DNA from: a gamma proteobacterium symbiont of Stewartia floridana
Lineage (GTDB): Bacteria > Pseudomonadota > Gammaproteobacteria > Chromatiales > Chromatiaceae
Direction: 5' to 3'
Length of the DNA: 64,000 nt
Assembly: GCA_003676145.1 (NCBI GenBank)
Contig: NAUB01000030.1
Location: forward strand, 1 to 64,000
A program made the translations under genes and the position numbers. Positions 1-64,000 of this stretch are shown here, piece after piece. Numbering within the stretch: the first letter of the stretch is position 1; every line of letters begins with the position of its first letter. The notes under the pieces were generated by a model. The model did no database searches, was not told the origin of the DNA, and worked only from the letters and a program-made list of their open reading frames with translations.

Positions 1-36
1 CGTCGCTCATTTGGAGCAACCAAACTTCGCTCCTCG

Positions 37-99
37 CGCCTTGATTGGCGCTTTTTCAGGCGCAACAGGGCGCATTGGATTAGTGTTAACAGGCCCTAG
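37..99 (-). repeat. Dispersed palindromic repeat, long copy
   Basis: Read on the minus strand, this begins CTAGGGCCTGTTAACACTAA. Bases 60-98 are an exact 39-base inverted copy of 4449-4487. It continues into a small hairpin (GCGCC, six-base loop, GGCGC at 37-52) followed on the plus strand by five T residues, which could act as a terminator for plus-strand transcription. Shorter copies of the core occur near 7412, 13392, 13476 and 59830. No transposase is attached, so it looks like a MITE or REP-like element or the end of a decayed insertion sequence. Confidence 0.7.
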
Positions 100-257
100 T
101 CAGGCATGTGTGAAACGAAACACTCTTTTGCAATCCAATCTCTGTACATCTGGAGAATCTTTCTTTCACGTTTGTTGTTATTCGATTTTATCAACTCGAT
201 CGAATGTAAAACCTGCAATCGCTCCTTCTGTGTCAAACCACTGGTCAATTTAGGCAT
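96..257 (-). CDS. Small hypothetical protein, 53 aa
   Basis: An ATG at 257 opens a 53-codon frame that starts MPKLTSGLTQKERLQVLH and ends SHMPD. A GGAGAG stretch lies 8-13 bases upstream and could serve as ribosome binding site. The product is basic and likely helical, with no signal peptide or membrane segment, and I do not recognise a family. Its stop codon lies inside the CTAGGGCC core of the dispersed repeat at 60-99, so the gene may belong to a mobile or repeat-associated unit, or may have had its end defined by repeat insertion. Base use is AT-richer than in the neighbouring antiporter. It could also be a chance frame. Confidence 0.4.
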   Translation of the reverse strand: MPKLTSGLTQKERLQVLHSIELIKSNNNKRERKILQMYRDWIAKECFVSHMPD

Positions 258-481
258 TCGTCTCTCTCCGTAATTTTTTTTCTAGCCTATTTCCCTGCGA
301 CCGCTGCAAAGAAAAACAGGTAGCTGGACTACTGAGTTGTAACCAAGATCCTGCGTATTTACCCAAAAAACAACAACAACTGCGCTATCGAATGCAGTTA
401 GAGTTAAAGATAGATCAAGTCAGCAGAAATGGAAATACCCAAGTGTTAAACTTGGTTAATTTTTCCCAACAATTAGAATAA
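254..481 (+). pseudogene. Possible 3' remnant of a protein-coding gene
   Basis: An open frame without a credible start runs from 254 to a TAA at 479-481. From about 293 it reads like real protein (PCDRCKEKQVAGLLSCNQDP, then a hydrophilic tail rich in Gln, Leu and Asn ending in VNFSQQLE). The CxxC pair and the later Cys suggest a truncated metal-binding or secreted protein, but no family is recognised. The 5' part seems lost at the junction with the repeat and small ORF to the left. It may simply be chance coding potential. Confidence 0.25.
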
Positions 482-487
482 GTTATT

Positions 488-2236
488 TCACTGCTGCTTT
501 TTAGAGTGAGATGATTTCTTGCGCACTACATCCTCATCGGATACCACTAAAGTGTAGTTATCCTGCCGCACCCCCTTGAGCAGTTGATCGACGCTGTCTT
601 TTGGTACATCGATCATCTCCAGAGCAATGGCGCCCAGTCTGAGACTGCCTTCCAGAGCCTCCGGAAATGCGTGGCTTGCACCGGCGCTGACCTGATGACC
701 ACAGGCTTCGAGATCCCGGGCCCGAGAGATAATCGGCACGTGAGGATAGGTGTTTCTGATATGGGTGATTGCGCGCAAGGCGGTCGGTCCGCTGTTGACT
801 GTCAATACCACCAAAGAGGCAGTTCCAAGATTGGCGGCATCCAGAAGATCCGGATCACTGATATCACCATAGTAGACCGGCAAGCCATCCTTCTTTCCCT
901 GGGCTACCCGTTCCGGATTGGTATCAAACACAACCAAGGGCACGCCACTGGTATGCAGCAACACCGCAACGGTATGCCCTACTCTGCCATATCCGCCTAT
1001 GACCACCTTTTTCGGCACGTCTCCATGCTCCATCGGGTACTTGAGGTGTTCTGTATCCTGTTTTTGGCTGCTGATCCGCTTTGCCAGTCTGTCGCTGAGG
1101 CCGACCAGCAGCGGGGTTATCAGCATACTGACCGAGATCACCCCGACTGCCATGACAAAGGTACTGTCATTGATCAGTTCCAGCGCTTTGGCCGAGCCAA
1201 AAAGAACAAATCCGAACTCACCGCCCTGAGCCAGAAAAAAGCTGATTCGCAGGGCAATGGGTTTGGTCACACCGAACATCAGTGCCAACGAAAACAGCAC
1301 CAGAATCTTGATCGCTACGATCACCACAATGTGCTGCACGAACATCGATAACTCATCATAGATCGAGGAGAAATCGATGGACATGCCCACCGCGACGAAA
1401 AACAGGCTCATCAACAAACCCTTATAGGGTTCGATATAGGCCTGGATCTGTAATCGATAGCTGGAACCGGAGAGCAGCATCCCCATGACAAAGGCACCCA
1501 GCGCCATGGAGAGACCCGCCTGATCCATCGCCCAGGCGGCAAGAAAAACCGCCAGCATCACCACCAGCAGAAATCCCTCACGATTGGCCTGTTTTGCCAG
1601 ATGGTTGAGCACCACGGGAAGCACATAGCGCCCGATCACATAGACAGCGGCAATCATACCCACCACGATACCAAGCTGTTGCCACAGAGGAACATCGGCG
1701 GAGAGACGGCCGGCATCAGAGAGGATCGGTACGGCCGCCAGCAGTGGTACGATCGCCAGATCCTGCATCAGCAGGATTGAAAAAGCCGTCATACCGTGCT
1801 TGCTGGCGATCTCACCCCGATCATGCAGTATCTGGATGACGAATGCAGTGGATGAGAGCGCAAAGGTCAGACCGATCAACAGGGAGAGGGACCAGGAGGA
1901 TTCATAGAGGTGAACATAGAATGCAATCATCAATCCGGTAACCAGGATCTGCATCGACCCCAGACCGAATACTTCCCGACGCATTGCCCATAATCGTTTC
2001 GGTCGCATCTCCAGACCGATCAGAAACAGCAGCAACACAACACCCAACTCGGTGAAATGACGGACATCCTCAACATGTTCTGTCACATAAGGGCCGGGTG
2101 AGTAGGGTCCAACAACGATTCCGGCAACCAGCAGACCCAACACAGAACCAAGCCCAAGATGCTTGAACAAAGCAACGGCCACAGAGGTGGCAATCAATAA
2201 CATCAAAGCCGATACTAGGAAGGTATCCAGGTGCAT
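488..2236 (-). CDS. Kef-type monovalent cation:proton antiporter (CPA2)
   Basis: This 582-residue inner-membrane protein should exchange K+ (or Na+) for H+ under control of a cytoplasmic nucleotide-binding domain. About a dozen hydrophobic segments fill residues 1-385, with the family patterns LLMQDLAIVPLL near 155-166 and FFLAQGGEFGFV near 333-343. A TrkA-N (RCK) domain follows, with the dinucleotide-binding glycine motif GGYGRVG at 414-420. The C-terminus ends in a Lys/Ser-rich tail. Kef systems in enterobacteria are gated by glutathione adducts and paired with KefF or KefG; no such partner is visible here, so the regulating ligand is unknown. No strong ribosome binding site precedes the ATG at 2236. 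The family call is firm, the exact subtype (KefB, KefC or YbaL-like) is not. Confidence 0.9.
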   Translation of the reverse strand: MHLDTFLVSALMLLIATSVAVALFKHLGLGSVLGLLVAGIVVGPYSPGPYVTEHVEDVRHFTELGVVLLLFLIGLEMRPKRLWAMRREVFGLGSMQILVTGLMIAFYVHLYESSWSLSLLIGLTFALSSTAFVIQILHDRGEIASKHGMTAFSILLMQDLAIVPLLAAVPILSDAGRLSADVPLWQQLGIVVGMIAAVYVIGRYVLPVVLNHLAKQANREGFLLVVMLAVFLAAWAMDQAGLSMALGAFVMGMLLSGSSYRLQIQAYIEPYKGLLMSLFFVAVGMSIDFSSIYDELSMFVQHIVVIVAIKILVLFSLALMFGVTKPIALRISFFLAQGGEFGFVLFGSAKALELINDSTFVMAVGVISVSMLITPLLVGLSDRLAKRISSQKQDTEHLKYPMEHGDVPKKVVIGGYGRVGHTVAVLLHTSGVPLVVFDTNPERVAQGKKDGLPVYYGDISDPDLLDAANLGTASLVVLTVNSGPTALRAITHIRNTYPHVPIISRARDLEACGHQVSAGASHAFPEALEGSLRLGAIALEMIDVPKDSVDQLLKGVRQDNYTLVVSDEDVVRKKSSHSKKQQ

Positions 2237-3028
2237 AAGGTTCTTATATTGGTACTGAAGCTGAAGCCTGACTCACTACTCGCCGAGTATGACAGATCAA
2301 CCGTTTATTATTAAAATTAGAAACCTCAGATCTATTCACAATTTCGCTTCCCGGTGAATGATGGGGTTGAGGAAAATCCGCTAGATGGATTCTGCCATTG
2401 GCGGAGTGACGGATTATCCAGAGATTTCTTCGATATCATACTTCGTTCTTTGCAGTGCAGCTGTTTAACCTGCTCGGGACTTTTCATTACCAGTCCAAGA
2501 TATCCTCTTTAGTTTCACTGCCCTGGGAGATCATACCGTCTCATTACAGGCTGTTACAGTTGGCAATCCAACCTTTGGCAGATCGAGCCGCCCGCCAAGC
2601 ACAGATCGATTATGGCATGAGCGAAATTCGATTTGAATTTCCTCGTCTTTAACTACCCTATAAAATGTTGGGATATATTCTGCTTGTAATCATCCGCAAC
2701 TGAACTAGCTTCAAGCATGAGGAACCTCTGTTAAATCAAACACCAACTGTTTGACTGAAAGGATGCTCTCCAGATGGCTTTGCGGCTCGGTGATTGTCTC
2801 CTAATGAACGCCGTTCATTCCTAAAGCCGACTCGCATACACAGCTGGGTGCATCACGGGATTCATCAGAGGTTTCTCACATACTGAAATAGCCGAAATAA
2901 TGGCGATAGCTATCTCGGCTGGTATACCAGATACTTCGATAGTGCATTTTTATATCGTTTTTTCAGTTGGTTACAATGATTTTAGCATATTGCCTGAGCA
3001 TCCAGATCAATCGAGGGAGATTCTGAAG
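2237..3028. other. Intergenic region, no convincing gene
   Basis: About 790 bases separate the antiporter from the next small gene. A 65-codon frame at 2455-2652 was not accepted because it has no ribosome binding site or recognisable family. The only clear structure is the 17-base palindrome listed separately at 2803-2819. The region is moderately AT-rich and may hold promoters for both divergent neighbours. Confidence 0.5.
2803..2819. promoter_or_regulatory. Operator-like palindrome AATGAACG-C-CGTTCATT
   Basis: A perfect 8-1-8 inverted repeat lies about 210 bases upstream of the small gene at 3029. The size and symmetry resemble operators of dimeric repressors such as TetR-family proteins. 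No regulator gene adjoins it, so the assignment rests on symmetry alone. Confidence 0.3.
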
Positions 3029-3265
3029 ATGATTGAGTTCGACGCCAATGCAGTAGTACATATCAACGAAAACCTCTCTGCAGAAGAGATCCACAATATC
3101 GAAAAAGAGTTGTCCGGAGTCAGAGGTGTAGTCAGTGCCTGCGCTCATGTCAAAACGCCCCATTTGATGGTCGTCGACTACGACCCTCAATCCATACACT
3201 CCTGCGATCTGCTCTTTTATATTGAAAGAAATGGTGTACATGCCTCCCTGGTGGGCGGAATTTAG
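3029..3265 (+). CDS. Small HMA-fold-like protein, 78 aa
   Basis: I place the start at the ATG at 3029, which follows GAGGGAGA at 3013-3020; the longer frame upstream (from 2900) is less protein-like. The 78 residues have the length and beta-alpha-beta pattern of a ferredoxin-like heavy-metal-associated domain: a strand (AVVHINENL), a helix (SAEEIHNIEKELSGV), a strand with RGVVSACAHVKTPHLMVVDYDP, a second helix and a final strand. The usual CxxC copper motif is absent; only two Cys remain, at SAC and SCD. It might be a divergent metal- or ligand-binding domain in the cytoplasm. It is followed 93 bases later by another small gene on the same strand. The fold is inference. Confidence 0.6.
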   Translation: MIEFDANAVVHINENLSAEEIHNIEKELSGVRGVVSACAHVKTPHLMVVDYDPQSIHSCDLLFYIERNGVHASLVGGI

Positions 3266-3358
3266 GTTTTTTAGCTTTATCCGAATTCAGATCAATAACC
3301 ACACATAATTCATTCGTTATTATTCTGAAAAAGAAGGTGAGCCATTGAAAAAGTAGAG

Positions 3359-3604
3359 ATGCACAGTAAGAAAAGATTTAATATCCCACTGGAAGTACTA
3401 CTCGAAGCTAAAAAGTGTACTAAACATCATGCCTGTCTGACGGATGATGAGTACCAACTCTGCGGTATTCGCATCACTACGGAAAATCACGCCCGCATGG
3501 TTTGCGGCAAAGGCACAGAGTGTCCATACAGCTCCCAACTGGGGAACCAGGTTGTCTGTACCTGTCCTGTCAGACATGCCATCCACAGTAAATACGATAT
3601 CTAG
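3359..3604 (+). CDS. Cysteine-rich small hypothetical protein, 81 aa
   Basis: The 81-residue product has seven cysteines (residues 20, 26, 35, 49, 55, 67 and 69), including CTC at 67-69, plus several histidines. That spacing would suit binding of zinc or an iron-sulfur cluster in the cytoplasm; there is no signal peptide. I do not recognise the family. It lies just downstream of the HMA-like gene and may be co-transcribed. A weak purine-rich stretch (GTAGAG) precedes the ATG at 3359. Cys-rich coding is unlikely by chance in a frame this long, which supports the call. Confidence 0.55.
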   Translation: MHSKKRFNIPLEVLLEAKKCTKHHACLTDDEYQLCGIRITTENHARMVCGKGTECPYSSQLGNQVVCTCPVRHAIHSKYDI

Positions 3605-3717
3605 CCCACAGATGTGAGCGGCGCGCTGCATCCCTGCCTGCTATACATTGATCCGGCATCGACATAACATCAGAATCTCTCTCAACAGCAGACAATCCTA
3701 AACGAGGTAGAGTGAGC

Positions 3718-4407
3718 ATGCGGGAGTTCAGCGGTTTTCCGAAGCAGACCTTGCCGTTTCTAAAGAAACTTGGCCGCAACAACCAGCGGGAGTGGTTCAA
3801 CGAGCATAAGCAGGAGTACGAAACCTATGTGCGTGAGCCGGCGTTTGCCTTTATTGAAGAGATGGCGCCAAAACTGAAAGCCCTATCGGACCATTTTCAC
3901 GCGATCGCAAAAAAGTCAGGTGGATCCCTGATGCGGGTCTATCGGGATACCCGCTTCTCCAAAGACAAGACACCCTACAAAACCAATATCGGTATTCAGT
4001 TCAGACACCAACTCGGCAAAGATGTCCATGCACCGGGCTTCTACCTGCATATTGAGAACGGCGGCTGCTTCATCGGTGCAGGAATCTGGCACCCGGAATC
4101 GAAAACTCTGGGCAAAATCAGAAATTTCATTGCAGATAATCCGGCCTCCTGGAGCGCCTTGAAGGAGCAGACCGATTTCAGCAACCAGTTTGAGCTTGCC
4201 GGGGATTCACTGAAACGGGCACCAAAAGGATTCGCTCCGGACCACCCACTGATCGAGGATCTGAAGCGAAAGGACTTCATTGCCCTCAAATCTTTCGATT
4301 GTTCGCAGATCAACAGAGTGGATTTTGCCGATTTTGTGATGGATGGGTTTCAATCAACTGACCAGTTGATGCGTTACCTTTGTACAGCGGTTGAAGTCAA
4401 TTACTAG
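3718..4407 (+). CDS. DUF2461 family protein
   Basis: The 229-residue protein matches the DUF2461 (TIGR02453) family: it opens with a GFPKQTLPFLKKLGRNNQRE segment, carries the family hallmark of an Arg-rich core (RVYRDTRFSKDKTPYKTNIG near 78-97) and a glycine-rich GFYLHIENGG segment. The biochemical function of the family is unknown. I chose the ATG at 3718 because the GAGG at 3704-3707 is 10 bases away; a GTG at 3712 is possible but sits too close to it. The gene stands alone, with the next gene convergent across the dispersed repeat at 4449. It is full length for the family. Confidence 0.85.
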   Translation: MREFSGFPKQTLPFLKKLGRNNQREWFNEHKQEYETYVREPAFAFIEEMAPKLKALSDHFHAIAKKSGGSLMRVYRDTRFSKDKTPYKTNIGIQFRHQLGKDVHAPGFYLHIENGGCFIGAGIWHPESKTLGKIRNFIADNPASWSALKEQTDFSNQFELAGDSLKRAPKGFAPDHPLIEDLKRKDFIALKSFDCSQINRVDFADFVMDGFQSTDQLMRYLCTAVEVNY

Positions 4408-4448
4408 AAGGCTCACTCATGTGAGAGCAATCCGTTAATCAACACAAT

Positions 4449-4487
4449 TAGGGCCTGTTAACACTAATCCAATGCGCCCTGTTGCGC
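4449..4487 (+). repeat. Dispersed palindromic repeat, long copy
   Basis: These 39 bases start TAGGGCCTGTTAACACTAA and are the exact reverse complement of 60-98 at the window edge. The copy fills the gap between the convergent DUF2461 and GTPase genes; the stop codon of the GTPase gene is three bases beyond it. It contains the GTTAAC palindrome shared by all copies. Confidence 0.75.
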
Positions 4488-4490
4488 TGA

Positions 4491-5855
4491 CTACTTTGCA
4501 AGCTTCAGCCGCTGACGGATATCATCGCTGGCCTGTTGCAGAATTGAGTCCTTATCCACGCTATCGAGAATCTGCTGCACAATGGTTTTCGGACCGTCAC
4601 TACCCCAGGAGCGCCCCTGGGAGAAGTAGCGCTGTGCCGCCAGTCCCACCACATAGGTCGTATAGTAGCCCATGCCGCCTTGAGCAGCCGCAGTCACCAC
4701 GGTCGAAAGCCCGGCACTGCTCGCTTTGAGTGCACTGGCTGCGAGATTCACACTCCACACCGTGGCCATCAGCAGCGCCATCTGGGAACCGATGGTCTTG
4801 ATCAACTGTCCGGCTTCACCCCGGGTAACCGACATTCCGTAGACTCTTGCCAGATGCACAACCATTGAAGCATCCAGCGCCAAAGCCGCAACCAGGTCGG
4901 CAACCGGTATCGGGTTGACAGCGACCGCAATCCCTTTACCCAGGCAGTAGCCACGGATCACCCGCTCTGCCACTTCCTGGCGTATCGCAACCACCCGTTC
5001 AGCCACCTCATCACTCAACTGGCCGGCAAACAGACTGGCATTCAATGCAGAGAGCGCCATGCCCTCCTTTTCGATCAACATCCAGAGCGTGTCAGTCAAC
5101 TGCATGACATCCGCTTGCGGGGTTCTTCTGATCTCCTGCTCCTGACCCTGCTCATCCTCCTGCAGATAGATCCGCTCTGCGGGTCTTGCCGCTGTGGCTA
5201 CGATATATTCGTTCGAGACAATTCCGGCAAGTTTCTCCTGCAGGCTGCCGAGTAACAGTTCCAGTTCATCCGTGGTATATCGGTCAGCTTTATTCAGCAC
5301 CACCACCAAAGGCCGATTCAGTTGAGACAGCTTCTGCATTGCCTGAAGCTCCGTCTGGGTCAAATCACTGTCCACCACAAACAGTACCAGATCCGCGCGG
5401 CTCGCCACATCTTCGGCCATCCGTTCCCGCTCCTCGCCACTGATTTCGTTGATACCGGGCGTATCGATCAGAAATACCCCGGATGCCTCAACTTCACGCC
5501 AGGCCGCCATATCGCTATGGCGAGTCTCGCCGTGCAATGCACTGACTGCGAAACGCTGCTCGCCCAGCAGTGCATTCAGCAATGCGGATTTACCCACGCT
5601 GACGCGACCAAAAACCGCGATATGCAGATGTCCATGCTCCAACTTGTCGAGCATTGCCTGAACCTGGTGAAAATCGTCCTTAAGTGAATCGCGCACAGAT
5701 TCGGGTAGCCGGTCATCACTCAGCAGTTCACGCAAGTTCTCCCGCGCCAACTTCAGGTGGTCATCACTCTCCGATTGCTGCTCATCAATCTTTTTTGATG
5801 AGCTGTTCCAGGGTGAGCCGCGCAAAATGTTTTGCACGTGCTTCCAGATTTCCAC
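4491..5855 (-). CDS. Era-like GTPase with DUF697-type C-terminus (second of pair)
   Basis: This 454-residue protein has a complete G domain: P-loop GRVSVGKS at 83-90, switch II DTPG at 131-134 and NKAD at 188-191. Residues 1-75 form a charged, helical lead-in. The C-terminal part (about 300-420) is a hydrophobic, Ala/Gly-rich DUF697-like segment that probably associates with the inner membrane. Such proteins are related to bacterial GTPases of unknown cellular role. The start overlaps the end of the upstream GTPase gene by 71 bases, so the two are translated from one message. It ends against the dispersed repeat. Function beyond GTP hydrolysis is not known; a membrane-remodelling or septum-associated task is conceivable but unproven. 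Confidence 0.85.
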   Translation of the reverse strand: MEIWKHVQNILRGSPWNSSSKKIDEQQSESDDHLKLARENLRELLSDDRLPESVRDSLKDDFHQVQAMLDKLEHGHLHIAVFGRVSVGKSALLNALLGEQRFAVSALHGETRHSDMAAWREVEASGVFLIDTPGINEISGEERERMAEDVASRADLVLFVVDSDLTQTELQAMQKLSQLNRPLVVVLNKADRYTTDELELLLGSLQEKLAGIVSNEYIVATAARPAERIYLQEDEQGQEQEIRRTPQADVMQLTDTLWMLIEKEGMALSALNASLFAGQLSDEVAERVVAIRQEVAERVIRGYCLGKGIAVAVNPIPVADLVAALALDASMVVHLARVYGMSVTRGEAGQLIKTIGSQMALLMATVWSVNLAASALKASSAGLSTVVTAAAQGGMGYYTTYVVGLAAQRYFSQGRSWGSDGPKTIVQQILDSVDKDSILQQASDDIRQRLKLAK

Positions 5856-7293
5856 TCATTGTCTCCTCAAATTTATCCAAGACCAGACTTTTTTCCAGAG
5901 TTTCCCCCTGTTCGAGGGTTTCAATAACGGACTCACCCAGGCTCTGAAATATCAATCCATAAGCCACCGCGTGAGTCGCCCCGCCTGTGACCGTGCCCAG
6001 ACCGGGAAACGCTTTCAATACGTTTCCGGCCAGTGCCAACAGCAGAGTCATGCGCTTACCCACATGTTGACCGGCCTGCTCCACCAGCTGCTCAAGATCC
6101 ACATCTTTCACTCTTATCTCATAGAGTTCGCAGAGTGCACCGACCATTTTGATACCCAAATAACCTTGAATCAGTATATCGGTGCCCGGGCTGACCGCTG
6201 CCATCGCGCCAAGCATTGCCTTATGGGTATACTCTTTGACCAGTTTTTGTCCCTTCTGCTTCCGATACGCCACTGTCGCCGTATGGAGTTTTTCTGCACC
6301 GAGATGCAGCAGGCTTTGATCTCTCTGCTGCTCCAGGGTGTCTGTTTGCTGCTCAATCCTGTTGAGGATCTCTGCCAGAAGAGAATCCACCTGTGGCGGT
6401 CTTTCACGCATCACCCGCTTCTCATTCCCCTCTGCATCGATTCTGATCAACTCCTCCTGGCCACCAGCCTGAACTGACACCACTTTGTCGATCCCGGGCA
6501 GTTGACTGGCGAGCCGTTGCATAATGGCCGTCAGATCTTCATCGGTGTATCGATCCCGTTTATTCAGTGCGACAATCAATGGACGTTCAAAGGCCTGCAG
6601 CTCTTGCATTTCCCGGTGTTGATCCCGTGTCAGCTCAGCATCACAAACATAGACCACCAGATGGGCACGCCGTGCTTCTTCCCGGGCAATCTGTACCCGC
6701 GCTTCATTGCTGTCAAGGATACCGGGAGCATCGGTGAATATAAGTGGTTGATCCTGAATTTCACAATGGTAGTGCTCAACAGCCTTGGTGGTACCCGCTC
6801 TTGGGTCGGTCTGGATCTCCTCAACGCCGGTGATTGCCTTGATTAGCGCACTTTTACCGGCGGATACCGGCCCAAAAAAAGCCACATAGCGCTCGGCACG
6901 CTTGCTACGTTGATCCAGTTCATCAAGCTCCTGCCGCGCCTGTGAAACATCAACCCCTTTCTCATCGGCTTTTGCCAATGCGCTTTCAAACGCTTCACGA
7001 TCTTCAGGCAGTGGTACCTGCCGCTGTGCAGGAGGCTGCTGTTTCGCCGATTTACCGGGCTTCAACAGTCGCCAGATGAGAAAAAACAGCCCCAAGCTGA
7101 AGAGAAACAGCCCTACTCCATAGAAGATCAGCAGTCTGGGCGAGAGCTGATCGAGCAAATGCCAGATATTCAGAGCAGACTCAGTAAGTTGCAGAGTAAG
7201 CAATAGAATCAACAAGCCGAGAAACAGGATCAACATCAGCAGAATCAACCTGAATATTCGCTTCGATGATCGATTTTTCTGCTGCTCTGTCAT
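5785..7293 (-). CDS. Membrane-anchored Era-like GTPase with DUF697-type C-terminus (first of pair)
   Basis: The 502-residue product starts with a basic tail and two transmembrane helices (about 14-36 and 52-76), then a cytoplasmic linker and a G domain: P-loop GPVSAGKS at 141-148, DAPG at 188-191 and NKRD at 244-247. A DUF697-like hydrophobic region follows near 350-460. It shares architecture with the downstream GTPase but adds the N-terminal membrane anchor, suggesting duplication and specialisation; the pair may form a heteromeric complex at the inner membrane. The gene opens a two-gene operon. No other partner is nearby. The specific cellular function of this group is not established. Confidence 0.85.
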   Translation of the reverse strand: MTEQQKNRSSKRIFRLILLMLILFLGLLILLLTLQLTESALNIWHLLDQLSPRLLIFYGVGLFLFSLGLFFLIWRLLKPGKSAKQQPPAQRQVPLPEDREAFESALAKADEKGVDVSQARQELDELDQRSKRAERYVAFFGPVSAGKSALIKAITGVEEIQTDPRAGTTKAVEHYHCEIQDQPLIFTDAPGILDSNEARVQIAREEARRAHLVVYVCDAELTRDQHREMQELQAFERPLIVALNKRDRYTDEDLTAIMQRLASQLPGIDKVVSVQAGGQEELIRIDAEGNEKRVMRERPPQVDSLLAEILNRIEQQTDTLEQQRDQSLLHLGAEKLHTATVAYRKQKGQKLVKEYTHKAMLGAMAAVSPGTDILIQGYLGIKMVGALCELYEIRVKDVDLEQLVEQAGQHVGKRMTLLLALAGNVLKAFPGLGTVTGGATHAVAYGLIFQSLGESVIETLEQGETLEKSLVLDKFEETMSGNLEARAKHFARLTLEQLIKKD

Positions 7294-7411
7294 TGATAAA
7301 ACCTGATTGATACCTTTCTTGTTGACCTGGCAACCCTATCGGAGACCCACAGTCGCTCACTGTATGTCATGTTATTATTCATCAGGCAAGCGAATATGTC
7401 GTTAGCCGTCA

Positions 7412-7427
7412 CTAGGGCCTGTTAACC
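7412..7427 (+). repeat. Short copy of the dispersed repeat core
   Basis: CTAGGGCCTGTTAACC repeats the first 15 bases of the core found at 80-99 and 59830-59849. It lies 11 bases before the start codon of the gene at 7438 and may overlap that gene's leader. Confidence 0.6.
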
Positions 7428-7437
7428 GGAGTCTCCC

Positions 7438-7785
7438 ATGATCCTCCTCCCCAATTCACGTAATGCCTGGCAGACAGATCAGTTCAATGAGACATTAAAG
7501 CAAGAATTGGAGAGTGTCGACCCGATTAGCCTGCCATTGCAAAAGAATCTGGCACTCAGCAGCTATGTCAGTGATGAACCATTCAGTATCATGGTTATTC
7601 AGAGCCATCAGGAGACTCGAGCTATCCTGGTAAAAGTCGGAATCATCTACAGTGGAGTTGAAGCGGGCTGCAACTGCGCAGATGATCCTACCCCGATCGA
7701 GACGCAGCCAGAGTATTGTGAAATTATGTTATCGATCGACATCGACACCGCTGAAACCACCGTTGTCGATCCGCTGGCCAGCTAG
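7438..7785 (+). CDS. Hypothetical protein, 115 aa
   Basis: The ATG at 7438 is preceded by CCGGAGTC, a usable ribosome binding site. The 115-residue acidic protein has no signal peptide or membrane segment. Its central and C-terminal parts alternate hydrophobic residues as in a beta sheet (FSIMVIQ, RAILVKVGIIYSGV, YCEIMLSIDIDTAETTVV) and include a CNC pair near residue 79. It resembles small single-domain proteins of unknown function, and I do not recognise a family. It converges with the response-regulator gene, leaving only six bases between the stops. Regular codon use supports it as a real gene. Confidence 0.65.
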   Translation: MILLPNSRNAWQTDQFNETLKQELESVDPISLPLQKNLALSSYVSDEPFSIMVIQSHQETRAILVKVGIIYSGVEAGCNCADDPTPIETQPEYCEIMLSIDIDTAETTVVDPLAS

Positions 7786-7791
7786 GGGCTT

Positions 7792-10176
7792 TTACTCGTA
7801 TGCCGTAAAATTCTCAGTCGGCGAGGCTTGGGTTATCTGGGTTAAGTGTTCCACCTGAACATAATCAGCCGCATCCGACCAGTAGTGGCTGTTATGACCT
7901 GACAGATCAGATCTTGGCAGCATGATAAATGCATCCAGTGCTTTGATACTGGCCTGTGCCGAACTCACCCTGGTCTGGTCCGCACGCATCAGAGAGGGGT
8001 GCAGCCTGACCCCATCAGCGGAGAGATAGGAGAGTACTTTATAAGCTGTTTCATTGCAGGAGAAATTCCCAAGTAGAACAGCAATTCCCAGGCGTGACAG
8101 CTGATTCAACAGCCTTTTGGCCGCCTTGAGTTCCGTAGCGATGGCCGGCAGATCGAACTCTATGATCAAGCCGGTCCCAACCACGTGTAGTCTGCGTAAC
8201 TCGGACTGAATGAATGGGATAAGCTGATCGTCGTGAATCGCCATACCGGACATCCAGATCAGAGTCCTGTCAGGATTACCACAAAAAAGGGATGCTCCAA
8301 GCTTATGAATTGCCTGCTGACAAACCAACCGGTTGAGCATTCCCATTCCATCAAACTGACTCGCACTCTGGTAGATCCCTCCCAACTCATCATCTAATCC
8401 GGTGGATGGTAAAAAACCGGGAATCTGTTCTATGATCGCACCAGGCTCATGCAGTGCGACATAGCGCTGCTCATGGAACTCAACTGCACCATTCTTCAGT
8501 GCCGCCCTGACCTGGTCTCTGAGCAGGAGATCGGTTTGCTTTTCGGCTATCGGTTGCTCTATTTGTTCTACATCATGGCGTAAATAGGGTACAGCGGCCT
8601 GTTCAAGTGCAGCATTTGCCGTGAATTCAGCATGCTGCAGAATTGCATACGCCCAGTCATTGGAGGATCCAATCGAAACCAAGCCAATACCCCACCTGGG
8701 GATAGCGCCTTTTGCATGGGAGAGTTCATCGGCGATTTGCTGAGCACAATCCCGGCCCAGCTGATCGATATCAGAGGCATGTTCACGTTTGACAAGAATA
8801 CCCAGTGCTCTGTTTCCTGCTCTCGCAACCAGATCCCGTTTACCAAGGACTGGATTCAGGACATCTGTTATGAGTGAGATCAAGGCGTGATTTGCCGCTG
8901 ACGACTGCTCTTCTGTCAAGCTGCTGTCACTCTCCAGTGTAACCAGAAAAAGTGCCATAGATTCCCTTTCATAGCGCTGTTCCGTGCAATACAGATCCAG
9001 TTCATCAAGTAGTGTACGACGATCAACCACACCGGTTATGGCCTCTTCTGCAACCGCTTTATGATAGCTGAGCATTTCCTTGGTTCGCTCGATGCGGGTT
9101 TGTACTGTAGCAATCAGATGTGGCGCTCTAACCGGTTTGGTTAAGAAGTCGTCTGCCCCGGAATGCAGTGCCAAGATCTTTTTCTCGATATTCTCTTCCC
9201 CCGAAAGGAAGACAATGGGGATGAAACAGGCTGTGGGCTTGGCGCGGATCAACTGTGTTAATTCAATTCCATTGGCGCCGGGCATATAGAGATCCATAAG
9301 AACAAGATCGGGCTGAAATCCCTCGACAGCCTCCATAACACCCATAGGGTCAGTGATTATCAGGGTTTCAAAGCCACCTTTCTTTAGCAACTTACAGGCG
9401 AATTCCGCCTGTGACTGATCATCCTCCACCACCAGCACCCGATAATGGGGGTTTAATTCAGGCGAGAGAATGTTCTTGATACCAGCCATCAGTTGATTGA
9501 CATCGATTGGTTCTGAATAGCACTGACTTGAACCTGCACGTAACACTTCGAGCCGGGTTTCAACATCACAAACACTGGATATGAAAACCAGCTCCGGTGA
9601 TTTGGTTTCACCTCGATTCAGATTGGAAAAACAATCTTTTATCTGATCGATAAAGGGTAGGTATTGGGTATCAAGCAGGAGTAAGTCAGGCGGATGATTG
9701 AACAACACGCTTTCAAGTGAATCGAGATCAGACAGTTGCCTGACTGACCAACCGTTCCTTTCTATAGCCGTAGTGATCAGATCACCATCGACGTTGTTGC
9801 GCGGTAAATAGATCACCTGACAGGAATCAAGTGAAAGATCAGCGTGTGGTTGAGCGGAGTTTGAGGCTTCAACGGCCTGAGTGAGTTGAATCAGATAGAG
9901 AGAGAGTTGATCCATCTCATCTCTATCGGGCAGTTCATGCTCTTCATGAATATCGCTGATTGCTTTTTCTATCGCCAGACAGTGTTCGAGTATATTCACC
10001 AAACCTGAGGCTTTGCTGTATCGGGCAAGCTCATGGAGTTGACGAAGTGCCGTCTGGATACAGGAACTGTTCCATATACCGGAAGGCAGTATCGGCCAGT
10101 TACTCTTAAGTTGACCAAGTAGATGCGGCAGCTGTTGCAGCGCCTCGTGATCCATTGAATCATCGTCTGTGGACAT
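7792..10176 (-). CDS. Response regulator with degenerate GGDEF and EAL domains
   Basis: Translated from the ATG at 10176 (AAGGTG just upstream), the product is 794 residues; a longer reading from 10293 adds 39 poor residues. After a helical N-terminal region resembling an HPt or histidine-rich bundle come a degenerate receiver domain, then a canonical receiver (VVEDD, phospho-acceptor in LMDLYMPG, LTKP lysine). A GGDEF-like region follows, but RAGNRALG stands where GGDEF should be, and the C-terminal EAL-like region has no EAL motif. It probably senses phosphorylation and interacts with other proteins or binds c-di-GMP rather than making or degrading it. No histidine kinase is adjacent. Domain order is clear; the loss of catalysis is inferred from missing motifs. 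Confidence 0.85.
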   Translation of the reverse strand: MSTDDDSMDHEALQQLPHLLGQLKSNWPILPSGIWNSSCIQTALRQLHELARYSKASGLVNILEHCLAIEKAISDIHEEHELPDRDEMDQLSLYLIQLTQAVEASNSAQPHADLSLDSCQVIYLPRNNVDGDLITTAIERNGWSVRQLSDLDSLESVLFNHPPDLLLLDTQYLPFIDQIKDCFSNLNRGETKSPELVFISSVCDVETRLEVLRAGSSQCYSEPIDVNQLMAGIKNILSPELNPHYRVLVVEDDQSQAEFACKLLKKGGFETLIITDPMGVMEAVEGFQPDLVLMDLYMPGANGIELTQLIRAKPTACFIPIVFLSGEENIEKKILALHSGADDFLTKPVRAPHLIATVQTRIERTKEMLSYHKAVAEEAITGVVDRRTLLDELDLYCTEQRYERESMALFLVTLESDSSLTEEQSSAANHALISLITDVLNPVLGKRDLVARAGNRALGILVKREHASDIDQLGRDCAQQIADELSHAKGAIPRWGIGLVSIGSSNDWAYAILQHAEFTANAALEQAAVPYLRHDVEQIEQPIAEKQTDLLLRDQVRAALKNGAVEFHEQRYVALHEPGAIIEQIPGFLPSTGLDDELGGIYQSASQFDGMGMLNRLVCQQAIHKLGASLFCGNPDRTLIWMSGMAIHDDQLIPFIQSELRRLHVVGTGLIIEFDLPAIATELKAAKRLLNQLSRLGIAVLLGNFSCNETAYKVLSYLSADGVRLHPSLMRADQTRVSSAQASIKALDAFIMLPRSDLSGHNSHYWSDAADYVQVEHLTQITQASPTENFTAYE

Positions 10177-10737
10177 CCCATTCACCTTAATAACAACCCT
10201 GTTCTCGATTGGCCGGAATCCGCTCAATGAATAACCCGGCAACCTTGAAGCGCGATACTCGGCGTACCGGGTCGCTGGGTTAAATGGAGTCAAACCATGA
10301 CTCTGCCCTGAGACTAGCGCAATTTTTCAGGGCAGTCACTGCTGGAATCCGTGTTGAGTGGATTGCCACACAGAATCACCCTGAACGTGTTGACACCAAT
10401 CCACTCAATACATTTGTTAAACAGAACTTAGATATGAATGCGCAGGGAGAATCTAAACATTGTTGCAATTTCCTACAGAGCAATAATCCCATACCGGCTG
10501 ACCATACTAGGTTTTTTTAACGAATAATCATGACAAATTAGCACTCCGATATGGCATAAAACCTTGATGGTGTGGTTACAACCAGAGCCAGCAGATTTTT
10601 CGATAAACTAACTGATTGATTATTAATGAATAAAGCGCTCTAATAGTGTTAAATCACTTTCTACAACCCTATTTTCAATAGGTTACAGACTTATTGACCA
10701 TACTGGCTTTGCCTATAGCGCCAGGGATTATTTATTT
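10177..10737. other. Intergenic region between response regulator and EF-G genes
   Basis: This 560-base stretch holds no credible gene. It contains a perfect 12-base inverted repeat (TTGAGTGGATTG at 10354-10365 and its complement at 10397-10408, 31-base spacer), which could form a hairpin or bind a regulator. The half next to the EF-G gene is AT-rich. A TTGACC at 10694-10699 and TATAGC at 10714-10719 are spaced only 14 bases apart, too close for a normal promoter. Confidence 0.45.
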
Positions 10738-12810
10738 ATGAGCTCGGCTGACTTTTCAATCGAACAAATACGAAACATTGGTCTCATAGCCCATATAGAT
10801 GCAGGCAAAACCACCACAACGGAACGCATGCTCTACTTTTGCGGGCGCACCCGTCAGGTCGGCTCCGTTGATGATGGCACCACCATAACCGATTGGATGG
10901 ACCAGGAACGGGAAAGAGGCATCACCATCGTGGATGCTTCAGTCACCGCCTTATGGCAGGATTGCCAGATCAATCTCATCGATACACCTGGGCATATCGA
11001 TTTTACTGCTGAAGTACAGCGGGCATTGAGGGTGCTTGATGGTGCCGTCGTGGTGTTTGATGCCTCGCAGGGTGTCGAGCCACAGAGTGAGACGGTATGG
11101 CGCCAGGCCGACAAATATAATGTTCCGCGCATCTGTTTCATCAATAAAATGGACAGACTCGGCGCGGAATTCGAGAACTCCTTAGAGAGCATACGAAAAC
11201 AACTTTCAGCAAATCCGGTCGGCTTACAATTACCGATCGGTGCAGAGAGTGAATTTCAAGGTGTTATCGATTTAATCAAAATGCAATCCATTGTCTGGCA
11301 GGAGGCCTTGGACAGCCCGCCTGAATATCAGGAAATCCCAGCAGAGCTGAATGCGGCAGCTCAATCGGCACGCAACAGTATGATCGAGGCGATCGCGGAA
11401 GTGGATGATCCGTTGCTGAATCTATGGCTGGAAAATGCCGAGGTCTCTGAATCACAAATCAAGGCGGCTCTGCGCCGTGCAACCATCAGCAACAGCCTTA
11501 CCCCGGTACTTTGTGGCAGTGCTTTTAAGAACAAGGCCGTACAACCTCTGCTGGATGCCATTGTCGACTATCTGCCCTCACCCGTCGATGTCGGTTCGGT
11601 TACCGGGACAGATCCAAAATCGGACAAGCTGATTGAGCGGGATCCCGATCCAGAGGCACCCTTGAGTGCGCTGATATTCAAAACCGTAACAGATCCCTAT
11701 GCAGGCAGATTATGTTATGTCAGGGTCTACTCGGGGGTACTGCAATCCGGTGCTAACATACTCAATCCGAGACACAACCGGAGCCTGCGCGTCGGACGCC
11801 TGGAGAGGATGTATGCCGAGCATCGTGAAGACATCAAGCAGATCGGTACAGGGGATATCGCGGCTCTGTTGGGGCTGAAAGAGACGGTCACCGGAGATAC
11901 TCTCTGTGCCGTCAAACAGCCGTTGTTACTCGAATCGATCTCATTTCCGGAACCGGTCATCAAGATCACCATCTCACCGATGACTGCACAGGACAATGAC
12001 AAACTGGCCAACGCTCTGCAGCAACTGGCGGAAGATGATCCAACCTTTAAATTCGAAGCCGAAAAGGAGACCGGGCAGACCCTGCTCGGCGGTATGGGGG
12101 AGCTCCATTTGGAGGTGGTTCTGGAGCGATTGAAGCGCGAGCATGGCGTGACAGTCCGTACAGGTATGCCGAAGGTTGCTTATAAAGAGACGATCATTCG
12201 GCCGGTAGACAACGCTGAGGGCCGTTTCATAAGACAGACCGGTGGCCATGGCCAATATGGACATGTTGTCATTTCTCTTACCCCCGACAGCGCCATTGAT
12301 GGTGTGATGTTTGAAAACAACATCAAAGCCGGCGCCATACCAGCCCAATTCATCCCGCCCATTGAAGAGGGCATTGCCGAGTCGTCCCGCAGCGGCGTCA
12401 TCGGTGGTTATCCGGTCACCGGGATCAAAGTCAGTTTGATTGATGGGTCATACCACGAGATGGATTCGACCCCCCTATCCTTCAAAGTAGCCGCCGGCAT
12501 GGCATTTCGCTCAGGCCTGGAGTCGGGCGATCCAACGCTGCTGGAACCGGTCGTGAACTGCAACGTGATCACCCCGGAAGAGCACCTTGGGGATGTGTTG
12601 GCACAACTGTCAAACCGACGTGCAGAGATCGAAGGGATCTCAGACCGGCCAGGCGCTATCAAATCCATAGCCAATCTCGTCCCCCTCTCGGAGATGTTCG
12701 GCTATGCAACAGAGCTGAGATCCGCTACCCATGGGCGGGGTACGTTCACCATGGAGTTCGACCACTATGCGGCAGTATCCAAAGAGATCATGCGCAGCAT
12801 GGGCCGATGA
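10738..12810 (+). CDS. fusA: Elongation factor G (stand-alone copy)
   Basis: The 690-residue GTPase drives ribosomal translocation, or in some paralogues ribosome recycling. G motifs are intact: AHIDAGKT at 18-25, RERGITI near 59-65, DTPGHIDF near 82-89 and NKMD near 136-139. Domains II to V follow, including the GGMGELHLEVVLERLKRE domain III segment and the GHGQYGHV loop of domain IV. The gene is alone rather than between rpsG and tuf as in the str operon. The switch I region (GRTRQVGSVDDGTTITDW) differs from the usual housekeeping form, so this may be the second EF-G paralogue of the genome. The ribosome binding site is weak (AGGGA about 10 bases upstream). Confidence 0.93.
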   Translation: MSSADFSIEQIRNIGLIAHIDAGKTTTTERMLYFCGRTRQVGSVDDGTTITDWMDQERERGITIVDASVTALWQDCQINLIDTPGHIDFTAEVQRALRVLDGAVVVFDASQGVEPQSETVWRQADKYNVPRICFINKMDRLGAEFENSLESIRKQLSANPVGLQLPIGAESEFQGVIDLIKMQSIVWQEALDSPPEYQEIPAELNAAAQSARNSMIEAIAEVDDPLLNLWLENAEVSESQIKAALRRATISNSLTPVLCGSAFKNKAVQPLLDAIVDYLPSPVDVGSVTGTDPKSDKLIERDPDPEAPLSALIFKTVTDPYAGRLCYVRVYSGVLQSGANILNPRHNRSLRVGRLERMYAEHREDIKQIGTGDIAALLGLKETVTGDTLCAVKQPLLLESISFPEPVIKITISPMTAQDNDKLANALQQLAEDDPTFKFEAEKETGQTLLGGMGELHLEVVLERLKREHGVTVRTGMPKVAYKETIIRPVDNAEGRFIRQTGGHGQYGHVVISLTPDSAIDGVMFENNIKAGAIPAQFIPPIEEGIAESSRSGVIGGYPVTGIKVSLIDGSYHEMDSTPLSFKVAAGMAFRSGLESGDPTLLEPVVNCNVITPEEHLGDVLAQLSNRRAEIEGISDRPGAIKSIANLVPLSEMFGYATELRSATHGRGTFTMEFDHYAAVSKEIMRSMGR

Positions 12811-12837
12811 TTCAAATCGATCAGCTGCGAAAGCCTG

Positions 12838-13383
12838 TTAACCGTGAAATGCCTGGTCCGAGTCGAGATAGGCGAGCTCTTCTTCGCTGCTCTGCCGGCC
12901 TAGAACCGCATTGCGATGGGGAAACCTGCCGAACTGACGGACGATTTCACGGTGGTGCTTGGCCCACTTAAGACTCTCCTGCATACCTGCTGCTTCAAAT
13001 AGCGTAACGGAAAAGTCCTGATCTGACAGTGATTCACTGTGCATGAACGGTAGATAGAGGAAAGCCCGCTGATCGGCTGGTAACTGCTCATCGAACCCCG
13101 CAAGGATCGCATGATTTGCCACCTCTCTCGAGTGCTGCTCTGTCGAATACCCCTGCGGCTGATCTCGAAACATGTTCAATGGAAACTGATCCAGCAGGAT
13201 CACCAGCGCCAAACACCCTTCGCTGCTACCCAGCCAGCTGTTGAGAGCACCACTTCTGGCCTGCTCCCAAGCAGCCAGAAAGCGGCTTTTGAGCTGTTGA
13301 TCAAACTCAGGGGTAGAGCTGAAATGACGAGGTCTTACCTCATCAGAAAACCAGAATTCGAGTATCTCTCGGGGATTGTCCAC
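12838..13383 (-). CDS. DUF924 family protein
   Basis: The 181 residues match the DUF924 family throughout: an N-terminal ILEFWFSDEVRPRHF segment, then the conserved LALVILLDQFPLNMFR and the FLYLPFMHSESLSDQ signature, and the C-terminal FGRFPHRNAVLGR. Members are all-helical, TPR-like proteins about 180-200 residues long of unknown biochemical role. There is no signal peptide. The ATG at 13383 overlaps no neighbour, and the gene converges with the EF-G gene; its stop codon uses part of a degenerate copy of the GCCTGTTAAC repeat (12834-12843). Family assignment is firm, function unknown. Confidence 0.9.
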   Translation of the reverse strand: MDNPREILEFWFSDEVRPRHFSSTPEFDQQLKSRFLAAWEQARSGALNSWLGSSEGCLALVILLDQFPLNMFRDQPQGYSTEQHSREVANHAILAGFDEQLPADQRAFLYLPFMHSESLSDQDFSVTLFEAAGMQESLKWAKHHREIVRQFGRFPHRNAVLGRQSSEEELAYLDSDQAFHG

Positions 13384-13391
13384 AGATTATC

Positions 13392-13404
13392 CTAGGGCCT
13401 GTTC
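13392..13404 (+). repeat. Short copy of the dispersed repeat core
   Basis: CTAGGGCCTGTTC lies just upstream (on the minus strand) of the DUF924 start codon. Together with the copy at 13476 it brackets a gene-free stretch of about 70 bases. Confidence 0.5.
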
Positions 13405-13475
13405 AACCAATGGTGATGCAGTTTTACACTCAGATAAGATTGAATCTTAGTCCAATACGCAATTTGCAGACAGAT

Positions 13476-13488
13476 CTAGGGCCTGTTG
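13476..13488 (+). repeat. Short copy of the dispersed repeat core
   Basis: CTAGGGCCTGTTG lies five bases past the stop codon of the GlcG-like gene and is the second of two closely spaced copies in the same orientation. Confidence 0.5.
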
Positions 13489-13493
13489 CAACT

Positions 13494-14018
13494 TCATTCA
13501 GCCAGTTCCAGATCCTCCCAGATCGCCGCCAATCCTGCCTCGGCACAGGCCCCATCGATGCTATCCCGCTCAGATGACCCTGGAGGCGCACCGGATACAC
13601 CGATACCACCAAGGGTTTCGCCTTGTGCTGTGATAACCAGTCCGCCACCGACCAGCAGAGCACCAGGATTGTGCTGCACCTGATTGGGAATACGCCCCTC
13701 CTTAAGCAGACCGGCCAGAACCGATGTGGACTGACGGAAACTGTTTGCCGTCCACGCTTTGCGTATGGCTGTTTCAATGGTATGTGGCCCGGCAAATCGG
13801 TCACGCAGCAATGCCGTAACATTCCCACCTCTGTCAACCACAGCCACCGCAACCGAGTAACCCTTTTTGCGACACTCCTTGATTGCTCCGTCCACAGCTT
13901 TTGAGGCTAATTCGAGGCTCAGGCTTCGACTGGTGTACAGACCTTCACTCTCGGCAAAGCCGGTGTGTGTCACTAAGCACAAAGCCAAAATCACAATCGC
14001 CTTAATCGAATGGTGCAC
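13494..14018 (-). CDS. Secreted GlcG/HbpS family protein (DUF336)
   Basis: A GTG start at 14018, preceded by a GGGGG stretch, gives 174 residues. The first 22 form a signal peptide (MHHSIKAIVILALCLVTHTG then FA, cleavage before ESEG), so the mature protein is periplasmic or secreted. The rest is the GlcG/HbpS domain: LASKAVDGAIKECRKKGY, VAVVDRGGNVTALLRDRFAG and the glycine-rich GGIGVSGAPPGSSERD end. HbpS-type relatives bind heme and GlcG is associated with glycolate genes; neither context is present here, so the ligand is unknown. The gene stands alone between the dispersed repeats and the permease region. Confidence 0.85.
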   Translation of the reverse strand: MHHSIKAIVILALCLVTHTGFAESEGLYTSRSLSLELASKAVDGAIKECRKKGYSVAVAVVDRGGNVTALLRDRFAGPHTIETAIRKAWTANSFRQSTSVLAGLLKEGRIPNQVQHNPGALLVGGGLVITAQGETLGGIGVSGAPPGSSERDSIDGACAEAGLAAIWEDLELAE

Positions 14019-14261
14019 TACGAACCCCCAGGTATTTAAGATGAAAACGGTAAAAATCTGTCATACACACGGATGGAGTTATGTAACAAATGTCACACAG
14101 GTCCAATTCAGCGGATAACTGTATAACATTATTCGTGTTAACAGGCGCTCATAAAGGCGCTCGTGTTCCCGGCAGCAGGTGTTTTAGTCGTGTCGGTGAC
14201 TCAATCTCAACTGATCCTAATCCGGCACAGGATCAGGCACCTATACAGGCCTATCTAAAGC

Positions 14262-16094
14262 TCAAGCGGTCTGGTAGAAGAGCGGCAATAGCCAACTGAA
14301 TGCCAGCCACATGATCAGAATCAAGGGCAACCCTACCCGGACAAAATCGCCGAAAGTATAGTTACCGGCGCTCATCACCAACAGATTGGTCTGGTAGGCC
14401 ATGGGTGTGGCGTAGCTCATATTGGCGCCGAACAGGACAGCAAGGACAAACGGCTCTGTTGGCAGATTGAGATTCTGCGCGATTGCGATTGCCACCGGCG
14501 TACCGATAACCGCAGCGGCATTATTCGACACCACATTGGTCAGTAGTGCCATCAACAGCATCAGACTGCTGAGTATCACGGTTGGGGATGCCCCGGCAGT
14601 CAAATTGACAAAGCTGTCTGCCAGAAACTCGCTTCCCCCGGTCATCAGCAATGCGTTGCCCAAGGCAAGGCTGGCAACGATGATCAGAATCACCTGGGCA
14701 TTCAGTGCCCGACCGATATCGCGCCAACTGAGACAGCCACACAATAACATCAGCAGCACACCGGTTACCGCACTCACTGCAATCGGCAGAATGCCCAGTG
14801 CGGCTAACAGAATAATCCCCAGCATGATGGCCAATGAGTAGGGTGCACGCCGGGTATGAGGCAAATCTGTCGTAGCATCCAACACCATGACGATCGATTG
14901 TTGTTTCAATTCGTGTATCTGATCACGTTTCCCTTGAACCAGAAGGACGTCACCAACCCTCAGGCTCAGATTACCCAATCCCTGGGGCATGGATCGGATG
15001 CGCTCATTGGCGCGGTGAACGGCCAATACCACCAATTGATAACTATCTGCAAAGCGCATCTCATTCAGTGTGCGGTTCTGCAGGGAGGAGCCCCTGAAAA
15101 TAATCGCTTCTGCCAACTGCTGATCGTCTGCACGAAGCGGGTGATCGTTATCCACCTCATCTCCTCCGGAGTAGAGCGTTGCCCCCAATTGCTGTTCATA
15201 AGCCTTCAGATTGGCGGGTGTATCGTGCACCAACAGGCGATCACCAGGATTCAGCTGAGCATCGGGTAGGGGCATGATATAGGTGGTTTCGCTGCGTCTG
15301 ATCCCTTCTACCTGCATACGCTCATGGGTCAGGGCGATCGCTTCAGAGAGACTCAAACCCGCAACCGCACTATCCTCTTTTATGGCCAGATGGGCAGTAA
15401 AAATCCGTGGAGAACTGTCGGCAAGAACCAGCTCTCTGCTTGGCAGTATGCGCGGGGCGATCAGCCATAAATAGAGTATGGCGATGGTGTTGGCGATCAG
15501 TGCAGGGATGATGAAATCGAACATCCCTATTCGATCCAAGCCCATATCAGCTGCTACTCCGATAACCAGAAGATTGGTGGAAGTACCGATTGAGGTACTC
15601 ATACCACCGATCAATGTTGCAAATCCCATCGGCATCAACAACGCCGAAGCATCACTCTTGGTCTGTAGCGCCACACTGACCAGAATGGGCAATAAAAGTA
15701 CCACGATGGGTGTATTGTTGATGAATGCACTCATCACGGCCGCCATCAACAGTGTGAGCAGAAACGATATTGTTGGACTTACCCGCCATAAACTGGCCAA
15801 GGTTCGCCCAATCGGCTCCAGAGCACCGGATCTGACCAGGCCATGACCAGCCACCATTAAAGCGCAGACGGCAATCAGTGCCTCATGACCGAAGCCTTTG
15901 AAAAAATCGATTGAATGAACCCTGCCTGCTGACCCTTGGTAAGGAAATAGTTCAAAGCCGAGTGCTAGCAGAGTCAAAATCACCAATGCTGAACTCTCCA
16001 TTGGGATCTTTTCCCGACTGAAAAGCACCAATGCCAATCCTGTCAGTATGAGTACGGCGAGCATGTGTGAATTAAGCATTCCGTTTTCTATCAT
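14262..16094 (-). CDS. SLC13-type anion permease with two RCK_C domains
   Basis: I start the protein at the ATG at 16094 (GGAAAG just before it), giving 610 residues, the usual size; the frame extends upstream to 16220 but those residues look non-coding. Two blocks of hydrophobic helices (about 10-215 and 415-610) flank a central pair of TrkA-C (RCK_C) domains. Signature segments include INNTPIVVLLLP and GTSTNLLVIG in the first half and TNVVSNNAAAVIGTPVAIAI in the second, as in sodium/sulfate or dicarboxylate symporters. The substrate is not deducible; sulfate or an organic acid are candidates. Located in the inner membrane; the RCK_C domains may gate it by ligand binding. No operon partners. 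Confidence 0.9.
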   Translation of the reverse strand: MIENGMLNSHMLAVLILTGLALVLFSREKIPMESSALVILTLLALGFELFPYQGSAGRVHSIDFFKGFGHEALIAVCALMVAGHGLVRSGALEPIGRTLASLWRVSPTISFLLTLLMAAVMSAFINNTPIVVLLLPILVSVALQTKSDASALLMPMGFATLIGGMSTSIGTSTNLLVIGVAADMGLDRIGMFDFIIPALIANTIAILYLWLIAPRILPSRELVLADSSPRIFTAHLAIKEDSAVAGLSLSEAIALTHERMQVEGIRRSETTYIMPLPDAQLNPGDRLLVHDTPANLKAYEQQLGATLYSGGDEVDNDHPLRADDQQLAEAIIFRGSSLQNRTLNEMRFADSYQLVVLAVHRANERIRSMPQGLGNLSLRVGDVLLVQGKRDQIHELKQQSIVMVLDATTDLPHTRRAPYSLAIMLGIILLAALGILPIAVSAVTGVLLMLLCGCLSWRDIGRALNAQVILIIVASLALGNALLMTGGSEFLADSFVNLTAGASPTVILSSLMLLMALLTNVVSNNAAAVIGTPVAIAIAQNLNLPTEPFVLAVLFGANMSYATPMAYQTNLLVMSAGNYTFGDFVRVGLPLILIMWLAFSWLLPLFYQTA

Positions 16095-16248
16095 TTCTTT
16101 CCACTGGGCGGTTGTTCTATTTGCCGGCAACAGACCAGCACAGCAATCAAAGCAAATCGTAATAGGACTCGTAAAAAGGGCAAGAGATTGAAACAGGGGT
16201 GGATAACGCTGGCCGTTCATAGGCCAGTATAGCCGCTTTGTGAACGTG

Positions 16249-16275
16249 CAAAAAAATCCCGGCAGGCGCCGGGAT
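16249..16275 (-). terminator. Rho-independent terminator on the minus strand
   Basis: An 8-base perfect stem (ATCCCGGC at 16256-16263 with GCCGGGAT at 16268-16275, four-base loop) is followed, reading the minus strand, by seven T residues. It would end a transcript coming from higher coordinates, where no accepted gene lies. Confidence 0.65.
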
Positions 16276-16345
16276 AATGTGGAGGATCACAATGTTCAAA
16301 GCGTGCTTACGCTCGAAACATAGATCAATATGCAGTAAACGGGCC
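16249..16345 (-). ncRNA. Possible small RNA with two hairpins
   Basis: Upstream of the terminator at 16249-16275, the minus strand has a second hairpin (AGCGT-AAGC-ACGCT at 16300-16313). A terminator with no protein-coding gene ahead of it is compatible with a small RNA. The 5' end and any function are unknown, and no promoter was identified. Confidence 0.25.
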
Positions 16346-17100
16346 AAAATACATTTAATATAGTTTTCAATAACTTAACTATTTTCATGCTCAAATTGAC
16401 GCGAACTGATGCACTAATTTGTTCAACGTGCACAACTTCGAATGATTCATTTTCGTGCAAGAGTAATCCCACACTTTTACTGGACGAAGGTGTAACAACT
16501 GTTAACAGTCAGATCGTATTGGAGTTGGCTTGAACTGAATCAGGAGCGGATACCAAGCCAATCAATCCAATCAAAACGCCACACTGAGCAGACTGCTTCT
16601 GCACAGATGAGATGACTGTTGAAGACAACTTCGATGAAATAGCTTTGTTGACACAAAAACCGAAGATCTTTTCGACTACAAAACCGGTTTGAATTGGTAG
16701 GGAGTCAGATGAATCTTGGCGTTGAAATGAGAGCGCAACACCAAGCTGATTTAGCCACACCTACTCCTGATCGATTGACCGGCAGAACAGGCTGGTATTT
16801 TTGAATGATGCTCTCCCTTGATATGGGTCAATCGATGGTAAGCGATCTCTCAGTTCTTCCTTGTGAATCGTTCTTACCAGTAGCGTAAACCTGTTCACTC
16901 CCAGGTGAATCGTTTGACAGCTTTTACTGCCCAACTTAAAACTGATTACCGATTAAAATTCTCTTCCAGAATTCGTTATTACTTAAGAAAAAAAACGATC
17001 GGACGAAAGCATAGTTACGATTTAACGTAGTTTAGTGACTAAATTTCGTTGCATTCGTCATAAATTCATAGATTTTGTCGTAATAAATTGTCATAAGGTG

Positions 17101-17129
17101 TTGTTCTTATGCTCATCTCGAACTATATT
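17101..17129 (+). promoter_or_regulatory. Sigma70-like promoter of the histone-like gene
   Basis: TTGTTC (17101-17106) and TATATT (17124-17129) are 17 bases apart, set in AT-rich sequence 33 bases before the start codon. This predicts a short leader and fairly strong expression. Confidence 0.55.
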
Positions 17130-17161
17130 ATGCAAGTCTATTCAATTATATAGGAGTACCA

Positions 17162-17656
17162 ATGGCACTTAAGAAAACTGTAAAAAAGCGTCGTAGAGCA
17201 AAAAGAAAAGTTGTTTCTATGGAAGCAATCACAGAAGCTTTGCAAGCCGACATTAATCTATCTGCAGCAAACAAACGTGCACTAAGCAGATTATCCAAAG
17301 CTGAAAAAGCACTGGAGCGTCAAGACAAGATGCTTGCAACCAACAGCGAACGTGTAGCAAAAGCTCGCGCCGCGGTCAGCAGTGCTAAAACTCCAGCCAG
17401 CAAAGCAAAAGCTAAAGAGCGTCTGAGTGCAGCTCAAGACAAACTTAAGCAGGTGAAAGCTGATCGTACTGCACTGGCCAGTGAGCAAGGCAAGGCGGTT
17501 CGTCTGGCAAAGGGACTCTACAAAGCCATGCAATCAGCCCGGGCGAAAATGATGAAAGACTTTGAGAAGAGTGCAAAAGCTCTCGAAAAAGCCGTTGATT
17601 CACCACGCCGTCGGCGTCGCAGGGCTAAGAAAAAAGTAGCTGCCGCTGCCGATTAA
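17162..17656 (+). CDS. Lys/Arg-rich histone H1-like DNA-binding protein
   Basis: The ATG at 17162 follows a clear AGGAGT ribosome binding site. The 164 residues are very basic: an N-terminal patch (KKTVKKRRRAKRK near 4-16), a long Ala/Lys-rich coiled-coil-like middle (about 20-145), and a C-terminal SPRRRRRRAKKKVAAAAD tail. This composition matches bacterial H1-like or AlgP-like nucleoid proteins, which bind DNA non-specifically and affect compaction and transcription. Unlike AlgP it has no KPAA-type tandem repeats, and the basic charge sits at both ends of a helical rod. The well-formed promoter suggests abundant production. It stands alone and converges with the P-type ATPase. It could also bind RNA or polyphosphate. 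Confidence 0.75.
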   Translation: MALKKTVKKRRRAKRKVVSMEAITEALQADINLSAANKRALSRLSKAEKALERQDKMLATNSERVAKARAAVSSAKTPASKAKAKERLSAAQDKLKQVKADRTALASEQGKAVRLAKGLYKAMQSARAKMMKDFEKSAKALEKAVDSPRRRRRRAKKKVAAAAD

Positions 17657-17680
17657 GCTGGCGATTCATGAAGAATTGAG

Positions 17681-17711
17681 TTCACTGTCCTGGCCTCTTC
17701 AGGGCAGTGAA
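17681..17711. terminator. Hairpin between convergent genes
   Basis: A 12-base stem (TTCACTGTCCTG with CAGGGCAGTGAA, one wobble pair, seven-base loop) lies 25 bases after the stop of the histone-like gene. There is no T tract on either side, so it may terminate weakly or stabilise message ends. Confidence 0.5.
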
Positions 17712-17877
17712 TCCCTCCCCCAACCTCAACTCCCCCTGCCTAAGAACATAAGCAACTGTTATCGATCCTGTCCCATCTAAAAATCTGGACGAAATAGATC
17801 GATCCGGACCTTGAGCCATTCCTGACACCCACTTAAGAGCTTCAGTCTGAGCTTTCTCCAACCAGGTTTCCTGGGCA

Positions 17878-20730
17878 TTAACCTTTTGAGCCCGTATGCC
17901 GGTCATGCATTGATGTCCTGTTGCGGCTGACCATTCGATAGATCAGTTTCTCTAGCTCCACCAGGATCAACACGCTCGATGCGACCATTACAATCAAAAA
18001 CCACATGCCGGCTGATATTGGCGCCGTTCCGAACAGAAACTGCAGCTGCGGCAGGTAGGTGAAGCCCATCTGGAAGATGATCAATAATCCGATTGCATAG
18101 AGTACGTACCGGTTGCCTGCAAACCCACCCCAGTTAACTATCGAATCTGTAATATAACGAGAATTGAACAGATAGAAGATCTCAAACATCACCAGGGTAT
18201 TGACCGCGATGGTTCTTGCTTCCTCGATACTCAATCCCTGTTCACGTGCCATTATGAACAGGCCAAAGGTTCCACCCGTAAGAATGGTTGAGACAAACAG
18301 AATGCGCCAAAGCAGAAACCGGGTCAGCAGTGGCTCGCTAGCCTCTCTTGGTTTGCGATGCATGACACCTGGTTCTGATGGTTCCATAGCCAGCGCCAAA
18401 GCCAGAGTCACCGCTGTGATCATGTTGACCCATAAAATCTGTACCGGTGTCAGAGGGAGTTGATTGAATCCGAGTACGATTGCCGACAGAATGATTAAAG
18501 CCTCACCCCCGTTTGTTGGCAGTATGAAGAGTATGGCTTTCTGTAAATTGTCATAAACGGTCCTTCCCTCCTCCACTGCAGAGATGATTGAGGCAAAATT
18601 ATCATCGGCAAGTACCATTTCAGAAGCCTCTTTTGCTGCTTCTGTACCATTCTGGCCCATTGCTGTTCCCACATCCGCACGCTTCAATGCCGGGGCATCA
18701 TTAATACCGTCTCCTGTCATCGCAACAACCTGATGTTGATCCTGCAGCAGGGAGACAAGCCTCAACTTATGCTCAGGACTCACCCTGGCAAAAACATCCA
18801 CCTCCATGACCTGGTCACTCAGTTGCTGATCATTCAATCTTTGAAGATCCAGTCCGGTGAGTGCATGATCACTGTTCTCCAGATGCAATTGGCGGGCGAT
18901 TGCCAGTGCAGTTACAGCATGATCCCCGGTAATCATTTTTACCCTGATACCAGCCTGTTGACACTGCTTTATTGCTTCGATGGACTCACTTCTGGGAGGA
19001 TCGATCAAACCAAACATACCCAATAGAATCATTCCCTGCTCTACATCCTGAAAATCGAGTTCAATCTTATCGATTGGTGCAGGCTTGATTGCAATGGCCA
19101 ATACGCGCTGTCCCTGTTTTCCCATCTCATCGATCTGGTTCAGCCAACGTTGCCGGTCCAGTGGTTCGTCACCGCTCAAGGTCCTCTGCAATCCACAGAT
19201 ATCCAGTAGTTTTTCCGGCGCGCCTTTGATAATGATAAAAGCGCCGCCACTGTGACTGTGGTGGAGTGTTGCCATGAAACGATGTTCTGACTCGAAAGGG
19301 ATCAGGTCGGAGCGCGGATGCTCCTGAATCGCCACGTCTGTATCGAGACCGGCTTTGACACCAGCCACCAGTAGCGCTCCCTCCATGGGATCACCATGAA
19401 CTCGCCATTCGTTATTCTCAAGCTGCTGCAGTGAAGCATCGTTACACAACACAGCAGCCCTCACTACTTCACCGAGTTGCGGGTGATCTTCGACCTGAAT
19501 CGGTTGCCCCCCGAGGTTTATGGAACCATGCGGATCATAGCCATCACCAGTCAGGGTAAAGCTGTTCTGGCAGGTAACGATGGTCCGCACAGCCATTTCA
19601 TTACGTGTCAGGGTACCGGTTTTGTCCGAACAGATAACCATCACCGAGCCCAAAGTCTCGACAGCTGGTAGCTTTCTGATGATTGCATTCCTTTGCGCCA
19701 TACGTTGTACACCGATTGCCAGGGTGATGGTCATGATTGCCGGTAATCCCTCGGGTATGGCGGCAACGGCAAGACTGACGGCGGCCAGAAACATCTCTGA
19801 AGCCTGGTAACCCTGCAATAAAATACCGAACAGAAAAGTGATCACGGCAACAGCCAGAATACCGATGGTCAGCCAACGACCAAATTGATCCATTTGTCGC
19901 AACAGTGGAGTCGTTGTGGATTGGACCTCAGCAACCAATGAACCGATACGGCCGATTTCTGTATTGACTCCAGTGGCAACCACCACCCCTCTGCCCTGGC
20001 CATGAGTCACCAGAGTCCCCGAGTAGACCATATTTGTCCGGTCTCCGAGGGGTGCTTCCTTTTCAAGTACCTCGACGCTCTTTTCTACAGACATCGATTC
20101 GCCGGTCAATGCCGACTCCTGCAGCTGAAGACCCTTAATCCGAAACAGCCTCAAGTCAGCAGGCACCCGATCACCGGATTGCAACAGCACCACATCCCCG
20201 ACAACCAGCTGTTCAGCATCAACTGTGAGCTGCATTTCATCCCGTAACACCATGGCCTGAGGTGATAACATCTGACGAATCGCATTCAGGGCGTTTTCTG
20301 CTTTACCTTCCTGCAGATAGCCGATCAAGGCATTGATCACCACCACACCGAAGATAACACTGGCATCCAGCCAATGCTGCAGCAGCGCAGTGCCTATCCC
20401 TGCAACAATCAGCACATAGATCAGCACATTGTGGAATTGATGAAGAAAACGCTTCCAGGCCGGTATCGGTTCCGGCTCTGGAAGTCGATTTGCACCATAG
20501 AGGTCAAAGTGTTTTGTGGCCTGATCGCTCGATAACCCGGATTCAACCGAATCAAACTGTTCAAATACTGCGCTGATTTCAGAAGCATGCCAGTGATCGT
20601 CGAGTTGTTGGGAATTGTCAGGCCGTGCTGAGCCATTAAGTCTGGTTGGCTTAAAGACTCTGATAAGCGTGAAGATAACAATGAATAGACACAACAGCGC
20701 CAGGCCGTTCCACCCTATGTCACTAAACAT
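17878..20730 (-). CDS. P2-type cation-transporting ATPase
   Basis: This 950-residue pump couples ATP hydrolysis to cation export across the inner membrane. Order: an extra N-terminal hydrophobic helix (about 9-25), a cation-ATPase N domain (50-95), TGES of the actuator at 209-212, PEGLPA in helix M4 at 326-331, phosphorylation motif DKTGT at 369-373, the [12 protein letters not shown] hinge and C-terminal helices. PEGLPA is typical of Ca2+-type P2A pumps, but helix M6 reads [13 protein letters not shown], lacking the Asp that helps bind Ca2+ in SERCA. This resembles, from memory, the group containing mycobacterial CtpF. The ion (Ca2+, Mn2+ or a monovalent cation) is therefore open. The gene is monocistronic. 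Confidence 0.9.
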
Positions 20731-21254
20731 GAACAGACTCTCTTATAACTTCTGATCGGCGAACCCACTGAAAAGTAAGGTGCGAACAGTGACTGGTAAT
20801 TCAAAACCCCGATTACTGCTATCCAAGCAGCAAATTGCCTGCAGAAAATCAGTCAATCGCAAACAACAGAGGCATTCACTAACAATTATAATAAATACCC
20901 GCAATACCATGTGGAAAATATGGGTAATTGGCTGACCAACCTGACGAGACGAAGCGCTTTGACAGACAGAACCACTTCAACAACAGTATTTTATCAACAT
21001 GTCATCAAGAGACCTTCCGACTGCTCTGCCCCATCGATTGGACCTGGCCACACAGAATGCTGAGCTCTTAAAAGTATATTCAATTATTCTAATTAATAAT
21101 CAACACCTTAATTAATTCTCGACAAATTAACTTAGTTATTGCGTTTTAGTCGGTTTATGACTTATTCTTCAGACCTGGGGCCTAATTAATAAGTACCAGA
21201 TCAATAAAACGACGCCTAGCAGAATCCGGCCGTCACTGATGTGCGGAATAGCAG
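20731..21254. other. Intergenic region between divergent ATPase and oxidase loci
   Basis: About 520 bases without a gene. The stretch from 21070 to 21150 is strongly AT-rich and holds an inverted AATTAAT/ATTAATT pair (21091-21097, 21111-21117). It presumably contains promoters for both divergent loci, but no promoter with both boxes was clear enough to mark. Confidence 0.45.
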
Positions 21255-21734
21255 ATGATCCTAACGGATAGTCAAAACAGTGATTCTGATGAAGCAGTTC
21301 TCATCATCAATCCAAACAGAAACCTGACTTGGCAGCAGTCCAAGTGGTTGTTCTTTTTCTTTGCCTTTTGCTGCTCGGCAGTAGCCGCATATTTCTACTC
21401 GATTGGCGCCTGGCTGGTGCTGCCATTTGCCGGCCTGGAGATTCTCCTGATCGGCATCGCCATCTATTGCCAAAGCTGCTGTGCCCATAGCCAGCAGATC
21501 ATCCGCATAGACAGTAAACATGTCAGAGTCATCAACAGCGGGCGAGTCGAATCGGAAAAGTGCTTTCACAAATCCTGGCTGAAGATCATCAGAAACCGTG
21601 ACCCCAGTGGCTGGTACCCAAGCCGGCTGTTGATCGGTTCCCATGGACAATTCGTTGAGGTAGGAAAGGATTTGATTGAAGAGGAGCGGGAGACACTCGC
21701 CCACAACCTGAAAAGTGCAATCGAGGGCATTTGA
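21255..21734 (+). CDS. DUF2244 family membrane protein
   Basis: The 159-residue protein has two adjacent transmembrane helices (about 29-70) followed by a soluble domain, as in the DUF2244 family, whose members are often encoded beside cytochrome oxidase genes. The opening segment (PNRNLTWQQSKWLFFF) and the SWLKIIRNRDPSGWYPSRLLIGSHGQ-like core, given here as SWLKIIRN and GWYPSRLLIGS, agree with the family. Its stop overlaps the region just before coxB, making it the first gene of the oxidase operon. It may act in assembly or regulation of the oxidase, but its function is not known. The start at 21255 has only a weak GGAA ribosome binding site. Confidence 0.8.
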   Translation: MILTDSQNSDSDEAVLIINPNRNLTWQQSKWLFFFFAFCCSAVAAYFYSIGAWLVLPFAGLEILLIGIAIYCQSCCAHSQQIIRIDSKHVRVINSGRVESEKCFHKSWLKIIRNRDPSGWYPSRLLIGSHGQFVEVGKDLIEEERETLAHNLKSAIEGI

Positions 21735-21781
21735 GCCGTATGAAGTTCAATAACAATTTTAAACGACAGGATAATCATCCC

Positions 21782-22936
21782 ATGTCGGCAACTCAGCAGC
21801 TGATCAATAATCAATCATACAAGCTTAAAGCGGCATCATTAACCGGCATTATCGTTGCCGGTATGTTATACGCCGATAAATGTAGAGCGGAATATGGTAT
21901 CAATTTCCCTCCTCCGGCCGCTGATGTTGCCCAGGAGATCTATGACATCCATATGCTGACGATGCAGATCACAACGGTGCTGTTACTGATCGTTTTCGGC
22001 TTCGTCTTCTACTCCCTCTACTATCATCGAAAAAGCCGGGGCTATCAGGCAGATCAGAACTTCCACAACTCCTGGTTTGGCAACTGGTCCTGGGTGGTCG
22101 TTCCCGTGATGGTACTGGGCGTGGATCTCACGATTGCCGGTAAAGCGGATGCGGTACTGAAAAAGGTCTGGGATGTGCCGAAAGAGGAGAATATTCTGGA
22201 TGTCAAAGTGACCGGCCATCAATGGTGGTGGGAATTTGACTATCTGGATCATGACATCAAGGTGGAAAGCCGCTATGTACCTGAAAAGGAATCGGGAGAT
22301 CTCTATCTGAGAGAGGTCGACAATCGCCTGGTATTACCGACTGGACAGAAAATACGCTTTCTGCATACCTCGGCTGATGTCTTGCACGCCTTCTGGGTAC
22401 CGGAACTGGCGGTAAAAAAAGATGCCATTCCCGGATATGTCACCGAAACCTGGGCTGAGTTGAATCGTGAAGGTGTCTTTCGCGGCCAGTGCGCAGAACT
22501 CTGTGGCACCTGGCACTCGCGTATGCCGATCGTGGTTGAATCCGTTTCGCCACAACAGTTTGCCGCCTGGGTCGATGATCAAAAAGCCATCAAGGTCGCA
22601 GCGGCGGCTGAAGCCAGTGCAGACAAGACCTGGAGCATGGACGAGTTGATGGCGAAAGGAAAAACCCTTTACGACACAAAATGTGCCGCCTGCCATCAGG
22701 TTAACGGTGTGGGGCTGCCACCCGCCTTCCCTGCATTGAAAGGCTCGCCAATGGCAACCGGATCCATCGAGGCCCACCTGGAGATCGTCATCAAAGGTAA
22801 AGAGGGTACCGCGATGCAACCCTGGGGCTCACTCAACGATCTTGAAATTGCGGCCATCGTGACCTACGAAAGAAACGCCTGGGATAACAATACCGGCGAT
22901 GTGGTGCAACCTTCAGATGTGAAGCAGGCGAGATAG
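21782..22936 (+). CDS. coxB: Cytochrome c oxidase subunit II with C-terminal cytochrome c
   Basis: Subunit II accepts electrons from cytochrome c through its CuA centre and passes them to subunit I. I start at the ATG at 21782 (AGGATAAT upstream), giving 384 residues; TTG at 21731 and ATG at 21740 are alternatives. A signal peptide (to about residue 35), two transmembrane helices, and a periplasmic CuA domain follow, with copper ligands in the CAELCGTWHSRM motif. A cytochrome c domain is fused at the C-terminus (CAACH heme motif, axial Met probably in SPMATG or AMQPWG). The fused heme c means the enzyme is a caa3-like variant that carries its own electron entry point. Lies nine bases ahead of coxA. 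Confidence 0.95.
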   Translation: MSATQQLINNQSYKLKAASLTGIIVAGMLYADKCRAEYGINFPPPAADVAQEIYDIHMLTMQITTVLLLIVFGFVFYSLYYHRKSRGYQADQNFHNSWFGNWSWVVVPVMVLGVDLTIAGKADAVLKKVWDVPKEENILDVKVTGHQWWWEFDYLDHDIKVESRYVPEKESGDLYLREVDNRLVLPTGQKIRFLHTSADVLHAFWVPELAVKKDAIPGYVTETWAELNREGVFRGQCAELCGTWHSRMPIVVESVSPQQFAAWVDDQKAIKVAAAAEASADKTWSMDELMAKGKTLYDTKCAACHQVNGVGLPPAFPALKGSPMATGSIEAHLEIVIKGKEGTAMQPWGSLNDLEIAAIVTYERNAWDNNTGDVVQPSDVKQAR

Positions 22937-22950
22937 AGGAGAGTTTGAAC

Positions 22951-24546
22951 ATGACCACAACCACCTTGAACCACGATGAAGCGCATCATCATGATATGCC
23001 AACCGGCTGGCGTCGTTGGCTGTTCAGCACCAACCATAAAGACATAGGAACGCTCTATCTGCTGTTTGCCCTGGCGATGCTGTTTATCGGCGGCGCAAGC
23101 GCCATGCTGATCCGCTTGGAACTGTTCCAGCCAGGTATCCAGTTACTCGATCCGGATCTCTACAACAATCTGGTGACCAATCATGCCCTGATCATGATAT
23201 TTGGCGCGGTTATGCCAGCTGCGGCAGGATTGGCAAACTGGATGATTCCGATGATGATCGGCGCACCGGACATGGCCCTGCCAAGGATGAACAATCTCAG
23301 CTTCTGGATTCTTCCGGCCGCTGCAACCATGTTGATTCTCTCCTTTGTAGTACCTTTCTTTCCTGGTGGCGGTACCCAGATCAATACCGGATGGACCCTC
23401 TATCCGCCACTCTCAGTTCAGGTTGGCATGTCGATGGATTTTCTTATCTTCGCCATTCATCTGTTGGGTATCTCCTCAGTACTGGCCTCGATCAATATCA
23501 TTGTCACTCTGCTGAACATGCGTGCACCAGGCATGACGTTGATGAACATGCCGATGTTCTGCTGGACCTGGTTGGTAACCGCTTTTCTCCTGATTCTGGT
23601 AGTACCGGTACTGGCCGGCGGTGTCACCATGCTGCTGTTCGACAGACATTTCGGCACCAGCTTCTTCGATGCAGCCGGTGGTGGAGACCCGGTGTTGTTT
23701 CAACATCTTTTCTGGTTCTTTGGTCATCCGGAAGTCTATATCCTGCTGTTGCCGTCAATTGGTGTGCTCTCCCATGTGATTCCAGCTTTTTCGCGCAAAC
23801 CCCTGTTCGGCTATAAGTCGATGGTTGGCGCGATGTTGACCGTAGCCACCATCGGTATGGTGGTATGGGCCCATCATCAATACACCATCGGAATGTCGTT
23901 GGGCGCGGTAACCTACTTTATGATCGGGACCATTCTGATCTCCATCCCGGTGGGTCTGATGATCTTCAATTTCATCGCCACCATGTGGCGCGGCGCCATG
24001 ACCTTTGAAACACCGATGCTGTTTGCGGTGGCCATCGTTCTGATGTTCACATTCGGAGGATTGAGTGGCGTTATGCTGGCTGTGGTTCCAGCCGATATGC
24101 AGTATCACGACAGTATGTTCGTTGTTGCCCATTTCCACTACGTGTTGATGCCAGGCGCTGTATTCGGACTGTTTGCCGGTGTTTTCTACTGGCTACCCAA
24201 GTGGACAGGTCATATGTATGACGAAACCCTGGGCAAGATCTTTTTCTGGACCAATGTAATCGGTTTCAACATCACATTCTTCCCGCAGCACTTTCTTGGT
24301 CTGGCTGGCATGCCGCGAAGAATCGTCGACTACAACATGATGTTTACCGAGTTCAATGTCATCTCCAGTATCGGCGCGATCATTTTCGGTCTGAGCCACC
24401 TGTTGCTGCTCTATATCGTGATTAAAACCATTCGTGGCGGAAAGAAAGCTGAAAGCAGAGCCTGGGAAGGCGCCAAGGGCCTGGAATGGGAGTTGGATTC
24501 ACCGCCCGCATTCCACACCTGGACTGTTGCGCCACAAATCAAATAA
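22951..24546 (+). CDS. coxA: Cytochrome c oxidase subunit I (aa3 type)
   Basis: The catalytic subunit reduces O2 to water and pumps protons. I start at the ATG at 22951, preceded by GAGGAGAG; a TTG two codons earlier is possible. The 531-residue protein has about 12 transmembrane helices and all metal ligands: the low-spin heme His in LVTNHALIMIFG, GHPEVYIL in helix VI (His plus cross-linked Tyr), HH in WAHHQYTIG, and HFHYV in helix X. The Glu in GHPE marks a type A1 oxidase. It sits in the operon between coxB and the small gene at 24559. Oxidase of this kind supports respiration at high oxygen. Confidence 0.97.
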   Translation: MTTTTLNHDEAHHHDMPTGWRRWLFSTNHKDIGTLYLLFALAMLFIGGASAMLIRLELFQPGIQLLDPDLYNNLVTNHALIMIFGAVMPAAAGLANWMIPMMIGAPDMALPRMNNLSFWILPAAATMLILSFVVPFFPGGGTQINTGWTLYPPLSVQVGMSMDFLIFAIHLLGISSVLASINIIVTLLNMRAPGMTLMNMPMFCWTWLVTAFLLILVVPVLAGGVTMLLFDRHFGTSFFDAAGGGDPVLFQHLFWFFGHPEVYILLLPSIGVLSHVIPAFSRKPLFGYKSMVGAMLTVATIGMVVWAHHQYTIGMSLGAVTYFMIGTILISIPVGLMIFNFIATMWRGAMTFETPMLFAVAIVLMFTFGGLSGVMLAVVPADMQYHDSMFVVAHFHYVLMPGAVFGLFAGVFYWLPKWTGHMYDETLGKIFFWTNVIGFNITFFPQHFLGLAGMPRRIVDYNMMFTEFNVISSIGAIIFGLSHLLLLYIVIKTIRGGKKAESRAWEGAKGLEWELDSPPAFHTWTVAPQIK

Positions 24547-24558
24547 GCAGGAGTGGTA

Positions 24559-24711
24559 ATGAGAATACCGAGATATCAAACACCGGAGCTGAGAAATAAG
24601 AATGTCCGCCTGGCCTGGGTGCTGGGCGGCATGGCGATTTTCTTCCTGGTTACCTCCTTTCCATTCTGGACAGGCCTGTTCCGCATCGTAGGCACCCAGG
24701 CAATGCCATGA
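24559..24711 (+). CDS. Small single-pass oxidase-operon protein, 50 aa
   Basis: This 50-codon gene starts at ATG 24559 after a GCAGGAG ribosome binding site and ends by a TGA that overlaps the ctaG start codon (ATGA at 24708-24711), so translation is coupled. The protein has a basic N-terminus (MRIPRYQTPELRNKNVRLAW) and one transmembrane helix (about 20-40). Short membrane proteins between coxA and ctaG are common in proteobacteria and are thought to act in subunit assembly; the exact family is not recognised. Its position and spacing make it a real gene that length cut-offs easily miss. Confidence 0.8.
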   Translation: MRIPRYQTPELRNKNVRLAWVLGGMAIFFLVTSFPFWTGLFRIVGTQAMP

Positions 24712-25334
24712 ACAAGAGCGGTAGCGGAGAGAACAGGAACCGTCGCACCACCCTGCTGCTGAGTGGCCTGGTGGTGGGCATGTTCGGTTTTGGTTTCGCT
24801 CTGGTACCCCTGTATGACCTGTTTTGTGAAGTGACTGGCACGCAATCCCTGTCGCAACGAAAAATCAATCCTGCTGATCTTCAAGTGGTTAAACAAGTTG
24901 AAAGTGACAGGTTGGTAACCGTGAAATTCGATGCCACGGTAAATCCGAATCTGCCCTGGGATTTTCAGGCAGCAACCCGCAGCATGCGGGTACATCCGGG
25001 CAAGACCTATGAAGTCAATTTTGTCGCCCGCAACCGCAGTGGTGATGCGGCGACCGGACAGGCAATTCCCAGCGTTGCCCCCTGGCAGGCCACCCCCTAT
25101 TTCAGCAAACTGGAGTGCTTCTGTTTCAACAAGCAGACCCTGGACGGCAATCAGCAGACCGACATGCCGCTCAGGTTTATGGTATCCCCTGACCTGCCAG
25201 CGGATATACAGTCGCTTACCCTGTCCTATAGTTTTATGCGTTTAAAAGCCTCCAAAAACAAAACGGATCTTTCGAAACTGCTACCGCAAATCGCCAGGCA
25301 GTCGGCAACTGAAAACACTTTACCCAATCGATAA
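24708..25334 (+). CDS. ctaG: Cytochrome c oxidase assembly protein CtaG/Cox11
   Basis: Cox11-type proteins deliver copper to the CuB site of subunit I. The 208-residue product has a short basic N-terminus, one transmembrane helix (about 13-36) and a periplasmic immunoglobulin-like domain. The copper-binding motif CFCF is present in FSKLECFCFNKQTL, and the following MPLRFMVSPDLP segment is typical of the family. The start codon overlaps the stop of the small upstream gene. coxC follows 47 bases later. Length and motif are normal for the family. Confidence 0.95.
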   Translation: MNKSGSGENRNRRTTLLLSGLVVGMFGFGFALVPLYDLFCEVTGTQSLSQRKINPADLQVVKQVESDRLVTVKFDATVNPNLPWDFQAATRSMRVHPGKTYEVNFVARNRSGDAATGQAIPSVAPWQATPYFSKLECFCFNKQTLDGNQQTDMPLRFMVSPDLPADIQSLTLSYSFMRLKASKNKTDLSKLLPQIARQSATENTLPNR

Positions 25335-25381
25335 CCGATGACAATCAATCAAACAAAACTCATATCGGGGAGAGAATTATA

Positions 25382-26254
25382 ATGTCAGCAAAGGAGCATA
25401 GTGGGGACTACTTCATACCCGATCCAAGTCCCTGGCCAATCATCGGCATGTTTTCACTGTTAATCACCCTGTTTGGTGGTGCTCTGGCGATGAACGGAGT
25501 CTCCCTGGGCACCTATCTGGTGGTTGCAGGCCTGTTGATGTTCTTCTACCTGCTGTATGGCTGGTTCAGGGATGTAATCAAGGAGAATTTGAGCGATTGT
25601 TACAATCGTCAGGTGGATACCTCTTTCCGCATGGGCATGTTCTGGTTCATCGCCTCGGAAGTATTCTTCTTTCTCAGCTTTTTTGGCGCACTCTACTACA
25701 TTCGGAATATCGCCCTGCCCTGGCTGGGTGGCGATGGCTATCTCGGTGTAACCAACGAGATTCTCTATCACGGTTTTGAAAATGTCTGGCCGTCCCATGG
25801 TCCGGGAGAGCTGGGTGGTGAATTCAAACCGATGGGTGCCTGGGGAATTCCTGCAATCAATACCCTGATACTGCTGACCAGTGGTGCGACCATTACCTGG
25901 GCCCACTGGGGTTTGAAGCTGGACAACCAGAAACAGCTGGTAAACGGACTGATCGCAACCATTGCCCTGGGGGTCTTTTTCGTCATCCTTCAGGCTTATG
26001 AATATGGGCACGCCTATCAGGAGCTCAACCTGACACTGGAGACCGGAGCCTACGGCTCAACCTTTTATATGCTAACCGGATTCCATGGATTCCATGTGAC
26101 CATGGGGGCGGTGATGCTGATGGCGATCCTGGGCCGAAGTATGAAAAGCCATTTCAGCGCGCACAACCATTTCGCCTTCGAGGCCGTAGCCTGGTACTGG
26201 CACTTTGTGGACGTCGTGTGGCTTGGTCTGTTTGTGTTTGTCTATTGGTTGTGA
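25382..26254 (+). CDS. coxC: Cytochrome c oxidase subunit III
   Basis: Subunit III stabilises the oxidase core in the inner membrane and binds lipids. The ATG at 25382 follows GGGGAGAG. The 290 residues form seven transmembrane helices with the family patterns FRMGMFWFIASEVFFFLSFF and the C-terminal FHGFHVTMGAVML and AVAWYWHFVDVVWLGLFVFVY, in which the Glu and His residues conserved in all COX III proteins are seen. It is the last structural gene of the operon; the next gene is on the opposite strand. Confidence 0.96.
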   Translation: MSAKEHSGDYFIPDPSPWPIIGMFSLLITLFGGALAMNGVSLGTYLVVAGLLMFFYLLYGWFRDVIKENLSDCYNRQVDTSFRMGMFWFIASEVFFFLSFFGALYYIRNIALPWLGGDGYLGVTNEILYHGFENVWPSHGPGELGGEFKPMGAWGIPAINTLILLTSGATITWAHWGLKLDNQKQLVNGLIATIALGVFFVILQAYEYGHAYQELNLTLETGAYGSTFYMLTGFHGFHVTMGAVMLMAILGRSMKSHFSAHNHFAFEAVAWYWHFVDVVWLGLFVFVYWL

Positions 26255-26282
26255 GCCTGCTCACGACCCATTTCAAACTGAA

Positions 26283-26504
26283 TCAAGGTGCTAGGCCATG
26301 AGGTGTAAGCAGACCAAAAAAGTAACCGACCATGAGAATGGCAAACAACAGTAATGAGAGCGTCACCCGGATGGTCAAGGCGCGTACCACGCGGGTGCTA
26401 CTGTTCTTACCGTCATCCTTCGCCATGTAGTACATTCCCTGAAAGAGGGAGATGAGTATGAATAACAGAACCAGAAGTACAGGTAATTTAAAGATAATGT
26501 CCAT
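26283..26504 (-). CDS. DUF2909 family twin-helix membrane protein
   Basis: This 73-residue protein has two transmembrane helices (about 5-27 and 44-66) joined by a charged loop (YYMAKDDGKNSSTRVVRALTIR), the standard DUF2909 layout. Such proteins are regularly found among cytochrome oxidase assembly genes. GAGGA precedes its ATG at 26504. It is oriented against the surrounding oxidase genes, leaving a 28-base gap to coxC and sharing an 80-base divergent region with the SURF1 gene. Role unknown; oxidase assembly is plausible from context. Confidence 0.8.
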   Translation of the reverse strand: MDIIFKLPVLLVLLFILISLFQGMYYMAKDDGKNSSTRVVRALTIRVTLSLLLFAILMVGYFFGLLTPHGLAP

Positions 26505-26584
26505 GATTATGTCCTCTTCTGAGGTACCGATGAAATACCGGTCTTCACTCTGTTTTAATTAAGGATGTTTCAAATATAGTTGTT

Positions 26585-27316
26585 ATGACAAGCAGTACCC
26601 GGCAATTTCGCGCTCAAACAATCCCTACAGTTGTTATGGTAATAGTAACTCCCCTATTATGCAGTCTCGGATTCTGGCAACTCGAGCGTGCCGAGCAGAA
26701 ACGCAGCCAGGCGACTGCCTTGGAGATGCGCCGTAAGATGCCTCCCATCTCATTAACCGATTCTGCACGCGCCGAAGCGGATCAGCTTCTCTACCGACAG
26801 GTAAAGCTGCAAGGTGAATTCCTGCCAGAGAGGACCATCTTCATTACCAATCGCAAACACCTGGGTAAAACCGGTTTTCACGTGGTGACACCTCTGCAAC
26901 TGTCAGAAAATGGCGAACTGGTCCTGGTGAATCGTGGCTGGACAGCAGCAACGCCGTCCACAGACAAAGAATCACTGGCCAACAGCCGTGGCCAGCTGAG
27001 CATAAGTGGGGAGATCACCATTCCACAAGCCCCGGCCATAGAACTAACTCCAAGCGACGACGACAGTCAGTTACCGCCACACTGGCCCTACCTGACGCTG
27101 GAGCGATATCGTCAATGGTCAGGGCTGGAGGTATTACCCATACTGGTACTTCAGACATCGGAAGATGATAAGAACTTCATCCGCCAATGGCCAACACCGA
27201 AAGTCAGCGATCTGATGCATATCGGCTATGCCATCCAGTGGTTTGCTTTCGCCATCATCGCTCTGCTTGTCTGGCTGCGTCTCTCCTATCAAAAGGTGTC
27301 AAACGAAACCGCATGA
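26585..27316 (+). CDS. SURF1 family oxidase assembly protein
   Basis: SURF1/Shy1 proteins help insert heme a into subunit I of aa3 oxidases. The 243-residue protein has the typical arrangement: an N-terminal transmembrane helix (about 12-30, with LGFWQLERAEQK after it), a periplasmic domain containing HVVTPLQL and LVNRGWTAA, the LEVLPILVLQ segment, and a C-terminal helix (HIGYAIQWFAFAIIALLVWL). The final codons overlap the start of the Sco-like gene (ATGA at 27313). It begins a second sub-operon of three assembly genes. Confidence 0.93.
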   Translation: MTSSTRQFRAQTIPTVVMVIVTPLLCSLGFWQLERAEQKRSQATALEMRRKMPPISLTDSARAEADQLLYRQVKLQGEFLPERTIFITNRKHLGKTGFHVVTPLQLSENGELVLVNRGWTAATPSTDKESLANSRGQLSISGEITIPQAPAIELTPSDDDSQLPPHWPYLTLERYRQWSGLEVLPILVLQTSEDDKNFIRQWPTPKVSDLMHIGYAIQWFAFAIIALLVWLRLSYQKVSNETA

Positions 27317-27957
27317 ACAGTCTGGCCCAACAACCCCCAGCTACACGCAATCTGATCTCGTTATGGATCCTGGTTGCGATTACTGCACTACCACTGATCG
27401 CCGCCTGGCTGTTTTTTCTGAATCCACAATGGCTGCCGTCAGGCAGGACACATCATGGGGTGTTGATCGATCCCCCCAGAGCGGTGGCATCAATCGATCT
27501 CAAAACAACCGATCAGATGAGCTTTGACTGGCAAACCCTTGACGGCATGTGGACACTGCTGGTGATCAGCGAACGAAGTTGTGATGCCGCCTGCCTGGAA
27601 ACCCTGATCAAAGTCCGCCAGATACGCAGAGCCACAGCGGCCAACAGACAGCGCATTGCCCGTGGGCTGATCATCCTGCCGGGGAGCGACGGAAGTCTGC
27701 AGACACCCTCCCTCGACGGTCTTGACGGCACCCATCTGCTGATAGCCGATGATGGCCAGCAGAGCGCCGTTAGAACACTCTTTCCACAAGCTGAATTCGA
27801 AGACAGCGTACCGATCTTTATTGTCGATCCCAGAGGTGACTTGATGATGCGATATGACACCCCCCAGGTCACTTCCAAACAGATTCTCAAGGATCTGGAA
27901 CGCCTGCTCAAGGCTTCACAAACCTGGTCCCAAGGAGGTCAATATGGCCACCAGTGA
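27313..27957 (+). CDS. Sco-like thioredoxin-fold oxidase assembly protein
   Basis: The ATG at 27313 overlaps the SURF1 stop, which fixes the start and yields 214 residues. One transmembrane anchor (about 17-37) precedes a periplasmic thioredoxin-like domain. A CxxxC pair in SERSCDAACLETL matches the copper-binding pair of Sco proteins, but the distal His ligand of true Sco proteins is not seen: the equivalent region reads EDSVPIFIVDP. Copper binding may therefore be weaker, or the protein may work as a thiol reductase for the CuA site. Proteins of this kind commonly sit between SURF1 and ctaA/ctaB. It overlaps ctaB by 14 bases. Confidence 0.8.
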   Translation: MNSLAQQPPATRNLISLWILVAITALPLIAAWLFFLNPQWLPSGRTHHGVLIDPPRAVASIDLKTTDQMSFDWQTLDGMWTLLVISERSCDAACLETLIKVRQIRRATAANRQRIARGLIILPGSDGSLQTPSLDGLDGTHLLIADDGQQSAVRTLFPQAEFEDSVPIFIVDPRGDLMMRYDTPQVTSKQILKDLERLLKASQTWSQGGQYGHQ

Positions 27958-28846
27958 TCTTACCGCTCGCCAATCCGTTGGTTTCGCCTGGCAGCACTAC
28001 TATGAATTGACCAAACCCAAGGTGGTGTTGTTGATCGCCTTTACCGCGCTGGTCGGCATGCTGTTGTCGAAACAGGGCATAGTCCCCTGGCAACCGATGC
28101 TGTTCGGGTTGCTCGGCATCTCTTTGGCAGCGGCCTGTGGGGCGGTGGTCAACCATATCGTCGATCAGCGGATTGATAAAATGATGGACCGTACCCAGCG
28201 TCGGCCGATCCCAAGCGGCCATATGGATAGCCAGCATGCGGGCAGTTTTGCCCTGCTTCTGGGAACGGTTTCGATCTCCATGCTCTACTTTCTGGTGAAT
28301 CCGCTGACCGCCCTGCTGACATTCCTGGCATTGATCGGATATGCGCTGATCTATACCCGATTTCTGAAACGCTCTACACCGCAGAATATCGTCTGGGGTG
28401 GCTTGGCCGGTGCGGCACCTCCACTGCTCGGCTGGGCTGCGATTACCGGCGAGGTGACCATTGAGGCCTTCCTGCTGATGTTGATCATCTTTGTTTGGAC
28501 CCCACCCCACTTCTGGCCACTGGCGATTCACCGGCGTGATGACTATGCCAAGGCTGACATTCCCATGTTGCCGGTAACCCATGGTGTCGACTTTACCAAG
28601 CAGCAGATTCTGATCTACAGCATCATGCTCGTGGCTGTCACCCTGCTGCCCTTCGTGATCCATATGAGCGGCTATCTCTATTTGAGCGGCGCCATTGTGC
28701 TCGGTATTGGTTTCGTCTATCACGCGGTCAAACTGCTGCAGAGCCCGGGCCGTACCCATGCCATGAAGACCTTCGGCTACTCGATCCTCTATTTGAGCCT
28801 GCTTTTCACCCTGCTGTTGGCAGATCACTACATCAGGTTGATCTGA
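27944..28846 (+). CDS. ctaB: Protoheme IX farnesyltransferase (heme O synthase)
   Basis: This UbiA-superfamily enzyme transfers a farnesyl group to heme B to make heme O, the precursor of heme A. The ATG at 27944 follows a strong AAGGAGG site, giving 300 residues. Nine or so transmembrane helices are seen. The first Asp-rich motif is NHIVDQRIDKMMDRTQRRP, and the YTRFLKRSTPQNIVWGG and WTPPHFWPLAI segments are diagnostic. In many relatives ctaA precedes ctaB; here ctaA is missing from the cluster and found at 52254. Its product supplies CtaA with heme O. Confidence 0.96.
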   Translation: MATSDLTARQSVGFAWQHYYELTKPKVVLLIAFTALVGMLLSKQGIVPWQPMLFGLLGISLAAACGAVVNHIVDQRIDKMMDRTQRRPIPSGHMDSQHAGSFALLLGTVSISMLYFLVNPLTALLTFLALIGYALIYTRFLKRSTPQNIVWGGLAGAAPPLLGWAAITGEVTIEAFLLMLIIFVWTPPHFWPLAIHRRDDYAKADIPMLPVTHGVDFTKQQILIYSIMLVAVTLLPFVIHMSGYLYLSGAIVLGIGFVYHAVKLLQSPGRTHAMKTFGYSILYLSLLFTLLLADHYIRLI

Positions 28847-29000
28847 ACAGTTGTAAAATGAGCTTGAAAACTCAAGCTCATGACACCATATAGGGTATGT
28901 CTGCAAGAGAATCGTGAGATAATTCCTTGCGGGTTGCAGAGTTTACAGCTGGCAACCTGAACCAGGGAATATTCCAATCTCAACGAAAGGAAGGTCATCA

Positions 29001-30074
29001 GTGAAGGACAGTTTCGCCAGGATTGCCCGCCAAACAGTGGCAATGTTCAATCGTATCCTATCCCTTTACCACCCCCGTACCCTGCGGGAGAAGGGAATGC
29101 TCTGGGCAAGTGGCCTGGCCACCATCACTCTGATCCTGATCCTGTTTCTGCTGGGTCTCTACTGGAGCATCATGCCGCCGCCGTTCGATGTGCGTAGCCA
29201 GAGTAACGACAGGCTGGCGCAACTGGAGCTGAAACCGGTCACCGGCTCCTACACCACAGTGACCCTGCTGACGGCGATCAATACCCTGCTGGAGAAATCC
29301 GGCGGCTATCTGAGTAACGACATCACGCCTCCCAGTGTGTTTCTCGACAACATGCCGAATTGGGAGTTCGGTGTGCTGACCCAGGTCAGGGATCTGGCTC
29401 GTTCGCTGAGAAACGATATGAGCCGCTCTCAATCCCAATCCCTGGAAAACAAGGATCTCGCGATTGCTGAGCCCCAATTCAACTACAGCAATGACTCCTG
29501 GATATTCCCATCCACTGAAGGTGAATACAGACAGGGTATCGAGGCGCTGGAGCGCTATCTGAAAGGGCTTTCAGCGGATGGCAATCAAAACACCCAATTC
29601 TATGCCAGGGCGGATAATCTGCGGGATTGGCTTGCAGTGGTGGAAAAAAGGTTGGGCAGTCTATCCCAGCGTTTGAGCGCCAGTGTCGGGCAACAGCGCA
29701 TCAATACCGATCTGGCAGGTGACCCTTCAGCCTCCCAATCCACCGCCACCAACGACCAGATGAGGGTACAGACACCCTGGTTGGAGATCGACGACGTTTT
29801 CTATGAAGCCAGAGGTTCGACCTGGGCGCTGATTCACTTCCTGCAGGCGGTAGAGATCGATTTCTATGAAATCCTGCGTAAAAAGAACGCCCTGGTCAGC
29901 TTGCGACAGATCATACGTGAACTGGAAGCCACCCAGGCACCGATCAGCAGTCCTGTGGTATTGAATGGAAAAGGATTCGGCATGTTCGCCAACTACTCGC
30001 TGGTGATGGCCTCCTATATTTCCAGGGCCAACGCCGCGGTGATCGATTTGCGAAACCTCCTCAGCCAGGGCTGA
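29001..30074 (+). CDS. DUF2333 family protein
   Basis: A GTG at 29001, preceded by GGAAGG, opens a 357-residue protein of the DUF2333 family. A cytoplasmic basic start is followed by one transmembrane helix (about 36-57) and a large, mostly helical periplasmic domain (SGGYLSNDITPPSVFLDNMP and FYARADNLRDWL are family-like segments). Function is unknown. It follows ctaB at a distance of 154 bases and may be separately transcribed; membership in the oxidase locus is only positional. Confidence 0.82.
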   Translation: MKDSFARIARQTVAMFNRILSLYHPRTLREKGMLWASGLATITLILILFLLGLYWSIMPPPFDVRSQSNDRLAQLELKPVTGSYTTVTLLTAINTLLEKSGGYLSNDITPPSVFLDNMPNWEFGVLTQVRDLARSLRNDMSRSQSQSLENKDLAIAEPQFNYSNDSWIFPSTEGEYRQGIEALERYLKGLSADGNQNTQFYARADNLRDWLAVVEKRLGSLSQRLSASVGQQRINTDLAGDPSASQSTATNDQMRVQTPWLEIDDVFYEARGSTWALIHFLQAVEIDFYEILRKKNALVSLRQIIRELEATQAPISSPVVLNGKGFGMFANYSLVMASYISRANAAVIDLRNLLSQG

Positions 30075-30491
30075 AACCAGAAGTCGATGTTTTACAACAT
30101 TTGTTAAATTCAAAACCTGAAGTCAACAATCCGTTCAATTGACTTGCCATAGGTTGATCACGGCCTAGGGCAGATTCATCCCCTAAATGAATTCTATAGA
30201 GCAATATCAGAAAGTTATGTAGAAAAAGGCGATATTCACGCGACCGTGTGAAGCCGCTTCTAATACCACAATAGAGCAGTTCAGTTCTGGGAATAGCCAT
30301 AAAAACAGTATCCTGCTGAATGATCATCGGGGAATTTACCCGCCCACAACCTGCGGAATGATGCAGAATCACTTGCCATACGCGCAAATATACTGATAAT
30401 GGCGCACTTCAGTTGCGGGCCCTGTGCTATAATCCGCCCGTTTTTGAGAGCCCTCTGTTGGGGCCCACACAATATTGAGTATAAAGATAGT
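30075..30491. other. Intergenic region and infA leader
   Basis: This 417-base stretch has no accepted gene. It includes a small ATTCAT/ATGAAT hairpin near 30174-30192 and, at its right end, the extended -10 promoter of infA listed separately, followed by a leader of about 50 bases. Confidence 0.45.
30425..30433 (+). promoter_or_regulatory. Extended -10 promoter of infA
   Basis: TGCTATAAT is a perfect -10 box with the extended TGN element. The region 17 bases upstream (CACTTC) is a poor -35 box, as is common for extended -10 promoters. It lies about 60 bases before the infA start codon. Confidence 0.55.
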
Positions 30492-30710
30492 ATGGCGAAA
30501 GAAGATTTTATCGAGATGGAAGGCACGGTTGTCGAGACTCTGCCCAACACCATGTTCCGCGTGGAATTGGAAAACGGCCATGTGGTGACTGCCCATATTT
30601 CAGGCAAGATGCGCAAACACTACATTCGTATCCTGACCGGCGATAAGGTAACCGTGCAGCTGACCCCCTACGACCTGACCAAGGGCCGCATCACCTATCG
30701 TGCTCGTTGA
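30492..30710 (+). CDS. infA: Translation initiation factor IF-1
   Basis: The 72-residue protein is a full-length IF-1, a single OB-fold domain that binds the ribosomal A site in the 30S subunit during initiation. It starts [20 protein letters not shown] and ends with GRITYRAR, close to the E. coli sequence. The correct start is the ATG at 30492; a longer upstream frame is not needed. It converges with clpA, with only six bases between stop codons, the same clpA-infA adjacency as in enterobacteria. Confidence 0.98.
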
Positions 30711-30716
30711 GGCCGA

Positions 30717-32990
30717 TCAGCCTTCGTCGATCGAGGTATCGGCAACCTGCTCACCCTCGATATCGAAAACCAGTTTGTCTTCCGCGACATCCACTCTGAC
30801 GGCCCCACCCGTAGACAGCTTTCCGAACAGCAACTCTTCCGCGAGGGGCTTCTTAATTTCGTCCTGAATCAAGCGGGCCATGGGTCGTGCCCCCATCTGT
30901 GGATCATATCCATGCTCTGCAAGCCAGACTCTCGCTTCAGCTTCGACGATCAGATTGACATGCTTCTCCTGTAGCTGACCTTCCAGCTCAAAGACAAACT
31001 TATCCACAACCTTGGCGATATGCTCCGGTGTCAATCCGGAGAACTGAATGATGGCATCGAGTCGGTTTCTGAATTCCGGTGTGAACATCTTTTTGATCAC
31101 TTCCATGCCGTCAGTGGTATGGTCCTGCTTGCTGAAACCGATGGATGAGCGACTCATCTCCTGTGCACCGGCATTGGTGGTCATCACAATCACCACGTTT
31201 CTGAAATCGGCCTTACGCCCATTGTTATCGGTCAAGGTGCCGTGATCCATCACCTGCAGCAGCAGATTGAAAACATCCGGATGGGCCTTTTCGATCTCAT
31301 CGAGCAACAGGACACAGTGCGGGTGCTTGGCGATCTCTTCGGTCAGCAGACCACCCTGATCGAATCCCACATAGCCAGGAGGTGCACCGATCAGTCTTGA
31401 CACGGTATGCCGCTCCATGTACTCAGACATATCGAAGCGGATCAGCTCCATGCTCAGGATTCTGGCCAGCTGGCGGGTGATTTCGGTCTTACCAACACCG
31501 GTCGGTCCGGTAAACAGGAACGAACCAACCGGCCGACCTTCATTGACCAGACCGGACCGGTTCATACGGATCGCTGCGGTCAATGCCTCGATTGCCGGAT
31601 CCTGACCGAACACCACCATCTTCAGATCCCTGGTCAGATTACGCAGCGACTCCGTATCGGACATGGAGACCTTTTTCGGTGGAATTCGAGCGATTTTGGC
31701 AACAATTGCCTCAACTTCGTCCACATCGATAATCTTGCTGCGTTTATCCTCTGGTTGCAGCTGCACGTTTGCACCCGCCTCATCGATCACATCGATCGCC
31801 TTGTCAGGCAGATGTCGATCGTTGATGTATTTGTCAGACAACTCGGCCGCACTGTTCAGCGCATCCTGGGTATACTCGATGTTGTGGTGCTCCTCGAAGC
31901 GGGATTTGAGACCTTTCAGGATCTCGATCGTCTCTTCAACGGTAGGCTCTTCCACATCGATCTTCTGGAAACGACGGGCCAGTGCCCGATCCTTCTCAAA
32001 AATACCGCGAAACTCCTGATAGGTGGTTGAACCGATGCAGCGCAACTCACCGGAGGCCAGCACCGGTTTGATCAGATTCGAGGCATCCATAACCCCACCG
32101 GATGCGGCTCCGGCACCAATGATGGTATGGATCTCATCGATGAACAGCACCACGTCTTTTTTCTGCTTGAGTTCTGCCAGCACGGCTTTCAGGCGCTTTT
32201 CGAAATCGCCCCGATATTTTGTACCGGCTACCAGGGTACCCAGATCCAAGGCGTAGATGGTGGCCTCTGCCAGAATATCCGGCACCTCGGAATCGACAAT
32301 CTTTTTTGCCAATCCTTCCGCAATCGCGGTTTTTCCGACACCCGCTTCACCCACCAGCAGAGGGTTGTTTTTGCGCCGTCTGCAAAGTATCTGGATGGTG
32401 CGTTCGATCTCATGGTGCCTGCCGATCAATGGATCGATCTTGCCCTGTTCCGCCAGTTGATTGAGATTGGTCGCATAGTTGTCGAGTGCACTCGCCTGCT
32501 CCTCACCCTTGTTCTCACTGGAGAGTTCCACCGGCGTCTCTTCATGACTCACTTCATCCAGTTTCGAGATCCCGTGAGAGATGTAGTTGACCACATCCAG
32601 TCGGCTTACCTTCTGCTCATTCAGGAAGAATACCGCCTGGGAATCCTGTTCATTGAATATCGCCACCAGCACGTTGGCACCGGTGACTTCATTTTTACCG
32701 GAGGACTGAACATGGAATACGGCACGTTGTAAAACCCGCTGAAAACCCAGGGTCGGTTGAATCTCCCGATCGTCTCCGTCGGGGATCAAGGGTGTGGTCT
32801 CATCGACAAAACTGCGTATTTTCTGCCGCATCTTTTCGATATCGGCACCACAGGCACGCAGTACGGTGACTGCTGAAGGATTATCCAGCAACGCGAGCAA
32901 CAGATGATCAACAGTCATGAACTCATGCTGTCGCTCTTTAGCACTTTTAAAGGCCTGATTTAGCGTGAATTCCAGCTCTTTGTTCAACAT
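30717..32990 (-). CDS. clpA: ATP-dependent Clp protease ATP-binding subunit ClpA
   Basis: ClpA unfolds substrates, including N-degron proteins handed over by ClpS, and threads them into ClpP. The 757-residue protein has an N-terminal Clp_N domain, AAA module 1 with Walker A GEAGVGKT (near 207-214) and a DEIH Walker B, AAA module 2 with Walker A GPTGVGKT and Walker B LLLDEIEKAH, and the ClpP-docking tripeptide IGF in SRSSIGFSKQ. The gene lies 22 bases downstream of clpS in the same operon. clpP is not in the window. Length is normal for the family. Confidence 0.97.
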   Translation of the reverse strand: MLNKELEFTLNQAFKSAKERQHEFMTVDHLLLALLDNPSAVTVLRACGADIEKMRQKIRSFVDETTPLIPDGDDREIQPTLGFQRVLQRAVFHVQSSGKNEVTGANVLVAIFNEQDSQAVFFLNEQKVSRLDVVNYISHGISKLDEVSHEETPVELSSENKGEEQASALDNYATNLNQLAEQGKIDPLIGRHHEIERTIQILCRRRKNNPLLVGEAGVGKTAIAEGLAKKIVDSEVPDILAEATIYALDLGTLVAGTKYRGDFEKRLKAVLAELKQKKDVVLFIDEIHTIIGAGAASGGVMDASNLIKPVLASGELRCIGSTTYQEFRGIFEKDRALARRFQKIDVEEPTVEETIEILKGLKSRFEEHHNIEYTQDALNSAAELSDKYINDRHLPDKAIDVIDEAGANVQLQPEDKRSKIIDVDEVEAIVAKIARIPPKKVSMSDTESLRNLTRDLKMVVFGQDPAIEALTAAIRMNRSGLVNEGRPVGSFLFTGPTGVGKTEITRQLARILSMELIRFDMSEYMERHTVSRLIGAPPGYVGFDQGGLLTEEIAKHPHCVLLLDEIEKAHPDVFNLLLQVMDHGTLTDNNGRKADFRNVVIVMTTNAGAQEMSRSSIGFSKQDHTTDGMEVIKKMFTPEFRNRLDAIIQFSGLTPEHIAKVVDKFVFELEGQLQEKHVNLIVEAEARVWLAEHGYDPQMGARPMARLIQDEIKKPLAEELLFGKLSTGGAVRVDVAEDKLVFDIEGEQVADTSIDEG

Positions 32991-33012
32991 CTTAAAACTC
33001 CGTCAGTACCGC

Positions 33013-33333
33013 TCAGGTCTCTTCCATGGTGCACATCAGCGGATGCTGGTTGCTACGTGAGTAGTCGTTAACCTGTGAGACCTTGGTCTCGGCAATGTCT
33101 TTGGTGAATACACCACAGACACCTACACCCCGGGTATGTACATGCAGCATTACCCGGGTAGCCTTCTCCCGGTCCATATTAAAGAAGGTTTCCAAAACCT
33201 GAACCACGAACTCCATAGGGGTATAGTCGTCGTTGAGGATAATAACCTTATACAGCGGCGGTCTTTTTAGTTTGGGAGACGCCTCCTCTAATGCTAGACC
33301 ATCGTCATGTGATATTTGTTCTCTATCGCTCAT
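33013..33333 (-). CDS. clpS: ATP-dependent Clp protease adaptor ClpS
   Basis: ClpS recognises N-terminal destabilising residues and delivers such proteins to ClpA. The 106-residue protein contains the conserved core: [19 protein letters not shown], the [22 protein letters not shown] segment lining the binding pocket, and a C-terminal [11 protein letters not shown] strand. The flexible N-terminal arm (residues 1-24) is charged as usual. It is the first gene of the clpS-clpA operon and is divergent from the cold-shock gene. Confidence 0.97.
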
Positions 33334-34209
33334 AAAGGGTGATTCTAGCAGGCTTGCAGAGCCTGAAAAGTGGAATTATTTTACGGATTATTAATTCATC
33401 CTGGCCCTGCTATCCATCGATATAAAATCAATCTCTGCAGTAAAAAGAGAGAGGACTTACACCACAATTCGAGCGCTTGAGATCTCCAGCCGACCAGTTA
33501 TTCCCGCCTAATATCTCCGGTTGAGTAATTTAAAAAACCTAACAAAAATCTGGTTATTCCTAGGATTGACCATAGGAAAGCGAAAAAGCTCCGAACCTTC
33601 AAGAGATAAGAGAAAATTTGATCCTCTTCTGCTGCAAACTGCCTGGAAGCAGAGCAGAAACCTCTGAACGGGATTCCTGAACAATATTGTGGCCGCTTGG
33701 CATCAATTCAAGAGGTGATAGAAAAAAATATCCTGCCTCGACTCATGAGTGATGTGGGGTTTTGCTTAAAACCAGATTCATTAGCCAAATCCTTGAATTG
33801 AAATCAAGCTCTGAAAATGACGAGCAGCAGCTAAGGGTAAGCCTGGATAAAGAGGCTGAAAAGATTAGGGTATTTACCTATAAAAATTACAATTTACTGT
33901 TAAAAGTCAGATATTTGTTGACCCACAAAATCTGCACACTATACTTTAATCCACAGTGTTGAGAATGGTTCCGAAAAGAGAATCAAAGCACTATTTTTTG
34001 GCCGTTGATTTGACGGTCTAAGCATTTTTTTCCAAAGGTTGATGCTTAGGCTGGTGGACAGAGTAGTTTCGTGCCTCTCTGCTAAATATAACAACCTTGT
34101 GAGTTGCAGTGAATGACTCGCTCAGATCAGAGAAAGCAGTCTGATCATGCAACCCGCAATGAGCGTTCCACCATACCTGGGCTTTCGTATATAGTGAGGA
34201 GTAATAGCT
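33334..34209. other. Long intergenic region with cold-shock gene leader
   Basis: This 876-base region separates divergent clpS and csp genes. A 66-codon frame from TTG 33762 was rejected. The right 230 bases look like a structured cold-shock mRNA leader: CTAAGCAT at 34018-34025 pairs with ATGCTTAG at 34044-34051, and GATCAGA/TCTGATC near 34124-34145 forms a second stem. The middle part is AT-rich and shows nothing recognisable. Confidence 0.45.
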
Positions 34210-34434
34210 ATGGCGACTGGAGTCGTAAAGTGGTTTAACAACGCCAAGGGCTACGGTTTTGTAACCCCAGAAGATGGAGATCAAGATGTTTTTGTCCATT
34301 TCTCATCAATCGATATGGATGGATACAAAACACTGAAAGAGGGACAGAAAGTCCAATTCGATATAAGTCAGGGTCCGAAAGGTCTGCATGCAACCAATAT
34401 TCAAAAGGTTGCTGCCAGTGGTGATCAAACCTAA
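34210..34434 (+). CDS. Cold-shock domain protein (CspA/CspD family)
   Basis: The 74-residue product is a single cold-shock domain, an OB fold that binds single-stranded RNA or DNA. RNP1 is KGYGFVTP and RNP2 is VFVHFSSI, both intact. The ATG at 34210 follows GTGAGGAGT. Divergent placement next to clpS-clpA matches cspD of E. coli, a stationary-phase form that inhibits replication, but single-domain Csp proteins cannot be sorted from sequence alone. The long leader with two stems suggests post-transcriptional control. A strong terminator follows. Confidence 0.93.
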
Positions 34435-34464
34435 GTATCATCCACTGTTACAGTTTTCCTGTTC

Positions 34465-34500
34465 AAAAGCCGGTGTAGCCTAGCTATCCCGGCTTTTTTA
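34465..34500 (+). terminator. Rho-independent terminator of the cold-shock gene
   Basis: AAAAGCCGG at 34465-34473 pairs perfectly with CCGGCTTTT at 34489-34497 and is followed by further T residues. It starts 30 bases after the csp stop codon. Confidence 0.85.
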
Positions 34501-34631
34501 CGTCTACCCCACCGGTTTCTCAATCCTCAGGCATGGATTCACGCTTATAAATGCCTGTGACTGTTTCCAGGCTCGGCTGCAACCGATACCATACGGTTTT
34601 TTTATGGATATCAACCAACCAGCCCCCTTAA

Positions 34632-35219
34632 ATGTTGATTCTGCTTAATAAACCTTTCGGTGTTCTGACCCAGTTCACCGACGGCCAGGGACGCCCCACA
34701 TTGGCTGACTTCATCAAAACCAAAGGGGTCTATGCGGCCGGCCGATTGGACCGGGACAGCGAAGGCCTGGTGATCCTCACCGATGATGGCAAATTGCAGC
34801 AACAGATCACCCGTCCCGGGAAGAAGACCTGGAAAACCTACTGGGTGCAGGTGGAAGGGATTCCCAGCGAGCAGAGTATCGAGCAGTTGAAACAGGGAGT
34901 GGTATTGAAAGATGGCCCTACACTGCCGGCTAAGGTCAGAAAAATTGCCGAGCCAACCCTATGGCCAAGGAATCCTCCGGTACGCTATCGCGCCAGGATA
35001 CCAACCCAATGGCTTGAAATCGCACTGCAGGAGGGTAGGAACCGTCAGGTACGTCGTATGACGGCCAGTATCGGCCACCCTACCCTGAGGCTGGTTCGCA
35101 TGTCGATCGGAAAATGGCGGTTGAAACATCTACAACCCGGTGAATGGGTGACGCTGGATAGCCAGCCGGCAAAACTCAAGGCTCAAAGAAACAGACACAA
35201 GCATGTCAGAAAAAACTAA
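34632..35219 (+). CDS. rluE: 23S rRNA pseudouridine(2457) synthase RluE
   Basis: RluE-type enzymes isomerise a uridine near the peptidyl-transferase centre of 23S rRNA. The 195-residue protein has the catalytic Asp in [13 protein letters not shown] (near 37-49), the [11 protein letters not shown] opening and the [13 protein letters not shown] motif of the RsuA/RluB/RluE/RluF group. It lacks the N-terminal S4 domain, as E. coli RluE does. It overlaps mnmA by 17 bases, and rluE close to mnmA-hflD-purB reproduces the enterobacterial order, supporting the RluE assignment over RluB or RsuA. Confidence 0.9.
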
Positions 35220-36306
35220 GGTAATTGTTGGTCTTTCCGGGGGTGTCGACTCATCGGTCGCCGCCCTGTTGCTGCAACAGCAGGGTTATGAAGTGGAAGG
35301 ACTCTTCATGAAAAACTGGGAAGAGGATGACGATCAGGACTACTGCTCGGCCGCCGTGGACCTGGCGGATGCCCAGGCGGTTGCCGACCGCTTGAGCATT
35401 CCACTCCACACCATCAATTTTTCAAGTGAGTACTGGGACCGGGTGTTTGCCTATTTTCTGCAGGAGTATGGGGCCGGCAGAACCCCCAATCCGGATGTAT
35501 TGTGTAACCGGGAGATCAAATTCAAGGCATTTCTCGACTATGCAACGGAGCAGCTACAAGCCCAGGCAATTGCCACGGGCCACTACGCATCCGTCGCTAA
35601 GGATGGGGAGTATTTCCACCTGACCCGAGCTTTGGACGAAGGCAAGGACCAGACCTACTTCCTCTATATGCTGGGCCAGCAGGCGCTTTCAAAAAGTCTC
35701 TTCCCGCTCGGTCGCTTGAGTAAAACAGAGGTTAGAGAGATCGCTCAACAGGCCGGCTTCCCGAATCATAAAAAGAAGGACAGTACCGGCATCTGTTTCA
35801 TCGGTGAACGTAAATTCCGTGACTTTCTGCAACGTTTTCTACCGGCAAAACCCGGCGTAATCGAAGATCCGCAAGGCCATGCGATCGGTAAACACCAGGG
35901 TCTGATGTACTACACGCTGGGCCAGCGTCAGGGGCTGGGTATCGGTGGCCGCAAGGATGCGGCAGAAGCACCCTGGTTTGTTGCGGCAAAAGATCTTGAG
36001 CGTAACGTACTGATTGCGGTTCAAGGCCATCAACACCCGCTGTTGATGAGCCGGAAACTCATCTGTGGACAGCTCCACTGGGTGGAAGGCCGAGCACCGG
36101 ATGGAGCGATCCAGTCGATGGCCAGGATCAGACATCGTCAGCCGTTGCAGTCATGCCGGGTACAACCCTTGGAGAATGGGCTTTACGAAGTGCTGTTTGA
36201 TTCTCCTCAACGTGCAGCAACACCAGGCCAATCCCTGGTTCTGTACGACGACCAGGTCTGCCTTGGAGGCGGTATCATCGAGTCGACCGATGCCCCCTCT
36301 GCCTGA
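35203..36306 (+). CDS. mnmA: tRNA-specific 2-thiouridylase MnmA
   Basis: MnmA thiolates uridine-34 of tRNAs for Lys, Glu and Gln using sulfur relayed from IscS through TusE. The 367-residue protein begins with the PP-loop GLSGGVDSS (10-18). The two catalytic cysteines are seen in [12 protein letters not shown] (near 101) and in [13 protein letters not shown] (near 198), followed by the adenylating and beta-barrel domains. It overlaps the end of rluE and precedes hflD by 92 bases. Length and motifs are standard. Confidence 0.97.
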
Positions 36307-36398
36307 ACACCAGGTGGTTTAACAGCGATCCACTGCGCGGGTGCCTCGATCCGATATGGTAGAATATCAATCCCAGCCAATCTTCAATCAGGAACAGC

Positions 36399-37019
36399 AT
36401 GAAGTTTCAGGATAGTGATCGCGTCATCGCCTTATCGGGTGTTTTTCAGGCCGCCGGCCTGGTCCAGCAGGTTGCCCGTAAAGGTCTGATCAGTACTGAA
36501 AAAATCTCAACCAGTATCAACAGTCTTTTTCAGCTCGACGCGAACAGTGTGGTCGACGTCTACGGCACGCTGGAAGATATTGCGCCGGGATTAAAGCTGA
36601 CCTACAAACAACTCAGTGCAAGCGATACCCGGGATGATGAGTTGACCCGTTATGTTCTGAGTCTGATCCAGCTGGAACGTAAGCTCAGTAAACATCGTCA
36701 ACGACTGGATAAGATCAGGGCCGGAATAACCGAAACCGCCGCCCGCCTGATTCACTTCCCCGCTACCCACAGCAATATCCTGGGTGCACTGGCGGATATC
36801 TATGCGGAGAATATCAGCACCCTCAAACCAAGAATCATGGTAAGTGGGGAGACCATCTATCTGCAGAACAGCGACAACGTGAATCGAATCCGGGCGCTGC
36901 TGTTGTCCGGGATTCGATCCGCCATGTTGTGGCGCCAGACAGGCGGACGTCGTCGACAATTGCTGTTCAGCCGAAGCAACTACATCGATAATTGTAAGAA
37001 TCTGCTCGATAAACTCTGA
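36399..37019 (+). CDS. hflD: High-frequency lysogenization protein HflD homolog
   Basis: The 206-residue, mainly helical protein matches HflD (YcfC): it opens DRVIALSGVFQAAGLVQQVA and has the conserved SLFQLDANSVVDVYG and a C-terminal IRALLLSGIRSAMLWRQTGG segment. In E. coli HflD is a peripheral membrane protein that binds the lambda CII activator; its ordinary cellular role is unclear. Its place between mnmA and purB is conserved, although here acnA intervenes before purB. AGGAAC precedes the start codon. Confidence 0.93.
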   Translation: MKFQDSDRVIALSGVFQAAGLVQQVARKGLISTEKISTSINSLFQLDANSVVDVYGTLEDIAPGLKLTYKQLSASDTRDDELTRYVLSLIQLERKLSKHRQRLDKIRAGITETAARLIHFPATHSNILGALADIYAENISTLKPRIMVSGETIYLQNSDNVNRIRALLLSGIRSAMLWRQTGGRRRQLLFSRSNYIDNCKNLLDKL

Positions 37020-37152
37020 TTCGCAAACCGGTTGACACAATCATCCGCTGGTTGCCGATACTCTGGATTCCAAAAAGGCCATTTAACAATTCTTGTCTCC
37101 GCCAAAAATCGGGCTCATTCAAAGCCAATGGCGGCAGAATCATGGTATCCAT
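36967..37152 (-). CDS. Possible small protein, 61 aa, antisense to hflD end
   Basis: A near-consensus AGGAGGAG ribosome binding site on the minus strand, with six bases before an ATG at 37152, opens a 61-residue frame (MDTMILPPLALNEPDFWRRQ and onwards). The last 53 bases overlap the 3' end of hflD on the opposite strand. No signal peptide, membrane segment or known family is apparent, and the C-terminus (ADSYNYRCSCFG) is dictated by hflD's own coding. The strength of the ribosome binding site is the main support. Chance cannot be excluded. Confidence 0.4.
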   Translation of the reverse strand: MDTMILPPLALNEPDFWRRQELLNGLFGIQSIGNQRMIVSTGLRIRVYRADSYNYRCSCFG

Positions 37153-37344
37153 ACTTGCTCCTCCTATAGTAATCTGATGATTACCTTCTATAGTGCAAGA
37201 GATCATAGCCAACAGAACGATAACACCATAAGGTGGTTGTGATTCAGCGAACCGGGCACCTGACAGCTGGCCTGTGTTGCCAGCCGCATCACTGTCTGGC
37301 CTACCGCTGATTAGCAGCTAGAACTATAAATAACACTAATAATC

Positions 37345-37363
37345 AAACAGTAATATACTGTTT
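37345..37363. promoter_or_regulatory. Operator-like palindrome upstream of acnA
   Basis: AAACAGTA-ATA-TACTGTTT is a perfect 8-3-8 inverted repeat ending 22 bases before the acnA start codon and just ahead of its ribosome binding site. Its place would let a bound repressor or an RNA hairpin block expression. The regulator is unknown; the sequence is not a LexA box. Confidence 0.4.
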
Positions 37364-37385
37364 TTAAAAGCTACAGGAGGATTGC

Positions 37386-40049
<2,664 letters not shown>

Positions 40050-40099
40050 AAGGATCAGCTGCACTGCCTTCAGCTGAGAATTATTCACCTGACCCAGCT

Positions 40100-40137
40100 G
40101 CGACTCTGCCTAAACGTAATCGGTTAGGCAGAGTCGC
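40100..40137 (+). terminator. Strong hairpin downstream of acnA
   Basis: GCGACTCTGCCTAA (40100-40113) pairs perfectly over 14 bases with TTAGGCAGAGTCGC (40124-40137) around a 10-base loop. No T tract follows, so it may act as an RNA 3' end stabiliser or a Rho-assisted terminator. Confidence 0.55.
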
Positions 40138-40296
40138 TCAGAGCTGATGACCGCGAAACCCAGCCGGCCGTGGCAGCAGGCTTTAATTCAATGTCAATGT
40201 ATTTTATTAGATAAATACTCTATCTATCTGTTTTTTATTATATATTTAAAACAAACAAATCAGCCGACTTAACCCCTTACAACTCAGCGGGTATAA

Positions 40297-41700
<1,404 letters not shown>

Positions 41701-41736
41701 GAGGAATCTGCCAGGGTCCGATAACACGAAGCCATC

Positions 41737-41775
41737 ATTCAATCCGCTACTTTATGTAGCGGATTGAATAAAACT
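41737..41775 (+). terminator. Terminator of purB
   Basis: ATTCAATCCGCTAC pairs perfectly over 14 bases with GTAGCGGATTGAAT (41756-41769) around a TTTAT loop. The following sequence is A-rich rather than T-rich on this strand, while the minus strand reads into T residues on neither side strongly, so efficiency is uncertain. Confidence 0.6.
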
Positions 41776-41950
41776 GCTTAGAGAGTACCCGACCTACCGC
41801 CTACCACATTTAGCCTTACAACCGCTCCAGCAACTTCAATCACCAGGGCATTTTGGAATCACTATCCTTGGCCACGCCTCTCCTTTGTGGCTTAAAACCT
41901 GAATTACGCAGAACATAAAGTTCCTGAATAGTGCTTATTCAGAACCTGTT

Positions 41951-42012
41951 TGGTGGGGCATGGCCCCACCCTACGCCCTGAAGTCAATGGTCGAGTGGGG
42001 CCATGCCCCACC
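41951..42012. repeat. GC-rich inverted repeat (REP-like)
   Basis: TGGTGGGGCATGGCCCCAC (41951-41969) is repeated in inverted form as GTGGGGCCATGCCCCACCA (41995-42013 region) with a spacer of about 25 bases. Each arm itself contains the palindrome GGGGCATGGCCCC. This shape is that of a REP or small MITE-like element between purB and roxA. A single full copy was seen in the window. Confidence 0.65.
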
Positions 42013-42088
42013 AAATACGCTCTATTCAAACACACTGAAGCGCCTTACCGGCTTAGTGAATGGTACCGAATCCATGATGAGGTACACT

Positions 42089-43270
42089 ATGGATATGCAC
42101 TTACTCAACTTCCCAAAAAACATAGACACTGAAAAATTTCTGACCAAATACTGGCAGAAAAAACCCCTCTTGTTTCGTCAGGCACTGCCCGACTTCAAAT
42201 GCCACATAGAGGCCGATGAACTGGCCGGCATGGCTTGCGAGGATGAGATCGAATCCCGCCTGGTAATGGAAAAACATGGCGCGACCCCATGGGAAGCCCG
42301 CTATGGCCCCTTTGACGAGACACTCTTCGCTGAGCTGCCTGAGAGTCACTGGACACTGCTGGTCCAGGATGTGGACAAGTACATTCCCGAAGTGGCAGAA
42401 CTGTTGGACTACTTCCGTTTCATTCCCGATTGGCGTCTGGATGACATCATGATCAGCTATGCGGTCGATCAGGGTTCAGTTGGCCCCCATACCGATGACT
42501 ATGATGTTTTTCTGTTGCAGGCCAAGGGTTCTCGACGTTGGAAAATCCACACCCAGCCTGTTGATGACAACGACTACATACCCGGACTCGACCTGCGCAT
42601 CCTGCCCCACTTTGAAACCGAGCAGGAGTGGCTGCTGGAAGAGGGAGATATGCTCTATCTGCCACCGAATGTAGCCCATTGGGGTATCGCCGAAGGGGAA
42701 GCCATTACCTGTTCCGTGGGGTTTCGTGCCCCAACCTGGCAGGATATCGCTTCGGCCTGGTTTGAGTCCTGGATCGAACAGCAGCTGCCCAAGCAGCGCT
42801 ATCGTGATCCTGCCCTGAAACCACAAATTGCTCCGGCAGAGATCAAACCTGCAGCGCTTGACGGCTTCAAAGCCAAACTACAGAACTGCCTGGATCGACT
42901 CGACCAGGATGAACGCTGGTTTGGTCGTCTGGTGACCGAAACCAAACCCCACCTGCAGGTTATCCCGGTAGAGCAGCCCCTTGCTGAACAGACGTTTCTC
43001 AATCGGTTCCGGGAAGAGGCGGTAATCCATCGCAACAGCCACAGCCGAATGGCTTTCAACCGCTATGAAAAAGATGGCCTGGATACGCTCTATATCAACG
43101 GCCACAGCTATACCCTGCCCAGCTCTTCCGGTGAGTTTCTCCCCGTCATCACACACTACCGGGAGTTGCATTTCGGTTATCTGCAGGAGTGGCTGGAACA
43201 GCCTGAATACCTGAACCTGCTCTGCAGGCTCTACAATGAAGGCCATTTTCTGTTCAGTGATGAGGTTTGA
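42089..43270 (+). CDS. roxA: Ribosomal protein L16 arginine hydroxylase (RoxA/YcfD-like)
   Basis: This JmjC/cupin Fe(II)- and 2-oxoglutarate-dependent oxygenase hydroxylates an Arg of ribosomal protein L16 in E. coli. The start at 42089 is chosen because GAGG lies six bases upstream and the protein then begins MDMHLLNFPKNIDTEKFLT, as in YcfD; the product is 393 residues. Iron ligands are seen in GPHTDDYDVF (HxD) and in PPNVAHWGIA (distal His). The C-terminal region forms the winged-helix-like dimer domain. roxA near purB recalls the enterobacterial order. Confidence 0.9.
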   Translation: MDMHLLNFPKNIDTEKFLTKYWQKKPLLFRQALPDFKCHIEADELAGMACEDEIESRLVMEKHGATPWEARYGPFDETLFAELPESHWTLLVQDVDKYIPEVAELLDYFRFIPDWRLDDIMISYAVDQGSVGPHTDDYDVFLLQAKGSRRWKIHTQPVDDNDYIPGLDLRILPHFETEQEWLLEEGDMLYLPPNVAHWGIAEGEAITCSVGFRAPTWQDIASAWFESWIEQQLPKQRYRDPALKPQIAPAEIKPAALDGFKAKLQNCLDRLDQDERWFGRLVTETKPHLQVIPVEQPLAEQTFLNRFREEAVIHRNSHSRMAFNRYEKDGLDTLYINGHSYTLPSSSGEFLPVITHYRELHFGYLQEWLEQPEYLNLLCRLYNEGHFLFSDEV

Positions 43271-43357
43271 ATCCGTTTGAGTCGGTGAAATTCCCCAGGA
43301 TCAGAAGCCAGGCTGAAACAGCGTGTATGGAAACAGACAGAATAGGAGTAATCATCG

Positions 43358-44314
43358 ATGGTAACTAACGACTTCACAATCCGCCAGGCGATATGGCCGG
43401 ATGACCGGGAATTGCTGCGTCAGGTGAGGGAACCGGTATTCATCGAGGAACAGGGTGTACCTGAGCGTATGGAGTGGGATGATGACGACATTATCGCCTA
43501 TCACCTGCTGGCGCTGGACAACCAGCAACAACCGATCGGCACGGCACGGCTGCTGGGCAGTGGACAGATCGGGCGTATGGCTGTACTGGCAGGATGGCGT
43601 AACCAGGGCATCGGTACCGCCCTGCTTTTGGAGCTGCTGCAACAGGCCAGCCGGGTTGGTCAGGATCAACTGTTTCTGCACGCTCAGACCGCAGCAGAAC
43701 CCTTCTATGCGAAATTCGGCTTTATCGCCGAGGGTGAAATCTTCCATGAAGCGGATATACCCCATCGAAAGATGTTCTTCTCACTGACTGATCAACCCAG
43801 CGAAGATGACCTTAAACTGGCCACCCTGGGTAAAGACGATGAGCTGTTCCAACTGAACAGAGTTGAAGACCACCAGATTCACGCCGCATCGATGGTCAGA
43901 CAGGCCAAACGTTACCTTTGCCTGTTCAGCTATGACCTTGACCCAAGTGTCTACGACACCGAATCGTTCCATGACGCCGTAAAGCAGCTTGCCATGCGAT
44001 CGAAGTTCAGCCGAATTCGAATCCTGGTCCAGGACAACACTCGAATCGTGCAACAGGGTCATCGTCTGGTCGATCTGGCACAACGCCTCCCCTCGGTGAT
44101 CGAAATCCGTAAGCCATCCGATGAACATCTCGATATCGAAGAAAACTTTCTCCTCGCTGATGATTGCGGATACCTCTATAAACAGCAGGCGTCCAATGTG
44201 AAAGGCACTGCGCGATACAACAACCGCCATTTTGTGAGCCGTCTTCAGAGCACGTTCGATGAGGCTTGGGAGTATGGTGCTCCGGATCGAGAGTTGGCGC
44301 GGTTACATCTATAA
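43358..44314 (+). CDS. GNAT acetyltransferase fused to a C-terminal unknown domain
   Basis: The ATG at 43358 follows AGGAGT. Residues 1-145 form a GNAT N-acetyltransferase: VREPVFIEEQGVPERMEWD, the acetyl-CoA motif RMAVLAGWRNQGIGTALL, and the FYAKFGFIAEGEIFHEADIPH segment typical of ElaA/YitI-like members. Residues 160-318 are a second domain resembling a phospholipase-D-like or DUF7931 fold (LFSYDLDPSVYD, RILVQDNTRIVQQGHRLV). The acceptor is unknown. Such fusions occur in several gammaproteobacteria. The gene is monocistronic. The first domain is certain, the name of the second less so. Confidence 0.85.
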   Translation: MVTNDFTIRQAIWPDDRELLRQVREPVFIEEQGVPERMEWDDDDIIAYHLLALDNQQQPIGTARLLGSGQIGRMAVLAGWRNQGIGTALLLELLQQASRVGQDQLFLHAQTAAEPFYAKFGFIAEGEIFHEADIPHRKMFFSLTDQPSEDDLKLATLGKDDELFQLNRVEDHQIHAASMVRQAKRYLCLFSYDLDPSVYDTESFHDAVKQLAMRSKFSRIRILVQDNTRIVQQGHRLVDLAQRLPSVIEIRKPSDEHLDIEENFLLADDCGYLYKQQASNVKGTARYNNRHFVSRLQSTFDEAWEYGAPDRELARLHL

Positions 44315-44501
44315 CAATGAATAAAACAGCTTTTATTTACATCTTCACCTATTTGATGACACCTTGATTTAAACTTGGTTTTTGGACACTTATTAACCAT
44401 CACATAGGGTTTTCTTGTATTTCTAGATAGATTTTCATTTGATACAATCCAATACTAATCAGCTTGTTGTATAAAATGGACTTAGCAATAAGGAGATGAT
44501 C

Positions 44502-45077
44502 ATGCCATCAGGTCTTAACCCTACAAATACTTTTTTTTCATCGTCATACACTAATACTAACCAAGACAATCCTGTAGTCGGCCAGGCTGACAATTCCAGT
44601 AAAACCAAATTAGACTCACTGCTTGAGTCACCAACGACTGAAGAACAATTATCTAGACAAAGCACTCCACTTAGTCAGAAGATGAATCAACCTTCGTTAT
44701 CTGAACAATCTACCTCTGAGAGTAAAAACATACTAAATGAGAATCTTTGTATTGCTAAAGGCGACACAGGCGATAAAAAATCTGAGATTACTACTCAGTT
44801 TTGGGGGATAAAAAGGGAGATAAAGTGCACTTATATTTGCAGTGACTCTAATTCCAAACCAACTGAAATCAGAGGAACTCATGTAGAAAAAAACTACCTC
44901 CAGTACTATAGAGAAAGCGATGATGGCAGAGAAGGCCAGTGCTTGGGAGCTGTATATGGTGAGCCAGTTTTCAACCCTACAACACTAAGAGAATCATATA
45001 GCCGAACTCATTTCGAACATTTTTCACCTGAATCATCAGGATCCAAAGAACTTGAAGAATGGGCCAAGAATAATTAA
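44502..45077 (+). CDS. AT-rich gene for a Ser/Thr-rich hypothetical protein, 191 aa
   Basis: AGGAG at 44491-44495 places the start at the ATG at 44502 rather than at 44496. The first 80 residues are Ser, Thr, Asn and Gln-rich and look disordered (PSGLNPTNTFFSSSYTNTNQ and similar); the rest has five Cys and charged segments (REIKCTYICSDSNS, LQYYRESDDGREGQCLG, FEHFSPESSGSKELEEW). There is no Sec signal peptide. The composition of the N-terminus resembles type III effectors, but nothing else supports that. The gene is noticeably AT-richer than its flanks, suggesting recent acquisition, and lies 13 bases ahead of a lipoprotein gene with the same bias. No family is recognised. Confidence 0.6.
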   Translation: MPSGLNPTNTFFSSSYTNTNQDNPVVGQADNSSKTKLDSLLESPTTEEQLSRQSTPLSQKMNQPSLSEQSTSESKNILNENLCIAKGDTGDKKSEITTQFWGIKREIKCTYICSDSNSKPTEIRGTHVEKNYLQYYRESDDGREGQCLGAVYGEPVFNPTTLRESYSRTHFEHFSPESSGSKELEEWAKNN

Positions 45078-45090
45078 CAAAATATCGCCT

Positions 45091-45372
45091 ATGAAACAGT
45101 TCAAGGCAATATCTATCTCTTTATTACTTCTAGTACAAACTGGTTGTAGTGATTCGATAGAAGTAACAGTTGAAATTGATAACCCAAAGCACCGTGAGAT
45201 TTATTTAAGACACCTTATCAACAGTGGGCTAGAGTATTCCGTTAATCATGACGGATCATTTAAGATTGTTGCCGAATCACAGACAGTGTTAGATGAGAAA
45301 ATGAAAGGGTTTGAAGAATATGTCTCAAATGAAATTTTGGAAAACAATAAACGCTTAAAATCACAACATTAA
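45091..45372 (+). CDS. Small lipoprotein, 93 aa
   Basis: The ATG at 45091, 13 bases after the upstream stop, gives a clear lipoprotein signal: basic start, hydrophobic SISLLLLVQ and lipobox TGC, with Cys at residue 19. The mature 75 residues are acidic and mix strand and helix (IEVTVEIDNPKHREIYLRHL, YSVNHDGSFKIVAE, FEEYVSNEILENNKRL). It resembles a compact ferredoxin-like or anti-sigma-like domain, but no family is recognised. AT-rich like the preceding gene, with which it probably forms a two-gene operon of foreign origin. Confidence 0.65.
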   Translation: MKQFKAISISLLLLVQTGCSDSIEVTVEIDNPKHREIYLRHLINSGLEYSVNHDGSFKIVAESQTVLDEKMKGFEEYVSNEILENNKRLKSQH

Positions 45373-45458
45373 TTAACATTTAGATAAATTTTGTGACAGT
45401 CATTGAGATTTAATTCTACTGAATCCTTAAGATTCAAACATGTCTTAGAACAAAAACC

Positions 45459-46055
45459 TCAACACCAATCTTGTCTGAGCGACTTCTTATGCATTGCCAA
45501 CCACTGAAGCGCAATAATAATACTGGTTGAGTTTGCCCGCCCCTGATAGAGCTCACCGATCGCCTCATCTGCATCCATGACAACAACTCTTATATCCTCC
45601 CCTTCATGATCCAGGCCGTGCACGCCAGCGGCATTGGTTGAATCAACCTCACCACAATAGAGCTTGATACGGTCAACCGATATGCCTGGACTGACGACAA
45701 ATTCACAGATTCGTTTCAGGCGGCCGATCTCGCAATTGGCCTCTTCAAGGGACTCTCGTCTGGCAACCGATTCATCACTTTCATCACCATCCTGCAGGCC
45801 ACCGATGGTTTCCAGCATCCAGGGGGGATTCTGGTATCCGGCCACACCGATGCGAAACTGCTCCACCAGCACCACTTTGTCCTGACGCGGGTCGTATAAG
45901 AGAACAGATACAGCCCCGATATCCTCGATACGCTCCCGAATGATGGTCTCGCTCTCTCCACCCATATAGAGATCGTGCTTCAGACGATATCGGTTGATTT
46001 TCAGGAATCCACGATAGACAGGGTCGGACTCAACAATCTTGAAGTTGTATTTCAT
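45459..46055 (-). CDS. nudF: ADP-ribose pyrophosphatase (Nudix)
   Basis: NudF hydrolyses ADP-ribose to AMP and ribose-5-phosphate. The 198-residue protein carries the Nudix box as GGLQDGDESDESVARRESLEE, shown here as GGLQDGDE and ARRESLEE, with Asn where the last Gly normally stands. The following VSPGISVDRIKLYCGEV segment with a distant acidic patch (HEGEDIRVVVMDADEAI) is as in TIGR00052 proteins. The metal-binding REXXEE glutamates are present, so activity is expected. It is monocistronic and divergent from the prenyltransferase. Confidence 0.88.
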   Translation of the reverse strand: MKYNFKIVESDPVYRGFLKINRYRLKHDLYMGGESETIIRERIEDIGAVSVLLYDPRQDKVVLVEQFRIGVAGYQNPPWMLETIGGLQDGDESDESVARRESLEEANCEIGRLKRICEFVVSPGISVDRIKLYCGEVDSTNAAGVHGLDHEGEDIRVVVMDADEAIGELYQGRANSTSIIIALQWLAMHKKSLRQDWC

Positions 46056-46380
46056 TGGATAAGCTTCACAATACTGATGTCACTTCTATCCGGTAGTTAC
46101 CTACGCAGATATCTGTTCAATAACATACCTAGGAAATGGCAGTAGATCCAGGGCAGATGTAATAGAATGTACTTTTGTTATTACGTTCTACATATATCAA
46201 TAACAATTTCTATACTATTTAAGGCTGGCATACACCTCGCATGAACCAGGAATACCCCAAAATCAACCTAACAATTTTCATTGATCTGTAACCATCAATG
46301 ATGTGGTTTGATGTGGTATCGTATAGTTGTTATTCAGTGGTTTAAAATAAAATTATGTTTACAAGACAGGACTCTTGATC
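46056..46380. other. Divergent intergenic region
   Basis: Some 325 bases between nudF and the prenyltransferase gene. It is AT-rich and includes a short direct repeat (two copies of TGATGTGGT near 46300-46317). No gene or clear promoter was found. Confidence 0.4.
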
Positions 46381-47274
46381 ATGCCTTTCCTGGTTGTAGG
46401 TGTTACCCGCCCAAACTTCCTGATTCTGACACCAATCTGTGTCTCATTAGGTGTAGGAAGTGCGCTTCTATCGGGTTTTCCCATCACTTGGGGAGTCGTT
46501 GCAATCGTATTGCTCGGGGCCTTGATGGCCCACGTCAGCGTCAACGCCTTGAATGAGTATTTCGATTTCCATTCTGGTTTGGACGCTAAAACCGATCGAA
46601 CACCCTTTAGCGGGGGTAGTGGTACCTTGATCATACAACCGCATCTTGCACCTCAGGCGCTAATCATCGGTGCAATCTCCCTGCTGATTACGCTGGCCTG
46701 TGGACTCTATCTGATACAGGTATCGGGCTGGGGATTGATACCCATTGGTCTTATTGGCATTTTGATCATCATCACTTATACCAGCTGGATCAATCGTTAC
46801 CGCTTTCTGGTGTTAATCGCTTCAGGCTTCTGTTTTGGTCCATTGATGGTGATCGGCACCCACTACGCGCTGACAAGCCAGCTATCCATCGCAGCTTTGT
46901 TACTCTCTCTTACCCCCTTCTTCCTGGTTAATAATCTTCTTTTTTTGAATCAAATACCCGACATCGATGCTGACCGCAGCATCGGGCGGAATAACTATGC
47001 AATCTCCTGGCAAGCGCCGAAACGTGCCCGACTGTTTTTGGCTTTCAGTCTGGCGGCCTATGTTGCCATCGTTTCAGGGGTCATGCTGGGTCACTTACCG
47101 ATGACTGCCCTGCTCTGCCTGCTGACCATCGGATTGGTTTACAAAATATATGTGGTCATAAAAAGAGAGACCAGCGACCGGGATCAACTGATCGCAAGTC
47201 TGGGCCGGAATGTCATACTGACATTGCTTACACCGAGTCTGATTTTTATCGGCATCCTGATGGATACCCTATAG
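46381..47274 (+). CDS. UbiA-family prenyltransferase (MenA-like)
   Basis: The ATG at 46381, following AGGA 10 bases upstream, gives 297 residues with about nine transmembrane helices. Two Asp-rich motifs characteristic of the superfamily are seen: NALNEYFDFHSGLDAKTD (near 58-75) and NQIPDIDADRSIGRNN (near 188-203). These bind the Mg-diphosphate of a polyprenyl donor. The relative order is closest to 1,4-dihydroxy-2-naphthoate or related aromatic prenyltransferases (MenA), but a quinone-pathway neighbour is absent, so the acceptor is unknown. The first motif is NxxxD(x)5D rather than the strict NDxxDxxxD. The gene stands alone. Confidence 0.85.
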   Translation: MPFLVVGVTRPNFLILTPICVSLGVGSALLSGFPITWGVVAIVLLGALMAHVSVNALNEYFDFHSGLDAKTDRTPFSGGSGTLIIQPHLAPQALIIGAISLLITLACGLYLIQVSGWGLIPIGLIGILIIITYTSWINRYRFLVLIASGFCFGPLMVIGTHYALTSQLSIAALLLSLTPFFLVNNLLFLNQIPDIDADRSIGRNNYAISWQAPKRARLFLAFSLAAYVAIVSGVMLGHLPMTALLCLLTIGLVYKIYVVIKRETSDRDQLIASLGRNVILTLLTPSLIFIGILMDTL

Positions 47275-47304
47275 TCTGCTTGCAACAGATGGGGCTGAAC
47301 TGCT

Positions 47305-47679
47305 CTAGAGACAGTCTGATATCGTCTCTCTACTGGCGCATGAGACCACGAGAGCCTGAATAATCCCGTTTTTACGCATCAGTTTGATCGTTGTAGCTTG
47401 TTGATCGTCACCAAACCCACCGATGGAGACACGATAGGTCTGCCCGTCAGTCATCTGAACGACCTGTCTGACGAGTTTCTCTGTTTCTTCGGATCCCACG
47501 GTAAAGGCAACCACCACATTGTAGCGATCACCATCCACGCTATAGAAGGCACTTCCTTTCCCATCCCCCATTGGCAGGGTTACCGCGGTGTTGGGTCGAC
47601 TTATCTCCAGCTCTGCAGCATTGATGAACAGTGGGGACAGTGCCAATAGACTGGCAATTACTGATCTCAGATATTTCAA
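47305..47679 (-). CDS. Small secreted hypothetical protein
   Basis: The coding part is best begun at a TTG at 47679, which places a signal peptide (KLKYLRSVIASLLALSPLFI then NAAE) at the N-terminus, 124 residues in all; the frame continues upstream to 47826 but those residues are not protein-like. The mature protein is strand-rich with Gly/Thr turns (PNTAVTLPMGDGKGSAFYSV, YNVVVAFTVGSEE, TYRVSIGGFGDD) and two Cys near the end. No family is recognised. It is probably periplasmic. The start codon is uncertain because the GAGAAG ribosome binding site is weak. Confidence 0.6.
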   Translation of the reverse strand: MKYLRSVIASLLALSPLFINAAELEISRPNTAVTLPMGDGKGSAFYSVDGDRYNVVVAFTVGSEETEKLVRQVVQMTDGQTYRVSIGGFGDDQQATTIKLMRKNGIIQALVVSCASRETISDCL

Positions 47680-48005
47680 TTTACTTCTCAATGTTGATAC
47701 GTGGGGTGTGAATGTCCATGATCCGCCCCATTCAATGCGGATTGAATTCCTGTTGGAGAACACAGACCCTAACACTCTAAGCTGCTCTTCAGACGAATCT
47801 GATTCAATGGTGCAACTACCAGACAAGTGCCATGCCCTCTACATTAACACATACAATTTTTCATATAAAATCATTTAGTTACCTGTATTTCACCCGATCT
47901 CCGGGATACTCCCATAGGGTCACTAAACGCCAGGCCAATCCTCAGCTTGTTACACCAGGGGTTTGTTGTAATCTAAGAACACAGGTATCTGACTCGAATA
48001 GCTGA

Positions 48006-48266
48006 CCAAGAGGCGCTAACTCAGTCTACTCACCAGCTCCGTCCGCGTTTCGCCAAAACGCAAAGCAGTTGGATCGTACGATAACCTATCTCAAAGAGGG
48101 CCATTTTGCCGATGCCATCGTTATCACCGGCGATCTTTTGAAGCAACCGATTGCGGAAGACAGCCAGAAGCTGCTGACTGTGGTGAAGTGTTACTTAAAA
48201 GATATTCAGAAACTTGGGGTATTGCCCGATAACGGCTCGCCTGAGCAGATCATTCAGAGTTTATAA
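48006..48266 (+). pseudogene. Truncated gene remnant, helical TPR-like end
   Basis: An open frame that reads like the C-terminal part of a helical repeat protein runs to a TAA at 48264-48266. It has no ATG; the only internal start is a TTG at 48069 without a ribosome binding site. The product segment LDRTITYLKEGHFADAIVIT is TPR-like and SPEQIIQSL ends it. The 5' part of the gene seems to have been lost upstream of 48006. Confidence 0.3.
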
Positions 48267-48406
48267 GACTCATTGGATAAACCCAACATTCTGAAACAGG
48301 CGACTTGAGTAACCGGCAGCAGTACGCCTCTACACCTATGAATCCACTCCTAGGCGCCCACCACTAGTTTCATTAACCTGTTGTAATTACTCAGTTATAC
48401 AGGATA

Positions 48407-48420
48407 ACCCTAGCTAGGGT
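48407..48420. promoter_or_regulatory. Palindrome upstream of the RTX-like gene
   Basis: ACCCTAG-CTAGGGT is a perfect 14-base palindrome 104 bases before the start of the RTX-like gene. It could be an operator; no regulator is adjacent. Confidence 0.3.
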
Positions 48421-48524
48421 GATTCCCATCTACAGCTTTTAATTGATAAGTAGTTTAATTCAATCAGGCAAGCACAATCCTCATTCAGGGATCACAAATC
48501 CAATTACACGTTAAGGAGTAACAC

Positions 48525-49583
48525 ATGAACCTGCGTCATCTTGGTAGATTTTTCGACAGAAACTCCACCAGTGTCGATATGGGGAACCGTAATGGTCCCT
48601 TCGGCATGAAATTCAATACCGGTAAAGTCGTCCTTGACGCCAGAGGTGGTAACGACAAAATCCATGTCCATCAAAATATGGATGGTTCAGTCAAAGTAAA
48701 TGTCAATGGCAAGGATTACAATTTTACCGCTGAACAGGCAAAAAACCTGGTCATCAAAGGCGGCAGAGGAAACGACACCATTACTATGTCAGGACACCAA
48801 CTCTATGGTCCCAAAACCAGCATAACAATCGATGGTGGGAAAGGAAATGACACCATCTATGGCAGTTGTGGCGATGACAAACTGATCGGTGGAAAGGGTA
48901 ACGATACAATCTATGGAGGTGGCGGCAACGACTACATCAATGGTGGCAAAGGCAGCGACAAGCTCTATGGAGGTTGTGGCAATGATCGAATTGTTGGTGG
49001 TAAAGGTAACGACACCATTAAAGGTGGTTGTGGCAACGACTCGATCAGTGGAGGTAAAGGCAGAGATTCAATCCACGGCGGTTGTGGCAATGACTCCATC
49101 AGCGGTGGCAAGGGTAACGACCGGATCTTCGGTGGTCACGGTAATGACTCCATTCGTGGTGGTAAAGGTAACGATACCATCGATGGCGGTTGCGGTAATG
49201 ACAACATCCAGGGTAACAAAGGCCGGGACCGGATCTTTGGCGGTTTTGGTAACGACACCATTCATGGTGGCAAGGGGAGTGACACTATTTACGGTCAGTG
49301 GGGCAACGATCTCATCATTGGCGGTAAAGGCAACGACACCATCGATGGTGGCAGTGGAAATGATCGAATCCAGGGCAACAAAGGCCATGACCATCTGCGC
49401 GGAGGATCCGGCAACGACATCATCCATGGAGGCAAGGGGTGGGATCTTCTGGTTGGTGGAGATGGCCATGATTACCTGAACGGCGGGAAAGGCTGGGATC
49501 GCATCATACAAGGTAATGACGACCAACGTTCCACCATGCCGGTCGGGCCCGGTATGATTCTGAAACATATTTCTGCCCGCTAA
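48525..49583 (+). CDS. RTX-like protein of 25 uninterrupted nonapeptide repeats
   Basis: AGGAG precedes the ATG at 48525. The 352-residue protein has a 103-residue N-terminal part with some beta-roll-like segments (ARGGNDKI, GGRGNDTI) and then 25 tandem GGxGxDxUx nonapeptides (residues 104-328), which bind Ca2+ and fold into a beta-roll. A 24-residue tail (QGNDDQRSTMPVGPGMILKH and four more) ends it. In the variable third position of each repeat, all 13 odd repeats have Lys, while even repeats carry C, G, C, C, C, H, C, F, W, S, S and D. There is no Sec signal, catalytic or adhesive domain, nor nearby type I secretion genes. RTX proteins are usually exported by type I secretion; that is inferred here. 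Confidence 0.85.
   Translation: MNLRHLGRFFDRNSTSVDMGNRNGPFGMKFNTGKVVLDARGGNDKIHVHQNMDGSVKVNVNGKDYNFTAEQAKNLVIKGGRGNDTITMSGHQLYGPKTSITIDGGKGNDTIYGSCGDDKLIGGKGNDTIYGGGGNDYINGGKGSDKLYGGCGNDRIVGGKGNDTIKGGCGNDSISGGKGRDSIHGGCGNDSISGGKGNDRIFGGHGNDSIRGGKGNDTIDGGCGNDNIQGNKGRDRIFGGFGNDTIHGGKGSDTIYGQWGNDLIIGGKGNDTIDGGSGNDRIQGNKGHDHLRGGSGNDIIHGGKGWDLLVGGDGHDYLNGGKGWDRIIQGNDDQRSTMPVGPGMILKHISAR
48834..49508 (+). repeat. Tandem 27-base repeat (25 units)
   Basis: The nonapeptide coding repeats form an uninterrupted array of 25 units of 27 bases. Units are degenerate at synonymous positions, so the array is not a recent amplification; a two-unit (54-base) periodicity follows the Lys/other alternation. Confidence 0.85.
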
Positions 49584-49601
49584 CAGGCAACCATCTCTCC
49601 C

Positions 49602-49655
49602 GCCTGGATATTTCATTTTGTCATCCCCGTTACAGGTGAAATATCCGGGCTTTCT
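49602..49655 (+). terminator. Terminator of the RTX-like gene
   Basis: GCCTGGATATTTCA at 49602-49615 pairs over 14 bases with TGAAATATCCGGGC at 49637-49650 (one wobble), followed by TTTCT. It begins 18 bases after the stop codon. Confidence 0.65.
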
Positions 49656-50056
49656 ACTCCCGGTTGGTTTTAGGGCTCGTTGTCGGCTACAGCATTTGCG
49701 GACCGTTGATCGATCTAAATCCGCTATGCACATTGAATGATTGAAAGTCGATCCGAACGATCAGTTAACGATAAAAGCAGAAAACAGACAATATCGTTTC
49801 CGACACCCGCCGAGACAATAAAGAGTCATTTCATCCCGCTTAAAATAAACGGTAGCAATATAAAACTTTCAGAGTTTTATTGTTGCATGAAACTTTTTGT
49901 CTGAGCGAAGTCAAAATAGAAACGTCTCAGTAGGTTCCACTATTGAAGTAATTCCTGTGTAGCAATGATCTGACAACACCAAACTCAACAGCTGAAATCA
50001 GGAAGTGGGTTTTACGTTTCAATAACTATAGAAACAGCCAAATAAGGAAGTTACCA
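49656..50056. other. Intergenic region
   Basis: About 400 bases without a gene. A small hairpin ATAAAACT-TTCAG-AGTTTTAT lies near 49860-49880 and is followed by T-rich sequence, so it may be a second terminator. Confidence 0.4.
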
Positions 50057-50464
50057 ATGCCTGTAATATTTTCACTGCTTCTTCTCATATTCGCATTAAC
50101 AATTCAAGCGGAAGAGATTCCGGAGAATGAAGTATTGACCTTTGATGACCCAATACCCGGATCTCTCTACCTAGAATTCCCCGATGCGGATGATCTGCTG
50201 CCTAAGAAAGGTGATTTCAAAGTCATCAGCAGTCTCTTCATGAGCAACCAGTTAGGTGAACGCTGGGCGACTTTGACCCTTCTGAACCAATCGTCATCCC
50301 AGCGCCTGTTGGACCGGCACTATATCGTTGCCCTGTTCGCTGACGGAGAAAAACGACATCCCATCGATATCGAACATACCTTTTACGGCAAAGAACAGAT
50401 CACCCTGACCATCAACTTTGGCAAGAGTAAATTCCCAATCCTGCGTACCGAGGCTAGAAACTAG
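50057..50464 (+). CDS. Secreted hypothetical protein, 135 aa
   Basis: The ATG at 50057 follows AAGGAAG. Residues 1-18 are a signal peptide (MPVIFSLLLLIFALTIQA, cleavage before EEIPENE). The mature acidic protein of about 117 residues is strand-rich (KVISSLFMSNQLGERWATLT, HYIVALFADGEKRHPIDIEH, QITLTINFGKSKFPILRTEA) and lacks Cys. It could be an immunoglobulin-like or chaperone-type periplasmic domain. No family is recognised. It converges with the oxidase-like gene, six bases from its stop codon. Confidence 0.65.
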   Translation: MPVIFSLLLLIFALTIQAEEIPENEVLTFDDPIPGSLYLEFPDADDLLPKKGDFKVISSLFMSNQLGERWATLTLLNQSSSQRLLDRHYIVALFADGEKRHPIDIEHTFYGKEQITLTINFGKSKFPILRTEARN

Positions 50465-50470
50465 CTTGGC

Positions 50471-51841
50471 TTACCTGCCACGTATAAATGTGCGCAGCAT
50501 AATCCATACAAAGAGGACTCCACCGATCACCGCCAGTAATCCACCGATACCCATAACACCCATCGATGCTTTGGCCCAGACACTTTCCAGACCCTGAGCG
50601 GTTCCTGCTGTTTTTCGTTGAATACCCATCAAGCCGGATGCGGCCAGACCACTGATATGCAACAGTTGGCCAATACCATAGATCCAGGGTTGCAGTTCGA
50701 CCATCCGGCCTTGAGGCAATGGATAGCCCAGTTTCGGCAGGATAAGATATCCCAACCCCATCAGGCCGAGAGTCACACCGACAATCGAGCCATGATAGTG
50801 AGCCGGGATCATAGTATTGAGACCTGAAATGAAGAGTGCCAATGCACCACCGGAGAAGAAAAGCAGCAGAGACATCCAGAGTGCGGCACGTAACGGTTTA
50901 TATTCGGATGCCGATCGATCAGCACGAATCAATCCACTGAGTAGTAATAACCCTGCGGGGATTACGGCAAGGCCTCCAGCATATTTCATCAAATCAGTAA
51001 ACGCCGTCCTCGATTCCAGGCTCACTGTTCCATGAACCATATAGATGACCGGCGTGATCAATACCGGCACAACACCGATCATCAAAATCCAGGCATACCA
51101 TCGTGAACTCCCTGGCAGAGTTACTCCACTGGCGCGTGCCAGGAGAATCCATGCGAGAATGACCAATTGGGTATAAGCAAACTGTAAGCTGTGCCCTGCC
51201 CCCCAAAACAGATACTCATAGAAGGCATGCCCCTCCACCTCGTCAGGCATCTGCAACCCTGCAATCAGCAGAGCCAATAGGGAGATCACGATCGCCAACG
51301 ATACAGTCCAGCTGGCCAGGCCGGGAATATCCGGCTTGGCACCCAACCACTGTCTGGGGCGAAAGCTGGACAGACGAATCATTGCCTGCAGAGTAATGCC
51401 AATTCCAAACAGCCCCAGCATGAGGAAAAATCCCGGGCGCTGCAGAACCGGCACATAGTTATTCATCAATGGCGCGCCATCGCCAAAAAAAGCCGAGACA
51501 GCAATGCCCAAAGCACCACCCAGTGCTGATAGATAGGCGATCGATTCAATAACCCGAAATCTGTTCTCATCCGGAGAGGTCAGACACCAGACCAGTGCAC
51601 TCATCGCCAGGAACCAGATCAACACAGATTGATCTACATGGATAACCAGGGCGGTTTTGAAGAAATCTATCCAGATAAAAAAGACTTCGCTTCCAGGAAC
51701 CCGGGAAAGTACCAACAATATTGCAAACAGACCTGCCAGCGCCAGGGCCAACACACCCAGTTGCAGCCATCTGAGCGCCATCTTTTGTCTGTGCTCGCTG
51801 GCGGCCTGCAGTGCAAAATCCTCACTATCGGAAGGAATCAA
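50471..51841 (-). CDS. Stand-alone heme-copper oxidase subunit I-like protein
   Basis: This 456-residue protein has about 12 transmembrane helices in the layout of heme-copper oxidase subunit I. Candidate heme ligands are H68 (helix II, LVIHVDQSV) and H348/H350 (helix X, IPAHYHGS), which match the canonical HxH. For the CuB site, H217 (FWGAGHSLQF) and H270 (VIYMVHGT) are present, but the usual adjacent HH pair in helix VII is a single His, and the Glu/Tyr of the GHPEVY motif are missing. It has no subunit II partner nearby. It is divergent from ctaA and SCO, so it is probably a metalloprotein of respiration whose activity (oxidase, NO reductase or chaperone) is unknown. Confidence 0.75.
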   Translation of the reverse strand: MIPSDSEDFALQAASEHRQKMALRWLQLGVLALALAGLFAILLVLSRVPGSEVFFIWIDFFKTALVIHVDQSVLIWFLAMSALVWCLTSPDENRFRVIESIAYLSALGGALGIAVSAFFGDGAPLMNNYVPVLQRPGFFLMLGLFGIGITLQAMIRLSSFRPRQWLGAKPDIPGLASWTVSLAIVISLLALLIAGLQMPDEVEGHAFYEYLFWGAGHSLQFAYTQLVILAWILLARASGVTLPGSSRWYAWILMIGVVPVLITPVIYMVHGTVSLESRTAFTDLMKYAGGLAVIPAGLLLLSGLIRADRSASEYKPLRAALWMSLLLFFSGGALALFISGLNTMIPAHYHGSIVGVTLGLMGLGYLILPKLGYPLPQGRMVELQPWIYGIGQLLHISGLAASGLMGIQRKTAGTAQGLESVWAKASMGVMGIGGLLAVIGGVLFVWIMLRTFIRGR

Positions 51842-52253
51842 CGTGAATAATCTCCAGTTAGGATTGAGAGGTTAAGTCCGGTAACAGGTAATAGTTGTCT
51901 GCATAGGCATCTTATGCCAGGCGCCTAGTCGCTCAATCGGCACCGATTTCCAACATCTCAGCGGGCCCGGCTTAGCAACGCTTCGGGATACCGTCATTGA
52001 CACCTACCGACAGGTTCCATGCAGTTGGTGTTTATAATAATCAAAAAGTTAGGGGCTTCAAGCATGAGCTAGTAGAAATCCGTCGACTCGCCGGTATATA
52101 GCGGGAGCAAAACAACCTGGTGTTTGATTTGACTCACCTTCGGCACTCATATTAGGCTGAGATGATTATAATAAGCTGCAGTGGCAATGAAGTTAATTTC
52201 CCCATCTCACACAGGATGCGAGCAGCCGTCTCACCCATAGTGTTGAGGAGACC
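51842..52253. other. Divergent intergenic region before ctaA
   Basis: About 410 bases between the oxidase-like gene and ctaA. A TATAAT at 52167-52172 could be a -10 box for ctaA, but no -35 box stands at the right distance. No gene is seen. Confidence 0.4.
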
Positions 52254-53261
52254 ATGCGGAAAGACCCGGCCCTGCTGTTTCGAATTCAATATCGTCTAGT
52301 CCTGATGACCTGTCTGCTGGCATTTTGCGTCATACTGCTTGGCGCCTATGTGCGGCTTTCGGATGCCGGTCTTGGTTGTCCGGACTGGCCTGGCTGTTAC
52401 GGACAACTCATCGTACCCAGTGAATCGGCTGAGGTGGTCTCAACCGAGCAGACATTCGATCAGGCAAAAGCCTGGAAAGAGATGATCCATCGCTATATGG
52501 CAGGCACCTTGGGTCTGTTCATATTGCTCCTCGCGATACTCGCCTGGACAAATCGGACAATCGCCCGTCAACCTGTAGTACTCCCTGGCATACTGCTTTT
52601 GCTGGTAATATTTCAGGCTCTGCTTGGGATGTGGACTGTAACCCTGCTGGTCAAACCAGCCATCGTCACCGCCCATCTGCTGGGTGGTTTTGCCACCCTC
52701 GCCCTGCTCTGGTTACTGTTGCTAAGACTGCGACCCATCGACCCTCTGCACACAGTGGAGACCAGCGCTCCCCTCAGGCGATGGATTCACTTCTCGCTTT
52801 TCATACTATTGATTCAGATCACGCTGGGTGGCTGGACCAGTACCAACTATGCCGCACTGGGTTGTACCGATTTTCCGACCTGCTATGCCGGTCAATGGTG
52901 GCCTGAAATGGATTTTAAAGAGGCCTTTGTGGTCTGGCGTGGTCTGGGTATCAACTATGAATTCGGGGTTCTGGAAACTGAAGCCCGCACGGCTATACAC
53001 GTGACTCATAGAATGGGCGCCCTATTAACCTTAATTACTCTGGGTGTATTAATCTACTGGTTGACAAGGAAGAGCTCAGCACGTGCATTGCAAAGCATCG
53101 GATATCTGCTTACATTAATCCTCATATTGCAAATCGGCCTGGGTATCACCAATGTTTTAGGTCATTTACCCCTGAATGTTGCAGTCGCTCACAATGGTGG
53201 CGCAGCGATTCTACTATTAATTTTGGTGACACTGATCTGGGTATCGAGAAAACGGGAATAG
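52254..53261 (+). CDS. ctaA: Heme A synthase (CtaA/Cox15)
   Basis: CtaA oxidises the methyl group of heme O to the formyl of heme A. The start at 52254 follows GAGGAG. The 335-residue protein has eight transmembrane helices and two sets of heme-ligand His, in KEMIHRYMAGTLG, TAHLLGGFATLAL, IHVTHRMGALLTL and VAVAHNGGAAIL. Two Cys pairs, LGCPDWPGCYG and LGCTDFPTCYA, flank the extracellular loops as in Cox15. It completes the heme A pathway with ctaB at 27944, 24 kb away. It is followed three bases later by the SCO gene. Confidence 0.95.
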   Translation: MRKDPALLFRIQYRLVLMTCLLAFCVILLGAYVRLSDAGLGCPDWPGCYGQLIVPSESAEVVSTEQTFDQAKAWKEMIHRYMAGTLGLFILLLAILAWTNRTIARQPVVLPGILLLLVIFQALLGMWTVTLLVKPAIVTAHLLGGFATLALLWLLLLRLRPIDPLHTVETSAPLRRWIHFSLFILLIQITLGGWTSTNYAALGCTDFPTCYAGQWWPEMDFKEAFVVWRGLGINYEFGVLETEARTAIHVTHRMGALLTLITLGVLIYWLTRKSSARALQSIGYLLTLILILQIGLGITNVLGHLPLNVAVAHNGGAAILLLILVTLIWVSRKRE

Positions 53262-53264
53262 CAC

Positions 53265-53930
53265 ATGACGGAAAACGCCACCCCCCGCCTGGGGATAACT
53301 GCATTGCTGGGAATTTCTGCCTTGCTTGCTGGACTGCTGGTTTGGTCATACCTGCAAGGCTCCAAGTCCGAACAATCAAGCCAGCCTTTGGCAACCGAAC
53401 AGGCAACCCTGCTTCCTGAATTACGTTCCCTGAAGCCATTCTCTCTCTCCAACCACAATGGCGAGACATTCGACAATCAAAGTCTGCTCGGACAATGGAC
53501 ATTCATGAGCTTTGGCTATACCTACTGTCCGGATGTCTGCCCTACCACCATGTCTCTGTTCAGTGAAATGAACGACCTGCTGAAAAGTCAGCAGCACACC
53601 GATCCTTACAAGATCACATTCGTTTCCGTGGATCCTCAGAGAGACTCGCTGGAACGACTCGCAGAGTATGTCACCTACTTCAATCCGGAGTTCATCGGAG
53701 CCACTGGACCGGAACCGGCAATAGCGAAATTGACCAAACCACTGGGCATTCTCTACCAACGGGTTGAAACCGAGGACAGCGCCATGGGCTATGTGATAGA
53801 CCACTCTGCCTCAATCATTCTTGTCGATCCGCAAGGCCAATACCACGCCTATTTCAGTCCACCCCATGATCCACAGAAAATGGCCAATGACTTTATCAAC
53901 ATCACTGGCCATGCCAGACTGAGTAAATAG
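53265..53930 (+). CDS. SCO1/SenC family copper chaperone
   Basis: SCO proteins deliver copper to the CuA site of subunit II. The 221-residue product has an N-terminal anchor helix (about 10-30) and a periplasmic thioredoxin-fold domain. The copper ligands are all present: C88 and C92 in YTYCPDVCPTT and H180 in VIDHSASIILVDP. It starts three bases after ctaA and shares its operon. Compared with the Sco-like protein at 27313, this copy has the full set of ligands, so it is probably the functional copper donor. Confidence 0.93.
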   Translation: MTENATPRLGITALLGISALLAGLLVWSYLQGSKSEQSSQPLATEQATLLPELRSLKPFSLSNHNGETFDNQSLLGQWTFMSFGYTYCPDVCPTTMSLFSEMNDLLKSQQHTDPYKITFVSVDPQRDSLERLAEYVTYFNPEFIGATGPEPAIAKLTKPLGILYQRVETEDSAMGYVIDHSASIILVDPQGQYHAYFSPPHDPQKMANDFINITGHARLSK

Positions 53931-53932
53931 CT

Positions 53933-54229
53933 GTGAATGACCTGATAAAAGGCAGATGTTGGCAGTGTGGCCATGAACTGCAGACGGCCGATTATGGTCG
54001 TGAATCCGGCTGTCTCGCCTGCAGCAAACCGACTCGGGTCTGCCGTAACTGCCGTTGGTATGCTCCCGATCGCCCCAATCAATGCGAAGAGCCCGGGGTC
54101 GAACGGGTGCTTGATAAAGAGAAAGCCAATTTCTGCGAGCTGTTTGAGCCAACCATGGAGCCATTGACTGAGAAATCAACTCAGTCAGAGGATTCGTTGC
54201 GCCAGGCCGCTGAGGACCTATTCAAGTAA
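53933..54229 (+). CDS. Zinc-ribbon protein, 98 aa
   Basis: A GTG at 53933, two bases after the SCO stop, opens a 98-residue protein. Four CxxC-like clusters appear at the N-terminus: GRCWQCGHEL, SGCLACSKPT, RVCRNCRWY and a later NFCELFEP, a pattern that would bind one or two zinc ions. The C-terminal 35 residues are acidic and probably helical. No family is recognised. Position suggests co-transcription with ctaA and SCO, and perhaps a role in the metal supply of the oxidase, but this is inference. Confidence 0.7.
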   Translation: MNDLIKGRCWQCGHELQTADYGRESGCLACSKPTRVCRNCRWYAPDRPNQCEEPGVERVLDKEKANFCELFEPTMEPLTEKSTQSEDSLRQAAEDLFK

Positions 54230-54305
54230 ACGCCAACCGCTCGGCAAATTGTCATCTATCCGGGCCTGGTGAGTCAGAGTCGATGTAATCCAACCACTCG
54301 CCGGA

Positions 54306-54770
54306 TCAGGGTCTGTTAGCGGCACTGGCAATCAGTCTATCAAGCTGGTTGGCGAAAGCCTGGCGATCCGCATGATTGAATGCTGCCGGCCCTCCAGTAT
54401 CCATCCCACTACCCCGCATGGTATCGAGAAAGTCCCGCATCGCCAGCCGCTGGCGGATATTATCAGCGGTGTAGCGCTCCCCTCTGGGTGTCAGCACCAG
54501 ACAGCCCTTCTCGATGACTTCCGCCGCCAGAGGTATATCTGAGGTAATCACCAATTCACCAGGCTGTGCCTGCTGCACGATATAATCGTCCGCCACATCG
54601 AAACCAGCCGAGACCTGAACTGATCGGATTTGCTCTGAGGGGGGAACCTGTAGTGCCTGATTGGCGACCAGCACAAGCGGAATATGGACTCTGTCAGAGG
54701 CGCGAAACAGAATCTCCTTTATCGGCTTTGGGCAGGCATCGGCATCGACCCAGATCCTCTGCAGTGACAT
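54306..54770 (-). CDS. YaiI/YqxD family protein (DUF188)
   Basis: The start at ATG 54770 is favoured by GGAG upstream and by the family N-terminus [20 protein letters not shown]; the product is 154 residues. The domain is PIN-like: the WVDADACP motif near residue 6, [23 protein letters not shown] and the [19 protein letters not shown] end. Members are of unknown function but the fold suggests nuclease or RNA-binding. It is divergent from the helicase and convergent with the zinc-ribbon gene. Confidence 0.9.
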
Positions 54771-54913
54771 TTTCAGCTCCGGAATTAAACTCGTCGAGTT
54801 AATAAAAGTGCATACTGACTGTAATATGGCTATTGTAATCAGTAAACAGACCATTATACTGCACGGCCCGGCCATGCCTATGGCCGCTTCATCTGCTCCC
54901 ACCAGGAACCTCA

Positions 54914-56671
54914 ATGTCCCACGAAGATCCCGCAGCCACCAGCTTCAATGAGTTTGATCTGCCCAAGCAGCTTCTCAGAGCACTGGATAAAGTAGGCTAT
55001 GAAACCCCCTCCCCGATCCAGGCACAGACCATCCCATATTTACTGGCGGGAGACGATTTGCTGGGACATGCACCCACAGGAACCGGTAAAACAGCCGCTT
55101 TTGCCCTGCCACTGCTGGCTCGCCTGAACCTGAAACAACGCCATGTTCAGGTTATGGTACTGACCCCAACCCGGGAACTGGCGATCCAGGTGGCTGAGGC
55201 ATTTCAGCGCTATGCATCGCAGATGAAAGATTTTCATGTCCTGCCAATCTATGGTGGTCAAGACTACGGTGGCCAGATCCGCCAATTGAAGCGGGGCGTT
55301 CATGTGGTCGTTGGTACCCCCGGACGGGTCATGGACCATATGCGCAAAGGCACACTCAAACTCGATAACATTCAGACTCTGGTACTCGACGAAGCCGATG
55401 AGATGTTACGCATGGGCTTTATCGACGATGTGGAGTGGATACTCGAGCAGACCAATCCGGAGAGGCAGATCGCGCTCTTCTCCGCCACCATGCCGAAAGA
55501 GATTCGCCATATTGCCCGGCATCATCTCAATCAGCCCCATGAAATCGCCATTAAAAGTAAAGCGGCCACCGCTGAAACCATCAGGCAACGTTACTGGCTG
55601 GTGAAGGGATTGCATAAGCTGGATGCCTTGACCAGGATTCTTGAAGTCGAGCCTTTTGACGCCATTATCATTTTTGTTCGCACCAAGACCGCCACAACTG
55701 AGCTCGCGGAAAGGCTCTCGGCGCGTGGATACAGCGCCGCCGCATTGAATGGTGACATGGTGCAAAAACAGCGGGAACAGATGGTTGAGCGGCTGAAGCG
55801 TGGCGCACTCGATATTCTTGTGGCAACCGATGTCGCCGCCCGCGGCCTGGATGTGGAGCGGATCAGCCATGTCATCAATTTCGATATCCCATACGACACC
55901 GAGTCCTATGTACACCGTATTGGACGAACCGGCCGGGCCGGCAGAACCGGCGACGCCATTCTGTTTGTTGCCCCCCGGGAGAGACGTATGCTGGGCACGA
56001 TCGAGAAGGCGACACGACAAAAAATCGAGCAATTGACTCTGCCCAGCACCGAAACCGTCAACAATAAACGCATCGCCGCATTCAAGCAGCGAATCAGCGA
56101 TACCCTCGCCTCTGAAGAGCTCGATTTCATGCAGGGACTGTTGGAGCAGTACCAACAGGAGCATGATGTACCCGCCATAGATATCGCGGCGGCTCTGGCA
56201 AAAATGTCGCTCGGCGACAAACCGTTACTGCTACAAGCTGAAAAAAGCCGGCCCAGAAACAGTGAGCCTGCCAGAGAGAGAAACAGCAAGCGGACAAGAA
56301 TGGATCAGAAAGGTAAGGCTGCAAGCTCCGCCCCGCCCTCGGGCATGGAACGGTTTCGTATCGAAGTCGGCCATGATCACAATGTGCAGCCTGGCAATAT
56401 TGTCGGCGCAATCGCTAACGAGGCGGGCCTGGATGCGGAGCACATTGGTCATATCGATATACAAAATGAATTCAGTCTGGTCGATCTACCGGTCGGTATG
56501 CCTCATGAGATCTTTCAGGATCTCAGAAAAGCCTGGGTCTGCGGACAGCGCCTGAAGATTTCCCGCCTGGCAAAAGCGGAGAAACCTGCCAAGAGAAGCA
56601 ACAGATCTGAAAAGAAAAAACCGAAGAAAAGAAAACCCAAAAAGCGCTCCAACTCGGGCTCAAAAGAGTAA
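54914..56671 (+). CDS. deaD: DEAD-box RNA helicase, DeaD/CsdA-like
   Basis: This 585-residue RNA helicase should act in ribosome assembly or mRNA turnover. RecA-like domain 1: Q motif, Walker A APTGTGKT (near 51-58), [16 protein letters not shown] and SAT. Domain 2: [14 protein letters not shown] and [14 protein letters not shown] DbpA-type RNA-binding domain ([20 protein letters not shown] and on) occupies about 475-545. A Lys/Arg-rich tail follows, as in DeaD, which helps RNA binding. The assignment between DeaD and similar helicases rests on the domain order. It is monocistronic and divergent from yaiI. Confidence 0.9.
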
Positions 56672-56768
56672 TCCGCACAGCTGCGATTGAGCAAAAACAG
56701 ACCGAGGTAGCCGTGGATAAACCATTGCGATAGCCGTTACCCGGTTATCGGATGGCTATGGTCTCCTG

Positions 56769-57491
56769 TCAGAGAAAATCCACTCGCAGATTGACCCTTC
56801 GGTTTTCCGCCCTTCCATCAGCATTGCTGTTATCGGCAACCGGTTGAGAATCGGCGTAGCTGACCGAACGCAGATGTTTTGCGGAAAAACCCTGATCCAG
56901 TAGAAACCGGGTCACTGCATTGGCCCGCGCGGCGGCCAGTTCCCAATTGGATTGAAATGGACCGCCAAGAATTGGCCGGTCGTCCGTATGCCCTTCCACT
57001 GCAATATCCGCTTCGCCGATCTCCTGCAGAGTCATGGCAAGTCGGGACAATACCGGCTGGGCTTCTGGTAACAGTTCGGCCTTACCGGAATGAAACAGAA
57101 TCACATCGGCGATCTCAAGAGAGACACCCTGTTCCCGTTGAACCACTTTTACTTCATCATCAAAGCGCTGCTCGATGGCCGCAGTCAATCTGGTCACCGC
57201 ACTGTTGTCAGGCTGGGATTGAGGCGTTATCTCCTCGACGACCTCGATCTGTTTGGGGTGGATGGTCGGCACAGGCGCTTCAGCCTGGGTATAGGCTGAT
57301 GCAATTTGATTCTGCTCCTCTATTGGCTGCATGTGACGGACTGCCATTTGACCCAGTAATACCACCAGCATGGCCAGAATAACACTCAGCACATCCACAT
57401 AGGTCAACAGCCAGTTCGCATCGTTGTTATCGTTCTCCCACTGATACCAGGAGATGTCATCCAAAGGACCATCACTGCTCTGTGATACCAT
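56769..57491 (-). CDS. MotB-like proton- or sodium-channel protein
   Basis: The 240-residue protein has an N-terminal transmembrane helix with the conserved Asp (D33 in NWLLTYVDVLSVILAMLVVL), which carries the ion in MotB. The linker is disordered, and the C-terminal OmpA-like domain (residues 130-240) binds peptidoglycan (AVEGHTDDRP, RANAVTRFLLDQG and RRVNLRVDFL). It lies 11 bases from the MotA-like gene on the same strand. No flagellar, chemotaxis or TonB genes are nearby, so the pair may power another motor such as gliding or surface motility. Confidence 0.82.
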   Translation of the reverse strand: MVSQSSDGPLDDISWYQWENDNNDANWLLTYVDVLSVILAMLVVLLGQMAVRHMQPIEEQNQIASAYTQAEAPVPTIHPKQIEVVEEITPQSQPDNSAVTRLTAAIEQRFDDEVKVVQREQGVSLEIADVILFHSGKAELLPEAQPVLSRLAMTLQEIGEADIAVEGHTDDRPILGGPFQSNWELAAARANAVTRFLLDQGFSAKHLRSVSYADSQPVADNSNADGRAENRRVNLRVDFL

Positions 57492-57502
57492 GACCCTTCC
57501 CC

Positions 57503-58309
57503 CTACTGTGAGGCGACCAGTTTCAGCTGAACTGCGGCCTGCTGAATGTCCTGATTCGCCGAGGCTTCATCCATCATCTCGCGGATCAATTCGGAGTGCT
57601 GTCGATCACAAAGCATCATCACAGCCTGCAGGTGGGCCACCCGGCGGCTGATCAGTTGCCTGCCCCGCTGCTCGAATTTGCTTGCCATCGGTTTGAACAC
57701 CAGATTGGCCAGCACCAATCCATAAACGGTGGTCAACATGGCAAAGCCCATGGCGGCGCCGATTGAGGCCAGATCACCGGAACCGAGGCCAAACAGCATC
57801 TGCACCAACCCCAGCAGGGTCCCCAGCATACCGAAAGCAGGGGCATATCCACCCATTGCCCGGAGAATATCAGCCGGCCTGCGAAGATGGTCGCGATCTT
57901 CAACAATTTGCCGCTGCAGGGCCAGATTCACCTGATCCCGCGGAAAACCATCGAGAACCAACTGGGTTCCTCGACGCAGTAGAGGGGCGGATATCCGTTG
58001 GGTTACCGCCTCTGCCGGCCGAATTTCACCGCGGCGGAAAAAATTTGCCGCCTGGAGAAAGCGCCGAAATGACTCTTCCTCTTCATCTCCCTGGTCGGCA
58101 AGCGGCTTTCGAAAGTCACTCACAAGCTGCCACATTGCCTGTACCGCATTCAGGGAATGACTCATGATCGTGGTCAAAAGTGTCCCGCCTACAACCAGAA
58201 ACAGCCCGGATACAATGGCAATCAAGCCAGATCCTGGGGCCATCAATTGAATAGTAACGGAGACAACTACAGAAAATGAAAGTAGTCCAATCCAGATATA
58301 AATGGCCAA
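57503..58309 (-). CDS. MotA/TolQ/ExbB-like motor protein
   Basis: The 268-residue membrane protein has four or so transmembrane helices (about 4-22, 28-46, 158-180, 190-210) with the conserved cytoplasmic loop between the second and third. It matches MotA: ILRAMGGYAPAFGMLGTLLGLVQMLFGLGSG and GFAMLTTVYGLVLANLVFKPMA. It is the first gene of the two-gene unit with the MotB-like gene and likely forms the stator ring. Its exact motor is unknown; the partner's periplasmic OmpA domain supports a stator function. Confidence 0.82.
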   Translation of the reverse strand: MAIYIWIGLLSFSVVVSVTIQLMAPGSGLIAIVSGLFLVVGGTLLTTIMSHSLNAVQAMWQLVSDFRKPLADQGDEEEESFRRFLQAANFFRRGEIRPAEAVTQRISAPLLRRGTQLVLDGFPRDQVNLALQRQIVEDRDHLRRPADILRAMGGYAPAFGMLGTLLGLVQMLFGLGSGDLASIGAAMGFAMLTTVYGLVLANLVFKPMASKFEQRGRQLISRRVAHLQAVMMLCDRQHSELIREMMDEASANQDIQQAAVQLKLVASQ

Positions 58310-58591
58310 CGCAACTCTCCTGATCTCTATGCTGTTGTACAGATCGGATCTGATCCGGTGTTTTCGGTATTCGTCTTCTTGGAGAGGTGCAAGTTACAGG
58401 CCAGATTTGTGAAACAGATCAAACCGATCGGTTCTACTACACTCGATTCCGCGATGATAAACCTGAACATGTGCATGTAAATTCTTGTCGAATAGCGGTA
58501 TATTCGATGAAACAGGGTAAATCAACCCAGGCAGCACAGCTTGATTTTCGGCTGAATCAGCCTATCCAACCAATCATCACGGGATGACCCA

Positions 58592-59011
58592 ATGAAGTTA
58601 AAAGCGCTCTTGCTTATCTTATTTGTATCGAGCAATACCTTCTCTGTGGTAGCAACAGCTTCGGAAGTCAATATGAATCCGGGTCTGTGGCAGTGGACTG
58701 CCGTTATGGATATGCCGGGCATGCCGATGCAACTCCCCCCCACTTCCTATACAACCTGTATCAGCCAGGCTGACTTTGTGCCGAAGGACAGTGAACTGGG
58801 GCGGAATTGTGAAACCATCGATCTGAAAACTGATGGTGATACTGTCTCCTGGAATATCACTTGCACTCAAAATGGTATGGCAACCACTAGCCAGGGTGAT
58901 ATCACCTACTACGGGGATCGAGCTGAAGGAAGTATCAATATCAACTCTCAGGGCTTGCAGATGCGCTCAAAAACCACCGGTGAACGATTGGGGCCCTGCA
59001 CGAAAAAGTAG
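58592..59011 (+). CDS. DUF3617 family secreted protein
   Basis: The ATG at 58592 gives a 139-residue protein with a signal peptide (about residues 1-22: KLKALLLILFVSSNTFSVVA). The mature part is the DUF3617 domain: NPGLWQWTAVMDMPGMPMQL, the TCISQADFVPKDSELGRNCE segment with a Cys pair, and the GDITYYGDRAEGSINI end. Members are periplasmic beta-sheet proteins of unknown role, sometimes linked to metal stress. Four Cys could form two disulfides. It stands alone. Confidence 0.85.
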   Translation: MKLKALLLILFVSSNTFSVVATASEVNMNPGLWQWTAVMDMPGMPMQLPPTSYTTCISQADFVPKDSELGRNCETIDLKTDGDTVSWNITCTQNGMATTSQGDITYYGDRAEGSININSQGLQMRSKTTGERLGPCTKK

Positions 59012-59098
59012 CCTTATATCGATTGGATCTTGCAGATGTTAGCTGTTCAAAGCTGGCTGCTCGATTGGCAACCAAGTACAACACAGTGAATGCACTGT

Positions 59099-59824
59099 TT
59101 ATTGCTGCAACCAGTCATAACCCAATTGCTCCATCTGCTGTTCAATCCAGCCTGAGCGCTCAACCACATAGGGGCTGGCTGGATGGGCGCGATAGTGCCA
59201 GGGATTGGGTAGTACCGCCGCAAGCCTGGCGGCTTGATTGTTAGACAGATCATCTACCGGTGCCTGAAACCAGTAGAGACTGGCGGCACCGACACCAAAC
59301 ACGCCGGGGCCGAATTCAGCTATATTCAGATAAACTTCAAGAATTCGCTGTTTATCCCAAAATAGCTCAAGCAACAACGCGATGCCCATCTCCAGGACTT
59401 TTCTTGGAAGATCTCTGTTTGACCATAGAAACAGATTTTTCGCTGTCTGCTGGGTCAGTGTGCTTGCACCACGTAATCGCTTACCCCTGTCCGCTTCTTC
59501 CAATGCATCCATAATCGCTTCTGGATCAATGCCGAAATGGTACGGAAAACGCTGGTCTTCTGCGGCCACTACCGCCAGTTGTACCGAAGGTGCAATTCTA
59601 TCCAGACCAACCCATTGGTGTCGTGTCAGTTCCGAGTAACCGGCTGGCTTACTGAACTCTCTCTGAATCTTCCACGACCAGGTTGGAGGATCGAAATAGC
59701 GAAGTAGCACGATTGTAGTAATAACGAGTATGCATACGCCCAGAACAAACTGAAAAGTCAGGCGCAACACTAATTCCAACAACCGCGTGATAGCGGCCTT
59801 TCCCTTATTCTTGCGAACAGACAC
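59099..59824 (-). CDS. mtgA: Monofunctional biosynthetic peptidoglycan transglycosylase
   Basis: MtgA polymerises lipid II glycan chains. A GTG at 59824 opens a 241-residue protein with a basic tail, one transmembrane anchor (about 19-45), and the GT51 domain: the catalytic Glu in VVAAEDQRFPYHFGID, the GASTLTQQTAKNLFLW motif, and EVYLNIAEFGPGVFGVG. The dispersed-repeat copy at 59830 lies just upstream of the start. The gene is monocistronic. Length matches the family (about 240). Confidence 0.93.
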   Translation of the reverse strand: MSVRKNKGKAAITRLLELVLRLTFQFVLGVCILVITTIVLLRYFDPPTWSWKIQREFSKPAGYSELTRHQWVGLDRIAPSVQLAVVAAEDQRFPYHFGIDPEAIMDALEEADRGKRLRGASTLTQQTAKNLFLWSNRDLPRKVLEMGIALLLELFWDKQRILEVYLNIAEFGPGVFGVGAASLYWFQAPVDDLSNNQAARLAAVLPNPWHYRAHPASPYVVERSGWIEQQMEQLGYDWLQQ

Positions 59825-59829
59825 TTGAG

Positions 59830-59849
59830 CTAGGGCCTGTTAACACTAA
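59830..59849 (+). repeat. Short copy of the dispersed repeat core
   Basis: CTAGGGCCTGTTAACACTAA is identical over 20 bases to the reverse complement of 80-99, though 59 kb away. It lies in the leader of mtgA, between mtgA and the GFA gene. Confidence 0.65.
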
Positions 59850-59878
59850 AGAAATCTTCGATATGGGAGTGTGTATAC

Positions 59879-60238
59879 TTAGAGCAGATGTTTCCCATCG
59901 AACAGATCATACTCCAGGGTAAAAGGGTCAACACCTTCGACACATCCCAGATTCACGCGAAAGTGCCCTGGCATTCTGGCAGTTTCATGGAAAGTATAGA
60001 TACCGCATTTTTGACAGAAGTAGTGGCGGGCTGTTTTTAATCCAAACTGGTAGCTTCCAAGCATCTGATCATCAGACTCATAATTAAACTGTTCTGGAGG
60101 TATTGCCTCACTGCTCATCATCGCCCCTTTGCGAACGCAGATGGAGCAATTACAGCGTAAGCCTTTTACAATCGCTTCACCTTCATAAGAGAAGCGGACA
60201 GCACCGCAATGGCAACTACCTTGGTAGTGTTCTGTCAT
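59879..60238 (-). CDS. GFA family zinc protein
   Basis: The 119-residue protein belongs to the glutathione-dependent formaldehyde-activating (GFA) enzyme-like family. Seven Cys are arranged in the typical zinc sites: SCHCGAVRF at the N-terminus, CNCSICVRKG (residues 29-38) and CQKCGIYTFH near 76-85. Most family members are not proven to act on formaldehyde. A clear start at 60238 is preceded by AGGAGGC. It is monocistronic. Confidence 0.88.
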   Translation of the reverse strand: MTEHYQGSCHCGAVRFSYEGEAIVKGLRCNCSICVRKGAMMSSEAIPPEQFNYESDDQMLGSYQFGLKTARHYFCQKCGIYTFHETARMPGHFRVNLGCVEGVDPFTLEYDLFDGKHLL

Positions 60239-60406
60239 GACCTGCCTCCTGGTAATTGGTTATTTTTGAAAGTGTAGATTGTGTAAAAACTGGATACCAC
60301 CTGGAATAATACGCTCTTGTGCCAGAAAAAAGGTCACTCAGATTAACCTTTAGCAGACTATTTCGTTGATGATTGCATCACACCCTGAGTAGCTTGTTGT
60401 CCACTA

Positions 60407-60664
60407 CTATCGAAACAATGCAATCAGAAAACGCCAGATACGCGCATAAAGAGAAGTTAATAGTGCATCATGCACGACCATTCCCAGTAATCCTGTGATT
60501 GCCGTAAACCAGAGTACAGCTCCAAATGGTATCAAGGTGGTGCTGGAAAGAAACAGACTATTAATAGCCAGCCAAAGGATCAGTCCAGTTACAAATCCGA
60601 CAATTGCATTGAAAAGACCCAGGGCCAATCTTTCAATCAATGTTGTATCACTTTCCAGTTTCAT
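60407..60664 (-). CDS. Small inner-membrane hypothetical protein, 85 aa
   Basis: An 85-residue protein with two transmembrane helices (about 16-36 and 44-66), a charged N-terminus (MKLESDTTLIERLAL) and a basic C-terminal tail (YARIWRFLIALFR). No family is recognised. The start at 60664 has no strong ribosome binding site. The hydrophobic pattern and absence of overlaps make it more likely real than not. The neighbouring GFA gene is 168 bases away. Confidence 0.5.
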   Translation of the reverse strand: MKLESDTTLIERLALGLFNAIVGFVTGLILWLAINSLFLSSTTLIPFGAVLWFTAITGLLGMVVHDALLTSLYARIWRFLIALFR

Positions 60665-61010
60665 GGGCCGGTCTCAGGTCTCAGTAGTAGGAATTTTGCC
60701 ATTGCACTGATCTGAGTGATTCCTTTCAGGCTGTCCATCGTGTTAATCAAATAGTTCATATTCAATGAATCGTCACTAGTTAATGGAACTACAGCAATCT
60801 ATAAATCCACATAATACTGTTGCTTGAGTAGCTATCTGCCGTTTGCAGTCCACCTGCAGAATACTGCCAGACCTTCACGCGATCAAACAGAAACCTCTAT
60901 CTTGTTGTTTTTAGGGTCTTTTTTTATATTCTACTTGAAAACATCTTTATAGGCTATTGTTTCTTAAACTGATATGATTAGTTCAACTGGCAAGTTGATT
61001 CGTTACCAAG
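60665..61010. other. Divergent intergenic region before the kinase gene
   Basis: About 346 bases, AT-rich toward the kinase gene, without a gene or a convincing promoter pair. Confidence 0.35.
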
Positions 61011-63056
61011 ATGCCTAATAATCGCCCGTTTACAACTAATGCAGCCACGATCATGGAAAATCTATCCAAATTTTCAGGGTGGATTACAAACCATGTTCTG
61101 AGCAGATTGTATGCTGGATTGACTAAAGAAAATGTCAGTAGCAACTCCATCCTGTGGGGGTACTACCCTGTCGCTTTGGTTACCCTGATTGGCTTGATTA
61201 TCTCTGTCGGCCTGTTTATGCAATCCAGGAGTTGGGAAAAACAACAGGCAGAGGTCGCGTTTCATGAAACAGCTCAGGATAGGATATTACTGATCAAGAG
61301 AGAAATTAAGTTCTCTCTCGGCATTATTCAGGATATCGCCAGCTTTATTGAAGCTTCCGAAACTGTTGGCAGAAGAGAGTTTAGAAAATTTGTAGGGCCT
61401 GCTCTGAAGAATCAGGCAGGAATTGAAACCCTTGCATGGGTACCAAGGGTGGATTTTAAAAATCATGATCAATTTCTGGATTTTGCTAGAAGAAGCTTTC
61501 CTCCTTTTGAAATAAAGGAGTTGACTCCATCTGGCCAATCAACAAGCAGTAAAGCAGAAGGCCAGATTCACTATCCAATTTTATATGTGCAGCCTTATCA
61601 GGATAATAAACCGATGCTTGGCTTGAACATCGGAAAGGATACTCAGGTAAAATCACTATTCGAGAAGAGTGTCAGCAAAGGGTCCATGCTGATTGCCAAC
61701 AGATCGATCATCGATTCTCAAACACAACAATCGGTTGCCGGTATTGTCGTTGTTGTGCCCGTCTTTGAGAAGAGCGATGAAGATCAATCTGATGCTACTC
61801 AACATGACCTTCGTGGATATGCTTTGGGCATATTCAACATTGGTGAAATAATAGAACGTGCACTAGAGAACCTCAGACCGGGATCTGTCGATATCAGGTT
61901 CTATCAAGAGAGCACTACCTCCGATGAGACACTCTTATACACCCATTTTTCAAGGAATCGACAACTCGATCAACACTCTTTAACTGACCTTGAAGAGTCG
62001 GGAATTAACTATTCAGAGATAATCGAGGTTGAAAACCTATCATGGAGTGTGTTGTGTACACCCGTTTATGACAAATTTGAGGCTAAGACCTTTACCAGCT
62101 GGATTATTCTATTCGGCGGCTTTGCCTTTACTGCACTACTCACGATCTATACAGCCAACCTGGTTGGACAAACCAACCAAATACGCCATCAGGTTGCAGA
62201 AAGAACCTCCCTGCTTCGCTCGACTGTCGAAGAACTCAATCAGGAGGTTATGGAAAGAAAAGCTGCAGAAGCTGAACTGCAAATCCTTAACGAGACTTTA
62301 GAACACCACATCGCATCTCGAACAGCAGAAGCTGAGCGTAGAGCTGAGTATTTGGAACAATTTGCTTATGTAACTTCCCATGATCTTAAAGCACCACTTA
62401 GAGCTGTAAGCAATCTTGCCGAATGGATTGAAGAAGACCTGACAGACAAACTGGACAGTTCTTCTAAAGAACAGCTTGCTCTACTCAGAGACCGGGTCAG
62501 GAGAATGCATGACTTGATAGAAGGACTATTGGAATACTCAAGAGTAGGAAAAACTTCCGATGTTGAGGCCACAATTGATACCCGTGAACTGATACAGGAA
62601 ATCACCGACTCTCTCTCTCCACAAAAAGGATTCACAATAAAAATCAAAGGCGAAATGCCAGTATTGAAAGCCGACCGACTTCAACTTGGTCAGGTTTTCT
62701 CCAATCTGATAAGTAATAGCCTTAAACATCATGGTGGAAGAAAAGGCAAAATACGTATTAGCAGCAAACAAGTCGGAAACTTTTATGAGTTTACTGTCTG
62801 TGACAATGGACAGGGTATCGCTCCCGAGTACCATGACAAGGTATTCAAGATGTTCCAAACACTCAAATCGAGCGATTTCAACAACAGCACTGGTATTGGA
62901 TTAGCGCTGGTTAAAAAAATAGTTATCGAGCATGGTGGTTCCATACAGGTGAATTCTGCAGTGAATGAAGGAGCCTGCTTTACTTTCTTGTGGCCTTATA
63001 CACCTGCAGAAAATAACCAGAGTTATAATAATATTGAAGGTAAACTGACCGGGTAA
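61011..63056 (+). CDS. CHASE-domain sensor histidine kinase
   Basis: The 681-residue membrane kinase has a transmembrane helix (about 52-70), a CHASE periplasmic sensor domain (80-350), a second helix (362-385), a coiled coil (about 395-445), and a HisKA domain with the phospho-accepting H457 in TSHDLKAPLRAVSNLAEW. The HATPase domain has the N box NLISNSLKHHGG, DNGQGIAPEYHDKVF and GIGLALVKKIVIEHGG. CHASE domains sense small molecules such as cytokinin-like compounds or unknown ligands. The start may be at the ATG 14 codons in. The response regulator at 63063 follows six bases later, so the two form a signalling pair. Confidence 0.92.
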   Translation: MPNNRPFTTNAATIMENLSKFSGWITNHVLSRLYAGLTKENVSSNSILWGYYPVALVTLIGLIISVGLFMQSRSWEKQQAEVAFHETAQDRILLIKREIKFSLGIIQDIASFIEASETVGRREFRKFVGPALKNQAGIETLAWVPRVDFKNHDQFLDFARRSFPPFEIKELTPSGQSTSSKAEGQIHYPILYVQPYQDNKPMLGLNIGKDTQVKSLFEKSVSKGSMLIANRSIIDSQTQQSVAGIVVVVPVFEKSDEDQSDATQHDLRGYALGIFNIGEIIERALENLRPGSVDIRFYQESTTSDETLLYTHFSRNRQLDQHSLTDLEESGINYSEIIEVENLSWSVLCTPVYDKFEAKTFTSWIILFGGFAFTALLTIYTANLVGQTNQIRHQVAERTSLLRSTVEELNQEVMERKAAEAELQILNETLEHHIASRTAEAERRAEYLEQFAYVTSHDLKAPLRAVSNLAEWIEEDLTDKLDSSSKEQLALLRDRVRRMHDLIEGLLEYSRVGKTSDVEATIDTRELIQEITDSLSPQKGFTIKIKGEMPVLKADRLQLGQVFSNLISNSLKHHGGRKGKIRISSKQVGNFYEFTVCDNGQGIAPEYHDKVFKMFQTLKSSDFNNSTGIGLALVKKIVIEHGGSIQVNSAVNEGACFTFLWPYTPAENNQSYNNIEGKLTG

Positions 63057-63062
63057 AATTCC

Positions 63063-63470
63063 ATGTTGAGCAAAAATGAATCTATATTGCTTATTGAAGA
63101 CGATCGAGTCGATATTATGACCGTTCAACGTGCACTAAAAAAGAACAAAATTTCAAATCCACTCTATGTAGCCCGAACCGGCCACGAAGCTTTTAATATG
63201 TTGCGTGGTGACAATGGTAAAGAACAGGTTACTCCAGCGTTGATTTTACTGGATTTGAACTTACCCAAAATGAGTGGCATTGAATTTTTGCACAAAATCA
63301 GAAATGACCCCGACTTATCCGAGCAGCGTATTATCGTACTAACCTCTTCCAACGAACCCAAGGACAGAGATGCTGCCTTTGAATACGATGTCGATGATTA
63401 TATTGTGAAACCCCACTCTTTCAGCGAATTTACACGAGCGATCGCGACCATTCTCGAGTTATGGGAATAG
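63063..63470 (+). CDS. Single-domain response regulator (Rcp1/CheY-like)
   Basis: The 135-residue receiver has the acidic pair D13-D14, phospho-acceptor D64 (ILLDLNLPKMSG), T/S at TSSNEP and K116 (IVKPHS). There is no output domain, which is typical of the partners of bacteriophytochrome-type and CHASE kinases. It should accept phosphate from the kinase and pass the signal to another protein. It lies six bases after the kinase stop. No strong ribosome binding site is visible, so translation is probably coupled. Confidence 0.93.
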   Translation: MLSKNESILLIEDDRVDIMTVQRALKKNKISNPLYVARTGHEAFNMLRGDNGKEQVTPALILLDLNLPKMSGIEFLHKIRNDPDLSEQRIIVLTSSNEPKDRDAAFEYDVDDYIVKPHSFSEFTRAIATILELWE

Positions 63471-63900
63471 TAACCAGATAACTGAATAGATTTTTCAGCT
63501 AAAAACTCTAAATCTTAGATCTATTTTTTAACCTGTGATTTTTTGCGCTCAACAATCGTCTGTTATTAATCACAAATATTATTTCTATTTATTTCAGATC
63601 TTTTTTTAATTCAATCGTCATAAGTTGCCAGTTTAACTTCAGGTAGAAATTTAATTCTATACATTTAATTCCCATACCCTTAAGGTTAGCTTAAGGTCAT
63701 ATACCCTCTTAATAGCTGACTAGCCGATAATTATCACGGTTTCTTATTCTATCGTCTTGTTATTATTGAATAATTAGATAGATATTTTATGTATTGTTCC
63801 AAATCAATAAATGATCTCAGCATTTATAAACATTATTCAAACCCAGTTATAATATGGTTATTACTTTATAAAAAAACGTTCACTCCTCAGCCATATAGTT
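63471..63900. other. AT-rich intergenic region
   Basis: About 430 AT-rich bases after the response-regulator gene with no gene. A TATAAT sits at 63848-63853, about 50 bases before a possible partial gene at 63901, without a matching -35 box. Confidence 0.35.
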
Positions 63901-64000
63901 ATGAAAAAGTCAGCCATGACAGTTGGCATCTTAAAAAGCATTTCATTCAAATTGACGGCTACACTGGCCTCTCACCCTCTTTTCAATCAATACTTTCAAA
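63901..64000 (+). CDS. Possible start of a gene cut off by the window edge
   Basis: An ATG at 63901 opens a frame that runs to the window end without a stop (MKKSAMTVGILKSISFKLTA and onwards, 33 residues). The start resembles the basic plus hydrophobic N-terminus of a membrane or sensory protein. No ribosome binding site is clear. It is partial and unproven. Confidence 0.3.
   Translation, partial: MKKSAMTVGILKSISFKLTATLASHPLFNQYFQ

Follow-up and report, generated by a model that had tools for sequence, protein, structure and literature searches.

A conserved heme-copper oxidase subunit I-like protein lacking a CuB site, and its possible place in cytochrome biogenesis

The stretch of DNA that we analyzed as a whole, called the window here (64,000 nucleotides from a gammaproteobacterial symbiont of Stewartia floridana), carries a gene whose product resembles subunit I of the heme-copper oxidases (HCOs) and yet seems to lack part of the copper (CuB) site. 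This raises the question of what such a protein could do. A sequence-only reading had proposed that it might be a diverged oxidase or NO reductase or, alternatively, a heme-handling protein in which oxygen reduction has been lost.

The open reading frame is intact, running on the minus strand from a TTG start at 51841, which is preceded by a GGAG stretch, to a stop that ends at 50471 (Table 1). The Pfam COX1 profile (PF00115) matched residues 21-426 of the 456-aa protein (E 2.7e-13; 50 bits, cut-off 34.8), and a match over most of the length places it in the HCO superfamily as a subunit I. More distant members of what we call the short family can score under this cut-off (31.4 and 29.2 bits), and the L185 copy has no match. 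NCBIfam held no model matching either the 456-aa protein or its homologue at L028, and a phmmer search of the PDB with the 456-aa protein alone returned no match. Values of dN/dS could be computed for two of four pairs of relatives, the other two being saturated at synonymous sites; in these two close pairs they were 0.08-0.10, indicative of purifying selection, and on these values we rejected the reading of the gene as a pseudogene.

Table 1. Positions in the window of the short gene, its key codons and the assembly genes discussed in the text
Feature	Position	Strand	Remarks
Copper-less HCO subunit I-like gene (short family)	50471..51841	minus	456 aa; PF00115, AF2, fold, dN/dS
H68 codon, low-spin heme ligand position, helix II	51638..51640	minus	His 102/102
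H217 codon, helix VI His at first CuB ligand position (W-x-x-G-H)	51191..51193	minus	102/102; aligned to ba3 FWWTGHP
I266-Y267 codons, where the nearest catalytic relatives have the helix VII HH pair in the alignment	51041..51046	minus	His 0/102, 23/102
H270 codon, single helix VII His of the sequence-only reading, not conserved	51032..51034	minus	His 17/102
H348-Y349-H350 codons, high-spin and low-spin heme ligand positions, helix X	50792..50800	minus	HYH 102/102; aligned to ba3 PGHFH
R409-K410 codons, equivalent of propionate-binding Arg pair	50612..50617	minus	R and K 102/102
Intergenic region between the short gene and divergent ctaA, 412 bp	51842..52253		
ctaA, heme A synthase	52254..53261	plus	PF02628, E 1e-78
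SCO1/SenC copper chaperone	53265..53930	plus	PF02630, E 2.1e-41
Small CxxC-rich zinc-ribbon-like protein	53933..54229	plus	No family over cut-off; matched within 2.5 kb in 9/102 loci
aa3 oxidase operon: subunits II and I, ctaG, coxIII, SURF1, PA0111-family protein, ctaB	21746..28843	plus	tblastn with references

That the protein would adopt the full subunit I fold is well supported by modeling: AlphaFold2, given 29 family sequences, returned a model with a mean pLDDT of 89.2 and a pTM of 0.91. VIA-align matched this model to the aa3 subunit I 6adq_F with Z 30.9 over 420 residues at 3.3 A, to RdNOR 4xyd with Z 29.4 and to ba3 1ehk with Z 28.4. Among the matches listed, both Foldseek and VIA-align gave HCO subunit I throughout, and these matches do not separate the HCO types. 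A profile of the short family, searched against the sequences of solved structures, found 19, of which 18 were ba3-type subunit I and the other was 7deg, and its alignment set H68 against the ba3 helix II His, H217 against FWWTGHP and the HYH motif against PGHFH.

We compared residues in a single alignment of 102 non-redundant short relatives, which remained from the 132 loci that yielded a protein after those below 400 aa (L021, L036 and L185, of which only a fragment had been extracted) were left out and near-copies removed. All three heme-ligand His, one in helix II and two in helix X, are present in every relative, and H68, H217, H348 and H350 do stand at subunit I positions, as the sequence-only reading had assigned them, each being His in 102/102. 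Heme binding by H68, H348 and H350 would follow from membership of the family. The other invariant residues are Y129, P131, W213, G216, R409 and K410, and Q220 is kept in 101/102. The R409-K410 pair, whose counterpart in the aa3 and sNOR-like rows is RR, we take to bind heme propionates, as in the family. Such conservation of residues in several phyla is more than chance would produce.

The CuB site proved incomplete: the helix VI His is kept, whereas the helix VII His-His (HH) pair is absent at the ligand level from all 102 relatives. Aligned against the nearest catalytic relatives, the first HH position is never His and the second is His in 23, with the register of helix VII uncertain by about 3 residues because the aa3 rows shift their HH by that much in the same alignment. 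Across the helix VII region, 49 members have no His, 49 have one, 3 have two and 1 has three; the sole HH dipeptide (L023) is placed by the alignment early in the region, off the ligand level. H270, at the end of a short predicted helix (263-270 in the model), had been noted as the single His of helix VII, and here the earlier reading needs correction: its column is His in only 17/102 and elsewhere mostly Tyr or Phe, so we rejected H270 as a remaining CuB ligand. Counting position 267 or 270 together brings the rows with a His to 39. We also searched the alignment of 102 for a third CuB ligand and found none conserved, and with the HH pair missing the short family lacks the three-His non-heme metal site of NO reductases. 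The Glu and Tyr of the GHPEVY motif are likewise gone from the protein, as previously noted; the residue four after H217, a Tyr in oxidases, is Phe in 82/102 members and Tyr in 1/102, a test that covers the helix VI position only, while C family oxidases carry their active-site Tyr in helix VII.

The nearest named relative is from Candidatus Thiodiazotropha (98%), which makes this genus the probable origin of the window, and the family extends well beyond it. A scan of a collection of species genomes gave 71 pattern matches and 32 loci encoding short relatives, from lucinid symbionts, Sedimenticola, Thiosymbion and other Gammaproteobacteria to Myxococcota/'Deltaproteobacteria', Verrucomicrobiota, a Spirochaetia MAG and Gracilimonas. 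Profile searches recovered the gene from 41 of the 147 genomes in the same order and, as a separate gene at E 1e-20, from 57 of the 398 in the phylum, two of the 59 matches in the latter set having been dropped (G521, partial, 75 bits; G304, a 115-residue fragment). In a careful maximum-likelihood tree of 33 rows, which holds no qNOR, gNOR, nNOR or reference eNOR rows, the 12 short rows formed one clade (100/100) apart from the A, B, C and cNOR rows and sister to six complete 'long' sNOR-like subunits (the pair 100/99, the long rows 96/88). A quick tree of 54 rows, which flagged long branches meeting, gave the same sister group, and the careful tree with B-family rows added agreed. We tested in the tree for placement within a known active oxidase family, and it did not occur; given their own clade, we rejected the short proteins as members of the cbb3, aa3, ba3 or cNOR rows. 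The short family appears to descend from a common ancestor with subunit I of the B-family NO-reductase-like (sNOR type) enzymes and to have lost the helix VII ligands. One MAG titled Akkermansia muciniphila (L025) carries an sNOR-type short with a subunit II and groups near another Verrucomicrobiales MAG in the tree; its title may be misassigned.

The long subunits carry GHxxQQ, HH and HxH (the plasmid row L197 has no HxH by the pattern used), and next to them is a subunit II, in 8/8 sequences with a complete set of CuA ligands, followed by SCO. The label sNOR-like comes from the order of the genes, subunit II - subunit I - SCO, together with the named plasmid loci, and not from a tested reference sequence. 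This order matches the norSY-senC of two publications (PMC4940428, PMC6967387). One of the plasmid loci, in Thermus, lies near nirS and an Rrf2 regulator, and another, in Defluviimonas, beside cyoE, SCO and cytochrome b. The long subunits may instead be eNOR, since Gln has been given as the eNOR residue and Asn as the sNOR residue (PMC8756737). Against 72,556 plasmids, the L028 short query found nothing and the long query found 51 records; three inspected plasmid operons with the long subunit had no short gene, which speaks for the plasmid loci only, as a chromosomal short is possible.

In the window, no subunit II adjoins the short gene, in agreement with the sequence-only reading, and the only one recognized belongs to the aa3 operon about 21.6 kb away. 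That operon has its subunit I at about 22951-24543 and one small minus-strand gene inside it. By motif, the three other PF00115 genes of the source genome are an aa3 subunit I, a cbb3-type subunit and a cNOR NorB. The reported divergence of ctaA, SCO and the zinc-ribbon-like gene from the short gene is borne out by their positions and, for ctaA and SCO, by Pfam; the 412-bp intergenic region holds two weak promoter-like matches on the minus strand, with 0.6 expected. Of the plus-strand genes on the other side, the nearest (50057-50464) encodes a 135-aa secreted-looking protein with no family match; it faces the short gene in convergent orientation and is retained at L005 and L006. Beyond it are genes for an RTX calcium-binding repeat protein (48525-49583, 352 aa, PF00353 in nine stretches), with clustered ORFs of unequal length in L005 (388 aa) and L006 (278 aa), and for a UbiA-family prenyltransferase (46375-47274; PF01040, 93 bits), distinct from the ctaB of the aa3 operon.

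We counted neighbors within 2.5 kb at the 102 non-redundant loci, and these counts are lower bounds because, among all the loci gathered, 30 from the search of the order and 29 from that of the phylum carry only about 1.5 kb per side, and less at contig ends. The commonest partner in proteobacterial branches is ctaA, found at 45/102 loci (38 divergent, 6 co-directional and 1 convergent); the matches are 0-24 bp apart in five of the six co-directional pairs, and at L158 the ORFs overlap. SCO occurs at 29/102 and ctaB at 18/102 (17 convergent), while CcsA, immediately upstream, occurs at 12/102 and ResB at 10/102, all co-directional. An sNOR-type subunit II, which may belong to the long subunit, is found at 15/102 loci, and the long subunit itself at 10/102. 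The neighbors are mostly genes of heme and cytochrome assembly, with ctaA, ctaB, CcsA or ResB at 61/102 loci; at least one reference neighbor, including the cytochrome b fusion, is present at 79/102, and 23/102 have no recognized neighbor in the flanking DNA examined.

These loci fall into recurring arrangements. In arrangement A, the short gene sits between ctaB-PA0111-SURF1-coxIII-ctaG-aa3 and ctaA-SCO, and the aa3 operon adjoins it in several relatives. A PA0111-family redox-active disulfide protein (a weak NCBIfam match) recurs between SURF1 and ctaB in aa3 operons (L016:10397-11041; window 27313-27954). Arrangement B has the short gene inside an sNOR-like operon, where it either precedes subunit II (Myxococcota, Verrucomicrobiota and Spirochaetota) or follows a cytochrome b gene (Proteobacteria); a fusion of cytochrome b, 4Fe-4S ferredoxin and FlpD of about 700 aa (L028:12816-14975 and relatives) is a steady member of such operons. 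In arrangement C, multiheme cytochromes, an NHL propeller, ResB and CcsA precede the short gene, and in the CcsA-linked loci inspected TPR repeats are fused to the short protein or lie in the next gene (L185). Arrangement D, in the f40 genomes, has the short gene just before ctaA. In G222 the short gene is divergent from ctaA, after which comes an aminotransferase-fold gene that, in our reading, resembles 5-aminolevulinate synthase (ALAS). One genome of the same family as the window (G139) carries two shorts, one by ctaA and the aa3 operon and the other by ResB/CcsA with a separate TPR gene (L185 and L186).

The idea that the short gene always neighbors ctaA and SCO did not survive this comparison. 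Most Thiodiazotropha loci have ctaA, SCO and the small gene alongside it, but the closest relative (L005:8001-9371, 98% identical) keeps the convergent neighbors without ctaA, SCO or the small CxxC gene, G127 has ctaA and short on different contigs (either case may reflect a rearrangement or an assembly fault), and other copies lie in sNOR-like or ResB/CcsA-multiheme cytochrome operons. The association with ctaA is visible at the level of whole genomes. Among the 147 genomes of the order, ctaA is present in 57, short in 41 and both in 40, so that ctaA is found in 40/41 short-bearing genomes versus 17/106 without short; the sole exception, G132, has a short open frame of 137 residues in a 530-contig assembly. 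By genus, short occurs in 11/17 with ctaA versus 0/31 without. Fisher tests gave p 2.8e-21 by genome and 5e-7 by genus, values that ignore kinship between genomes that are not phylogenetically independent. This linkage may reflect the aa3 oxidase instead of CtaA. Since 17/57 ctaA genomes have no short, heme A enzymes in general can do without it. Of 18 genomes checked, several of them incomplete, ctaA was not found in G005, G344, G284, G324, G304 and G320; G005 has the sNOR-type context, and G344, 93% complete, belongs to the TPR branch. If these two assemblies are believed, heme A is not the common substrate of the family.

What, then, might a protein do that has this predicted fold, an intact heme-ligand set, no conserved CuB site, its own clade and neighbors engaged in heme and cytochrome assembly? 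The reading that we favor, tentatively and at somewhat less than even confidence, is a copper-free, probably diheme HCO paralogue that serves cytochrome biogenesis by holding heme or donating electrons. Its structural side is well supported, and the functional side is what we infer from context. Judging from its ligands, the protein would bind two hemes, and it would help to mature heme enzymes and not act as a terminal O2 or NO reductase. In the source genome its partner would be CtaA, perhaps together with SCO, and the enzyme served would be the aa3 oxidase. It could do so (a) by mimicking apo-subunit I, so as to hold or pass on heme made by CtaA, or (b) by carrying electrons across the membrane to a heme-handling protein, CtaA here and CcsA in the TPR-bearing branch; for the ctaA-linked branch we slightly favor (a). 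Biogenesis is preferred mainly because of the TPR fusion beside CcsA/ResB and the adjacency to ctaA. A more specific scheme, which we regard as rather doubtful, makes the subunit I look-alike a dedicated carrier or template that takes heme A (or O) from CtaA into copper-free, oxidase-like pockets and hands it to apo-subunit I, the TPR-bearing branch being adapted likewise for System II cytochrome c maturation with CcsA. Of the options in the sequence-only reading, a heme-handling protein without O2 reduction seems to fit best, as the HH is missing, the active-site Tyr nearly always missing, and the neighbors are mostly genes of heme synthesis and delivery; the oxidase and NO reductase options fit less well.

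Alternatively, the short protein may be an auxiliary electron-transfer subunit, a second, non-catalytic diheme protomer feeding an sNOR-like or aa3 enzyme. Arrangement B makes this a serious rival, if on the whole an unlikely one: in Myxococcota, Verrucomicrobiota and Spirochaetota loci short comes first, ahead of a CuA subunit II, the complete long subunit I, SCO and a fusion of cytochrome b and ferredoxin, and across the 398 genomes short is found in 28/29 with a long subunit versus 29/369 without. Within the sNOR-like operons of other phyla, an electron-transfer subunit is as likely as a role in biogenesis. However, the named plasmid loci have the long subunit without short, and no such enzyme is adjacent in the window or in the 12 CcsA-linked loci. 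Nor need short act in sNOR, since the PF00115 matches of G001 are one aa3-type subunit and short only.

We consider it improbable that the protein is a diverged but active oxidase or NO reductase with a metal site built from H217 and non-His ligands. The constancy of H217 and Q220 and the His at 267 or 270 in 39/102 would suit such an enzyme, but the first HH position is never His, nearly half of the members (49/102) have no helix VII His, Phe follows four after H217 in 82/102, and most ctaA-linked copies have no adjoining subunit II. A heme sensor or scavenger that binds NO, O2 or CO with H217 on the distal side is comparably improbable; gas binding would be plausible for a heme pocket that is intact, lacks copper and offers a single distal His, and the NOR-like kinship in the tree would suit it too, yet the family search found no signaling domain in the 456-aa form and the neighbors are assembly genes. 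The loss of catalytic residues from the family might also suggest a decaying oxidase relic, which is scarcely credible given the low dN/dS and heme ligands invariant across several phyla; conservation already disfavors it.

The HCO families named in the literature covered are catalytic. A broad, conserved lineage that keeps its hemes and drops its metal would show the oxidase fold reused for another task. In the titles and abstracts of the open literature searched, we met no HCO subunit I described as devoid of CuB ligands; a 2024 survey of sNOR and eNOR, outside that scope, may mention the lineage. This survey, by Murali et al., reportedly defined sNOR, gNOR, nNOR and eNOR. Often divergent from ctaA, and in this order almost confined to genomes that have ctaA, such a conserved mimic of the heme pocket offers a testable system. 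Because short genes score as COX1, they can also inflate counts of terminal oxidases. Part of a review of oxidase biogenesis names no subunit I-like factor (PMC9145763).

Among known assembly factors, Surf1, CtaA and CtaB share neighborhoods with the short protein, and ctaA co-occurs with it, although no family match links them to it. Compared with subunit I of the A family (aa3), the short protein has the same fold and the same three heme-ligand positions, but it is 12-15% identical in structural alignments and has no CuB site. The ba3 oxidases of the B family supply 18 of the 19 structure sequences found by the family profile and resemble it in fold (Z 28.4 to 1ehk), whereas the short protein lacks their HH and Tyr and falls outside the B clade. 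Its nearest clade is that of sNOR (norSY-senC), with which it has in common a W-x-x-GHxxQ motif in helix VI and an HxH motif in helix X. The sNOR-like long subunits, of about 570 aa, have the HH pair in 8/8 rows and a CuA subunit II in 8/8, while the short protein has no HH and, in the window, no subunit II; in several phyla, it is an sNOR-like operon that houses the short gene.
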